Source: Rhodamnia argentea
Taxonomy: Eukaryota; Streptophyta; Magnoliopsida; Myrtales; Myrtaceae
Direction of reading: 5' to 3'
Assembly: GCF_020921035.1 (NCBI RefSeq)
Contig: NC_063156.1
Coordinates: forward strand, 28,444,283 to 28,508,282
DNA length: 64,000 bases
Position 1 is the first letter of the stretch; each line of letters opens with the position of its first letter. Made by a program: the position numbers and the translations under genes. This document shows positions 1 to 64,000 of this stretch, in pieces. The notes below the pieces were generated by a model. It was not told where the DNA came from. It worked only from the letters and a program-made list of their open reading frames with translations, and ran no database searches.

Positions 1-2625
1 GTGCGATGCTTCGCTCGATTCATAGCTGAGCTTGAAGATCTAAGTGGAAGACAACGGTAATTGAAATTGCTTGTTGGGCTGTGGATACTTTTCCTGTGTA
101 TTTCTCCCTGCCATATGGAATTTTCATCTATCCACTTATTTTTCACACTTCTTGATATTACTCTGCGGCAAGTGCTATCACTAATTTACTGAAATAAACT
201 TTTAATGAGTCATTGAGATGTTTTAATTGTAAGTGAGAATCAGTTCTTGCCAAGGAATTAGCAGAAAGGGTGAGCTTTATTGGCTATGTTATTTTGGATG
301 AACCTGATTGAACTCTCTCTGGTATTCTGATTTTTAACTCTTTTCGCTGTTTCATCGCATTTGGCAGTTTTACCGTGCACACTGGTGCTGGTCTAATTGT
401 TCCAGAGATTCAAGATGATGGGAAGGTAATTTATATGATCAATTTTTCTTTATGCTGCATCTTAGTACTTCATTGGTATTTCTCAACTGCTGTTGTAAAT
501 GTTATTGCTTCAAAAGGATCTGGGTATGGAATGGGGAAATACATTATGTAGTTAGACTCGGATCAACGAAGTTCCTGTTGCAACTGTCTGCTCTTTGTAA
601 ATTGTACCATGTGATCAGCGACACTTTCGTATTTGGTTTTAATATGACCTTTTATGTCCAGGTTACGGTTGATATGGGGGAACCGATACTCAAAGCTTCT
701 GATGTGCCCACAAAATTATTGCCAAACAAAGACCACTCTGTGGTCAAATCCGAACTAAAAGTGGATGGACTAACCTGGAATGTGACATGTGTTAGCATGG
801 GAAATCCCCACTGTGTCACCTTTGGTGCGAAAGGAGAACAGGTGATTTTTGGGACAAGATATTATGTTTCTCATTGTATTGGTAATATTCTCTGGTGTCA
901 TATCTTAATTTGCAGTATAATAATTACTGTGTGACACTTTTTACTTGCAAGAACTATATGCTCAACATCATTCCTATGTCATCTATAGCTCATCTTGGAG
1001 TATGTTGTTTGGCAGAATTTGCAGGTTGACAAACTAAACTTGGCTGAAATAGGTCCAAAATTTGAGCATCATGAGATGTTTCCTGCAAGAACGAACACAG
1101 GTTAGTCCTTTATGGAACTGACTACTACATTTGCAGCTGCATGGAATTGCCCTTCTCCAATCCAGTTATACTCTGGTTTCCAGACAGATCTAACTAATGT
1201 CGTTGCTATAATCTTTTTGTACCATCAGAATTAATGCTGCCAATCCCCATTGCAGTTGGATACTTACCCTCATACTTTCACATTTGATAAGGACTAGAAG
1301 ATTCTCAAGTGTTGTCATACTGTGACATATATGTTATCTGCACTTGCCACATTGCCCTTTGTTTATATGCTAGATTTCACAGGACACTGGAAAGCTGGTT
1401 CTGCGAATATTTTCATACTTTAAATACTGCAAGCAGCTTATCATTTATGGGACTTCCAGTGTCATTTCTGGTTGGATTCTCAAGCTTTAGTCAACATGGG
1501 TTTCATTTAGTTTTATCCCTGTGATGTTTGAGTCTCCATCTTTCTGCGTGGGCATTTCAACATCAGATTGGATTGCACATGATTGCGACAGGAACTCTGG
1601 TTTACATGATGGCGATGAAAGAGGATGGCCTTTTGGTTTTCCCCTTCCAAGCCCCTGCTTTCTCTATTCAGGATTGGCTGTTTCTGTGCATACTATGTTC
1701 TTTTCCATTTGGAGATCTCATTAATGACTGCAAATGTATTTCATTGCAGAATTTGTGCAAGTTCTCTCTCCTTCACACCTGAAAATGCGTGTTTGGGAAC
1801 GTGGGGCTGGTTAGTGCCTATGGCAATCATTTTTATGATCCACTCCATACTATGTGTCAAGAGAATCATATGTGAATATGGTTAAGATGATTATGCCCTC
1901 TTTCTTTCATTTTCCTGAGCAAAAACTTATGTAAGCATGCTTGGATGCAGGAGCAACCCTAGCTTGTGGTACAGGGGCATGTGCTGTGGTTGTTGCAGCA
2001 GTTCTTGAGGGACAAGCTGGGAGGGTGAGCTCCATTATTGAACTCTGTAGTAGGATAATGCAGACAAGGGCATTCATCTGATTCCATATGTTTTGAATTA
2101 TGATATATTTGTCGATCATGGATAAATCCAGTATAAAAAAATGTGACCATTTAAAAGTACTGAAATTCGTTCAATCCTAGTTCCTGAATCGAAAAATTTT
2201 CTTGTAAATCAGGACCTGGTCTTTCTCATGGCTTCCTAGTAAAGTAGGCGTTATTACATGTGTAGAGATTACCTCAGTATCCCGACATTTAGACACACTT
2301 ATCTCTGCGTTTCAAACTTAAATGAAGATGGTGCATGGTGCTGTGACGTCGGAGCTAAGTACCTGTCGCACATAGATGTGTCTCGTGTGTATACTTCCTC
2401 TTAATTCTCAGGAACAAAGATATTCTAGCGAACAAAGAGTATCTTTCTGTCTTGTCTGGTGCCTCGTAGTAAAATCACTCTGTTTTGTGCTGGCTTGTTA
2501 TGTTACAGTGTTGCACAGTGGATTTACCTGGAGGTCCACTGGAGATTGAATGGAGAGAGAAAGACAATCATGTATACATGACTGGCCCAGCTGAGGTGGT
2601 CTTCTATGGATCCGTACCCATATAG
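1..2625 (+). CDS. DAPF: Diaminopimelate epimerase, plastid (3' part)
   Basis: Converts LL-diaminopimelate to meso-diaminopimelate, the penultimate step of lysine synthesis, in the plastid. The gene enters from the left edge, so the transit peptide and N-terminal part are missing. Exons that join in frame: 1-56, 368-425, 662-841, 1016-1100, 1750-1809, 1951-2024, 2509-2625; all introns are GT...AG. Both catalytic cysteines of the family are visible: the first in VRCFARF (codon at 7-9), the second in ACGTGACA (codon at 1965-1967). [39 protein letters not shown] and [11 protein letters not shown] are typical DapF blocks. The protein ends [15 protein letters not shown], with the stop at 2623-2625, which is the usual C-terminus of the family. 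Identification is secure; only the 5' end is unseen. Confidence 0.97.
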
Positions 2626-4209
2626 CACGAACTGAACTTTTGTACTGTCCGGCTGTACCTAACAAACTAGAATTTTTGTAACATGCAATTGTGATAGAAA
2701 AGACTGGGAAAGAGTGTTAGGAGCGTCTGGATAACTGTAGCCATGTCTTATTCAAGTTGAGTTGTCTAATGTAACAACGGAATGGTCTTTATGATCAATT
2801 TGTTTACAGCTGGTTTGATGATGAAGTCATCTCGTGCAATAAATTTAGTGACAAAGTCTGATCCTCGATGTAGCGGGTTCTGTGTATCGAAACTGGCGTT
2901 ACCATTGCCGGCTTCCCCATCTAGACATAGATGCTGAACTCGGTTACGTTCTTCTTTCTTCTTTCCCTTTTTTCTGGCGAAAGAACTTCAGTGCTCTGTG
3001 CTAAACCCGATTGTGGAGTATATCTGTGAAAGAGGGAGAGAAGGGGAGAGATTATGGCGAAAGAACTTTAGTGCATCTGCTCCGGACGGTGGTATTCGTG
3101 AAGGAGCTAAAAGTACTGTGGAAGGCGACTCGCCAGCGGCCATTTCTCTTATTTGGAAATCAACTCCGTGTGTCAATTTTAGTGACATTTTGCTTTATCA
3201 GATTGGAAAATGTTAAAGAGTACTTCCACCAAGTCGAATTAGTACATACTTTAAGGGCAATGGAAGGAAATTTGTATGTTAGATTGATTAGCAAATTGGA
3301 TACTTCAAGCATGTGATGTAAATAACACTTTAGCATTAGATATTTATAATCTTTTTGTTGATAGAAGATCAGATAAAATCAAATTTTATTATAAGAGTAA
3401 TGGTGTCAGTTTTATTAGGAGAGTAATCATGTAACTCTTTGTTATCATTTCTTACCAAAAAAAAAATGGTGTTAGTCCAGTAAGTTTGCAGGACCAAACG
3501 AGTTGGCAGTAAGCAAATAAAAGAGAGATTCAGACATTTTTTTTGCATAGTCAACTGACCCTCACGATATCACTCACGACCACTTTGGCAAGGGCAGGCA
3601 TGTTCATGCTTATCACCACTGAGCAAGGGTCAAGTGACCCTCGGGCCGGTTCGAGCCTTCCTTCAGATCTAAACGAGGGCGAGCAAGCCATTACCTATTG
3701 ACGAAAACAGTTGTCTCCTCGCGCACCCCCCCTCTCTCTCTCTCCATGTTTTTGTTTAAATTTTGGCGACATGTCTATACACAACATCAAACGTATGCCC
3801 TGCGGATGATTTTTTTCTTTTTTTTTTAATGAAAAAAAGAAGAACATAAATTTAAGGACCAGATTGATTAAAATTGAATCCAGTGTGCCCCATTGAACAT
3901 TTACATTACACCTGGAGGACCAGTTTTAACATTTTCCCCAACGGACAATGACATGACAGACCTCGAAAATAAAACTTAAAAAAAAAAAAAAAAAAGAAAA
4001 GAAAGGAAAGTAGAAGCAACGCGCTCAATTTGAAATTTTTAACGTGGGACCCACCCAAATACCAAGGAGCCGAATCATGACCACGACGACCGTCGACTAG
4101 CCGTTTGGCAAAAACTCAAACCCACTCTTGACTTCTCCGTCTTCCCCAACCCCTACGCTTCAAAAAAAATTTCTACAACTACAATACTTGCAGAGCTCAA
4201 TCAATATCT
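2626..4209. other. Intergenic region between DAPF and kinesin-5
   Basis: Holds the DAPF 3' untranslated region and then AT-rich DNA. Around 3590-3690 is a GC-rich stretch (CAAGGGTCAAGTGACCCTCG and similar) that resembles the core of the Mutator-like MITE family found further right (25143, 31903, 40457), but no ends could be found. A poly-A run lies near 3975-4000. No open coding sequence is convincing. The last ~100 bases before 4200 are probably kinesin promoter. Confidence 0.5.
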
Positions 4210-4643
4210 CCTCTCTCTCTCTCTCTCTCTCTCGATTCCAATTCCGATCTCCGAGTTCCTAACGCGATTCCATTGTCTAGGCCCCTGAAGATCGGTAAGT
4301 GCAATCGCTCCCGCGTTCCGTTCTTCAATGGAATCTTGGATTTGCTAGCTGGGAGAATTTGATGGAAACTGAACTGTAGAACAACGCAGAATGGGGAAAA
4401 AAACTTTTTTTTTGCGGTGCATTGTTTCCTTTATTTTTTCCGTTTATTGAAAGAGATTTTCATTCTTTGGAGGACCCGCCCAACCCAAGTGAACGTCAAC
4501 TGCTTTACATTGGGAATATACGTGAATTCCGTCTGTTTGTGTCCATCTCCTCCCTGTTTATGATTTGTGGGCGTGGTTGATGGTGTATTGTTCTTTTCCC
4601 TTTTTTCTTTTTGCGCTGTGTAGGTGGGGGAGATAGTGGCGAA
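4200..4643 (+). promoter_or_regulatory. Kinesin-5 5' leader with intron
   Basis: A (CT)n run at about 4208-4233 is followed by a probable untranslated exon ending at 4294 (AAGATCG before GTAAGT). An intron runs 4295-4623, ending TGTGTAG, and the coding exon continues to ATG at 4644. CT tracts near the transcription start and leader introns are common in highly expressed plant genes. The transcription start itself is not resolved. Confidence 0.55.
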
Positions 4644-7600
4644 ATGATGTCGCTTACCCCGGATCAGTTGAGAAAAGTTGGGTTGGGTGTGGTTCCGTCT
4701 CCATCTCCCTTCCTCACGCCTCGGCCGGAGAAGCGGCGGGCGGACTGTAGAGGCGGCGAATGGAACTCGAACCGGCATGAGAAAGATAAAGAGGTCAATG
4801 TGCAGGTTCTGCTGCGGTGCAGGTGGGCATTAGCACTTTGTACTTACTCAAAGTTGTCTCCTTTCACCCATTTGGTTTGGTGAATCCTTGTCGTCGTGGG
4901 TTCATTAGGATTTGCATTCGCATTGTGCTATGTCACTGGACTCTGCTCATCTGTAACATAAGGTAGATAGTCAACGGTATTGATGAGAATATTCTTGGAC
5001 AGAGATATGATTATTGAAATGGAAGGAGTTCTTCACAATTGGTTTTGAATGAACTGGAAATATTTTAGGTGATAACTCTGCAGCTACCCAAAACCCAAGA
5101 AACAACAAAGTGGGATTGTACCATTTGAATTCTTAAATTTGTTTCCAATTACATAATTCCTTATTGCCTCTTTTGGGATGGACATTCTAAGTATAGAGCT
5201 TGTTTTTCTAATTTTATCTGTCAGGCCATTAAACGAAGATGAGCAAAGGTTGAATGTGCCAAAGGTCATCTCATGCAATGAACATAGAAAAGAGGTCACT
5301 GTCATGCAGAATTTAGCCAACAAGCAAATAGATAGGATTTTCACTTTCGACAAGGTATGCTGACATGACTCCAGCTGTGAAGAAAGATTTCTCTCATAAT
5401 TACCAGCTGAACTAGATTTTATCTGGCAAATTTGCAAGGTTTTTGGGCCCAAAGCACAGCAAAGATCAATATATGATCAAGCCGTTGCTCCCATTGTTAA
5501 TGAAGTTCTCGACGGTTTTAACTGCACCATCTTCGCCTATGGGCAAACAGGCACCGGTAAAACCTACACAATGGAGGGCGGGATGAGGAAAAAGGTAAAA
5601 TAGCAAATTGCATAGTTCCATAAATATTTTACATTGGTTGATGCCGTTTTTATGAAACATAGGTTGGTGAACTGCCTGCTGAGGCTGGTGTCATTCCACG
5701 AGCAGTTCGTCAAATTTTTGATACACTAGAAGCACAAAATGCTGACTATAGTATGAAGGTGACTTTCTTAGAACTCTACAATGAAGAGATAACTGATTTA
5801 CTAGCCTCCGAGGACCACTCGCGCTATATGGAAGATAGACAGAAGAAGCCCATATCACTGATGGAGGATGGAAAGGGTTGTGTGGTTGTAAGGGGCCTCG
5901 AGGAAGTAGCAGTATATAGCGCAAATGAAATCTACACTCTGTTAGAACAAGGAGCATCGAAAAGGCGAACGGCTGATACCTTGTTGAACAAGCGTAGCAG
6001 GTAATTATTCTCCTTTGCTGAACTTTTAAGGGTGTCTAACTTAATGGAAACTACAAAGCTAGTCCTTTTCTAACCTTAAGCATTTAGTGGTTACACTTTT
6101 CAATGATATTATCCTTGCTGCAGTCGGTCTCATTCCATCTTTTCCATTACGACCTACATAAAGGAAGCGACCATTGGAGAGGAAGAGATCATAAAATGTG
6201 GAAAGCTTAACCTTGTAGATTTGGCAGGATCAGAAAACATTTCTCGATCAGGAGCAAGGGAGGTAAGATATCTCTGATCTATGCTATCAAAAGCAATTTT
6301 TCCCAATCTCTCTCTGTCTATCCCTGTCTCTGTCTCTCTCTCAAACACACGTACAAACGTGCTGAGCGAGAGCCAAAAACTATGGTTATAAAATCTTAAG
6401 TCCTTGCAAAACCTAGTAATGAGGCAAGCCAGAATTGTTAACATATGTATACCAGCAAATAGTTATATAATGATTTCTGCTGACCTAGAGTGTACTTTGA
6501 AGCTGCAATTATCTGCAGTCAATTTTTTCATACTGACAGATAGAAATAAAAGCCTAAAACTTTTATGTTATCTATCTTTTCACCTTTAGCATTTAGATTT
6601 TTGGAGAAGAATTGATGTGCCAACTGTGTAGATGAATTTAGTTACGTGTATGTGATCTTATGCACATTTGGTTCATTTATAGGCTTTATGATCAGAATAA
6701 GTTTTTTTTGGACATATTAGATGCAAGACCTTTTGCACTAACATGCTTGCTAACTATGTGAGTTGATGCGAGTAAATAGGGAATTGCACAATTGGTGTTG
6801 GAGAAGACTCTATATTTCTCTAATTTCGCATGAAATTTGCAATATCAGTTATTGAGGGCATATAAATTCCAGGGTCGTGCAAAAGAAGCGGGGGAAATAA
6901 ACAAGAGCTTACTAACCTTGGGCCGTGTGATAAATGCACTTGTGGAGCATTCGCCTCATATACCTTACAGGTTATTTCTCAGACGTTATTCACTGAAGTA
7001 TGCTTTGCATTGACCTCTTCATAATTTCTTATAATACATTTTCCTGGTCTGACAATTTATGAGCAGGGACAGTAAGCTGACAAGACTTCTAAGAGATTCT
7101 TTGGGAGGAAAGACCAAAACATGCATTATTGCTACTATTTCTCCTTCTGCTCATTCCTTGGAAGAAACATTAAGCACGCTAGATTATGCTTATCGGGCTA
7201 AAAACATTAAAAATAAACCAGAGGTTTGATCAATCGCTGTTTTAGTGTCTTTGAGTTTCCTCATGCGCTTTCCTAGTGATATTTACATGGAGTAGCTTTG
7301 CAGGCGAACCAGAAACTGTCAAAAGCTGTGTTGCTTAAGGATTTGTACGCAGAAATTGATAGGATGAGAGAAGGTTTGACAACGATGAGCCCACACTGTC
7401 TCGGCTGTTATGTGAACAAATCACATAGTATTTAACATATACATCTCCATACAGATGTCCGAGCTGCAAGGGAAAAGAATGGTGTTTATATTTCCCATGA
7501 AAGGTTTGCCCAAGAAGAGGCTGAGAAGAAGGTAAGTCCAAACAGTTTTCATGGAGTGCTCTGATCTTTTTATAAAACCCATGGCTCCCAGATCAAATTG

Positions 7601-10600
7601 TTTTCTCCTTGGAAATCATTGGATTACATTCATCTGCAGGCAAGGAATGAAAGGATAGAGGAATTGGAAAATGATCTTATCACTTCTGAGAGGGTACGAG
7701 CTAGCTTTTGGGACTTTTCTCTTACTGATGCGATATTTGATCAACTAATTATTTTTTTCCCTTTGGCCAGAAAAGTGAAAAATTTCGCAAGCTCTACCTT
7801 ACAGAGCAGGAACAGAAATTGGACCTAGAAAGTAGTCTTAAGAACTGCAAGGTACAGGTTATGGATTTCATATCATTAATGATTTGTATAAGGGTGCCAA
7901 TATTGCATCTTGCACTAACAAATACTCGATGTGTACAGATTGACCTGGAGAATGGTAATAAGGCATTGCTTGATCTACAAGAGCAACACCGGTTGGCTAT
8001 CTCCACATTGAAAAATAAGGAATTTGTAATCTCAAAGCTGCTAGAATCAGGTAATTCTGTCATGAGAAGTTGACTTAAGCTAGTTATCCCAATTTTGTCT
8101 ATTTGTTTTACTCATACAGGCTTACAATCTTTCTGATGTGCATCCAGAAAGTTCCATAATTGATCGTGCAAAGGAGTTAAGATCAGATTTGCAAGATGCA
8201 TCTCAGGATTTAAGTTTGTTGTTCGGGAAATTAGGTACTGCTTCTTTTTGTGGTTGTAAAGTTGCATACTCTACATTATTAGCTGAAGCAGCGAGGAGAG
8301 GTGGGTCTATATTTTAGAGTTTGAGGTGGCTCTGTCCGAAGAAAATCTATTTTATCAAAAAACAGAGTAATATTTCAAGTTCTGCTTGGTTCACTATTTC
8401 TTTGCTCCACCAAAATACCTATTTCCTGGTTGCTGACTTGAGAATATTCCCTAAAGTAAATTTATGAGTGACACAACAAAGATTACCCTTGAGTATCTAA
8501 TATTATCATCCACTATGCAGACTACAAAAGCAGGATGGAAGCAGAGAACCATAATATTGTCTTGACGTTTGGCTCTCAACTTGATCAACGCTTGAAAAAC
8601 TTGCATAGGACTATCCTGGGCTCAGTTTCTCAACAACAGCAAGAAATAAGATGCATGGAAGAACATGTCTCCTTGTTTCTTGCAAGTAAAAATGATGTGA
8701 GACAACTGTTTACTTTAAATAATTACATGCTTGTCTCACACTAGTTCTAATGAATAGTTCTATTAAACATGCCAGGCAACGGAAAGTCTGCGTTCGAAGG
8801 TTGAAAGGATGATGACGACACATAGTTTAGGACTGTCTGCATTGACTGATTATGCCAATAAAGTACAGATGAAAGCCACCTCTGACCTCGATCAAATAAA
8901 TTGCAAAATATCATCGGAGACGAAGGGCATTCAGGAAGTATGAACTTAAAGTTCGTTCTGTTTTTGAACTTTTGTTTGCTGCTCTCATTAAACCAGATTC
9001 TGTGCTGATTTTGCAGTATATTGTCAAGTTAGTGTTGGAGGCCAAGGAGATCGTTAGAGACATTCATCACGCTCTGACTGAACAGAAAGACATACTGGCA
9101 TTCTCTGCACAGCAACAGGAAGAGGTAACCTATCTTCTTCTTCTCAAGTCCAGGTCTGGTTTTATCTGCTCATTGATTGGTCTATGTGACCCTGTACCTA
9201 TACTCAAAATGTGCTGGATCTTTACTTCTTCGTGATTGAATTAATAGGCATTACAAAGAAGTTTGGTTTCTGCGCACGTTGTGTCCAATGCAACCATGGA
9301 CTTTTTCAATGATGTTCACAATCATGCTTCTGAAATCAAGTCAATCATTGAAGAATGTCATGCTGAAAGGATCTGCCAACTGAATGACTTTGAGAAGAAA
9401 TTTAAGGTCAGATAAGATAATTCCGAGATATCTGGCATTTTATAATTTGATCCTCGTGGAAGCTTATGGATTGTCTTCAAACAGGAAGAGGCGGCAAGAG
9501 AGGAAAGACTGGCTTTGGAGCAAGTTACCGCAATTTTGGCAAATTTAACATCGAAGAAAAATAAAATGGTGGGGCAATTTCTGAGAATGTTGTGCTTCTG
9601 CTTTTAAAGCCACACACTCACAAGTCACATTATGGATAAGAAGGGTCTCAGTAAATTTTGTGGCAATATTTTGACGTGCTTTTGACATCTTTCCTGATCA
9701 TTAGGTCTCAGAGGCATCTAATGGTATACTCGACTTAAATACAAGGGAAGAGCAGATATTGCAACATCAAACTACCAACATGCAGCATATTGCAGCTGAT
9801 GCTAGGAAAGAATTGACTGAGTACATGGTTGAGGCAAAAAACAATTTCTTGCAAGACACATTTTCTACACACGAATCCAGGGCCATATTGGACAGCTGCT
9901 TTGACAAGTGGTATGGTTTCTTTTTTTTTTTTTTGTCAGACAAGTCGTATGGTTTCATTATACAAGAAATAGAGCTCACCATAAGAGCTGGTATCTGTTG
10001 AAGCACACTACAATTTATCCGGTTTCTCTTAGCATTGAACTTATTAAATTAGAAAGAATCTGTTTGCTTTAAAAAACACTTCTTAATTAGCCTAGATGCA
10101 TGTAGTCTTGCCAATACACAAATTGAGATGATGAATAAAGTCTTGCATTGTGGATTACAGATAGTGTGGAGCTAACACATATTTGAAAACTTAATTGTCG
10201 GAACAATGGGCTTCTTATGATATACGAAAATGAATGAGCGGGAAATAGTTGTAAGTTAATTTCCAACCTAATACACATCACCCATCATCCTTTCCTCTTT
10301 TTGTGTAATGCAGTTCAATGGTTGTGGATGATTCGAAGAGACAATGGGAGAATGCTGCATCTGCCATTAATGAGTTCAAGAATGTTAGTATAGACAAGAT
10401 AGCATCCCTAGTGAGGTAAAATCCTCTCTATCATCAACTATTTCTTCACATTTCCTTGTTTTTTCTCTCATAATGCGACTCCCTGATGGCTCAAGCAGGG
10501 AAAATAAAGGCGAACACCAGGATTTATGTGAACAATTTAGATCTGCATCGTCCTCCACGGATAGAGATTTTGCTGCTAGTGTTGATGGCATGGTCACTGC

Positions 10601-11265
10601 TATTTGTGGTAACAATCTTCATTTAGCCATTGATGTTGATGTCCTCTGTATGTACTACTATTCTCATGCCTAGGTCGGTTGGATGTGGCAGACTCACTAC
10701 AATTGGATCGTGACTATAAGGAGAAATTAGACTCCATGGCAGCCTTATGCACGGGTCAGCTAAAGTCGATTACAGAGAAGCATGGAGTTGGTGTTTCAGA
10801 AATCCGAAGCAAAGCAGAACAGTGCCTCAGAAAAGATTATCTGGTAAACTGTCTATTGCAATTAATGGAAGAGTTTCAGATTACCAGTGAACTCATTCTC
10901 TTTCTATTTCGTTCTTCTGGGGCCACAGTGATGCCTCCATACAAAATTCATGTTGGCCACACACTTATAACTGCCTGGATGATTCTTCGAGTTGCCCTCT
11001 CGAAATAGACATGTGTATATCATGACATGACTAATTTGCGGCACACTGCGCATAGGTTGACGAGCACACGTCCACAACTCCTAGGAAACGGGTCATAACG
11101 GTTCCAAGTTTGGCATCCATCGAGGAGTTGCAGACGCATTTGAGCGAAGGAAATTCGGAGAACGAAATCAGAGGCGACCGGACAGAAGGCAAGCTTCACC
11201 AGCCGTTAGATTTGCAGACACCCGATAGAACTCCTTTCGCAGATATGAATGGTGAATTGTATTGA
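4644..11265 (+). CDS. Kinesin-5 (BimC/Eg5 type) motor protein
   Basis: A plus-end-directed homotetrameric microtubule motor that slides antiparallel microtubules in the spindle and phragmoplast. Twenty-three exons join in frame to 1054 codons plus stop: 4644-4822, 5225-5354, 5439-5594, 5663-6000, 6124-6262, 6873-6970, 7067-7223, 7304-7373, 7455-7531, 7640-7693, 7771-7851, 7939-8050, 8148-8234, 8521-8696, 8776-8937, 9017-9124, 9248-9406, 9485-9568, 9705-9910, 10314-10415, 10499-10608, 10674-10843, 11056-11265. The motor domain spans about residues 50-399: P-loop GQTGTGKT (138-145), switch I NKRSSRSH (264-271), switch II DLAGSE (300-305), and ends [14 protein letters not shown] long coiled-coil stalk follows. 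The C-terminal BimC-like box STTPRKR lies at 991-997. Closest to plant KRP125/KIN5 proteins by length and layout. ATG codons at 4644 and 4647 are adjacent; either could start. The acceptor at 8147 was chosen because the upstream AG at 8119 would give a stop. Confidence 0.96.
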
Positions 11266-11619
11266 GGAAGGCGGTTTTAGCAGACTGTGATCCGGCATGC
11301 TTGTCAATTGTCAAAGAGGCAAAACTTGCTGATTGACTGATGAGCAGGAAGACTGGATTGAGTCCTAACAGCAAGTACTAGTCTAGTAGCTATGGAAGGT
11401 TTCTCCTCCTTTCTTTTCGGACGAGTCATTTGTATGTGTTGTAACAACTTGTTCGATGTTGCCGGGGAATGGTTATGGTAACCCATTGTGATCAGCAATG
11501 CACTTTAGCGGCTTTAAACTCCATGACCGCCTTCGAATCAAAGTACATATTCATTGAAAATTCGTATCGGCCACCGTGCATTTAATGTGCAGATAATTAT
11601 TGATGTATGCCTTATTTCG
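11266..11619. other. Kinesin-5 3' untranslated region and spacer
   Basis: Unique-looking DNA directly after the kinesin stop. It probably contains the 3' UTR. No coding potential was recognised; no clear AATAAA signal was pinned down. Confidence 0.4.
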
Positions 11620-11845
11620 AATTTTCCTCTCACTAGTTCAACAAGTCGAGTGCCATATTCCCGATTAAAGATTATCTGAATTCATTGAGAAAGATCAAAT
11701 CGGGTGAAAAAAGAGACCGATACTATCATTCAAATTTTCCTCTCACTAGTTCAACAAGTCGAGTGCCATATTCCCGATTAAAGATTATCCGAATTCATTG
11801 AGAAAGATCAAATCGGGTGAAAAAAGAGACCGATACTATCATTCA
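11620..11845. repeat. Tandem duplication, 2 x 113 bp
   Basis: The segment 11620-11732 is repeated immediately as 11733-11845. The only difference I see is ATCTGAATTC in the first copy against ATCCGAATTC in the second, so the duplication is young. It lies about 355 bp after the kinesin stop codon and does not code for a recognisable protein. Confidence 0.95.
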
Positions 11846-11992
11846 AATTTTTGCCCGTCCATGCCTCCTTCTAAGATTTGTCAAGGAGGACCACAGCAAC
11901 TCCATGGGACCATGGCAAGGACCACTCAAGTCCATGGTCTTCCACATATCTCGGGGGTAGGGGTCAAATTAGATAATGAGTTAACCAGGCCC

Positions 11993-12087
11993 CACTTAAA
12001 ATTAGATTTTTTTTTTTTTTTTTGGGTCGGACTTAAAATTAGATTTTTTTTTTTTTTTTTTTTGGTCAAAGACTTAAAATTAGATTG
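11993..12087. repeat. Three short units of TTAAAATTAGA plus poly-T
   Basis: CTTAAAATTAGATT followed by a long T run occurs at about 11994 and 12032, with a third CTTAAAATTAGATT at about 12073. Units are about 40 bp. This looks like slippage or small-scale duplication of a T-tract-containing unit. Confidence 0.8.
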
Positions 12088-12423
12088 AAAAATTCATAAA
12101 TAAATAGAAGATGACGGGCCCTACGTGGGCCCAATTTTCAGGGCCCATCACTGCCCACCAAGTGACCGAGAGCTTGCTTTCGAGCGAGCGTACGTTTACC
12201 CACGTGTACGGTGGTGATGATGCCTCCACGAACCCTGATCGTGCAGGGCACCATCTGGCATCATTTTCCTCTCTGACGATAGAAAAAAAGAAAACCTGAA
12301 AAATCCATCTCTCTATCCCTCTCTCTCTCTCTCTCTCTCCCCAGTTTCGTAAGAATCTTCAGATCTCGCCGCGATCCGCGTCCGTACGGTCGCCGGCGCG
12401 TTCTTCGATCGTACTTCCGTTTC

Positions 12424-13892
12424 ATGCCTCTACTCCGTCATGGTAGGTGCGGTGGGAGATGCAAACTGTTATATTCGACCTTTTTTTTTGTGTGAAGTTG
12501 TTTGCAAGTTTACCTATTCTATGGCGTTCGTGACATCTCTCGCTTGGCGGTGGATTGGTCTCTTTCTTTCTTCCTTCGTTCTGTGAGAGAATGAGTACGA
12601 TGAATAGAGCTACGCGAACTAGAGTTTCGTGAATGGGTATTTGTCGGATTAGAAATCCGACTATTCTCTTGCATGCAGTGATTTTGCTGTTGCATAGCAA
12701 AATCGTGGACAAATTAGGAAATTTTGAGATTGTTCCCGCAGAACCTGAGTGGATTGTCTCTTTCTTCGTGGCAGGCATGTGTATGGACTGTCTTCGACTT
12801 AGAAACGCTTGTTGAGGGCGTGTTTGGAGTTGAATCGAACAGCTTATAACCAGGGCAAGTGCGTCGCTGATGAGAATTTGTGCATTTCAAGTGCTTTGCC
12901 TGTTGGTTTGACCCTTTCAGCTTATGAGAAGTGCAAAGAGCGGAACTTTAGGCTATCCTGTGTTGTACTGAGAGAGATGGTACGCTCTATTTCATTATAT
13001 GTGAATGTGGTTTTCTCAGGTTGAGATTTTATTGAGGGCACATGCTGTTTTGTGATCTTTGTGCATTTGCAACTGAGCTTGGAGCTTAGATACATTCCAC
13101 TGGCTGTCATGTTCCTTTTGTGCGAGCTATTAGTATTGCACTATTTTATGGGAAGGACCTAAGGTTATACCAATCGATTTCTTCGAGTGTTTGTTCTTGT
13201 ATGAGCTCTTGAGAGCTGCAACATTGTTTTTGGATCTGGAGAACTCGCTTATCCTTCTGATTCTCAGTTTTTGTACATTTACCTATGTACACCGTGAGTT
13301 GCTTGTGGACACTGTAAGGAGTTAACCCGTATTGCTACTAAGAATTTTGAAGTGCTCGCACAAAAAATATTTGCCCCATGGACATGTTATTTTGAAGCAA
13401 TTTTAAATTTTCTGTTGTCCAATTACTTTATGCATTTTGCATCGTCTAAGGATTCTGTTCTTTCTTTTTTCCACTAATACTATGTAGTTGGCTTTCTAAT
13501 AATTTCTCAATGGTTTAAGGATTGTTTGATTGATTCAAAGAGTCAAAACTGAACAATTTGTCTCCAGGAATAATTAAGATGAAGCAATTTCTAAATTTCA
13601 AATTGCGATTAAGCAGAAACTCACCATGGAAGCTTTACATTTTGCATTGTAAGCATGTGATTTTGATGGTTGTGTCTCGCTTGACGTTAATATGAGAAAT
13701 GCTTTGTTCACTTTCAAAAGAATGTAATGTGTACTGGTGGTGTCTTGGTGGTAAAACTTCTCTTACATTTTGTGAAGGATGACAAGTATGTCTTCTGTCT
13801 ATACTGAAATACAAGATTCTAAGCCATTTATTTGGGTAGTCTTTCCAGAATCAGGGCTTTTGGGCAGGAAAAGATACTGGAGGCTTAACTAA
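12424..13892 (+). promoter_or_regulatory. Upstream ORF overlapping the next gene's start
   Basis: An ATG at 12424 opens a 23-codon ORF (12424-12442 joined to 13840-13892) in a different frame from the main protein. It overlaps the main ATG at 12440 and stops at TAA 13890-13892, about 50 nt inside the main coding sequence. If translated it would block the first main start and favour reinitiation at the in-frame ATG at 13900. A (CT)n tract at about 12311-12340 lies in the leader. The uORF is seen directly; its effect is inference. Confidence 0.55.
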
Positions 13893-15718
13893 CAATGAGA
13901 TGGCTTACGATAATACTTCTAGAATAGAAGCCAAGTGGTCCCAACAGTGGTTCATGGATGGCCCTGAGGCAGAGCATCCCAGCAAGAAACAGGCCGTAGA
14001 AGTTCCAAGCAACACTTCCTTTTTAGGACTTTTGAGCATGAACTCATCCCCATGGGGCTTTTCTTCTGGTTTTCACACAGTTTCTGCCCCTGCCCATTTT
14101 TCTGAACAACTACTTGATACTGAAACGGCTGGAGCTGTCAAGTATAACGAAAGATGTGCTTCATCTAGTGGCGCGGAAAAACTGAATATAGGGAAAAAAA
14201 TAAATGAAGACCTTTTTCCTAGTAATTCTTCATTTGGCTTGTCGACGTCTCATGTGCCTGAAGTTCCAGGATCAGGGCTTAATTATGGCGGTCTGAGGAA
14301 AGTTAAAGTGAACCATGTTAAGGACTCTGACAATGTGACTCCTTTATCAATGGGACATGGCTATGATAGGGTGGCTTCCAGTGGCATGTTCACAGCTCAA
14401 TCTTTCTGTAAGGAAGAAGAAAATCCTGTATCAACTGCTCTTGCTTCTGGTATGGGAGATGGCAACATCATATCCTCAGCGACTGGTGTTCTGACTGAAA
14501 GCAACAGTGTCATGTCAATCGGGAAACTGTATGAAACTGAAGGTGAGAGTGCTGGGCAGACGTACAAAGGGCATGGTGATGCCATGTCTATTCACGTGGA
14601 TAACAATGTTTTGTCTATGGGTCAAAGTTACAAGGAAGATGATTGTTCCATGTCAACGGGCCATATTTATGGCAAAGGGCATCACATCTCTGTTCCAGCA
14701 GGTAACATCTACAATAATGAAGATAGCAATGGTCTATCCATGTGTAACTCCTATGGTTTAGGGCAAAGCACAATCATATCCTTTGGCAGTCATGACAATG
14801 ATGATGCAAATTCCTCAAGGAGACTGATATACAGTAACAACTTGTTCTGTGGTCTGCCTTCTGCTCAAACATCAGATGCAGTCAATAGCAATCAGTTAAT
14901 TAAGTCAAATAGCGATATTTTTCCTAGCTCTACTTCAGTTGTTGCCTCTGGAATTGAAAATATCTCGCGGAAGAAAGAGGAGCAAAATACTTCTAAGAAA
15001 GGTTCAAATAACTTCCCCTCAAATGTCAGAAGCTTGCTATCAACTGGCATTTTAGATGGGATATCTGTGAAGTATGCTGCATGGTCACGAGAGGTAATGT
15101 CACTTTAGGTGTGTTCACAAATTTTTGACAGTTTCATCTTACAGTGATATGGAGCTGTTTCTTTGTTTAGAAGGAGCTCCGTGGTGTGATTAGTGGTTCT
15201 GGATATTTATGCGGCTGTCAGTCATGCAATTTCACAAAGGTAAGTGCATTTCTCGACTTGTATCTGGTTGAGCTGCTTCTAGGTAATTTAATCTACTGAT
15301 TGAACCGAGGATGAAATGGACTGTTAGGTAATCAATGCGTATGAATTTGAACGACATGCTAGCTGCAAGACCAAACACCCAAATAACCACATATACTTCG
15401 ACAATGGAAAGACCATCTATGGGATTGTTCAGGAACTCAGGAGCACACCCCAAAATATGTTGTTTGAAGTCATGCAAACTATTACCGGTTCGCCAATCAA
15501 TCAAAAATCCTTCCGTCTCTGGAAAGGTAATGCTGACTTCCTTCTCTCATCATTGGCTTTGCTTTAGCATGATGAACTTCGAAGAATCATATGAATTGTT
15601 GTTATCGTCCGATTTTACTATCATCTTTTATAGTCTTCTCAAAAAGCTCAATTTACCCTTTTCAGAGTCATATCTAGCTGCATCCCGAGAACTTCAGCGT
15701 ATATATGGGGAGGATTGA
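12440..15718 (+). CDS. Tify-domain-binding (TDBD) type protein
   Basis: A plant nuclear protein family of poorly known function, recognised by its C-terminal Tify-domain-binding-like domain, the region that in related proteins contacts TIFY/JAZ-type partners. Exons 12440-12442, 13840-15093, 15171-15239, 15328-15526 and 15666-15718 join in frame to 525 aa. The first coding exon holds only ATG, followed directly by GTAGGT; exon 2 then reads SFQNQGFWAGKD, which I recall as the conserved N-terminus of this family. Residues about 150-350 carry loose repeats of the type S-M-G-x-x-Y (SMGHGYD, SIGKLYE, SMGQSYKE, SMCNSYG). The C-terminal domain, about 399-525, contains LLSTGILDGISVKYAAW, SGYLCGCQSC, FERHASCKTKHPNNHIYFDN and ends ASRELQRIYGED. 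The cysteines and histidine may bind zinc. An alternative start is the ATG at 13900 (residue 22). Confidence 0.88.
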
Positions 15719-16728
15719 GCGAAGCAATTGTCGTAATCTGCCTTGTCTAAACTATTATGTAGGTATCCTCGTGATGCTGTTTTCTATATTTAATTCTACT
15801 CGTTATGAATTATGTCAGTTAATCTGATGGAGATGTTTTTCCTGGATTGAGGAACCCTTTTCCTTCTGCGGGGAAGTATGCTTGAGGCGGTACTGACCAG
15901 GGTGTGGTTCTCGAAGCCCCTTTTTGTAACAACTTTTTGTCCACTAAACAAGAGTTGTCATTTGCTCACTGAGTCCTTCGGTTTGCAAGGGCAGTTTTAC
16001 CTGGATAAGTGTCTGCTAAACTTATCCAACCATGACAGCCACATCTGGAAGTTCCACCTATTGTCATGATTTGGTTTTATTCAGCTTTCTTGGGTTTAAC
16101 TTATGGCCGACCCTAGGCAATGGAAAGGAAAATTTTGCACATGCGGTTCTCATGGATGATGTTCAGTGCGGTAAAGCCAGCATGGCATTGGAATGTAGAA
16201 AACATTCTGTGATCAAATGTATTCTTCTCTAGTTTCGCTTCGGTTGTTTAGGTTAACAGGTGAGACTTATTGGTATGAAAACCATTTTGATTACATTGCC
16301 TCTGCGTCCACAGCGACAGGAGCAGTGCTTTAATACAGCACTTAAGAGTGGTTGCACTGGGAGTCGTAGTTATACTTCTCCATGCACAAGTAGATAGTGA
16401 ATTTCGAGAATGAGGGTAAGTTGCTGATAATTCCCGCAAAAACTATCTACGTCTTCTTTCAATGTGATGATCTGTTTTTGCTTTGTCACTGGAGGATTAC
16501 TCTCTGCTCTTCGTTCATCACTCTTGATGGAAGTACCAAGTATGATACATCCGACAAGACTCTCAGATGCTTTTTAGTTTGTTTTGCAAGCAACTTCGTT
16601 GTTTTCTTTGAAAATCGTTATCTGGAAAGATGGTCTCTTGCCCCTTGTATGGTAACTTTAAACGCAAAGGGAATAGCTAAGTTCTCTTGTATTTGATTTT
16701 TAGTTTTGATGGCGAATTCTTCTAGGAT
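15719..16728. other. 3' UTR and spacer after the TDBD gene
   Basis: AT-moderate DNA without a convincing gene. The first few hundred bases probably are 3' UTR. Short open frames here have no recognisable similarity and irregular codon use. Confidence 0.4.
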
Positions 16729-16773
16729 CTCTCTCTCTCTCTCTCTCTCTCGAGAGAGAGAGAGAGAGAGAGA
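16729..16773. repeat. Palindromic (CT)n-CG-(AG)n microsatellite
   Basis: About 23 nt of CT repeat run into about 22 nt of GA repeat, centred on CTCGAG at about 16749-16754. The result is a near-perfect inverted repeat of about 45 bp able to form a hairpin or cruciform. Simple repeats usually expand in one phase, so a strand-switching arrangement is unusual. Confidence 0.95.
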
Positions 16774-17061
16774 AAGGGAGAGAGGTTTAACATTAAAAAA
16801 TTTCAGCTTTAGACGAACAGCGGTAGACCTCACTCGGTTACGTTCTGATTGCACCCTGTTTGGAAAGACTGGTCGAACCACCTAGTTTTGAAAAGCGCTG
16901 TTCAAGGAAGATCGAAAATGGTAATTCATTCATTCAAAAGAATTCTCTCGCGTCTTGGTAGAGCCTACCTCTTGCTATGGGCTGCCTTTTCTTTTAAATC
17001 TTAATCCTAGCTTCTATCATAGCCGCCTCCTGTCGCTGCTTTCGTCCTTCTTGCCCGTGTT

Positions 17062-17540
17062 TTGTTGATCATGCTCTCTGTGCCGGAGGAAGGACTTGCT
17101 GCTGATGCCGGAGTTGAGGCTTATGCTGCAAGCTGTAATGCGAATGGCGTCATTACAGCTGACAAACAGAGGGAATGTAGCCTCACCTTATTGGGGAAAT
17201 TTACGCTGAATCTTCTTATTGAGGGGAGGCGGTTCGACGAGTAGCTGATAAAATGGGGCCAGTCTTGGATGCGGCTTTGGAGTCGAAAGGAGTTAACACC
17301 AATAAAGTACGGTAGAGCTAGAATAAATCTCTCGCTCTTTTCACCTTCAAAACGGGGAGTTTTATCGACTTATGATGGAGATGCTTCGTGGTTCAATACC
17401 TATGATGAAGGGCTGCCGCATTTTTTGTTTCCTGTGGGAGAATGGAATATTATGCAAGGTAAGATGAGGAAGTTCCTTTTAGAGGGGAATAGATGCAAAC
17501 GATTGCACAAAGGGTCCTTGGCTTGGGGCTGAAGTTGAGG
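17062..17540 (+). pseudogene. Possible LINE ORF1 (DUF4283-like) remnant
   Basis: Reading frames here give LTLLGKFTLNLLIEGRRFDE, then after a stop and frame change RINLSLFSPSKRGVLSTYD and WFNTYDEGL. The order LxGK..., a gap, then F/L-SPSKR-V-L...-W-F-N resembles the DUF4283 nucleic-acid-binding domain found at the start of plant LINE ORF1 proteins. Stops and a frame break show it is not intact. The match rests on general pattern only and could be chance; no zinc knuckle or reverse transcriptase follows. Confidence 0.28.
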
Positions 17541-18251
17541 ACTTAAGCTCTTGTTGGCATATTTTCTATGTTAAGGACAAACCAATATGTGACGAAACTG
17601 AGGTAGTGCCACAAACACCATGACACCAGATGCAGAATGTCCCTTATAAAGAAGCACTTGCAGAAAATGCACACTGCACAGATTCATCCACAACCAGAAA
17701 AAGCTCAAGCTGTTTTGGCAGAGTGAGAAAAGTGAGGGCGGCACTGATCCACTCATTGCTGGAGGAACTGGAGCGTCTTCTAAAAGAGGGAAATTTAGTA
17801 TGTACAGTGTCTTCTAAAAGACAGAGGAGGTGGAGACAGGCGGCGATTGGGTGGCCGGTGGCGATGGTGGCAATTGGCAGTGGTGGAGACTAGTGGGGGC
17901 GATGGGCGGTGGTGGAGACCGGCGGTGGCGGTGGCGACCAAAGGCGGTGGCGACCAAAGGCGGGGACGAATGGTGGACTCATGGTTGTAAAGACGAGTAT
18001 TGAGTAACACTGAATTCATTTTTAAAAATGACATTGTTTCCCTTTGATTGATTATTTTCTTTGAGTGAGCTTATTTCTTAAAATTGTTTTCGGGAACAAA
18101 GAAACAATTTTTTTTGGCTTCTTGTTTTTGTTCCAAATCTGTTCCTATTTGTTCTCGGGAGCAGAAAAATTATCAAACAGAATCTGTTCTGAGGAATAAA
18201 AGAATAAGAATCAGAGAATCTGGAGTGTTACCAAACCGATTCTAGATAACT
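17541..18251. other. Spacer with GGTGGCGG-rich stretch
   Basis: Positions 17820-17970 are a GC-rich imperfect repeat of GGCGGTGG/GGTGGAGAC units. From about 18000 to 18250 the sequence is AT-rich with repeated TTGTTC and GGGAACAAA/GGGAGCAGAAA words, suggesting a worn MITE, but I could not define ends. Confidence 0.4.
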
Positions 18252-18590
18252 CTCAAGCTTATATTTAAATGGGATTTATTATTTCTTGTTCAACATATTT
18301 GGGTCCACAAGGACCAGGCCGAGAAAGACTAATTTTTGTACATGATGGATCAACTCAACCTCGTCCTTTACAGTGTCCGGCCCAATGCGAGTTAATACAT
18401 TGTCTTGATACAAAAGTTGGGCCCAAACAAAAGAAAAAAATAGACAGTGTTGGGCAGATTTTCATCTACTTGTGATTTCTATTTTTCATTCTCCCTAAAA
18501 AAAAAAATCTGCCATTTTAAAAATGAAAGTGCAAGCATCATAAAATCTTGTAAAAGAAGAATCAAAAGTGAAGAGTCGAAGTCACCGATT
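18252..18590 (+). repeat. Dispersed repeat R, copy 1
   Basis: Similar in order and sequence to 34290-34700: both contain ATTTAAAT..GGATTTA, GTTCAACATAT, ACAAGGACCAGGCCGAGA, GTTGGGCCCAAACAAAAGA and GATTTTCATCTACT. The copies differ at roughly a quarter of positions by eye. No terminal structure or coding domain was recognised, so the class of repeat is unknown. It lies just downstream of the WAT1-like gene. Confidence 0.75.
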
Positions 18591-18762
18591 CACGTTGCTT
18601 TCTGTGAAAACATCGAGGTACCATGGTATGTACATAATTCGAAGGTTCGAATAACGTTGACAATTGCAAAGATTGTTTATCGAAAACACGACTAATCAGG
18701 TCGAATATTCTTAATTAGTATACTTTATGTCGCTACAAAATGTCATACCTACGAATGACCGA

Positions 18763-20952
18763 TCATTTTCCGTTAGTTTCCGGAGTTCCTTTGTCGTTAC
18801 ACGTACTAATCTTGATTATCTCATGACTAGAGTTCTCCTTCCCGTTGCCTCCGGGGTCATCCAAGTTTGTCGGCAACGCTTTCTGCTTGTCTAACAGCGA
18901 AGAGGAAGATGCGTAGTCCTTGCTTTTGCCCCACACAACAAGGTATAAACCGGCCACGATGACGACGGCGCCGATAACCCTAATTTAACAAGATCGATTG
19001 GCATAGTATACTTTTGGAAATTAGGGGAGAATTTTGATGAGGAAGAAGAAAGTACCTTCCCAAGAAAAGCCGCTCAGCTAAGATGAAGGTACTCAAAACA
19101 GCGACGATCACCATGCCTAGAGGACTAAAGGCTGTGACAAAAACCGGCCCTCTGTCTTTCATGACCACACCTTGAATGTAGTAAGCCACTCCCGAGCACA
19201 TTATTCCCTGCATTTACCGATCATGGTATAACTCACATGCATGTGCTAAAACTAACAAAGGAATAAATAAGGAAGACATTATATAGCCTGGGTTCAATCG
19301 ATGTCCTAAGGAATTTCATAATGAAGGATCACCAACAACAAGAAGTGATAATAGTGGAAGAGATCACAACTCATCACTTAATTTTCGTAAGTTAGTTTGG
19401 AGAGGAAAACGGCTGACAATGGTGAAGTTGCGAGTGCTTACGCTGTAGACAGCGGCGAGTAAATTGGTGTCCCACCGGATGGACCAAACGGCGACGTTTC
19501 CTCTTTCCATGACTAGAGCCACGACGGCGCCCTCTGCTGTCCCCAAAAAGCATACCCAAGCCGTGAGAGAGAGCTCGGAGGGATATGTTTCTAGTGTTAT
19601 CGCCTGTTAGAAATTACGAAGAAACCAGAACAGTGCAAATTAGTGTGCTACTGTTGTTTATGATTAGGCTTTTGACCCCCAAAAAAAAAAAAAAATGACA
19701 CTGTGCCGTTCTCTGAGAGCTTCTCTTTTGAGAGCGTGAGACACTAATTTGGATAAACTTAAATTTACCTACTGATCCGATACGAGAAGACCGACTAGAT
19801 TAAGATCAATTACTTGGAGAACCATGAAGCAAGCCCAGCTGAAGCATCCAACAGTGATCATGAGAGAACCCTTGATGGAGTTCTTGAGGCTAATCCCACC
19901 ATGAGAACTCCCATTCGGGATGTTGCTGGAGGCCGTCCCTCCTCCTCCTGTCCAAAATAGTTCGAGAGCGGGGCCTTTGATTAGCGTCATTGTCATGGCT
20001 CCGGCGACCGTTGCTAGTGTACCAAGGACCTTGGCTTGGCTCCGAACGCTCTTCACTTTAATCTTCTCAAGCCTATGCCAACAGTGATTGAAAAGCCATT
20101 AATTGTCTTCAAAAGCTAAACCATAGCCATTATCAAAAGGAAGGTCAGACCTTACGGTGAAACAACTATCATATTGTGTTCTTGATGGATAGAGTTCATT
20201 ACAGTTCTCCAAAAGTAGAAAAATTGGTTGTTGTTCTGTTGGGTATGTACGTTGGACCAAGATTGGATCCAATTTTAGCAAAAAATTTAGCATATATTGA
20301 TATTTTTTTGTGGTGAAAAGTCGATATTATTGTGAAAAGAGTCATAAGATCCAATGGGAATGATGTAGTGATCCGCTTGTATCGAGAGCAGACACGTTCA
20401 TTACCGCATGATCCAAGCCATGACGAAGGTGATGGCCGGAAGAATGTTGCACATGGCTGCTGCAAATGTCGCCGTCGTGTGCTTCAACCCCAAAAAGTAC
20501 AAGTTCTGGTCGATGACTGGCCTGAGGGAGAGAAGAATGAAACCACATGCCAAAGGTGGTCACGAACAATTTCTGATGAAACCTTACGATTGTGTAATTT
20601 GTGGCGATAATAGTAAGTTAATTAAGTTACTTACTCCAGTAAGCTAAGCACCATCAGTTTGACGAAGATGGGGAGTGTCATTTTCGGCCTCGTTTTCCTG
20701 AGGAAGAAACGTTAACATGATCAATTAATCCAAAGTCAAGACTTCACGTTTAACCAACACTAGACGAAGCAAGGAGAACGTGGAAGCGTTGGCCCAATAA
20801 AAGTCGCTCGATGAAACAACAAGGACGTATGGAAAGACGCCGCCCATAAAGTTATCAAAGCTTGTCATCGATACGGGGAACATCGTCGAGCGGGAACGAA
20901 TTCGTAAAAAGCACTCAAATGTTTCTCACATGTACTAGTTTTGATTATATGG

Positions 20953-20986
<34 letters not shown>

Positions 20987-21196
20987 CTTGTCTAGGACGA
21001 TGGCGAAAGGGACAATGACGATGGTGGCGACGGCGTGGCGGTAGACGATGAACACGTAGCTACTCATGCCCTTGTTTAGGGCAACCTTGCAAAGGATGTC
21101 CATCCCCGCCAGCCCGAACTGCAAGAACAGCACAGCGAGGAAGGGCTTCAACGTGTGAAACAAACCCTTCATGTCCATTGCTTTGCTCATGATCAT
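18763..21196 (-). CDS. WAT1-related (nodulin MtN21/EamA) transporter
   Basis: A ten-helix drug/metabolite-superfamily membrane protein; family members move auxin, amino acids or other small solutes at the tonoplast or plasma membrane. Exons on the minus strand, high to low: 21196-20988, 20697-20635, 20521-20405, 20072-19814, 19603-19442, 19207-19056, 18979-18763; all join in frame with GT...AG introns. From ATG at 21178 the protein is 386 aa, normal for the family. Typical blocks are LKPFLAVLFLQFGLAGMDIL, MSSYVFIVYRHAVAT, RPKMTLPIF, DQNLYFLGLKHTTATFA, ELSLTAWVCFLGTAEGAVV, SGVAYYIQGVVMKDRGPVF and AFSPLGMVIVAVLST. The C-terminal tail is hydrophilic and ends with stop at 18763-18765. In-frame ATGs at 21196, 21190 and 21178 compete as starts; the last has the best context. 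Substrate cannot be told from sequence. Confidence 0.95.
20956..20984. repeat. (GA)n microsatellite at WAT1 intron 1 donor
   Basis: About 14 GA units begin right at the 5' splice site of intron 1 of the minus-strand WAT1-like gene; as read on the transcript, the donor GTCCCT is followed at once by a (CT)n tract. Length variation here could affect splicing, but that is inference. Confidence 0.9.
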
Positions 21197-21686
21197 ATAT
21201 CTTCTCTCTCGCGCTGTCTTGGCAATGAAAACTTTCAACCCTTTTAAATACAACGCCCTTGTCCCTAAAGTCAAGAGAATATTCTGCAACAGAAATATTC
21301 ATGTTCACACACTTTTTGATAAGCCCAGGGGCTCCACTGGGAATCGAGGAAAACACAATTGTCACTCTAATTTGCCAACCGAGACGTGGGCTTTGGCCAA
21401 GAACAAGAGAGTGATCCCTTCGCGCAATTTTAGCTTAATGGTTGTGGTTTTGTGGGGGTTTGAGGGTCAGTGGGAGGGGAATTAGTGCTCAATTCTAGAA
21501 CTTAATGGTAATGGATGTTGCGTCACTCATTAGGCTGATTTTGATATAATAATTCGAATCCCTCATACTTTTTCCATGACCGATATTGCTTCTATAAATC
21601 CTTGTTTGTTTAATTTAAGTGACGACCCGTGTGTTTGGAGTAAACTTTGCACTGCAAGAATTTGCCACAGTCACGATAAACGTGTG
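21197..21686 (-). promoter_or_regulatory. 5' region of the WAT1-like gene
   Basis: Upstream of the minus-strand transporter. It should contain the leader and core promoter, but no clear TATA box or other element could be assigned with confidence. Confidence 0.35.
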
Positions 21687-21805
21687 TGTTGAAAGTATCC
21701 CACATCACATGTATACGGGTTCATTTGGTTTTTATATACACTTGTGTCTCTTCACTTAATGGCTTAAGTTTTTTGCCTCGGATGTTCAAATATGGTGTCA
21801 TAGCC
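21687..21805 (+). mobile_element. Short LTR-like remnant with tRNA-type PBS
   Basis: Begins TGTTGAAAGTATCCCACATC, a start shared with many small plant LTRs, and about 105 bp later has TGGTGTCATAGCC (21793-21805), close to the initiator-Met primer-binding site TGGTATCAGAGC. No coding region follows. This suggests a decayed small LTR retroelement (TRIM-like). The second LTR was not found. Confidence 0.45.
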
Positions 21806-24444
21806 AGGATCTACCCTCAGTTTATTTCGCGTGTGGTTGCCTATCTGTTCGAAAGAAGAGAGAATTGAGGTGATGTCTTCATTGGTTTTTTCTGTTGGCC
21901 TGGCCTTTGCCCTTTCCAAAGCACACTAATTTGATGACGAGGAGGGTGTTTTAAACTCGTGAATTTCTGTAACTGAAAAACTTCTTTTTCAACGATTTTT
22001 GGCATGCTTTGCAATTCATGTGTTTGCATTTAGTTAATCGATCGTGTACGGGTCCGACCAGATAAAGCGTGGAAAACATGGGGATCATTCACATGTTCTT
22101 TGTTCACAGATGCAACCTTTTTCAGCACAAATTAATCCGACCTATGTGACTTCGAAGGGGCGGACATTGCAGAAGTAGAGAGATCTTTAATTTTTTTGAT
22201 ACGTATTAAGGTTTATGCATATGAAATTATAGTTTCAATTTTACATAATTCCATAATTACTTGGGAGACAGCGCATGTCATGTAATAAAAATTCGGCAAA
22301 CTTGAGATATGCGGTTCCTATATTGATGCCGTTGCGGAGGCGGACGTGTGTGTTTTGGGTGATGTTGAACGAACCAAGGATATATCATAGCATAAAGGAT
22401 GCACTACCAGCCAATGATTATGATCGGGATTGGCGAAATTCACCACTGAGACTCAAAGGATGAACAGCACGCCAAGGATAAAGGACTTCGGAATAGGAAA
22501 GCTCACAACTAAGGCCTAAAAGAAAATTGAGATAGGAGTAATCTACCCTCCAAAGATTTTCATTCACACAAAAGAAAATCTCATACATTTTTGTTTATTA
22601 AAATGGTCTGCCTTACAATTGAGAATTTTCATGCAGAGGAACTTTTATATAGGAAATAGACTAAGTACGCAAGACTTGGGAACATGGGCACCAAAAAACA
22701 CATTAAGGATCTATGAATTAGAAAATGCAATAAAACACCTAGAGTTTTGAACTTGGACTCTTGAGACCCACAACACAATTAAGACTCTTAAAACCAATAC
22801 TTTGACCAAATGCAAAGTAATTAAACTAAGACCCTACATTCGTTCACCCTTTTTAACCAGAAAATAACCATCTCAGCAGATCAACGAATATCTAAGGAAA
22901 TTGCTCAGAATATCCTCACATCGATATGCTGCTCATTGGCTTTGAATTCGGCAACTAGTCTGGTGGAATAGAACTTAATTGTCAAGGGAAGAATCGTTAA
23001 CTCTTTAATTGTTAGATTGGTAGTCAATTGGCAATCATTCTTGCGTATTGATAACCAGCATGTATAATTGCTATGCACGTCGATCGATCAACCGACAATA
23101 GTAACCTTGGAACCATTGAAGCATGTTGTGGCCAATGTGGTTCTTTTTATAAAGGATTAAAGACTGAGGTGGATCCGTCGACAAGTTTGGAATGGAGCTT
23201 GAGAGTTGATCGATAGAGCTCGATGCTCTTGCATCATATATACATAAGTCTATAGTCAATCTCTGAAGAAATATGTTTCAAATATTTACTTGGTCAAGCT
23301 GGTGTCCTACCTCATGATAAGTTTTGCGCAAAATTCTATGTGAAATTACTCGAAGACACTAATACCGAACTTAACAAACAATTTCGTAGCGAAGAACAAA
23401 ATCTTATTAAAATGTAAGTCAATTTTCCTTGGATTCTGAAACTTCAAAAAAATTGTTGCAGGGAGAAAGAAGGAAGAGGAGAATAGTTTTGTCGAGAGAA
23501 AATAGAGGAAAAATATGCCTAATCAATTTAAATTGTTAACTAACTTATTAAACGTTCTCACCTTCCCAAAAAATTATAGGATTAGGTGCACGAATATAAG
23601 GAAATAAAGAGTAAAGGCAAAAAAGAGAAATCGAGATATAAGGTTTATCACGGTTCACCCTTAAATTAGGATTATATCCAACATGTGCTTCATTGTAATT
23701 TGCGCACTCTACCTCTTTGTTATAACTCTCAATCACAAAAGAAAGAGATTATATATAACAGTGGTTATTCGCAGGATCACCGTGCCTTCTTGTCGATGGG
23801 AGGAGTATGAACAATATCCTAGCAAAAAGAAGGTAAAAAAAAAGTATGCTCCCGACAAGTCACTTCATACTGTTTTTCATAGTTCGCATGGACGTATCGT
23901 GCATTGCCTCTAGTCATCCTTAATGCAAAACTAGATCATTCTTTCACATTGTTGCTTTAATTCCGCTACTTGCATGGCTTTCATTTCCAAATAATTGTTA
24001 CCACCCACCATCCGCCATATATCTCTTTTTGCCCCCACTTCTCCCACTTCCCTGTTCTCTCTGGCCACTAACTTCTGCTAATGCACAACTTCCAAGCCAG
24101 CTTTCTCATTCATACACCATTGATTAATATTCTTGTGCACACTCAAATCTGTTTGTTTAATCGCGGGTGTTCACCTCTATTTTTGGGGGTCGGAAAGCAA
24201 TGCATGGTCAAAGATTGCATTATAAGATTTAGCAAATCGGACGGCCCCGCCACCACCCATGGTGTCCGCTTGTGGGGGGTTTTGTTTCCTTGTGCTTTAT
24301 CTTTTGCTCAATGCAATGTGGCATATGAGTAATGTATCACTCTCTCTTGCCTTGTTCCTTCTTAGCCTCATGATTTAGGTTTTTTTTTTTTTTTTTGGTT
24401 TTCCAAAGGGTGGTGTGGGTCAAATGGTACAATCATGAAGAGAC
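21806..24444. other. Gene-free AT-rich region
   Basis: No intact gene was recognised. Stretches near 22500-22850 and 23620-23800 (for example TTTATCACGGTTCACCCTTA) resemble worn LTR-retrotransposon leader or LTR sequence, but no ends, primer sites or protein domains were found. An A/T-rich tract lies at 24381-24397. Confidence 0.4.
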
Positions 24445-24580
24445 TGTTGGAGTTATCCCACATCGATTGTGAAAGACGCTAGTGGTCGGTCGGTTTATAT
24501 GTATGAGGAAAAACCTCATTCTTTGAGCTAGTTTTTGGAGAGAGAGAGACATAATACCACCCAATATTGATATCAGAGCT
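24445..24580 (+). mobile_element. Short LTR-like remnant with tRNA-type PBS
   Basis: Starts TGTTGGAGTTATCCCACATC, much like the remnant at 21687, and about 120 bp later has GATATCAGAGCTC, one mismatch from the initiator-Met primer-binding core. The small LTR size fits a TRIM-type element. No gag or pol sequence follows, so at most one end survives. Confidence 0.5.
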
Positions 24581-25132
24581 CATGTTACCAACGAGTCTCG
24601 ATCTAATCGGAGCTCCGATCCAAGCCCATTGTGCATTTTTATTTTATTTTATTAAGCCGAGGATGAGAAGTGCTGTCTGATTGTATGCTTTTGTGATGCG
24701 GGGGTCTCTCTGACCGGAGGTAGAAAAGGCACACAGAATGATAAAAGGGCGGTGAAGTGTCGGAATGAAAAGGAGAGGAGGAATACTTTCGTATTGTTTT
24801 TTTTAAGGCCTAAAAGTTTATTGTTATAGTATTCTATTTTTCACGGGATGATAAAGGAAAGGGAGGAATGATTGGCACTAGCGACTTCCTTCCTTTGGAC
24901 ATTACCATCGGAGTTTCATTCCGCTGCGAAATTTGTTCCGATTTAGCATACCATCTTCGAACGGAACGTCCGAGGTTAACAATCCGGTCACCGCAAGTTT
25001 ATTGACGAGGTTTTGGCGGTCGGAATGTCTTTCCGCATGAAAGAATATCAAAGCTACGCTAAGCAACATGAAATTTAGCTCGTCGCTATTTATTTTAATA
25101 AGATTTTCATTTCATTTCCAGTAAAAAAAACA
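24581..25132. other. Spacer, nothing recognised
   Basis: Mixed AT-rich DNA after the LTR-like remnant. A few words recur (TTTCCG, CGGAATG), but there is no definable element or gene. Confidence 0.35.
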
Positions 25133-25142
25133 GTTTTCGCTA

Positions 25143-25780
25143 AGGAAAGTAACCAAAAAAGTCCAAACCTATTGCAATTGTATCAATTCAGTCATATTTA
25201 CCAATTGAGTCCTAAATATTTTGTATTTGTACCAATTCGGTCTACCCGATTAACTTTGGCGGGCTGACATTAACGAGAATAATTTGTAATATCATTCTAA
25301 TATTTTTTTTCAAATTATTTGTATATTTTTTTCTTTTCTTTCTCTTTTTTTCTTCATCTTCTTCCTCTAGCAGTTCGTCGGATCTCGATGACCCGCAAAA
25401 GGAAAAGACCGGCAAGGTCGACCTCATCGGCCTCTAGAGAGCTCACCCTTGCTGGCCACCGACGACGACGAGGTCAAAGGACAGCGAGGGCGTGCCTCGT
25501 TGTCGCTGGGAGAGGTCGGCTTTCATCTCCGGCTAATGGCCGAGGTTCGACGATCGGAAGAAGGAAGAAAAAAAGAGAAAATAAATAAAAATAATTTTAA
25601 AAAATATTTAAATATTATTAAAATTGTCCACGTCGTTGTTGGGCAACTAAAGTTGATTAGATAGATTGAAATGGCATAAATGCAAGATATTTATGATTCA
25701 ATCGGCAAAAAAAAAAAAAAGTTGAGAATTGAATTTGCATAATTACAATAGATTTAGGACTTTTTTTTGGTAATTCTTCC
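25143..25780. mobile_element. Mutator-like MITE, family A copy 1
   Basis: Terminal inverted repeats: the left end reads GGAAAGTAACCAAAAAAGTC and continues AAACCTATTGCAATTG; the right end is the reverse complement type, ending GACTTTTTTTTGGTAATTCTT. The flanks carry a 10-bp direct repeat GTTTTCGCTA at 25133-25142 and 25781-25790, fitting Mutator-type insertion. The interior has a GC-rich core at about 25375-25560. No transposase is encoded. Copies 2-4 are at 31903, 40457 and about 58470. Confidence 0.88.
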
Positions 25781-25790
25781 GTTTTCGCTA

Positions 25791-26336
25791 TTGTCATAGA
25801 AAAAACTGACATACATGCAATAGAAATCTATATATAATCTATATGTATTATATGTAAATATTTTGACACGGATGACAAAAATTCTTTTGTTTCTTTTTTA
25901 CTTCAGGAGTGGACAATATAAAAAGTCAGGAAATTATGAGACGACAATATTTATTTCTTCGTCAATTCCAGTTGATGCAAATTAGACAGATACACTGCCA
26001 TCCCTAAACGGGTCTTAGAACTCAATAAGTATGGACATGCTGAAAAAGACTATTCTTGTGTCATAAAGTTGTGTTTGGTTGTCCGAATTTCTAGACATGA
26101 TAGAATAATACAATCCATGAATTTGTCATATTCTATCCATTGTTTGGTGAATCACGGTAATAAAATAAAAAAAATTATATCCTATCATGTTCATTATTTC
26201 GTATTTACGACATAGGATGAGATCGGATATCGTATAAGTTGTCCGGTTCAACATTTGATGACATATAAAATTGAATAAAGTCAATATTGAATCCAGGTAA
26301 AACCCTAGTCGCGATAATAGCCTCATCTATGACTGG
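25791..26336. other. Spacer, nothing recognised
   Basis: AT-rich DNA between two transposons. A region near 26050-26300 has repeated CATGATAGAAT/ATCCTATCATG words that suggest a further worn inverted-repeat element, without clear ends. Confidence 0.35.
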
Positions 26337-26344
26337 GATGAGAC

Positions 26345-27448
26345 TAGAGCTGTCAATATGGGTCCACGACCCATTTCTGACCCATATTTTATATACATGG
26401 ATTTTGATGTGGGTTGTTAGTTTTTAGAGGATCCAGTAAAAATGAGTTCAAAAAAGTTAAAGTTAAATTTGACGAGTTAAAAATTGGTCACACATAGAAC
26501 CCATTTTTGACAGATGGGTGTGGCTTGTAGTTTCCATAAGTTGTTAACGAGCCTCAAAGGCTCAACTTGATGAGTTTATATTTTTTATTTTTTAGTTTAA
26601 ATTTTATGTTTTTAAAAGTAAAAGAAAGTAAGAAAAATTATTTTTTGTTGGTCTGAAAAGAAAAAAAAAATTATAAAAATCTTTTATTGGCCGCCTGCCG
26701 CCATCAACGGTCGCCACTGCCCACCGCCGCCCGCCACCTCGTGAATTTCTGTACAGTAGGAAGTTTAAACCGAACCGAAATAGGGGCCGTCTCGAAAATT
26801 CCCTGCTCGGTTCCGGTGCAAATCCATTGGAGCAGGAGTAGCACGTCATGACGATCCAAACAAGGGACTCCAAAACGGACATGGGAATCCTCAACAGGAA
26901 ATTGGGGAGGGTGAAAGTCCCACGCCGGGTGGAGGAGGAGGATGTATCTGTGCTTGTAGAACACAGGAAGCCTCATTATGGTCAGCAAGAGCTCGGCAAA
27001 ACCGATGAACATATTGTTGATCATGGAGAGCAAGAGCGCGCCGACGCACAGAGCGCCATCGTCTTCATTACGGTTGTGCATCCTGGTGCTTATCAACACC
27101 GTGGACACGATGATCGCCACGAGAATGATCTGGATGGTCTTGAAGATGTGGGCGAACGCGTTCTTCCTGATGAACACCGCCGCCGCCGGGAAAAAAAATT
27201 AAAAAATCTGAAAAACATTGCACTAGAGAAGAGCTTAAAATATGTTAAATGAGGTTTTTCTAGAATATTGGTATGTTTTAATAATATGGGTCAAAACAGG
27301 TCGGATCGGGTATGGGTCAGTTGCGGGTTGGACCAGATATGGATCTTTAAATATGGGTCAAAATGGATTAAACAAGTTAATATGGGTTGGACCATATTAG
27401 ACCCGATCCAAACTTGACTCGACCCGACCTATCCATTTGACACATCTA
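26345..27448. mobile_element. hAT-type non-autonomous element carrying a gene piece
   Basis: Left end TAGAGCTGTCAATATGGGTC; right end GACCTATCCATTTGACACATCTA, whose reverse complement TAGATGTGTCAAATGG matches the left end. These are typical plant hAT termini. The flanking 8-mers GATGAGAC (26337-26344) and AATGAGAT (27449-27456) share the core ATGAGA and differ by two transitions, fitting an aged 8-bp TSD. Subterminal zones are rich in GGGTC/GACCC words. The interior holds a decayed ABCG transporter fragment on the minus strand. No transposase was seen. Confidence 0.75.
26755..27177 (-). pseudogene. PDR-type ABCG transporter fragment, frameshifted
   Basis: The minus strand reads RKNAFAHIFKTIQIILVAII, then RNEDDGALCVGALLLSMINN, FAELLLTIMRLPVFYKH and HPAW; after a frame change near 26920 it continues LRIPMSVLESLVWIVM and NGFAPEPSR. 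In order and wording this is the first transmembrane block of the second half-size region of full-size ABCG (pleiotropic drug resistance) transporters. No ATP-binding cassette, no splice sites linking to other exons and no start are present, and the frame is broken, so it is a fragment of about 140 residues. It lies wholly inside the hAT-type element 26345-27448. Capture by the transposon is the simplest reading. It is probably non-functional as protein but could produce antisense or small RNA. Confidence 0.85.
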
Positions 27449-27836
27449 AATGAGATTGATATTCTCCCTGGACGAGATAAAAATTTTCACATATTAGAAA
27501 TGTGAAATGAAAAAAAAAAAAAAAGGAGAGAGAGAGAAAGAGAAGGGTGGCATGCGGCGGAAAGGGAGAGAAAAATGGAGAGGGCCAAGGATAGATAGAG
27601 GAGACAAGTAAGCATTGGCCGCCGTGGGCGATGACCTCCGACACAATGGCACGGTGAAAGGTGGCGTCCTACGGTAGTGATGATTGCATTACGGCCTAAA
27701 TCCTCCCCATGATCGCGACTTACCGTGGCTTGAGATTTTTTTATTGCGCATCTCAAGTTAAATGGTTGTCGACTAAATTCGTGCATACAAAATTACTCAA
27801 TCTAATGAATATGTATGAATTGGCGAAAACGTAGGC

Positions 27837-28046
27837 ATGAATTTGTTGAACCTAATGTATTCGACTATGCATATTGCGAGGGCTCTAGGTTTCCTCCATT
27901 CTGATCGGAGAAAACTGCCCCCATTGAAATCATTTGCTAGTGGGTTCTTCATATTGTCAACACTTTTCCTTTTTATGCTCATGGGAAGCGTCGTCGTTTT
28001 CATTGGAAAGATTCGAGCACACAGCGCACCTTCGTGGTTCAAATAG
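27837..28046 (+). CDS. Unrecognised 69-codon frame with a membrane anchor
   Basis: The frame encodes a basic N-terminal part (RALGFLHSDRRKLPPLKS) and then a hydrophobic stretch of about 20 residues starting at GFFILSTLFLF and ending VVVFIG, followed by KIRAHSAPSWFK and a stop. This is the shape of the N-terminal anchor of a type II Golgi protein such as a glycosyltransferase, but no catalytic part follows. It could be a first exon fragment of a decayed gene, or chance. I do not recognise the family. Confidence 0.3.
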   Translation: MNLLNLMYSTMHIARALGFLHSDRRKLPPLKSFASGFFILSTLFLFMLMGSVVVFIGKIRAHSAPSWFK

Positions 28047-29092
28047 TTAAAAGGAGGAATCTTGAGCTGAGGAATCTCCATCTCTTGTGGATTCCCCATG
28101 TCAAGCATCTTTAATTGGTATTCTCCTGGAATTGATACAAGATTCCTAAAGTGTACCCGGGGGGATTTGCGTAGTGTGGTTGTGAAGCAGATATATGTGT
28201 GTAAATTGAATATGTTCGGTACGATTAGTTCGATTTCCCGTGCCATCAGATGTAAACAAGCTCATGTATAAGCCACCTTACACGACTTTTGGCCCTCGTT
28301 TTATTCGGCTCATAAGTTCGATAGGACATTTGATGTCCCCAAACTTTACATGCCTAAAGCCCGTGTAAAAAAGAATAACTCTTAAGTTAATTTGCTAATT
28401 CTTCTGATGGAATCTTGCCTTTTTCTTTTGAGTTAACTTGAAGTTAATGCAACGGGCATAATTTCGTACACTCGATGGAACCCATTAGAGTTCATATGCC
28501 TTCGATGCACGCGAACCTTTTGATGATGGGGAACATAGTGTTGAGAAAACCTCCGCACATATTTTGAAGTTGACAAAACTGTCTATTCTTTATATGAATT
28601 TTGTTGAATGCGAAAAATGTTTTTATCTCAAGAAATATGCACGTTGAAAAGGCTCTTCAAGACTAAAACTCGTATGTGATCAAGTCTAAAGGAACAAGGA
28701 GTTAATATTTGACTTGTAGCAGCAAAATTGTATGTCCATAGAGTCGACCTCATGATCGTTGAATCAAGATCAAACGAACTACGTCAATATCGCCATAGCA
28801 TCTGCATGGATATCAGCAAGGCTACTGCATGGCTACTATCAGCGAAAGATTGTCTACGGAAAAAATATTATGTGAGATTTATTGATTGATTTTCAATCTT
28901 TCCGAAGGCAAACTACTTTCCATAAAAGAAGCACTCCATTTATGGAAAGCAAGATTTTGGGGATCAAATCTTTTGGGATGACTATTCGAAATCAACGGCT
29001 ACCATAATCTTCTCATCAAGTGACCAACGGTCAGCTTGGAGATTGATCCTCTTGAAGATAGTCTAACATGAAGTTCTCGACATCGAGTAGTG
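28047..29092. other. Spacer, possible LTR-derived sequence
   Basis: From about 28560 the sequence (TTTTGAAGTTGACAAAACTG and onward, with AACGGCTACCATAATC and CAACGGTCAGCTTGGAGATT) has the look of a Copia-type LTR, and similar sequence continues beyond the hAT element to about 29860. Ends, primer site and a second LTR were not found, so this is only a suggestion. Confidence 0.3.
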
Positions 29093-29100
29093 TAAAATAA

Positions 29101-29720
29101 TAGGGTGAGTGGTTCCGGGTTCCTTACGGGTTCCACCTGGAACCTAGAACCTACTCATCCAAATAGGTTTCTCATTTTTTGGAACCTGGAACCTACCCGT
29201 CACACCTTGGAACCTAGAACTTACCTTGTCAAAGGTTCTAGGGTCGGTTCCGGGGTACCCAAGAACCTATCAATTTCTTTTATTTTTTCATTTTTAGTTA
29301 AGCAAAATGAGAGTGAACACTACAACATCTAAGAGAAAGTAGATGTGAGTGATTTTAGGCTCTGTACTGATTACATTTAAAACCCGAAACCAATCGATTG
29401 GAATACATTTATCATTTTTTGGAACCCGAAACATAAAAAATTGTTTGATTCCAAATTATACACTCATCATTGGATGCCATATAACGTTGTATAATTGTGC
29501 AAAAATATATACCAAGAAAAATATAAAAATTTATTTCAGAATCCATGGTCCAGGTTCCGGGTTCTAGGTAGTGGAACCTGGAACCTACCCGTTGGAACAA
29601 GTTCCTCAATTTTTGGAACCTGGAACCTACCCCGTATACCTTGGAACTTGGAACCAGAGTGTATCCTATAGGTTCCGGTTCCAGGTTCTCGGTTCTACCC
29701 TGGAACCATGCTCACCCCTA
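29101..29720. mobile_element. hAT-type MITE with exact 8-bp TSD
   Basis: Left end TAGGGTGAGTGGTTCC; right end GGAACCATGCTCACCCCTA, whose reverse complement TAGGGGTGAGCATGGTTCC matches it. The direct repeat TAAAATAA lies at 29093-29100 and 29721-29728, an exact 8-bp TSD typical of hAT. Subterminal zones are packed with GGAACCTGGAACCTACCC in both orientations. No coding sequence. The same terminal motif occurs in the element at 42000. Confidence 0.93.
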
Positions 29721-29728
29721 TAAAATAA

Positions 29729-31230
29729 AAGCAAGGTGCCGAAGAGAGAGATAGGTCGAGAGTTTGAAATTTCAAACTTCAAAAAAGCTTCATATATTCT
29801 CGAGCTTACATTTGTAATAGTTTGAAAAATGTCAAACTTTATTCAACTTGGCTAATAGAAAACGCCGACGTGGCCTTTTTGAATAATTTCTTTATTTTAC
29901 GAGGCGCTAATGTGGATAAAACGTGAAGGACGAGGCCAAAACGACGTAGTTTTGATCCAAATCTGTTTTTTTTTTTTAATTTCAATACTATTTAAATTAG
30001 ACCCATGTCGCACACTCGCCAACCCTTTCAGACGATGGTGGGCGATGGGGGTGAGCACCTGCCGCCACTGCAGCCCTCGCCCAATTTTGTGCTCCTTCCC
30101 TTTTGTTTTAATTTTGTTTATTTTTTCAATCTAGGTAAATAGCATTTACATTAAACAAGCAGATTTGGACCAAACCGATGTTGTTTTCGCCTTGTCCATC
30201 ATGTTTTAGTCACGTCAGTATCACACAGCAAAGAAAAAATAATTAAAGAACTTTCTTTACTATTTTTTTATTAATTAATTTGAACGGAGTTAAAGAAAGA
30301 ATTTCCTCGTAATGACACAAAGTTACGAACCAAACAGCCTTAGACAAGAATTGCTTCACCCCTGTGGAGTGATGAGGTGTGACAAAGTGACTGTACTGAA
30401 AGAAAATGCACACAAAAAAAAAAAAAAACAGCATGACAAGGAAAACCATGTCTGACCAAAAAAAGTTAAAAGCATGAATGATGAAAGGCGTTGTCTTATT
30501 AGTGGCAGACAATAAAACAAGCCAACGCAGTCCCCGTTTCCCTCCCACACCATACTCAAGCAGACCTTTTTATCTCTCCTCAAAGTACCTCAAAATTATT
30601 TAATGTCTTGTTCTTTTTTTTTTTTTGGTCGAAATTTAATTTCTTGGCCATTCTTCAGTTTTTTTATTTTATTTTTCCCCCTTTAATTTATGTTAATAAC
30701 CTTTTAGTTGAGTTCATTTAAAAAAGCAATCAACTAGGAACCGACGACTCCATGTACTTCTATAATTCTATTACGAGGAGCTAGGGTTAGGCCTTAATGG
30801 CCTGATTCCTCATTGAAAGAATTCAGTATCAGCATCGGATTCCCTTAATCTACGAGGTCACAAAACTTAACGTGATTGATGTGAAAGCGATTCGTAAAAA
30901 AATATTCAAGCATTCAGACAAGCAAAAACCCAATAAACAAAGCGTAGAAAGAAGAATTCACGTAGTGCGCCGTGACACACTCACAATTTTTGCAATTGGA
31001 GTAGAGTTAGGAAACCTACAATACTAGTTACAAATATCGCGTTCAAAATGCGATACTTTTGGCCAAATGGGGTCCCGAGCTGCAATCCTTTCGGGCCCCA
31101 AAATCTTTGGTGTAGGTGCATTTCTAAGCACTTCTCTGTTCTCGGGCCTTTTTCAGCAATTTCTTTTTGTCCTTTTCAATTATTTACTTGCCATTTCTTC
31201 TTTTTATGTTTTTGTTTTCATTGAATTGCC
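29729..31230. other. Gene-free AT-rich region
   Basis: Contains T-rich and A-rich tracts (near 29967, 30411, 30617) and no recognisable gene. Short open frames have no domain signature. Confidence 0.4.
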
Positions 31231-31267
31231 AAATCTAATCTAATCTAATCTAATCTAATCTAATCTA
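31231..31267. repeat. (TAATC)n pentanucleotide microsatellite
   Basis: About seven perfect copies of TAATC in a row. Simple sequence repeat with no visible link to a gene. Confidence 0.95.
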
Positions 31268-31902
31268 CTATATTATACTAAAGGTGACCACATTAAGTGC
31301 ATTTGATTTTACTGAAAATGAGTACTTTCTTTTGCAAATGAAAATTTAAATTTTTTTCCTAGAAAAAAAAAAAAAAAAAAAGTTGCGAGGAAATTATGAG
31401 AATTAAATAAAATATTTATTTAAATATATAAGAATTTTTGGGGAAAAAAATTAGCATGGTTGTAGATACTACATCTATTTTAGTAATTTCTAACGTCATA
31501 AAAAGTAAATTACTTCTAAGAGAATAAGAAAGTAATTATGTCTATAATTTCACGTAAATTTAACTCTATTGTGCGGGAGATATTATGGGCTATATATCAG
31601 AAAAACATACCAATGTATTTGCAGAGTAATATAGAGAGAAATTGGGCTTTGTCCTTGCAAAAGTAATTACACCGTGGATCATTTAACTCGTTCTGACTCA
31701 TTTCCATGCAATACAAATCTGCCAACCCATATTGCGGAGGCCGCAACCGGTGGCGACGGGCTCGCGACAATCCTCACCAGATTTCTTCAAAAAAAAAAGG
31801 AAAAAAAGAATTATGTAAAATCATAAAAGAATAAAAAAAAATGACTTGCTTAAGACTCACTTAATCTTGTTAGATAACTAGCCCATTTACGACTCATTTA
31901 AA
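31268..31902. other. AT-rich spacer left of MITE A2
   Basis: No gene. The last ~70 bases and the sequence right of the MITE (32510-32660) contain repeated ACCCATTTA/GACTCATTTA words that belong together as one worn hAT-like element interrupted by the MITE; the right end may be TTGCCACCTTTA near 32656, but I found no TSD. Confidence 0.35.
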
Positions 31903-32509
31903 GGAAAAATTACCAAACAATTTCTAAACCTATTGCAACTGTGCCAATTCGGTCATAATTTTTTTTTTTTTGCCAATTGAGTCTTAAACCTTTTGCAACT
32001 GTGCCAATTCAATCTATTTAGCAAGTCGATGCTGACATGGCAAATTTCTAATGATATTTTTTAAAATTTTTAATTTTTTTTCTATCTTTTTTTTAATTTG
32101 GTTTTGGGTGGCGGGAGGTCGCTAACCACTAGCCAAGGGTCGACCCTCGCCTAGACGTGGTAAGGGCTCATGGCCCTCATCCGGATCTAGCCCACGCTAG
32201 TTGCGGCAAGGGTCGCGAGCCCTCGCCAAGTGGCCAGCAAGGGCTCACAGGCCCTCACCTAAGGGTTGACGGAGGTCGCCGGCCTTCTGCCAATGGCTGG
32301 AAGAAAAAAGACAAAAAGACAAAAAAAAATTATTAAAAAATTTAAATTTTGTCATGTTAGCATCACGAGGCACCATGTTAGCACCGGCCAGTAAAAATAG
32401 ACTGAATTGACACAATTACAAAAGGTTTATGACTCAATTGACCAAAAAAAGTTTATGACTGAATTGGCGGAATTGTAATAGGTTTAGAACTTTTTTGATA
32501 GGTCTTCCC
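31903..32509. mobile_element. Mutator-like MITE, family A copy 2
   Basis: Left end GGAAAAATTACCAAACAATT then CTAAACCTATTGCAACTGTG; right end TTGTAATAGGTTTAGAAC, then TTTTTTGATAGGTCTTCCC. Flanks are TCATTTAAA (31894-31902) and ACATTTAAA (32510-32518), a 9-bp TSD with one mismatch. The GC-rich core, about 32100-32300, has repeated GGCCCTCGCC/AAGGGCTC words in both orientations. No protein encoded. Confidence 0.85.
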
Positions 32510-32518
32510 ACATTTAAA

Positions 32519-33395
32519 ACCCATTTAAAATTCATTAAGTTATTAATTAACCCACGTACAGTCCACTTAAGTTTATTTTTAAAACTTATTGTAACTCATT
32601 TATGACCGACATCCTTAAATATGGGTTAAAATATGGGTTCTAGACCCATTTTGCCACCTTTAGTTAGAAGTCATAAGAGAGAAACATCTAGATACAACGT
32701 GGCCTTGAAGATCACACGGAATCGAGTGCTTGGATGCCAATCCCGATTGAAATCCACGAATAGACAAGCAATTCTTTCTTCCTTTGCAATGAACGGATCG
32801 ATCAGACATGAGAGAGTGGTGACAGATGAGAATACAGGTGGAGAAAGAGAAGGGCATCTGTTCTGTTTGTTCGTTGTCGTCGACTTTCTGTAAAGGCGTG
32901 TATTATGGACAGTTTTTTATGGCCATGCTTCTCATGTAAGTGATAAAAGAAGACAGCTCACATCGAATTATGCAATCAAGTGTCTTGTATTTTTTGGCAT
33001 TGAGAGTGACGATTGCTGTTTCACTTTATATCGTTAGGAAGTGAAAAAGGGTGCTCTTCTTTGTATTGCAGCGTCATGTATGCCGAGATAAGGAGAAAGT
33101 CTTCGAGGAAAGTAGTATACCTTGAATGAGATTTCTAGGATTTTTCTTTTGCATGGAGTTTCCATTGCAAAGACTGAAAAGATCTTTCTATCGCTCGGTG
33201 GATCGTCTTTCGGGATCCCCGTTTGGGCACGGACAGACGGCAAAGGTCGAGTTAAACTTCAAAAAGTAAAATTTGAAATTCAAGAGGTGTAAATCTTTCA
33301 CCTCCACAGAAAATTCAAAAGTCGGCAAATTAGTGATCCAGATCGGCTTTTAATTGAATTGATCCATTTAATCTCTGCTAATACCATTTATTTTT
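32519..33395. other. Spacer, nothing recognised
   Basis: After about 32660 this is ordinary AT-rich DNA with no gene or definable repeat. Confidence 0.35.
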
Positions 33396-33697
33396 AGGAT
33401 GATGGCAACAACGATTTTTGAACTTTAGCCCAATGTGTAATAGAGTCCATGAACATTTAATGCGTTCAATGTGGTCCTTGAATTTCATTTCAATGTGCAT
33501 TATTATCCCTGAACTTTTAATGTGCTTAATATTTTCCTAAACTTAATATAGTCTAGGAACTAAATTGGACATGTATCGAAAGTTCATGAACATTGCACAT
33601 TGGGTTAAAGTTCAAAAATCATACTTGATGAATTTAAAATTCGAGGACTACATTATACATTGGGCCAAAGTTTATGGACCATTTGTGTTGTTTTCCC
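33396..33697. mobile_element. Short TIR element (Mutator-like MITE, family C)
   Basis: The left half reads AACAACGATTTTTGAACTTT then AGCCCAATGTGTAATAG; the right half is the reverse complement type, CATTATACATTGGGCCAAAG ... GTGTTGTTTTCCC. Outside lies TTTATTTTT at 33387-33395 and 33698-33706, a possible 9-bp TSD, although such an AT-rich word could recur by chance. The whole ~300 bp is nearly a long imperfect inverted repeat. Confidence 0.65.
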
Positions 33698-33706
33698 TTT
33701 ATTTTT

Positions 33707-34289
33707 GCATTCCACCCAACATACCAAACCTCATAAACTCAGTCAAGTCGCAGGCAACATGGGACTGCATGCCTAGTGACGGGTCTTAAATAGCTAGGAT
33801 CCAAGGCCCGGAGGCCCGATCCGACCTCATTTCCTATGCCCAAACTCAAGACCCGATAGCCGGATCGAGACTCTGAAAATCAAAACTTAGTCCATGAGCA
33901 ACAGGGTTCGGCACCCTACCATTTAACTCAAGACCTCAATAGTTGCACAGAGCTCCTCATTGCTAGGACATTGGCGCCCGGCTTGAAACAATGGCTCTCG
34001 AACCAAAATTCCCCTGCCCCAAAACTAGGAAGTCCGGGACAGGGTCGGACTGCCCAAGTAGATGGATTCGGGCATTAGGGAGCTAGGTTGGGGTACCTTG
34101 GTCCCTCGTTTGGGCACTACGGACCTCAATTCGACGCTCCAGGATATTGAGTTCGGGCGCTTGGGTTCCGGCACTAGCTACGCCTGCCCGTGGTCCAAAC
34201 GTAGAGGTCATCTGGGTGGCTAGGACTTGGTTAATAAGTGGTTAATTTAAACTTAATGCTGTTAGGATCAAAAGTGGGTCAAGAGGTAA
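33707..34289. other. Spacer with CCCGG-rich section
   Basis: Positions 33790-34200 are unusually GC-rich for this part of the window, with repeated GGCCCG, CCCGAT and TTCGGGC words. No reading frame is convincing. It may be a repeat of unknown class. Confidence 0.35.
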
Positions 34290-34700
34290 CATCTTGAACT
34301 TACATTTAAATAAGGATTTAATTATCCCATGTTCAACATATTCGGGGTCTTACAAGGACCAGGCCGAGACTAATTTCCGTACCATAATGGACCGACTCAA
34401 CTTCTTCCCAAAAGGTGTCCGGCCAAACACGCGCTAGCGTACTGTCCTAATACTAACGTTGGGCCCAAACAAAAGAAGAAAAGAATCGTCCGGGGAAGAT
34501 TTTCATCTACTCGTAACTTCTACCTTTGATTTTGCCTTAAAAATCTGAAAATGGACAGAATTAATTTTTAAAGTCCGAGAATCCCAAAAAAATTCATATA
34601 CAATCCAACAGGTGAATAATTTGATAAGTTGAAAATAAAAATCAAGGTGTGAACATCACAAATTTTTTAAAAACCAAAACTGAAAAGTCGAAGTGACCCC
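34290..34700 (+). repeat. Dispersed repeat R, copy 2
   Basis: Counterpart of 18252-18590 in the same orientation, sharing ATTTAAAT, GTTCAACATATT, ACAAGGACCAGGCCGAGA, GTTGGGCCCAAACAAAAGAA, GATTTTCATCTACT and, further on, GTCGAAGT. Slightly longer than copy 1 because of insertions. The function and class are unknown. Confidence 0.75.
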
Positions 34701-35680
34701 AGACAAAAAAAAATTAAAAAAAAAGGGACCCCAGATATGAATAACTTCATGATGTTTTTCTGCGAGTCCCACTTCCTAGATTCGACATAATAACTTTCGG
34801 TCATGACCTGAAAAAAGCTTTGGCATCCTGATGTTTTGGTACCATTCTCGGAAAATTCCCTATATGCCAATTTGCGAGAAAGGCCTGATCTCGCTTTACT
34901 TCCATGACATGGAAAAATAAGAATGAAAACCTAAGTTCGATATACCTTAAGTTGCCACATGAGATTTACTCGAACGGACTCGCAGATCGGAACGCATGCA
35001 TAGCTAGGCCAATTCATTTCAGTTTTTTTATTCGAGATGTAAACGACAAGTGAGATCCACTTTATATAAAGTTATTCGGACCAAATGAACAGGATACTGT
35101 TGGGTCCCAAATTCTGTGGGATTGTACATGATATTTCAAATGAGCACGATTGAAGGGCAAAAACACTCTTGAGAGTTCAATTTTCTTGGGTCTTGAGAGT
35201 TCATTTGAAGGGGGTATTATATGAGCACATGGTGTTGATGCTGTTCCTTGAGGAAGATGGTTTCTTTCTTTTCTGCAACCAGCTTTCAGTTCTAGCATAA
35301 ATCAATTCCAAGGAGGGTCCAGCATCGACACATCACCAACTTGAGCAAGTAACCCCATCAACATGATGCCTTGAAACTTCAGCTGCTGTGGGTTGGCTGG
35401 TACCATTTCGAAGGACCCTGAGAAGAGTCGTTGCTCAAGGTCCTTCGCTTTGCATCTTTAAAATACAAGAAGAGGGGATTCTCGTAACCACCGTATTCCC
35501 ACCCAACACGAATAGAGCGCGACCACACAACTGCCGAGTTGATTCAAGTAATTTACTAACACAAAGTATCCCTAAAAAACTCTTGATAGAACCTAAAATC
35601 ATCTTGAGCACACACCCTGAAGCAGAATGCAACACCGACAGTTTTTGGCTTTACCACGAGAGCTGTAATCATCTTGGGCT
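34701..35680. other. Spacer, possible decayed coding DNA
   Basis: The minus strand between 35430 and 35640 is open (CVSKLLESTRQLCGRALFVL and more) and lies downstream, in transcript direction, of the possible exon at 35681-35927; together they could be parts of one decayed gene. No family was recognised. Confidence 0.3.
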
Positions 35681-35927
35681 TCAATCTTCCTCATGTGTTT
35701 GACCTTGAGCTGGTCTTCCTAATGATGGATCCAACGAGGGTTCATAGTTCCAGGAGACACGTTTTTTGAAAGACATTATATGTGCTCCGACTTCTTTGAA
35801 TCGATCGGATGCCACTGAAAACAGGACTACAACCTCAGTGTTGCTCTCAGTCCCCCATTTCTCTTCCATTTTCTTCCAAAAAGATTCAAATTCAACAAAA
35901 GCATTAATCATGTTCTAATATAATGTG
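35681..35927 (-). pseudogene. Possible exon of an unrecognised gene
   Basis: On the minus strand an acceptor-like TTATATTAG precedes an open frame that starts near MINAFVEFESFWKKMEEKWG and runs VVVLFSVASDRFKEVGAHIM, ending THEED with a stop; a donor-like AAG/GTCAAAC lies a little before the stop. Composition looks protein-like (aromatic and charged residues evenly spread), unlike the surrounding DNA. I do not recognise the family and saw no clear partner exons. Confidence 0.3.
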
Positions 35928-36494
35928 GTAAATCAAAACAAAATCACCAGAGAAATAAACGAGGAATGACAAAAAGCACTAGAGATTTACGTGGTTCATT
36001 CCGAATGTCGGTACCTACTCCACGGGGAGAGTCAACACGAAATAATCTACTAATCATCGGAGAATCACAAAGTTATCATCAGTCACACGCTCGAGTGTTC
36101 CCAAATCTAAATTAAGCCCAAAGCAAATGTCATGTACACTTGAAATGTGTTAAGTTGACTAGGAGAAAATATTCGGACTCTACGGTTCCTTTCGTTCGTG
36201 ACAAATGTGATGTTTCTAGAAAGTCATTTTTTAGGAAAATGAAAATATTTTCTGGTACTCGGCCAAAACTTGAAAATGAAATGTAAATTATTTTCCATCG
36301 TTTGGTAATGAAAATATTTTCCACATTCGATTTTATGCGTCATCATTTGGTCAAAAATTGTTAACATGGACCTACCCGTCTTACTTGATACGACCGGCGC
36401 TTACGGAATTTTTTTTTTCATTTTTATATTTTTATATTTAAAATTTTTTTCTTCTTCTTTTTCCATTAATTTCTTCCTTTGTCATTTGCCGGCT
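35928..36494. other. Spacer with LTR-like section
   Basis: GAGATTTACGTGGTTCATTC at 35987-36006 and the following CTCCACGG resemble a motif common in plant LTR retrotransposons near LTR ends. No other retroelement part was found. Confidence 0.3.
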
Positions 36495-36733
36495 CCATTT
36501 GTTTCAGGAAAAATGTATAATTTGAAAAATATCTTCCAAAAAAAATGATCACCTGTATCGATTAGAATAATTAGTCAATCAAAACTTATTTCATTATCAA
36601 CAACAATTTGTGTCTAAATATTTCCACGGACGATATAAATATCCTTTTTATTCATTAATTTTTGCAAGCAATACAAGAGCTCAATTTAAAGAAAAGATTT
36701 TTCAAATCATTCATTTTTAGCGAAACAAGCGCC
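36495..36733. mobile_element. Small TIR MITE, family B copy 1
   Basis: Left end CCATTTGTTTCAGGAAAAAT, right end ATTCATTTTTAGCGAAACAAGCGCC, an imperfect inverted pair; about 240 bp. Same size and termini as 43187-43426 and 44343-44585. No TSD could be defined with certainty, so the superfamily is open. Confidence 0.65.
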
Positions 36734-36932
36734 AAATACAAAATGATTGCTTATGTCGTTTACAAAAAATAATTGAATGAAGCATATTTTTATTGTCTAT
36801 GTATATGTTTAGAGACAAATTATTATTGTTAAAGAAAATATTTTCATTGACTAATCATTTCAAGCGATAAATGCGCTTATTTTTAGAAAAAAAAATCAAA
36901 TTATTTATTTTTCACAAAACAAACATAGCTTA
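36734..36932. mobile_element. Small TIR MITE, family B, left-truncated copy
   Basis: Lacks the left terminal repeat but matches the interior and right end of the family (GACTAATCATTTCAAGCGAT ... TTATTTTTCACAAAACAAAC). It abuts copy 1 directly, so copy 1 probably inserted into it or a deletion joined them. Confidence 0.6.
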
Positions 36933-36965
36933 AATTCGAAATTTTCAGAAGGATCACATGTAATA

Positions 36966-37290
36966 TGGCCTGATACCAAAAAAAAAAAAAACCCAAACTT
37001 TAGCATTTCTCCCAATTGTATCCCAAACTTTTTTTTGTCTCATAAAAAACCCCCAACTTTTACTTTTGTTCCAATTCTACATGCCTAATATCCAAAAAAT
37101 CCCAACTTTGGCATATGTCCTAATTATATCCAAAATATTTTTTGTCTAATAAAAAACTCTCAAATTTTACTTTTGTTCGAATTTTATTGGCTAATACTAA
37201 AAAAACCCCAACTTTAGCATTTGTCCAATTATATCCAATTTTTTTTTGTCTTATAAAAGACTCTCAATTTTTACTTTTGTCTCAATTCAA
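36966..37290. repeat. Tandem repeat, three units of ~108 bp
   Basis: Each unit has the order CCTAATACCAAAAAA, CCCAACTTTAGCAT, CAATTATATCC, TTTTTTTGTCT, ATAAAAAACTC, TTTTACTTTTGTTCCAATT. Units start at about 36968, 37083 and 37190 and differ by many substitutions, so the array is old. Confidence 0.85.
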
Positions 37291-37915
37291 CTACCATCAA
37301 CCTTCCGTCCATAATCACCATTAGTTAATTCTATATTGCTCGAATTTTCTTGCCAAACTTAGCAATGAATTTTCGAAATTTGAAAATGACAGATTTTAGG
37401 GACAACGAGATTTGAGATCATCCGTCCAAATACTCGGATCTCCACGTCTAGCTGTTCTTTGGGTTGTTGAGTATCGGGAAGAATCCAAAACGCACTGTCT
37501 TGAGTGGCTCTACATCTCTCGATAATATGTAGGGGAAGAAAATAATAGAAGAGAAGTTGAGAGTTTTTTTCATGTCAGCTTTGCTACGGTATAATTCATT
37601 AACGACGCGAGAAGTTCAGCAAGAAAATACGAGCCATGTAGCATTAATTAACGGTGATTATGAATGGAAGACTAACGATCAAAAAAAGGTTTTCAATATA
37701 ATTGGAACGAATGTTAAAGTTAAAGATTTTTTTGGGTATTATTTGCATACCTTGTACATCCACGCACGCACTTGCATTTTGGGTTGTTGATGAAATCACA
37801 TGGGGCCACCGCCGTTTACTGTGCAGAAGCTTCTTTATCTGGTCCAAGCAACTTTATGCAGAGTGGGTGTAAGTTGGCATTGACATCTCCAATGAAAACA
37901 AAAAGGCATGATATG
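37291..37915. other. Spacer, nothing recognised
   Basis: AT-rich DNA without a gene or definable element. Confidence 0.35.
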
Positions 37916-38615
37916 CAGGGTTGTGCAATCGGAATGGGTAGAATCGGGGAATTGAATCGGACCACTTGAACAATCGGTTCGGTCCTAATTCTAAAATTTT
38001 GAAACCAGTTTGAACAGGTTTGGTTCTCGGTTCCAAGTAAAGACCTGCTTGAGATCCGAACCAGTTCTTAGCTATAGTAAAAACAATATAATTTCTCTAA
38101 ATTGAGCCTAACTCTGCATTGCCTAATCTGTTTCTTCTTCGTTCCTTGCCGCCTATGGAGAATGGAGTTTAAAAATTTATTTTGATGAATGGGAAATGGA
38201 CATTTATAATTTAATGTTTTATGTTATGTGTTTGAACTTTTTGTTGTTTATAATTATTTGTGGTTACATGTTTGAACTTTTCATCGTTTATAGTTGTACA
38301 TAACCACGTGTTTGGCGGATAGGAATTTATGTTGATCATCTTTTACTTTGAGCCGTTTTGTTGCTCATATTCTTTTGATATAAAACGTAAAATCAAAAAA
38401 TGAAAAAAGAAGAGGAAGGGTAAACCTTGAAACTAGACCAGGAAAACAGAGTAGGCTCTAGAATTGGTTCTAGAAAAATAAAGTAGGTTCTAGGTTTTAA
38501 ATGTAATAACCAGTTATAATAGAGTAGGTTTCAAGTTTCGGGTCCGAAACTTATTCACTCTGAAATTAATCACTCCCGATGAAATGAGTCGGTCTGATCT
38601 GCACACATAACAATC
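37916..38615. mobile_element. Probable hAT-like MITE, right end uncertain
   Basis: CAGGGTTGTGCAATCGGAAT at the left is a typical plant hAT start, and the interior has GGTTCGG, GGTTCTCGG and TAGGTTCTAGG words in the style of the elements at 29101 and 42000. A degenerate right end may be TCTGATCTGCACACA near 38605. No matching TSD was seen, so borders are approximate. Confidence 0.45.
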
Positions 38616-40447
38616 GATGAGTGAATTTGGTAGATCTTGCCCTAAAACAAAAAAAATCCGGTAGATCCCACGTGGCACTTGAGGTGTTCCCAACATTTTT
38701 GTCCACCGTATAAGTACCAAAGAGAGGACGGCCACAAGTACAATATTTGGCTTCTGGACGGGGCAGGTGTTAGGCCGCTCGTGTCCTTTATGCTCTGCTT
38801 TCTTATATGGTTCACGTACTTGTCACATGCACTTAATTGTTAATCTAGGAATTTAATCTACGGGAGTACATTGACTTCGCACTAGATGGTAGACCAACCA
38901 CATTATCAAAAGCAAACTTGTTTCTTACGGAAAAGACTTTTCGACGAGACTTGTGAAATCGACTAACTTTTCCTCTTTTTGCCCCGTAGGATTTGGAAAA
39001 GACTTTTGAATGACAAGTGCCGGAGAGATCCAACCGACCAAATTGGAGCAATCGATTATTTTCTCGATAAGATATCAATGCGAGTTGCAACCTAATTTAT
39101 GTAGTGATACGGATATTTAGGATCCATATGTGAATCCTGAATATTAACATGATGCAGCCACATTGTCAATCCATAAAGTGAATTTTAACACGCTACGAAG
39201 TCCACAACACCCGTCATATGGGAGCGATCCATTTCCGGAGATTAACCAACAATTACTATCGACCAAGCCATGAAACCGACGGAGCAAGACAGCGGTAAAA
39301 GTTAACATTCAATATAGCGATCTCGTGCGCGTGCAAGATAACTACGAAATGCATGACGCGGATTAATGAATGCCCGAAAGATGGAAAGACGAATAACAAC
39401 ACCTTTCATTGATTGAAGAGAACGACATCACCGTTAGGTGGTGGGCATAGGGTCAAAGGCATGTGAGCCAGCACTGAGTCACCGGATGAGCTTGCCCACT
39501 CACCTCCTCCTCATCGCACCATCACACGTCTCCAAAGATAAGACAGAATCACATCCCTTCCCATTTTCACGCCAAGCCTCAAATCTTCTTTTCTCCTCCT
39601 CCGGTCGATCTGGTCCTCATTACTTGGCCTCCATGTCCCCAACGTCCTCTCCTTCTACTCTCTCTCTTCATGAATTGTTTACGATTTCTCTTTATTAAAA
39701 GAAGAGAGACAGAAAAGAATGATTGGCTCGAGAGCAACCTAGAACATCCTTATCGACGACATCCCTCGGATACGCCAAACTCCCTCATGAAAATACGGTC
39801 GTTCTCAGATTGCCGTCACCTTTTTATGGTCGCTTAGAGTACTTCTCTTGGAGACTTGACCGGCATGGATCGAGAGCAAGGGTCTTAACACTACGTATTT
39901 GTTCTCTGAAATTGTGTGCGCGTGCCGGTATCAATAGGTATCGGGATGGATTAAGCATGCAAACTCGAAACTTACTCTTGGCCAAGGCTCATTGTTGTAT
40001 TTTATATCTCAAACAGCTTCCTTTTGAAGGTCGGTGATGGAAAAAAGTTATGAAGTCGCAATGTCCCAATGGGAATGGAGAATTGTTAAATCCCCAACAC
40101 ATGTAGAAAGACATGGAACGCTGAAAATGATAGTAGAAGAAATCAAACGTATTAAAGATCCAATCGAAAAGCTCCAATTGATAGACAATACTACACGATT
40201 TCTTTTTCACTATGCTTTCTGACTATATAGATCTCTTGCAGTGTACATATATATAGACAACTTACTCGTGTATATACTCGGATCTAAAGAAACTACTGGT
40301 TAGGCTTAATTTAGTAAACTCGATTCAATAGAATCATAACCCAGGGACATGATAGATATAGAGCTTTCCTACCTAATTGATTGGATTCTATATGCTCCCA
40401 GATTTTTCTTTTCTAGACACTTTATGGGAGTAACTATGCCTCCACGA
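38616..40447. other. Gene-free region
   Basis: No gene was recognised on either strand. The stretch 39480-39690 is C-rich and open in one frame (a Ser/Pro/Leu-rich peptide), but without a family match or splice context. Confidence 0.4.
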
Positions 40448-40456
40448 CATTTCCTT

Positions 40457-40921
40457 GTAAAATTATCAAAAAAGTCCTAGACTTATTATCATTATGCTAA
40501 TTCAGTCATAATTTTTTTTTTGCCAATTGATTCATAAACCTTTCATTAGTGTTAATTCAATCCATTCGGCCAATTTGGATTGCCGGTACTAACTTGGACT
40601 CCAGTCTTGACATAAATATTTTTTAATACTATATTTTTTTAAAAAAAATTCAGTTTTTTTCTTCTCCTTCTTCCTTCAACTAGTCTCCGGAAGGAGGAGA
40701 AAAAAAATTAAAAGAAAGAAAATAAATGAATAAAAAAATCGAAAACATATTATAACATTATTAAAAATTATCCACATTAGCGACGGCCGATCAAAGTTGG
40801 TTGGATGGACTGAATTAGCACAAATACAAAAGATTTGGGAATCAATTAGCCTAAAAAAAAAAAACTTAGAACTGAATTGGCACAGTTGCAATAGATTCAA
40901 GACTTTTTTGGTAATTTCCTC
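40457..40921. mobile_element. Mutator-like MITE, family A copy 3
   Basis: Left end GTAAAATTATCAAAAAAGTC, right end GACTTTTTTGGTAATTTCCTC. An exact 9-bp TSD CATTTCCTT lies at 40448-40456 and 40922-40930, the hallmark of Mutator-type transposition. It lacks most of the GC-rich core present in copies 1 and 2 and is shorter (465 bp). No protein encoded. Confidence 0.92.
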
Positions 40922-40930
40922 CATTTCCTT

Positions 40931-41747
40931 TGTCTCATTCTCTTCCTTCATCCCTAATTAAGGAAAACTCGATCCAATTAAGCCACGGATTGGCGGGTCA
41001 CAGATATATAAATATCACTCGCTCTATCAACCAAGGATGGAGAGAGATACAGTCGTTCTCTTCTGAAATACTTCTTCTTTCCTCTGACCAACGTTTCCTT
41101 CGGATTCGCGATGCAATGACATGCTGAATAAAGTTGACGCTTGACACTAGTGCAACTATTAACTTGAAGTTGTTTTCTCACCATAAACTCGAAGCATCTT
41201 GCGAGTCGGTGCAATCAAAGTTTTCATGACTAAAGATTCCTCGTTAAGACATGTTTTCCACCCAAGCAACCATGTTATATATAATCATAAAGATATTTAT
41301 GGAAGTTCAAAAGCACTTTGCTTAAATAAAGCGGCGCAAAGATGAGGCATCCGATTCATCGCTGCAGAATTGGCGGGTCCATCCTCCTTTTTATTTTCTA
41401 AAGCTACATTCGGCCCACTTGTACATGCAGTGCTCGAAGTCGACGCTATGCTTTTCGGTGGCCAATCCTAATTAGGGACTAGACCCCTTTTAATTGAGAA
41501 AGCGAAGAATGTTGAAAGATGTTAATACATTTTACTAAATCCTGCTTTGATGTTAAAAACGAAATGATGGAGGTCGCTTAGGAATTAAGCATTGGGTTTT
41601 CCCCGGAGAACGCGACTCCTTATTCGATTGATTTCTTTCGTACGTTTTACATAGAGAATTATTGAAAAAAATTATATAATAAATCACGCATTCATCAAAC
41701 AGTTTCAATTGTCAGAGTAATTGATAGTAATCCAACAATACCTCGTA
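40931..41747. other. Spacer, nothing recognised
   Basis: AT-rich DNA. The right part (about 41640-41747) may be the end of an LTR because a primer-binding-like site follows, but no LTR start was found. Confidence 0.35.
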
Positions 41748-41760
41748 TGGTATCAGAGCA
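41748..41760 (+). mobile_element. Primer-binding site of a lost LTR retroelement
   Basis: TGGTATCAGAGCA matches the primer-binding site complementary to the 3' end of initiator-Met tRNA, used by most plant Copia elements. It marks the inner border of a left LTR, but the flanking DNA carries no recognisable gag or pol. Confidence 0.5.
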
Positions 41761-41991
41761 ATAGGTCATAGACCCGTTAAACGGGTGGATTGGGTCAAAA
41801 ATAGTCTGACCCAATTTGATCCGTTTAACTTGTTTTGGCACGTTTATATCCGATGCAAATTCTGTGACCCATACCCGACCCTACTTGTAATCTATTTTTA
41901 GCAACTTTTATCTTTGTATTATTGCACTTGAAGAATGGGTTGCTCCATGTACTGGCTCGTCAAGTTAGTGAGGGAGGTCGAGAGTCGGGTT
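41761..41991. other. hAT-like GACCCG/CGGGTC-rich stretch
   Basis: GACCCGTTAAACGGGT and GTCTGACCCAATTTG words here, and AACCTATTCATTAAATGGGT at about 42798, look like the two arms of an older hAT-type element into which the element at 42000-42597 inserted. Matching ends with a TSD were not found. Confidence 0.35.
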
Positions 41992-41999
41992 ATGGACTG

Positions 42000-42597
42000 T
42001 AGGGGTGAGTGGTTTCCGGTCCAATCCGGTTTCCATAAAAAATTGGGAACTGGGACTTCCCACTTTTCGGAACCGCGGACCGAACCGGACCGTCCGTCCG
42101 GTCTGGTTCCCGGGCGGTTCCAAGGGTTTCCGGTCCGCGGTTCCGAAAAGTGGATGCACCCTTTGATAGAAGACACGATTGAGCTCGAGGTCGAAAAAAC
42201 AAAGGTTGGTGTACCGTGAGCTCGACGGAGTCAAGGCCTCTTCAATTGGCAGCTCCGGATAGAACTCGTTCACCAACAACTTGATTGTAGACGATGTTAA
42301 TGAAGTTTGAAGCGAGACAAGTGGTGGGAAGGCTCAAGACATGTATGTATAGCGAGAGAAGTGGAGACTGGATAGTGGAGAGGTAAGAAAAAATGTCTGA
42401 GGCGCTATGCTGAAGTGAAGCAAAGAAATCTTAAAGGACCTAAACCTAAACAACAAGTAAATGTTAGGTTTGTTTTTTTTAAAAAATTTAAAAAAAAGGA
42501 ATAGGTCCGGTCCGGGCGGTCCGATCCTAGGCCCTGGAACCGGAAACCGGACTATTGGTCCCGGTCCGGTCAGGGCGATCTCTTTTGCTCACCCCTA
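42000..42597. mobile_element. hAT-type MITE, same end family as 29101
   Basis: Left end TAGGGGTGAGTGGTTTCCGG; right end TTTTGCTCACCCCTA, reverse complement TAGGGGTGAGC. Flanks ATGGACTG (41992-41999) and ATGGACAG (42598-42605) are an 8-bp TSD with one mismatch. Subterminal zones repeat GGTCCGGTCC and its complement. The centre (about 42160-42460) is not palindromic and could be captured DNA of unknown origin. Confidence 0.88.
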
Positions 42598-42605
42598 ATG
42601 GACAG

Positions 42606-43186
42606 GGGAGCAAAGGTGGTGGTGAAAGTTTGGGTTTCCTCAAAAGTGTGATTTATCGCATTAGTATGAAGTTGCAAGCCAGAGGTTAAAGAAAATCTAA
42701 CGATGGCGGAAGTAGAGTGAACGAATGGAGAAAGTCTCGAGTTCCGAAATCGAAGAAGTAAAGAGAAGAGATCCGTGAAGAAAGGCCCAAGTGGCCTAAC
42801 CTATTCATTAAATGGGTTGAAAGTGGACTTATAACTTAACTCACTAAAACTCACTTATTTTTGCATTTTAACTTCAAAACCCAATGCGACACATACTTTG
42901 AATTTAAGGTAGCCCATTAAAATAAATGTATTTTTTTATATTTATGTGAATATTGATGTTCAAAAATTCAATCGTTGAACCAAATGATATTACTGTCGGA
43001 TTGTAGGTAGGTCCTGCAATTTTTGTACCCGAGCAATAAATAAGTGCATTGAGTTCTCAATTTTAGACTAATCGACGCGAGCGGCTCAATGCCGGACTCA
43101 TCGGTTCACAGAGCACACGGTATGCGCTTGAAAAGTCTAAATCAATCACTATTTCTATGATTTGTCAAACCCGAGGAATTTGAAGT
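42606..43186. other. Spacer, nothing recognised
   Basis: Begins with possible right-arm sequence of an older hAT-like element, then AT-rich DNA without a gene. Confidence 0.35.
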
Positions 43187-43426
43187 CCGTTTGTTTTATG
43201 AAAAATGAATAATTTAAAAATTATTTTTCTGAAAATAATCATTCACATCGCTTATAAAGACAAATTAATGAAAAATATTTTAAACGTCTATGAAATGTTC
43301 AAACATATATTATTGTCGATGACCAAAAAAAAAATACTTTGCATTGACTAATTATTTCAAATAATATAAGCGATTCTTTTTTAGGATAATATTTTTTAAA
43401 TAATTTATTTTTCATGAAATGAAACG
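43187..43426. mobile_element. Small TIR MITE, family B copy 2
   Basis: Left end CCGTTTGTTTTATGAAAAAT then GAATAATTT; right end AAATAATTTATTTTTCATG then AAATGAAACG. The arms are good inverted repeats and the element is about 240 bp. Interior words (ATTGACTAATTATTTCAA) match the truncated copy at 36734. Confidence 0.75.
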
Positions 43427-44342
43427 AAAATTCTCCATTGCCCGATGTGCAATTGTCACTATTGGAGCCCTCCCGTTGAGTGCATTTCCATTGGCGACTC
43501 CAAATGGATCAATCCGTCCACCATTTTCACCTTGTCGTACCGAGTTCATTTTACCGTAATCACCATATGCCAAACGGACACTTGAAATTGTTTAATGAAC
43601 AAAAATTTGGACAAAATGAACTTGGATGGGTTAGACTACGACCCCAAAAAAAAAAAAAAATTGTAGCAGGAACGAGTCCTAAATAAGAGCTCGTATGAGT
43701 GATGGACTAATGAAAAACGAGTCATCTTATCTTTTACGAGATTGCAAGATCGAGTGTTATCGCGATTGAACTTCTGGGGACTCTACATTTTGGGGGTTTT
43801 CGCTCGCCACCTCGAAGATACGTTTGGGGTGTCCTGTGCCTTAGGCACGGCTGCGATGGCCGGTTCATCGTGTCGCGTCCTCGAATTACATGAAGTAGTA
43901 CACCGCGGGTGGCTCTCAACACCTTTGAATTAATACAATGGAATTTAAGCAAATAAGCAAAAGACAGAGGGAGCCAGCGAGAGTGGGAACGTTCGGACAG
44001 GGTCGTTAGTTGACGACTGCCCGGTATAGCTGCTGCCGGCCAACTGCTTTCCATGTGGACAAGGTCTCCGAACGACGTCTTCCAAAAGAAACCGTTAAGT
44101 TAACCTCGACTCGCCACCGTCCATTATTCCCACTTTTGTCGATGAAAGAGCCATTTCCGAATTTTACGTTTATTATAAAGTGTTCATGTTGTCGACCATA
44201 AGAAAAAAGTGTTCATATATATGTATATATATATGAAGTGTTCATACTGACCCATCTAGAAGGATGAAACATATAGTTGCCTGTTAGCGGAAAATAACGC
44301 TTTGCTATCCCTTCCGATTTAGGTGATTATTCTTACATTAAT
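43427..44342. other. Spacer, nothing recognised
   Basis: No gene. The stretch 43780-44010 is more GC-balanced and open on both strands for 60-100 codons, but no family was recognised and codon use does not favour either strand. Confidence 0.35.
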
Positions 44343-44585
44343 GGGTTGTTTGTATCGCGAAAAGTGAATGGTTTGGAAAATATTTTTCTTAAAAGTGATC
44401 GTTTATATCACTTACAAAAGAAACAAATAAAAAGAATTTCACCGTTCACGAAAATGATTGGATATAAATTTTTGTCGGTAATAGAAGCATTTTTTTATCG
44501 GCTAATCATTTCAAGAAATATGAGTAGCCATTTATATGAAAATGCTTTCTAGAAAATCATTCATTTTTCGGCCAAACAAATTGAC
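44343..44585. mobile_element. Small TIR MITE, family B copy 3
   Basis: Left end GGTTGTTTGTATCGCGAAAA then GTGAATGG; right end AATCATTCATTTTTCGGCC then AAACAAATTG. Same length and interior order as the other B copies (GGCTAATCATTTCAAGAAAT). Confidence 0.72.
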
Positions 44586-44844
44586 CATGAGTTGTGTTTA
44601 GAACATGCATATGATATTATACGGAGTTAATATCACAAAAAATAACTAGTCGGTACACCGATACCGTATTTACTCAAGACCAATTTTCGTATCATAAATC
44701 GGGCCCACCGGTTTCACATTTACTTGAAACCAATCTTCATGTCATGACGGTTTCACGTGGTCCACCATGTCACACTTACCTCGAACTTATTTTGGCGTCA
44801 CAAATTATTTTGGGGTAGGCGGAAATCAATTTGGTTATTTAATA

Positions 44845-45279
44845 GGGTTAATACCACAAAAAAACTCAAACCGATACACATGTGACAAATTTAATTTCAA
44901 TTATTTTTCTGACCAACCAAAATCCTAAACTAGTATATCTGTGACAAATTTATTTTCCGTTAATTTTTGTTAAATGTTAACTAATTGCTGAATTAGATGA
45001 CACGTGATAGTTAACGAGTGTACCAGTTGGATATTTTAACCCTCTATATTTCACATGTGTAATAGTTTAGGGATTTTCATTGTATTAATCAAATTTAATG
45101 AAAATTAACGAAAGGTAAATTTGTCACATGTGTATCAATTTGAGATTTTTGGTGGTTAGCAAATTAATTTATAATAAATTTATTACAGGTGTACTAGTTT
45201 AGAGTTTTTGATGGTAACAAAAAGTAATTTAGAGTATATATGTATCGATTTGAGGTTTTTTTTTTGTGGTATTTACCGT
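44845..45279. mobile_element. TIR MITE, family D
   Basis: Left GGGTTAATACCACAAAAAAA then CTCAAACCGATACACATGTGAC; right TGTATCGATTTGAGG then TTTTTTTTTTGTGGTATTTACC, its inverted counterpart. Inside, the word GTGACAAATTTA and its complement recur. TSD unclear. It lies only about 300 bp upstream of the pyrophosphatase transcription unit, so it may be part of its promoter region. Related words occur near 44630 and 57100-57950. Confidence 0.65.
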
Positions 45280-46946
45280 GTATAATATGTACGGAGGTGG
45301 GAATTTCTGCAAAGACAAAGAAGAGGGAGAAGGAAAGAAGAGGAAAGAAGGCACCGCACGTCGACCGTTAGGAACGCGGTCGTGGTCTCGGGCGGGGCAT
45401 GGGCCCCACGCGGTCCGAAATGAGAGAGAAGAAGGAAACGGGGGTTGGGGCCAGCTGGAGTGACGGCGGCATGGACGGACGACGGCACGCCCCGGGAATA
45501 TCCGGATTCCGTTCTTCCCATTCGACGCATTCGTCCCTTCGTCTTTAAAAAAGCGGCCATCGGTCGCCCCAGAGCGGGAACATCCGAAACAGAGCACGCA
45601 CAAAGCTTCCTCTATCTACAGAGAGAGATAGAGAGAGAGAGAGAGAAGAGAGCGTCGTAACAGCTACTACTGCTCGGCTCTTCCCTCGAGAAGAAGAAGA
45701 AGAAGGTGCGTGGGCCGTCTCCCCTCTAGGGTTTCGTGGTTTCCTAACACTCTGTTTTCTACTCTGCTCCCCATATCGCGTTTCCCTTTTCTGAGATCCG
45801 TGCGTCTCTGTCTCTGGCTTTGTGAAGGTCCCGCTGGAGCTCGAGACCGTTACAGGTTCGTCTGCCTTTCCCTTGTGCTGTCGCTCGCATCTTGTCGCTC
45901 TGATCTTCTTTTTTGTTGGCGTGGGGTCCTGTTCTGTTTTTTGACTCTCGTCTTGTGCCGTCCTGTCTGGAGTAGTCCTCAGCTCGACATTGGCTCGTTA
46001 CTGCGCCGATGATCATCTTTGCTGTGCTTCTCTAGCTTTACCCCTTTTTTTTTCTCTTTTTGTGCCGGCTTGCTGTGATTCCGTGCTTGTGTGCGTTGAT
46101 CTGGGGAGGCGATTTCGTCTTCTTCTTTAGGTTTTGTTGGCTCTCTGAGCAATGTCCTGTGCAACATGTCTTTCTGCTGGTCGATCTCCGTTTGATTCGC
46201 TATGTTGTTAGCTTGCTTGAGTTCTAATCCACTCCTGAGTTGGGCCCGCGTCTGTAGGGGTGTCCATTTGGCGAACATTCTTTGCAGAGTCATACACATT
46301 GTGTGGATTTTGGTGATTCTTTTCGTTGAAAATGGGACGAAACGGTTCCTGCTACCAGATCGATGGCTCTGTCATCTTCGTTCTTGTTGATTCTGTTGGG
46401 ACCAACTGCAAGATCTGCGAGACGTTCCATGCGTGCTACTTTGAACATGCCTGCTTGGTCCATTCGGGATCTTTTTCGGCGAGAGTGCATTGTTTATTGC
46501 TGCTCAGGGGAACGAATTGGACATAAGAATACTTCCCAGTGGTCTGGATCTGTTTTTGCTGGACCTAAGAATTGCCTACTCTCTCCTTTGATTTCCCTGG
46601 TCTATTTGCTCATGCTTGAATCCCATCAAATGGTATGACCTGCTTGTCTAGATGGCTTAAGGTTACAGTTGTGCGAGTTATGAAGTTGAAATGCTGCATT
46701 TTACTTTCAACTCCTCCAGCATCTTATTTGAAGGGGAAGAGTTTATAGTAAAAGGAACTCCTGTTTATCCGCCATTGCCGGCAACATGGGCTTAACATGA
46801 TTTGGCATTTGTCCTTGAATGAAACCATGTCATGGTTAACTCTTCCTTCTTGTTTTCTTGGTGTACACTCACGTTTCTCAATGAAGCTGTATTTAAAAAA
46901 AAAAAAAAAGAGTAATTCTAAAACTTCCCATAACCATTCTGCAGAG
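45280..46946 (+). promoter_or_regulatory. Pyrophosphatase promoter, leader and leader intron
   Basis: GC rises sharply from 45300. TTTAAAA at about 45545 could serve as a TATA-like element; a (GA)n tract at 45621-45645 sits in the likely leader. A probable untranslated exon ends GAAGAAGAAG before GTGCGTGGG near 45705, and the coding exon acceptor is TTCTGCAG at 46944. The leader intron would be over 1.2 kb, T-rich and typical of plant housekeeping genes. Exact transcription start not resolved; other leader splice patterns are possible. Confidence 0.5.
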
Positions 46947-48962
46947 ATGGCACCACCCAGCATTACCGAAAATGTTCAGAAGGGTGCCACTACTCATCCT
47001 GCACCGCATCTGCCTCTTAACGAAAGGATCCTTTCATCAATGACCCGGAGGTCTGTTGCTGCACACCCTTGGCACGATCTTGAGATAGGTATTGTATATC
47101 TGAGCTTTTCCTTTTCTTTTGAAGTTTTCCCCTCTTCTTGTCGGAGTTCTAATGTCACTCTTTGTCAGGTCCTGGAGCTCCAACTGTTTTCAACTGTGTA
47201 AGTGTACAAACTGTCATTACCGCACTGGTTGTATAGTAGGGCATAAACTGGGATCTCCTTTTTCTAGATGAGAATAAATCAGACCTTGAAACCTTGGACC
47301 TCATGTTGAGGTGGGGAAAAAAAAGGTCCTTCTTAAGGAACCACTGGCTCATTCATTTACATAGCGGAAAATTCAATTTCTGTTATGATGTTGAATCTTC
47401 TTTCTGTGGCAATTTCTTCATTTCACCTTCTTGGATGCTAGATTCCACCACGGCCATCTCTGTAAACATTTGTTACTCTTGAAGAATAATACTGAATTTC
47501 CAGAATGGGAAAAGGACTGACTCTGCATAAACCTGAATAGAAGGAAACAAAAATCCTCAACTGGGCGACTTACTGTAGGACAAATTCTTGCAGGTGATTG
47601 AAATTAGTAAAGGAAGCAAGGTGAAATATGAACTTGACAAGAGGACTGGACTGATCAAGGTAATCTTCGGTTCTTCCAGCCAAGTTTCATTCCGAGAACG
47701 TATAGTTGATCAAAAGTTGTTTAACAGTGACATATATTTTTAGGTTGACCGTGTGCTTTACTCATCAGTTGTGTATCCCCACAACTATGGTTTCATTCCC
47801 CGCACTCTCTGCGAGGACAATGACCCGCTAGATGTCCTGATCATCATGCAGGTTTGTGGTTTGACGTGCTCCTTTTCTTTATATAATGAGAAAAAATTCC
47901 ACTCAATGCCTAGCTTATATTATACTTCAGCAAGGGCAGAATCATCGTAGCAAAACCTCTCATAAGTTAACAAAAAAGCCTATTCTGGTCAATTTGTGCA
48001 AACTAATTTAGTCATTAATGACTGAAACACCGCAGGAGCCTGTTCTTCCTGGATGCTTTCTTCGGGCTAAAGCTATAGGCCTCATGCCTATGATAGATCA
48101 GGTACCCAGTTTGAACAGTCAACAGAAGTATTTATCATTTTCTTCCCCATTCTAGAGGAATTTCTGATTATGATTTACAGGGTGAGAAAGATGACAAGAT
48201 AATTGCTGTATGCGCGGACGATCCTGAGTACCGACACTATAATGACATTAAGGATCTCCCTCCTCATCGTTTGGCTGAAATCCGTCGCTTCTTTGAAGAT
48301 TGTATCCTTGATACTGCCTTTAGTTAAAAGTATTCTACATATTGGAACCCGTACTATTCTCTTAATGAAGCCAGGTTTGTAATCCTTAATATGCTAAACA
48401 GACAAGAAAAATGAGAATAAGGAAGTTGCAGTGAATGATTTTCTTCCTGCCTCTACTGCCTTTGAAGTAATCCAGCACTCCATGTAAGTTATTCTCTAAG
48501 TTACACTTGCACCTGCAATAAGCTATTGACTTAAATGTCTTTTTCCTCCTTATGGATCTTGCAGCTAAATCTGAGTTATCTCCATTATAGAATAGTTAAT
48601 GTCTTTGTCAGAAGGAGTTGAAGTATCTATGAGTCTATTTCCTGTCGAATGCTTCCAAGATATTTTTGGGCATCTAATCACCATATGAATTAAGCATGTT
48701 TAAGTCAGTAGTATGTTTACAAATGTAAGTTGGTGCTTCATTTCAAATTAATCCTTTACGGGGGCTATCTAAATCGAAGTTTTTCAGTGGTACTTTTGTC
48801 CGAAATTGTACTGCAGGGACTTTTTATCTTTCAGTTCTTTTTTTTTTTCCCTAACGTCTTGAAACAATGGGTATTGCTTGTGCAAATCACTTATCATACG
48901 TCCAACTTTTGTCGTGAAGGAACCTCTATGCCGACTACATTGTGGAGAGCTTGAGGCGGTAG
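46947..48962 (+). CDS. PPA: Soluble inorganic pyrophosphatase (family I)
   Basis: Hydrolyses pyrophosphate to two phosphates in the cytosol, pulling biosynthetic reactions forward; needs magnesium. Exons 46947-47088, 47169-47197, 47594-47659, 47744-47851, 48036-48101, 48181-48301, 48402-48483 and 48920-48962 join in frame to 218 aa, the usual plant length. Recognised blocks: [60 protein letters not shown], the active-site signature DNDPLDV (residues 104-110), [39 protein letters not shown] and the C-terminus [13 protein letters not shown]. No transit peptide is present, supporting a cytosolic form. The acceptor of the short last exon (GTCGTGAAG before GAACCTC) is weak but preserves the family C-terminus. 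A perfect 303-bp tandem duplication begins 12 bp after the stop. Confidence 0.97.
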
Positions 48963-48974
48963 CCGACCCCAGTT

Positions 48975-49580
48975 AACATGGTGGTGCGGGTCTCCATGCC
49001 CCGGTCCTCTTTGTGTAGATGACGACGATAGTACAAATCTTTCATATTCTTTATAAGCAAATTGTATTTGTGTTTGGTGCAAGAAATGGCATCATAATGT
49101 CGTGTTTGTATTTACAGCTCATGGATGATGTTTTGTATTTCAACAGAGGAGATTAAAAACTTGGGGCATGTGTTTCCACCATTTTTTTTTCCCTTCCTAT
49201 TCTGTTCTCCTGATGCTCTGACCTGTGACCATTTATCTTTATTTGGATCATAGCAAGAAGGGTATTTTGTTCACTTCAACATGGTGGTGCGGGTCTCCAT
49301 GCCCCGGTCCTCTTTGTGTAGATGACGACGATAGTACAAATCTTTCATATTCTTTATAAGCAAATTGTATTTGTGTTTGGTGCAAGAAATGGCATCATAA
49401 TGTCGTGTTTGTATTTACAGCTCATGGATGATGTTTTGTATTTCAACAGAGGAGATTAAAAACTTGGGGCATGTGTTTCCACCATTTTTTTTTCCCTTCC
49501 TATTCTGTTCTCCTGATGCTCTGACCTGTGACCATTTATCTTTATTTGGATCATAGCAAGAAGGGTATTTTGTTCACTTC
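48975..49580 (+). repeat. Perfect tandem duplication, 2 x 303 bp
   Basis: 48975-49277 is repeated as 49278-49580; both copies begin AACATGGTGGTGCGGGTCTC and I found no difference between them, including the T9 run. A further AACATGG follows at 49581, the break-point microhomology. The unit covers most of the pyrophosphatase 3' UTR and any polyadenylation signals, so the transcript may have two equivalent ends. Confidence 0.96.
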
Positions 49581-50320
49581 AACATGGAAGGAAATGCAGG
49601 AGTTTGAATTTGTATCTACGGTCTGTGATTCAGCATCCCTTACATGAAGGAGGAGGCTTACTTTGCTGTTTATAGAGAAGAAATGCAGATAGATCCTTCT
49701 TTTTCCTTGGATGCTTTAGAACGTGGAATCCAAAAGTTTAAGCTAATAAGTGGACGCAAACTGTATATGTATGTAAAAGAGCATATGAATCGTGTAAACA
49801 AGCAATGTAAGATAAGATTTTTACACCTCCACTCACGTACAGACTAAATTTGGAATGACATGCGAAAGTTAACGAGGGGGGTTACACATGAATAAAGTGT
49901 GCAGAACTCAGATTTGATAGTTTTCTCAACTAAATGTCGTGCCCCTCATGCTATTCGTAAGTTTATCATAAACATGATTTTGACTAGATTCATTTCGTCA
50001 TGAACTAAGTAATCTAAATTACCCATCTCGTCTCATGAAAAGCTTAGGTGGGTAAACACCGAACGAGATCGCTCACTCTATAATCTTATATGCTGCTCGC
50101 GTTTCACCTGATTCGTTGGGGGAAGAACCCCTTTTCCGCTTTGGTATGCATGGGCTTAGGGCTTTTTACCTTTTGAGACTTGTTGGACCTTTATTTCTCG
50201 TTGTTCCTTTTATTTTTGGGTCAAAGAGGCAGTCTTGTCTACTTCTTTCTACAATTTTTTTTTTTTTTTGGTCGAATACTTCGTTCTATAATTGACTAGC
50301 TTATTGGGCATTTGTGGCAC
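49581..50320. other. Spacer with a 67-codon open frame
   Basis: The frame at 49644-49847 reads MKEEAYFAVYREEMQIDPSF and ends near YVKEHMNRVNKQC; it looks protein-like (charged, no low complexity) but has no recognised family and no splice context. It could be an exon relic. The rest, including 49860-50320, shows nothing recognisable apart from T-rich tracts. Confidence 0.35.
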
Positions 50321-50324
50321 ACAT

Positions 50325-50580
50325 GACAACATTTACGAAGTGAAATTTTTGCTCTAGAAGTTCTTCCGAAGTAGAAATCTAATTGGTAACGCAACTTACG
50401 GAGAAGGAATCCATTTGATTACGCAATTTTATTTTCCTTACTTTTAGAGCAGTTTTTGTCTCCAAAAATAGTTTTGAAGCTACTTGAAGAAGTTCAAAAA
50501 AAAAAAAATCACTTCTTTTCAAAAGTAAAAAGATCAACTTCTGATCAGAAGTTGATTTTAGAGTAGAAGTTTTGCCATGC
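50325..50580. mobile_element. Fold-back element with perfect 24-bp palindrome
   Basis: Imperfect inverted arms (AAATTTTTGCTCTAGAAGTT at the left; TTTTAGAGTAGAAGTTTTGCC at the right) suggest a small MITE. Near the right arm is the perfect 24-bp palindrome at 50533-50556, built on ATCAACTTCTGA and its complement. Borders and TSD are uncertain. Confidence 0.5.
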
Positions 50581-51290
50581 ACGCATTTAGATGCTTGTAC
50601 GAAAAGTTTAGGAAAAAATGGAGACTCCTTGAAAATGGAAAAAATCTAGTTATTATCCACCTACGAATGGATTTTATCTCACTTTTTAACTTTTTAAAAT
50701 TACCCTTGTATCCAATAATGAAATGAAAGAAAGTTTACAGTCTGCTCCATAAAGAAAACAAGTCAGCATGTCCCTTTTCACTTGATGGCTAACTCATGAG
50801 CAAAGCCACCTTCGTCCCTCTGCTTAGTAAAGCCTATCTTCGAGCCCCTCCAATTATCATATTTTGAATTAAGGTTAATGCCAGCTCAGTGTACGAATAA
50901 TTGAAATTCTCTCTCTTTTTTTTTTGGACGATCCAATAATTGAAATCGACCTACGTGGGATTTACTTAATCTAACGATAATTCTAACCAAAAAAAAATCT
51001 AATGATCATCTAAATCATGTGAGTTAAATTTAAATTGACCGTTAGATCGTGTGAGCTCCACATCATCCGACGGTGCATGAATAGAGCTCAGGTAAACCTG
51101 ATGCAGCTAAGTTTTCGCCATATTATCTCTCCCCTCAGCGCTCTCTCTATCTCCACCCAGTCCACTCCACTCTCTCTCCTCTCTCTCTCTCTCTCTTAAA
51201 CCCTTTCGTTCTCTCCAAAAACCCTTGTGCTCTCTGGCACTCGACCTCGACCATCTCGAGTCTCTCTGCACACGCTCAATCCATCCAATC
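50581..51290 (+). promoter_or_regulatory. Upstream region of the acidic-protein gene
   Basis: AT-rich until 51100, then a C/T-rich leader with (CT)n at about 51176-51196. No TATA box was assigned with confidence. CT-rich leaders directly before the ATG are common in plants. Confidence 0.45.
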
Positions 51291-51932
51291 ATGAGCTCCT
51301 TCCCCAACTCCACAGCCGGCTTCGACAGCCTCCTCCTCCAAACCCTGATGGGCCGCCTCCAAATCCGCCCTCCCTCCACCGCCGCCGCCCGCCCCCCTCC
51401 CCTCTCCCTCGAGGACCTCCTCTTCGACGCCGTTAACAACCTCTCCGATCTCGACGACGACGACGACGAGGACGGCTACGGCGCCGACGAGTCCGACCCC
51501 GGCAGGTCCCGGCTTGCTAGGGAAGAGGCCAGGCTCGAGAGGGAGATCGTCAAGGTCATCCTCTCCGGGAAGACTGACTCGCTCAAGCCCAACTCGGGCC
51601 AGGCCGTCACGATCGGCGAGCACCACATCTGCGTCGGGTTCCACGAGGAGACCGGCTCGGACTATCGCGTGTGGGAGTGGCACGGCCACATCATGCTGTT
51701 CGACGACGAGAACGGGTACTCGCCGGAGTACATCTATGGGAATTACTTCGAGAGGTTGAAGGGTAAGGGCCGTGAAGTCAAGGAGGATGAGGAGAAGGAG
51801 GAAGAGGTGAAGGAGCAGCAGGAGGAGAAGGTGAGGAATTTGGGGTTGAAAGAGTTGATTGACGGGGGTGATTCTGGTGGTGGTCGGATTCTTCACAGGA
51901 ACTTGAACGGGGCTCTTCCAGGTTTTATGTGA
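51291..51932 (+). CDS. Conserved plant protein of unknown function, acidic
   Basis: Single-exon frame of 213 aa. The start at 51291 (MSSFPNSTAGFDSLLLQTLM) is preferred to an in-frame ATG at 51225 because it gives a hydrophobic, family-like N-terminus and lies after a C/T-rich leader. Layout: N-terminal FDSLLLQTLMGRLQIRPP, a Pro/Ala-rich linker, a run of Asp and Glu (DLDDDDDEDGYG, about residues 62-73), a compact middle region with EIVKVILSG, ITIGEHHICVGFHEE-type sequence (here VTIGEHHICVGFHEE) and YRVWEWHGHIMLFDDENGYS, then YGNYFERL and a Glu/Lys-rich tail. The middle region looks like a small beta-rich fold. I recognise this as a land-plant family without a known job. Codon use is strongly GC-rich compared with neighbours, as expected for a short intronless gene. 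A cryptic donor CCAG/GTTTTA just before the stop leaves room for an alternative 3' exon. Confidence 0.85.
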   Translation: MSSFPNSTAGFDSLLLQTLMGRLQIRPPSTAAARPPPLSLEDLLFDAVNNLSDLDDDDDEDGYGADESDPGRSRLAREEARLEREIVKVILSGKTDSLKPNSGQAVTIGEHHICVGFHEETGSDYRVWEWHGHIMLFDDENGYSPEYIYGNYFERLKGKGREVKEDEEKEEEVKEQQEEKVRNLGLKELIDGGDSGGGRILHRNLNGALPGFM

Positions 51933-53400
51933 ATTCTTCTTTAATGTTTATCAATGCGTCAATCGTGTGTTGTTGTGTGTCTTTCTGTTGCAGGGTGTTT
52001 TGTGTATGTTTGTTTTGGAGATTCGGTGTGTGTGAGTTTTTGCAACTATTACATTTATTTGCTATGTTTGTCCATTTAGTTTGGTTGTGTCTTGCTTCAA
52101 CATTATCCGTTGCCATAGACATGAGGCTCGTCTTCTTTGCTGGAGTATTTTTGGGATAAGATTTTGCATTTTTGAGTGAGTGGAATTTGGAAATGGATTT
52201 AGTTGTCCACCGGTAGAAGAGATGATATATGCTATAGAGAATGAAGAAACCAAGCTTCTGGACCAGTTTCTGAGAGAGATTGAGGCAATGCCATGGGGAT
52301 CTCAAGTTAGGAACGAACAGGCTCTTTAAGTTTTTTTATAGGGTGTGCATCTGTTAGATTCTCTGATAGGTGGGCTTGAAGATGTAACGAAACGCTTACG
52401 ACGTATTCGGGGAAGTTATTAAGTTTGCTTTTTAAAAGGAGACATCTTGGCATTGGGTGGAGTTATTGTGATCGTGTTGGCAAATAAACACTTTCCTTGA
52501 TGATGATCAACATAGGTTCAATAAGATAACTAATCAAGAACTTGCTTCTCGGTGAGTTCACCACATAAACCTGAGCATATTTAGCTGTGTGGTTACTAAG
52601 ATATTAGGTGATAAGTTAGAGAATGCCATGTGCACTGTTCATCTGGACAAGGGGAAGAATGGAAGTGATTAGGATAGGATACGAAAACGTGAAAATAATA
52701 GCCAAATTTTGGACAAATTCCTCGTCTCTTGCCAACCTCCATTCCACCGCCAACACCTGACTTTCACAATGCCAGCAACTATAGCACCCCCTGTCAAGTT
52801 TTACTGACATTTCTCCGCCTTTGTCGATGACAAGGTACAACTACCATGAAATTCACTGCTGTCTCTGTGACCACCTTGCTCTCCTCTACGGTCTACCTTT
52901 AGCCCCAACCCCACCGCCACTTCATTCGGCATATAACCATTTGCACGAGGACCACTGCATATGTGCACTGTTTGTCAATCATTTCTGGCTCAAATAATTT
53001 GGGCGGTCTAGGTCAAAGATTATGTCAGCTGAAAATGATGAAGAATCTCCATGTATGAGATCATCTTCCTTCTCCTATATCACTGATTGTTTTATGTAGG
53101 ACTGCATTACTATAAAAGTGAGGTTAGCTTCTTCATAATCCTTGTGTATTTTCCTTCTGAGCATCTCTTTTTGTTCTTCCTTCTACCTTATCAACCTCAC
53201 AGGTTTTAATAGAGCTCACCCAGACATTGCAAAGAAGTGAAAGAGACTTGGAAGGAGATATTGCTGAATGGTGTTTTTTCCCTTTTCTCCATCAGAAATG
53301 ACATGTGTAAAGCCTCCATCATCTCTCAAGCTCTTCAAATTTCAGGTTTTGTGATTCTGCTGTGTCATTTCTGAGTCAATATATAGAAGGTGGACAATAC
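51933..53400. other. Downstream region of the acidic-protein gene
   Basis: The first several hundred bases are T/G-rich and probably 3' UTR. Sequence around 52700-53300 is less AT-rich (many CCACC and CTCC words) and could be part of an unannotated transcript, but no reading frame stands out. Confidence 0.35.
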
Positions 53401-55391
53401 AGAAGACTCGTTTAAGCCTGTGTTGTAGAATAAACATGCTACTTTTTGTCGGACGTAGTTTTGGTGCAGTTCCTTTTCCCCGCTTGACCCAGTCTTGAGC
53501 TGTTTTAGAGCCTGTTGTTTGCTTTAAGTTCGTTCCCTATTTGGCAAAAGACAAATTGCAAGGCTAGATAATGACATGGTTTCATTGGTTTTGTTAATGC
53601 TCATTCTCTAGACATGGAAATACTCATCCATATGTTTTTCTTGCATTTTGCATTATTCCAGTGGTACAAGATAAGTATTTACATTGAGAGATCCAAAACG
53701 TGCTTAGATTATATTGACTGACTTAAAGATGTCCATCATGGAGAAACAGAAGCAAATGACATTATAGCACGAGGCCTGAGTTTGTGCTAAAGGCATCTTT
53801 TGTTGTATATATTATGAGAAGAAACTAAGGTTTTTTTTTTTTGTCCGAAGAAACTCTTGAGTTTACAGTTGCTTTAAATTGCAAATAGACTCGCAGACAC
53901 TGCAGTGGTCGAATTTGTTTTCTTTTACAAATCTTTCTAACAGTGGCCGCATGGTATTGGCATATGACCTATGAGAACATAGATCCTCCATCCATCTTTG
54001 CTCTTTGTTCATTTGATTCTTTGAATGGCTGTGACTGTGATCACATCTGATGAACTCGAAAATCTAGGATATCCCATAGTTTGTAAAGGCTCGGTTCGCG
54101 TTTATGGTAGTGTAGAATTGATCACAAACAGTCCAGTTGGTGTTGCTCGAGTTGCTCTTATGATCAACTTGTAGTGCAGAGAATGTGCAAACTCTGTTCA
54201 ACCAAACACTTCAGCGGAGAAGTTCATCGTGCTATTGCAATCAAGCTAGTAGTAGAACTCTGCAGCAACGCAGAGCTGATAACAGATTGTGAGCTTGCTA
54301 ATCCACTTCACACACCACACACCCACAAGATCTAATTCCAGATTTTGTTACCGAATGAGCTCAAAGCACATTACGATACTCTTCCTAAATGTCAGCGGTA
54401 GATTCACAGCAACAACTGCAACCCAGTTACCATACAAGTTTCCTATGTACCACTACTTTTATGCCCTGTTCATTCCTGAACTTTGTTATTAGTCGACTCG
54501 AACCTGCTGTACCCCAAGCATGACATAAGTATCTTTCAAGTACCAATATGTATATGCAGCATTCAATTTGGTGCCAATATATTTTTTGGGATCACCGAAG
54601 TGTTAAATCAGAAAAATAAAATAATCATTTTAGTGTTAACTGCAATAAACTCCTGCGACCTCACCAAAATTAGCACTTAAATTATCATTTTTCAAAAAAA
54701 TCAACATTTAAGTAATTCAAAAAATCATCATTTTATTATCAAATAAAAAAAAAATGATTATTTAGTGTCAATATTGAAAAATTCCGACAATATCATCAAA
54801 ATAGACACTTAAATAATTGTTTTTTTTTTAAAATTGATACTTAAGTAATTCAAAAAAATATATTAACATCAAAATAAATACTGTACACAAATATTTGACA
54901 TTTGATGTGTCCTTTATCCCCCAAACATGTAACAGATGAAACATGGGGACTTAGATGTTTCCTGCTCGAGTGAAGAAGAAATCAGAACGACTAACAGCGA
55001 CCCACTGCTGGGGAGACACAAACGCAACGAGAAGGAGAGAAGTCACCCACATCTCTTCTCCATCTGTCAGAAACTGATTTCTTACTGTTCTCAAGAAACG
55101 CCAAAACGGAGCAAAATGTGGGCATTTCCCGCCCAAAATTCAATTTCAATTTTCACAGAAAGGGGAAAGGAAAGGACCATCTTCTTCTTTTTTCTGCCAA
55201 AGCATGTAAAATCTGGCCATCTCATTTCATTGAAGCACAAGACTCAAAAAGTAGAAATCCCCAGTAAGAAAACCAAAAAGACCCACCACCTTCAGAGCAG
55301 TACGTACATGGAGAGACGGGAACAAGCAACCATTTAAACTATTAAGAACCAGAAGTTCTCAAAGCAAACCCTAAATACCCTAAATCGAAGC
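53401..55391. other. Spacer between acidic-protein gene and histone gene
   Basis: No gene recognised. 54680-54880 is A/T-rich with repeated ACTTAAATAATT and ACATTTAAGTAATTC words in both orientations, suggesting a decayed inverted-repeat element. 55140-55391 probably includes the 3' UTR of the minus-strand H2A gene. Confidence 0.4.
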
Positions 55392-56172
55392 CTAAGCCGC
55401 CTTCTTTGGCGATTTGGTGGCTTTTGACGGGGACTTGGGTTCCTTGCTCGCCTTGTCCGTCTTCTTCGGCAGGAGGACCGGGTTGATGTTCGGCAGCACG
55501 CCTCCATGCGCGATCGTCACTCCGGCGAGCAGCTTCCCGAGCTCCTCGTCGTTCCTCACCGCCAACAGCACGTGCCTCGGGATGATCCTGTTCTTCTTGT
55601 TGTCCCTCGCCGCATTGCCCGCCAGCTCCAGAACCTACACATGCACGCACGGCTCTAAGTACTAACAAGTTCGAATCCCCCTGCTAAGGTGCTTCAGTAC
55701 GATGGCTAAGGAAGGCAAATGAGGGAAGATTCCAAAATGGAGGTATATCGAAGATGCTTTTAGACAGTGTTGGTCTCAGCTTCACTCAGTCAAACGATCG
55801 CAGAGATTCGAGGTTGGCGGTATCATTGCGTTAACGATGTAAACGAGAGTAAGGCAAAGCAAGGAATATTCCAAACTTCCCGATCGATCGCAAAAACAAG
55901 CCCAGAGTTCGTCGAAAACCTAGAAATGTGGAAGACTAAAGCAGAGAGAGAGAGAGAGATACCTCGGCGGCGAGGTACTCGAGGACGGCGGCGAGGTAGA
56001 CCGGAGCTCCGGAGCCGAGGCGCTGCGAGTAGCGGCCTTTCTTCAGGTACCTCCCGATACGGCCGACCGGGAATTGGAGGCCGGCCTTGACGGAGCGAGG
56101 GACGGACTTCTTCTTCGGGCCGCCTCCCCTCCTACCTCCTGCGCCCTTCTTCGGCTTGCCCAGGGACTCCAT
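55392..56172 (-). CDS. Histone H2A, H2A.W-like (SPKK tail)
   Basis: Core nucleosome histone of the heterochromatin-linked plant class. Exon 1 is 56172-55963, exon 2 is 55634-55392, joined in frame across a 328-bp intron to 150 aa. The N-terminus is [20 protein letters not shown]; the histone fold includes [56 protein letters not shown] and [20 protein letters not shown], then [11 protein letters not shown]. The extended C-terminus [18 protein letters not shown] carries SPKK-type minor-groove-binding motifs, which distinguish H2A.W from replication H2A and from H2A.X (no SQEF-type end) and H2A.Z. The single intron also fits this class. It stands alone, with no neighbouring histone genes. Identification is secure; the W assignment rests on the tail. 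Confidence 0.97.
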
Positions 56173-56289
56173 CGCCGAGTAGATCGAAGTTGGGAAGACG
56201 AACTGGAAATGCGAAGGATTTTCCGAGAAAACGGTGGGAAAGTTCTCAGGAAATGCGAATCGGAGCGAGAAAAATTTTGTGGGGGAGTG

Positions 56290-56425
56290 ACAGGATCGCG
56301 GGGTGGAGTTTAAATGGAGCGAAGGGGACATTGGGAGAGAGCACCCGGATTCGTCCATCGGGGAGCACGGACCGTTCGATGGGGAGTTCCTGAACGGTTG
56401 TGGATTGATGAGGTGGCGATCCGTG
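56290..56425 (-). promoter_or_regulatory. Candidate H2A promoter elements
   Basis: On the minus strand ATTTAAACT (about 56306-56314) could be the TATA-like box, placing the transcript start roughly 100 bases before the ATG. ACGGATCG (about 56414-56421) is one mismatch from the plant histone octamer CGCGGATC. Both assignments are by eye only. Confidence 0.3.
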
Positions 56426-56429
56426 TCTC

Positions 56430-58469
56430 ACAGAATGGACCAGTCACATGAAGAGAGAGAGAGAGAGAAGGGAGGGGGGAGGGATTGTTGGAAGAAGGAA
56501 AGGCATTTGGCCAACGGAATCTGCAAACAAAAATGGGCAACAGGAAAAGATGGCGGCATACTATTCAGTGTCAAACGTGAAAAAGTTGGCAATTCGGATG
56601 TTATCTATTTATTTTGAAACTTCAAATCGGGAAACAAAACTTTTTTTTGGGAATTTTGAATGTCGTCGTTCATTCTCTGTCTCTATTAAAGATTCGATTT
56701 TCTTTTGTCGAAAAATCCGATACTTTTAATACTCGATGTGCATCATCCCAAACTAATTTTTGGGCCTTATAACATCCGTGCCACATTTATCCCCACACTT
56801 TTTGTCATGAAAAATCGCAATATCGGTTCGGTTTCTTCAGATCTGGCTTCCCCAAGACGACATGTCGTTTAGGAGGTTCGTTTCTCTTGAATCTCTATCC
56901 AGGATCCACGCCACAAGCCAATCATCCAAGCGGTTTGCGACGCGTGTTTCCATGTCAGCAATTTAACGAGGATGTCGGATGAAATCTTACAAAAGTTGGA
57001 TTCGCCACGGACGTATCGGTTTAAGAATGACATGAAAATTAGTTTGGTGTCAAATATAACATGGGTTACCAATCTACGGGAGAAATAATTTTGCGGGTAA
57101 ATAACATGAGTGACGTGTGTACAGTTTGGGGTTTCTCGGTGGTATTACCATTTCCCTTACATAGAAGGTATATCAATTGCGTGTCTAAAAAAAAAAAAAT
57201 TAAATGTTCGGATCACATTAGAAATGTGGTATAACCAAATTTCAGATAGATGATGCAAATAGATGTAGATCATGACTTATATTCAGTAACGTGGTTGTTG
57301 ATCAAACATCATGATTGTATTGTGTGCAGTGTTCGTGAATAGGGATTACCTTGCAGTCATCGTGTTTGTATGGTATTCAAAATTGATTTTGCTTTCTGAT
57401 GTGTTCTGTGTTAACGTTACACCTTGTTTCAGCATTTCAAATGGACAGAAAGGCATGGAAAATGAGAAAGGGAAAGGGTTTGGTTGACGTTACATTTTTT
57501 TTTTTAAATTTTGAACCATAGAAGTAAGGAATGGACCTTAACAAAATTTTCTAATTTTTTGTTATAATGGATTAAGGACATTCACGTCATTATTTGTCAA
57601 AAAGAAATTCACGGAAACGATCCTTAAGCTTTGATTCAACGTGTAATGTCTTTCATTGACTTTTAACTTGTTCAGCATAACACTTAAAATATTGTTGAAT
57701 GGTCAATGTAATCGTTCCGTTTGCTCAAATAATTAAGCGGTAAATTTTTTATAGAGAAAAAGGTCACGAAAAATCTCAAATTATGTCCACTGTGAACCTT
57801 TTATTTTTTTTTTTTTTTTTTTTTTTTTTTGCGATATCAAAATCTCAAACTGTACCCATTGTGGCATATCTACCTTAAAATTTTTCTCGTGACACGAAAA
57901 ATCCCAAAACCTATACTTATGTGATGCATTTATACTTTTTCAAAGTTTCATCGTATGATTTTTGAGTCAAAAGCACATGGGCCCTAGCCAACATCATTTG
58001 CTTTCCGAAGTTCGCATAGGAAGAGTTTTAACAGTGTTTATTAGCAGAATCTTGACGTAAATTAAATGTACGAGATAGATGCAAGTTTAGAATTTTTTGT
58101 GTCATAGAAAAAGCTTAGGGTAAAAATGTCATATCAGTCCTAGATTGAAAATTTTTGTGGCTTTTGCCCGCTTTTTTATGTGTGCTGAGCGGAGAATCGG
58201 AGATGATGCCAAAAGACCGATTTGGTGAATACACTTAATTATCCTTGTCTTATTCACACTAAAAAGGATTATCGTGCGCTAGATTATTGTTTTAACCCCA
58301 AAAATTAGCAAAGTAGTTTTGATAATCATTGAAATCTCCGATGATTCGCGAATCATCCAATTCTTGATTATCTCATCTTTTTCTTGTCCGATACTCACTT
58401 GTAACTTGTTTAATAGAGATTTTAATTAGACGTTTTCATTTGATATTTAAAAAAGGTATTAGCTACCTC
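56430..58469. other. Gene-free region with family-D-like words
   Basis: A (GA)n run lies at 56453-56467. From 57080 to 57960, phrases such as GTACAGTTTGGGGTTTCTCG and AAATCTCAAACTGTACCCAT in both orientations resemble the MITE family D at 44845. A T-tract of about 30 bases is at 57802-57831. No gene was recognised. Confidence 0.4.
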
Positions 58470-59008
58470 GCATGAAAAAAATTCAAACGTCAATTCCTAA
58501 ATCATTGATGTAGATGCTGGCCAATACCGACGTGGACAATTTTATAATTTTATAACTTTTTTGAATTTTAATAATTTTTTTTTATTTTATCGATTTTTTT
58601 TTTCCTTCTTCCACTTTTGGTTGAGGCCTTGTTAGGTCCCAGTGAGGTGACCTTGCCCAAAGATGGCAAGGGTGATCCTCATTCGAGGCCGGGCGAGCCC
58701 GACCAGGTTGAGCCTTGCCGACCCGATCACCGAGACTAGTGAAGAAGAATGAAAAAAAAAAAAATACAAAGCAAAAAACTATAGAAAATTGCAAACACTG
58801 TTCACTTCGATGTCAATCGTGATAGGTAGGACGGTTGGCATACACTTCAGCGATTTTCAGTTGAAACTTGCAAGAATGAATAAATTGGCAAATTGTAAAA
58901 AAGATTTAAGACTTGAATTAGTTAGATTGAAATATTTAAGACTAAATTGACATAAGTGCAATAAGAACAAGTGCAATAAGTTTATGGCATTTTTGGTTAT
59001 TTTTCCAA
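58470..59008. mobile_element. Mutator-like MITE, family A copy 4 (worn)
   Basis: Has the family's order: a left arm with CAATTCCTAAATCATTG, AT-rich inner arms, a GC-rich core (58620-58740: GGCAAGGGTGATCC, GGCCGGGCGAGCCC) and a right arm AATTGACATAAGTGCAATAA ending TTGGTTATTTTTCC. The left end and TSD could not be fixed, so this copy is older or truncated. Confidence 0.6.
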
Positions 59009-59739
59009 TTCACCGAGATATCCCAAGAAAAGAAAGACCTAAATAATCACTAATCTTATCTGAGGTATAGCATAATAGCATATGCAACTAAAGATAAGTA
59101 CGTAGTGGAAAACGATAAATATATAGTGGATCTAAAAGTCACTATATTGAACAACACACTCAGGCTAATCGCATCATATTCAAGCATTATGTGCGATTCT
59201 TCTCGCATCACATATGAATGTGCTTTTTTTCCCACCGATTGTGAAGAAATTTCGAGCGATAAACTTTATTTTTGTATCGCAATGAGGAACGCTTTAGGTG
59301 ATATATCCTCTCAAAGATTTATTGTTATGTCCCGATATCTTTTATGAGTTTATTACCACGACAGTTATCATTTTTTCAGGAGATTTTACTTCACTTTTTT
59401 TTTTTTTTGTACGGGAATGCAGACGGACAACATTCTAGTCTCCATTCTCTTATTTGTCGGGGGCTTTAATCTTGTCTGGACTCGGATCAATCGGAGTCGC
59501 TGATCGTGCGAATCTTGTTTGAGAGATTCACGTAATCAATGGCTGTGATTGCCTTTACTTTACATGATCGGATCCAGGCAAGTTGTTCTTGTTATGGCGG
59601 GCTTGTAATGGGCCCAACATTTTGGCCCACCCAGCTTCGAGCTAATATCTGAGCAAGGGCAAGCGTGGAAAAAAGCACACGCCCTCGCGTAAACACGTGT
59701 ACGCTCCAGATTCGTTTTCCACGGACCGCCATCAATCTC
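59009..59739. other. Spacer and likely promoter
   Basis: No gene recognised. A poly-T tract at about 59397-59408. The last 100 bases are upstream of the C/T-rich leader of the next gene and probably hold its promoter. Confidence 0.35.
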
Positions 59740-61086
59740 GCCTGCCGATCCGTTGACCCTCCTGTCCCTCTCCCAACCTCCTCCTCCTCTTCTTCTTCTT
59801 CTTCTTCTTCACGCGCTTTGCTCTATCCCCTCTCACTCTCAGCATCATCTTCTTCGTTCCTTCATCGATCCCTCGTCTTCTCTTCGAATCAGCCAGGCAT
59901 GAGCGTCGCGACCTGAAGATTCACCGACTCGAATCCTCGATCCACGCAATCGCTGCATCGTTCGAGCTTTTTCCTCCTCCTCGTCCCATTCGCTGTAGAC
60001 TCGTCTCGATACGCCGGCGGCCACCGTGGCGACGCGCTGAGAACACGGTGTTTCGTTCTTAGGGCTTGTGACCCGGGGGTTTCGAAGAGCATTTCACCAT
60101 GCCTTCGGTGCCCTGCGATCTCCTCCTGATCCCTTCCCTGACCTACTTCCATGGTGGCTTGTGCCCGCATCGCCTGAAACACCTCGAAAAGGGTGATCGG
60201 CGTGGTAATCTTAGTTAACATTAGGCTTCCCGTAGTTACCGTCGGCGTTCTCATTTTGCGTTTAGGTTTTTCTTTGCCTATCTCTCTCCTGTTTGTTGTG
60301 CAACGTAAAAGTTTTTGGCCATTGACGGACTTGTACCGAGCTGTGCGAGTAGCTGAGGTTCTATAATCACTTTGAATGCCCTTGCCGTCTTGTAAGGTAT
60401 GCCACTTTTCCGGTTGAAAGTCTTGTTCATGGCTTGTGATTTGCGATTGTTAGCATTTTTGTGTGCTTAGCTGATAAACTGCCATGAGGAGCCAAAAGGA
60501 AAATGGATATTATGGGTTAAGCTGCTACCTCTCTCGTTTTGCAAGTTTCTCTATTGGTTGAAAATTACAGTGGTTAACGTTCTATCCCTACAACCTCTAT
60601 TCAATTTGAAAAGTAAATATTTCCTAGGATTCTTCGGCTTGTGAGCTTGCTTGATGTCCTAATCTTACCTATGTTCACGAACTCTCTGTCGTTGCCCTGT
60701 GAAAATCCTACAGTCGAGTTTATTTGGGATGGGTTCACCATCGTGTTGTATTCAGGAGCCCTTTCTAGTGGTAGTGCCTGAATATGTTGTTGTGGCTCAT
60801 CATTTCCCTGGGTGGAACTCCCTACAATTGGCTTTACGGATAAGCATCGTCTGTGGATTTGACTTGTTATTACTTGTATATACGGGGCAAACTTTTGGTT
60901 TTAATCTCTTTCCTTGTCGTCAAATTCCCTAAGTCTATGGAGGAGAACATATATTGCTGTTTTCCTTACCAAAAAAAAAAACCATATATTGCTGTTTTGG
61001 TTTTGTGGTTATTCTTGAACACTGAATCATCAACTGTTGCTGACTCTGTTTCCTTTTGCATTTCTCTCCCCTAGAAACTCGCATCA
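59740..61086 (+). other. 5' leader and leader intron(s) of the Lys-rich gene
   Basis: A (CTT)n tract at about 59776-59810 marks the likely leader. A plausible untranslated exon ends TTGTAAG before GTATGCC at 60397, and the coding exon follows the acceptor CTCCCCTAG at 61074. The ORFs in this interval are not recognisable proteins. The exact leader splicing is uncertain. Confidence 0.45.
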
Positions 61087-62494
61087 ATGGACGGATGCTC
61101 TTCGACGTTTGGGAGCAACTCGATTGTCTGTGAGAACTTGATAAGTGAACTTGGTGATACTCTGGGTAATGTTTTACATGTCGAAGACAGTGAAGCTGTA
61201 GTTGGTACTTCGAAAGCAGAGATATCACGTGGAGTTTCTGTGCTTAAGGCTAAGTATGAGAAGTGTCTCGTTAAATGTGCAACTTTTCCATTGCCTCGAG
61301 AGAAGTTATCTCCACATTTGTTGTCTGATGAATCGGCTGATGAGCCCGAATCCGCTTTGCGAGAACTATTCTCAGAGGAGCACATTAATAATGTCTACTC
61401 ACGTTCAATTTCTTTTCCTGTAAGTTCCTTCCCAGTTATGGATGTAGGGCTTGCTCTACTTTCTATTTGATAAGATCCTGCTTCCCTTACAGGGCTCTTA
61501 ATTTTACTTGCTAATTTCTGTCTAGTTTCTCTTTTTTCATCCTCCAGCTTTTCTTTTTTGCGAGTTTCTTTGGTTCTTACGCGATTAATGTTTTCATTTC
61601 GGAAATTGTTTATTTTTCAACATGTTGGTTTTGTTTCCTTCGGTTGTCTCACTTTTTTATGTGGTCTTAGGTACTATTGAGTAGCCACTGGATATAGCGT
61701 TTGTAGTGTTATCCTCTTGAACTAAAAAGGTAGGCTTCCTGCACAAAGTGGAAGGAGCCGGGTGTGTGCATTTATGTCCTTAACATTTCTGTAAGTTATT
61801 TATGTCTATGAATGATCCAGTGTGTGTTTGTGATGGCAGCTTGTTCTAAGGACAAGGGAGAAGTGCTTTCATGTACTTGGTTCCATCCTTCTAATGGTTT
61901 ATACTAGAAGTATCATTTAAGCATTTAGCTAGCCACTGTTGGAGTCGATGACAATGCGCGCTTCTTGTGACTTTCCTTTTCATGGTTTGTCATTTGCTAT
62001 TTGTTTGTGTGTTTATCCGTTGTTGACACTTTTATCTGTTGCAGACGTCTTCGGAGCTTGTATCTGCCATGAAAGGCACTCGTGAGAAACTGGGTGCTTC
62101 TCCTGGGAAGCTTACAGTGAGATGGGCTCCTGACGTCTATGATCCGCCACCAACATCAGTTTCTCACTTTCTCAGTAGGGGCACAAAGCAACAGAAGGTG
62201 CCCAAGAAGGATAAGAGAAATGGAAAGAGGGGCCAGAAAGGGAAAGACTTCTCACGAGGAACATCTGGCAAGGACTCGTCCAAGAGGGACAAGAAAAAGA
62301 AGCATTCTCGCCGACCATCTGGAAGTTCTGATAGGTGTTTTAACAAGCTGGATGATAATAATTGCCGTCTTGGCATTCCAGATGACATGCGCCAATTTGA
62401 TATTGGAAATCCTGTCCCAGACTCCTCCTGTGGGAGCAGCTTCTTCAAGCACTCCCTGACTCAGGTGCACTACTCTGCCGCAGAGGCACTGTGA
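61087..62494 (+). CDS. Conserved plant protein of unknown function, Lys-rich
   Basis: Two coding exons, 61087-61419 and 62045-62494, join in frame to 260 aa with a GTAAGT donor and TTGCAG acceptor. The N-terminal part is acidic and Ser-rich (MDGCSSTFGSNSIVCENLIS, LSDESADEPESALRELFSEE). The centre carries VRWAPDVYDPPPTSVSHFL at about residues 130-148, a block I remember from an uncharacterised plant family. A strongly basic stretch follows (KKDKRNGKRGQKGK and KRDKKKKHSRR), a likely nuclear localisation signal, and then a conserved-looking end with SCGSSFFKHSLTQVHYSAAE. No known catalytic domain is present. A nuclear role is inference from the basic stretch. Gene structure is well supported, function unknown. 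Confidence 0.85.
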
Positions 62495-63633
62495 GATGAT
62501 CCCCAGTTGATGACCTGAACTCTTTGGCAGGTCATGTATATAAATAATTCTAACAAGTGGTTTTGTTTGGCGGCTATCGTAAGACCTACCGAGTTACACA
62601 TGTTTGGACAGCTCGTATTTGGTGTTTTGAGACACCTAGTGTGAATGTTTTGTCAATCCACGGTATTAGCTGTGGTCTATGTTTGGCTATTTAGTGAGCG
62701 TTGCATATTTCCATATGTCCGATGGAGCCCTGCATTCGGATCTCTGTATTCCGTTCTTTTGCGGAAACTGAAAGTCAGTGTTTTCTAATAAATTCGTTAA
62801 GGACATGGGTGTTGGCAAATGAGAATTTGTGACCAACTAAAAAGAGAAGGAACAATAAATTCGTCACTTACTGAATCTCGTGCCGAGTTCCTTCGGTCGT
62901 CAATTGCCTCAACAAGTGGGTAGGCACGGTACCGATCTTGTGTTTTCTCTATTCTAATTGTGGTTAGTTTCTTCGTTCTAATTTTCCTATTTAGCCAGAT
63001 TGTATTTGTAGAGTAACTGATGACGGGTGAAAAGTGATTATTAATTAAAAAAGATGTATATGTCGACCGATTGTGTTGTCGAGGCTTTGTTTATAAGCAG
63101 GCTGTGTGAAGAACCTAACCCCTTTGATTCTGCCAACTTTCTGGCAATCGGATTTGCTTGGTACTGAGACGCCTCAACTCTCTGAGGGTCGTGGTCTTCC
63201 AGTGTCGTGAACAAAGGAGGGCAATCATGTCGGAAACCTGTAATAATTTGATCCCATTTCAAATAGCTCTGGAAAGTGCAAAATTTTGTGGAAAATTCTT
63301 CTTGCCGAGCTAATTCAAATAAGCTTACAAAATGGAATACCTCTTGCCTGCTTGATCACCTTCAAGAAAAGGAACCCAGACTACACAAAGCAGTAGAACA
63401 AACGGAGAGCGTGATTTGCTAGCCAATCTGCGCATGAATTACTATCCTAAAGCAGGGTTTATGACCACTTTCTGAAAGTGATCCAACTCCATTTGCGTCA
63501 AAAGAAAAAGCTGAATGATAAGCCCGCAATCGTCAAATCTCATTCACCAAATCAACTTTGTAAAACCGAGCTATAGGTGCACTAAATAGTTATGGCACTA
63601 GCAGACCAACAGGGTGACCAATGGATGTCGGCT
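62495..63633. other. Converging 3' ends of two genes
   Basis: Contains the 3' UTR of the plus-strand Lys-rich gene (AATAAATTC near 62787 may be its polyadenylation signal) and, from the right, the 3' UTR of minus-strand ArgJ. No other gene recognised. Confidence 0.45.
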
Positions 63634-63716
63634 TTAAGTTGTGTATTCGGCGTTTATTTTCACATAATCGTAGCTCAAGTCGCAGCCCCATGCCTTCCCA
63701 CTGCCTCGCCCATCAC
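63634..63716 (-). CDS. argJ: ArgJ, bifunctional ornithine/glutamate acetyltransferase (last exon)
   Basis: Plastid enzyme of arginine synthesis that moves the acetyl group from N-acetylornithine to glutamate and can also acetylate glutamate. Only the final coding exon is in the window: after an acceptor TTCACACAG it reads [20 protein letters not shown] and ends NAEYTT, with TAA at 63634-63636. This is the nearly invariant C-terminus of Arg[20 protein letters not shown] is diagnostic of the family. The exon enters in phase 1 after a codon begun in the upstream exon. The remaining bases to 64000 contain no further ArgJ exon that I can see, so upstream exons lie beyond the right edge. Confidence 0.93.
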
Positions 63717-64000
63717 CTGTGTGAAAAGAATGTGAAGCCGAACAGCAGTTGCATATGAGATGAAGGTCAGAGTAACCGAAGCCAAAACAGAATCGACATT
63801 ATTGGGTTTATATCTTCAACTTTGGCATGGACAGGAGGATGTTGACATCTCACTTATGCAAGGACTAGAACTGTTAAAAGTGAACAGGGAAACTGAAGAT
63901 CGGGCAAGACAGCACATCAATACACGGAAGTCCATCATCTAAAGAAATGTCTACATGCGAAATGCATGAAAACTTTTATCACGTGGGACCTTACCACGCT
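63717..64000 (-). other. ArgJ intron (partial)
   Basis: Sequence upstream, in transcript direction, of the last ArgJ exon. No ArgJ-like coding block was found on the minus strand here, and it ends at the window edge, so it is taken as part of the last intron. Confidence 0.6.

Follow-up and report, generated by a model that had tools for sequence, protein, structure and literature searches.

A hAT element of Rhodamnia argentea with a probably captured piece of a PDR/ABCG transporter gene

How does a piece of a transporter gene come to lie between the ends of a DNA transposon? The question is raised by a stretch of 64 kb (the window, C7:28444283-28508282 in a genome of 346.7 Mb and 74 contigs), which coding pieces for a kinesin, a histone H2A, and a pyrophosphatase place in the nuclear genome. 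An earlier note on this DNA had described a small hAT-type element at positions 26345-27448 that encloses part of an ABCG gene. Our analysis makes it very probable that this is a Pack-hAT: an ancestral element would have taken up a copy of some 430 bp from the genomic sequence of a PDR/ABCG gene on contig C2, or of a close relative of that gene, then moved at least once more, and then decayed. The parts of this reading that the sequences themselves establish are the family ends, the matching gene, the intron content, the shared cargo with identical borders, and the decay.

The element and its family

The two ends of the element match in 10 of 12 inverted positions (Table 1). Taken alone, these ends and the flanking repeat are weak, being near chance level: ends of the TAG...CTA type form two pairs in the window, and at least one pair was found in 17 of 60 Markov-1 random sequences of equal length. 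Once looser ends (CA/TA) are allowed, the window holds 12 pairs of ends and flanks. The ends are nevertheless significant because they recur genome-wide together with the subterminal DNA. The left third and the right fifth of the element gave at least 52 genome matches (best 40 of 388 candidates scored), and the core of the right end was found in at least 40 places (42 matches, best 40 of 233 candidates scored). Both ends could be paired in 29 members among the loci examined, with lengths from 326 to 4238 bp. Short terminal inverted repeats of the hAT kind are thus present in the window copy and recur in the family, as the earlier note had supposed, and its test set beforehand, that the ends should form a genome-wide repeat, came out in favour.

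Table 1. Positions of features in the element of the window and in the stretch of the C2 gene (L035, own coordinates)
Stretch	Feature	Positions	Strand	Basis or remark
Window	left target-site duplication copy GATGAGAC, aged, 8-bp	26337..26344	.	6/8 match with 27449-27456
Window	left terminal inverted repeat TAGAGCTGTCAA	26345..26356	+	identical end in family
Window	left AT-rich end, GACCC/GGGTC subterminal motifs	26345..26688	+	common to family
Window	GCC-rich tract, left border of cargo	26689..26738	+	60-bp density maximum of element
Window	captured intron start of PDR/ABCG gene	26737..26802	-	alignment to L035
Window	captured 3' part of PDR/ABCG first-transmembrane-block exon, broken frame	26803..27176	-	Pfam, NCBIfam, L035 alignment
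Window	short GCC-rich run, right border of cargo	27177..27190	+	three-way alignment; longer in C4 sister
Window	right end with GGGTC motifs	27191..27448	+	common to family
Window	right terminal inverted repeat TTGACACATCTA	27437..27448	+	present in family
Window	right target-site duplication copy AATGAGAT, aged, 8-bp	27449..27456	.	6/8 vs left copy
L035	ABC2_membrane ORFs	4469-5155, 5312-5515, 5519-5845, 8457-8744		Pfam, 8 pieces
L035	ABC_tran ORFs	6561-6974, 6978-7319		Pfam
L035	ABC2_membrane_7 ORF	4018-4443		Pfam

The flanking 8-mers match at 7-8 of 8 positions in 11 of the 29 paired members and at six or more in 16, counts that lean upward, as the choice of end positions itself took the flanking match into account and had no shuffled control. 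Duplications are perfect around L011, L034, L038, and L052, and poor around some members (e.g., 0/8 for L015). An 8-bp target-site duplication is thus found at the level of the family, and the aged repeat proposed for the window copy holds with 6/8; the sister copy on C4 has 4/8. The right ends of L040 and L033 differed between two pairing runs. Fourteen locus entries were unpaired: seven distinct places (L013, L014, L016, L021, L024, L028, L046), refetches of these (L054, L055, L056, L058, L060), and L023 and L025, which could be paired in longer fetches (L057, L059). L017 and L061, which are one place, were paired without acceptable ends.

The family does not have the traits of MITEs, which are short, high-copy, homogeneous, and cargo-free: its members span the lengths given above and differ in cargo. 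Those that are cargo-free would fit the definition better. The two longest members, L057 (4031 bp) and L059 (4238 bp), have the family ends, and no transposase was recognised in them (one ORF from each gave no Pfam match); they are candidates for larger captures or nested insertions. Among the loci examined there was no autonomous partner. The cargo of the window element had also been said to run antisense to part of the element, a statement that lacks a reference, as no gene or transcript of the element was found.

No sister copy was detected within the window at E 0.01 or better, searches for the element in plasmids gave no match, and neither did Rfam and tRNA scans of the window. The pattern of the terminal inverted repeats occurs in four viral contigs, presumably by chance: the stretches inspected (L001, L002) look like phage genes, and their BLAST against the element gave a 19-base match at the pattern, weak AT-rich matches, and nothing more. 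The window also includes a second hAT-like element, of another family, at 42000-42597 (ends TAGGGGTGAGTG / TGCTCACCCCTA, flanks ATGGACTG/ATGGACAG matching 7/8). Its subterminal DNA is rich in GGTCCGG, the unplaced filler measures roughly 330 bp, and two frames gave no Pfam match. Directly downstream of an exon with the pyrophosphatase domain (48115-48324), a 303-bp unit is present twice in tandem (48975-49587, 100% matches), either a recent duplication or an assembly artefact. Further tandem repeats lie at 36985-37288 and 11616-11851, with units of 107 and 113 bp.

The cargo and its closest gene

The cargo covers 440 bp (window positions 26737-27176, element positions 393-832). Its 157-aa ORF matches the Pfam domain ABC2_membrane (PF01061) at 5.8e-7, the 88 aa before the frameshift do so at 1.3e-7, and the PDR family of NCBIfam (TIGR00956) is matched at 2.3e-13 with 48.7 bits, far under the cut-off of this full-length model. 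At these fragment scores, both profiles identify a PDR-type ABC2 membrane domain. The 59 aa of the second frame have no match in Pfam, NCBIfam, or PDB, and they were assigned to the ABCG piece through the DNA alignment with the gene on C2. PDB sequence searches gave no match, and no relatives of the piece were confirmed in viral contigs or prokaryote genomes.

A genome search with positions 26690-27200 returned five places: the window itself, the C2 gene (85% identity), a sister copy on C4 (82%), and two places on C8 (71%). Weak matches are incompletely covered by this list: a 66% match in L043 is not on it and was found by local BLAST. We rejected as donors the paralogous ABCG genes of C8 and the neighbouring ABCG gene of C2 (L043), given their identities of 71% and 66%. 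By its sequence, the PDR/ABCG gene at C2:26.455-26.464 Mb is the donor or the closest relative found; a closer donor may have been lost or missed, as the identity is just 85%. A match for the parental gene sought by the earlier note thus lies on another contig, and the internal DNA of the element corresponds to a host gene located elsewhere, as in Pack-TYPE elements.

The stretch with this gene (L035) has PDR/ABCG domains in successive ORFs (Table 1), with no Pfam match in the piece 664-1191, and the PDR model matches its key exon at 2e-41; the gene is presumably complete and expressed. The ORF of this exon stops at position 129 of PF01061 and the next ORF begins at position 130, with AGCAG^GTAATT at the break, which places an intron there. 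In the alignment, the cargo comprises the final 364 bp of the transmembrane exon and continues for 65 bp into the following intron, with the border in window coordinates (26802/26803) placed by hand. The fragment had been described as a frameshifted ABCG piece of about 420 bp. Its identity and its frameshift stand, whereas its extent had to be revised to the 440 bp given above, and 26737-26802 is intron, not coding sequence. These intron bases imply a capture from genomic DNA. When the 9.9-kb stretch of the C2 gene was compared by BLAST with window positions 25801-28000, the cargo was the sole match (others had E 0.07 or worse). The homology therefore ends inside the element, and the extension beyond 26345-27448 that would have spoken against a capture is absent. 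The same 9.9 kb contained no element ends detectable by BLAST.

Capture, movement, and decay

The sister copy on C4 (L037) matches the element by BLAST over element positions 1-844 and 878-1063, and in the three-way alignment its cargo has both borders of the window cargo. The composite has thus been amplified together with its cargo, which is a further trait of Pack-TYPE elements. GCC-rich sequence lies on both sides of the cargo in the two copies. Under the scenario that we favour, an ancestral element would have copied the end of the exon and the start of the intron from the C2 gene, or from a close relative that was lost or not found, and the copied piece would have entered the GCC-rich middle of the element. 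A template switch within the GCC tract, while DNA was being repaired or replicated, could account for this step, with transposition after it. The composite would then have moved at least once more, probably by means of a hAT transposase acting in trans, so that one copy now lies on C7, in the window, and another on C4. The two have since decayed.

A possible, though less probable, course of events is that two neighbouring hAT elements flanked the gene piece and that their outer ends were mobilised jointly with the DNA between them. This is the published model for Pack-CACTA elements, which the consulted sections of two articles extend to all superfamilies, with hAT examples (PMC8903248, PMC13317346), and the host DNA of the window element does lie between a left and a right part. 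However, no element remnant was found in the 9.9 kb around the donor piece, and GCC-rich sequence flanks the cargo in both copies, with a similar tract in several members without recognised cargo, which points to insertion into a pre-existing middle. The lack of an element end near the donor and the GCC-rich runs flanking the cargo favour copying into one element over the fusion of two.

It is very improbable that the cargo is functional, either by silencing its parent gene through small RNAs or by coding for a peptide. The 85% identity to the C2 gene over the 440 bp and the two open frames that cross the cargo (134 and 157 aa) agree with a function, but both copies have frameshifting indels, a lost splice donor, and an even pattern across codon positions, and a scan for inverted repeats gave none with an arm in the cargo. 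The silencing of the C2 gene by the captured piece is putative. Relative to this gene, the exon part of the window copy is longer at three sites, by 3, 1, and 6 bp, and the frame is shifted at one of them; the C4 cargo has its own indels, including a loss of 22 bp. The splice donor GT of the gene became GG in the window copy and GC in the C4 copy. The changes found in a single copy are spread evenly over codon positions 1/2/3 (6/7/6 plus 2 in the intron for the window, 6/4/7 plus 5 in the intron for C4) and hence give no sign of coding constraint. The lost splice donor, the broken frame, and the even spread of the unique changes show that the cargo is decaying.

The total differences from the gene do lean to third positions (9/11/22 in the window copy and 9/7/23 in the C4 copy), a bias that we ascribe to the gene lineage and to the stem shared by the two copies. 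Both copies differ from the C2 gene at 28 common bases. When polarised with the C8 paralogue, 12 of these are assigned to the ancestor of the elements (2/2/7 by codon position and 1 in the intron) and 4 to the lineage of the gene (3 third positions and 1 in the intron); 7 are ambiguous and 5 are intron positions without an outgroup base. The distances across the cargo are 12.4% between window and gene, 12.8% between C4 and gene, and 11.1% between window and C4. The last two sequences differ more at the two ends of the element (15.6% and 19.0%) than in the cargo (11-12%), possibly as a result of gene conversion or of uneven mutation.

The last two explanations have a virtually nil probability. 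The exon part is free of introns, as a piece of spliced cDNA taken up by retrocapture would be, but the cargo continues past the exon into 65 bp of intron, which rejects an origin in spliced mRNA. A pseudogene fragment of the common kind, bounded by chance ends and with no transposon involved, would explain why the inverted ends and the flanking repeat alone are near chance level; it is refuted by a hAT family in which the same ends and subterminal DNA enclose different contents.

A GCC-rich tract and other captured genes

The sister copies include members without recognised cargo and members with other cargo, the two outcomes looked for since the earlier note. L015 has a piece of DUF247 (Pfam 6.3e-22), a plant protein family, and L040 a piece of SOUL (1.7e-13). 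The probable cargo of L034 is an AN1 zinc finger (1.7e-4, 22.1 bits for a Pfam cut-off of 27.9); L027 shares this middle at the DNA level, and two of its frames had no Pfam match. In all, shared middles were observed in three pairs: L005/L037 (ABCG), L027/L034 (AN1), and L029/L047 (a cargo without name). Pfam searches gave no match for pieces from L019 (twice), L029, and L038, nor for nine of ten further member pieces, the tenth having E 0.09; the piece from L030 reached E 0.14 at best. No cargo was recognised in L008, L010, L011, L012, L018, and L039, whose middles are short or AT-rich. A query with the DUF247 piece matched six places at C2:17.57-17.62 Mb, with 81-84% identity, which are candidate donors. 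The DUF247-bearing stretch itself is present in three copies within less than 75 kb (C2:23206460, 23251020, 23277414), through either local hopping or segmental duplication; one of them is L015, and the other two lie within about 50 kb of it and match it at 93%.

We defined a strong tract as a 60-bp stretch with at least 12 GCC-type triplets and found one in 21 of the 28 members of at least 400 bp. In 20 of these 21 members the + strand of the element is the C-rich one, and in 19 the tract begins at a distance of 170-420 bp from the left end. The tract of the window element scores 20 and starts at element position 336. When the window is cut into 1066 separate 60-bp bins, 5 of them are at or above the threshold; the two figures are not strictly alike, because the scores of the elements are sliding maxima. 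The tract is present without cargo, though not always: among the six members without recognised cargo, L018 and L039 score 17 and 23, and L010, L008, L011, and L012 score 11, 5, 4, and 7. Scores of 17, 24, and 19 were obtained for L020, L033, and L045, whose middles are short and GC-rich and in which no cargo was identified. For ABCG and DUF247, the two cargos with a candidate donor, the tract adjoins the cargo. In L015, the homology to the donor sets in near element position 382 (placed by hand), where a tract at 325-385 ends, and the C2 gene at the left border of the ABCG cargo reads CGCCAC, which is tract-like. This suggests template switching at the tract. We therefore raise, as a speculative and rather unlikely proposal, that the tract is a capture hot spot, in which a one-stranded repeat that readily forms hairpins and breaks would lead repair to switch template repeatedly into genes. 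Against it, just L018 and L039 have a strong tract among the six cargo-free members, and the tract is possibly merely the start of the variable middle. The literature searched, with subscription journals mostly outside, gave no report of such a hot spot.

Published cases of gene capture by hAT elements are less scarce than the earlier note had implied, with accounts from grapevine (2008), maize (2011), and rice and maize (2022), and the window element is an additional case. The following comparisons concern the portions of these articles that were consulted. The Hatvine-6 elements of grapevine agree with our family in that their ends are shared, whereas their middles vary and match genes, exons and introns included; their members share transposase sequence, which was not found here, and the plant and the genes are others (PMC2528002). 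The Pack-hATs of maize and rice are likewise non-autonomous, with captured coding DNA and acquisition of sequence within families, but they were sought with the ends of Bg and Ac and later with abundant terminal inverted repeats, whereas the end here is TAGAGCTGTCAA; the terms GC-rich, microhomology, and intron are absent from the main text of that article (PMC8903248). Among 903 Ds elements of maize, gene fragments were described in 2 Ds2 and 9 Ds-l4, in a text that argues for capture from DNA on account of the retained introns and calls capture rare (PMC3260210). These fragments resemble ours in their introns and DNA-level origin and differ in having Ac/Ds ends. For the Pack-TIRs of animals, which include one frog Pack-hAT, capture by template switching with microhomology has been proposed, and multicopy forms were amplified by transposition, as we suppose here; the hosts differ, and no fixed GCC tract is described in the sections concerned (PMC8277862). 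Gene capture in plants is also covered in a 2026 review, as far as the part consulted goes (PMC13317346). No paper was found on the family of the window element or on gene capture by hATs of Eucalyptus, in searches that left subscription journals mostly outside.

The plant hAT family described here has cargo from several genes, and for two of these cargos a matching gene or a cluster of matches was located in the same genome. The GCC tract offers a testable idea on where and how cut-and-paste transposons acquire genes, a mechanism that is still debated. If the idea is true, this hAT family would be a serial gene-catcher.
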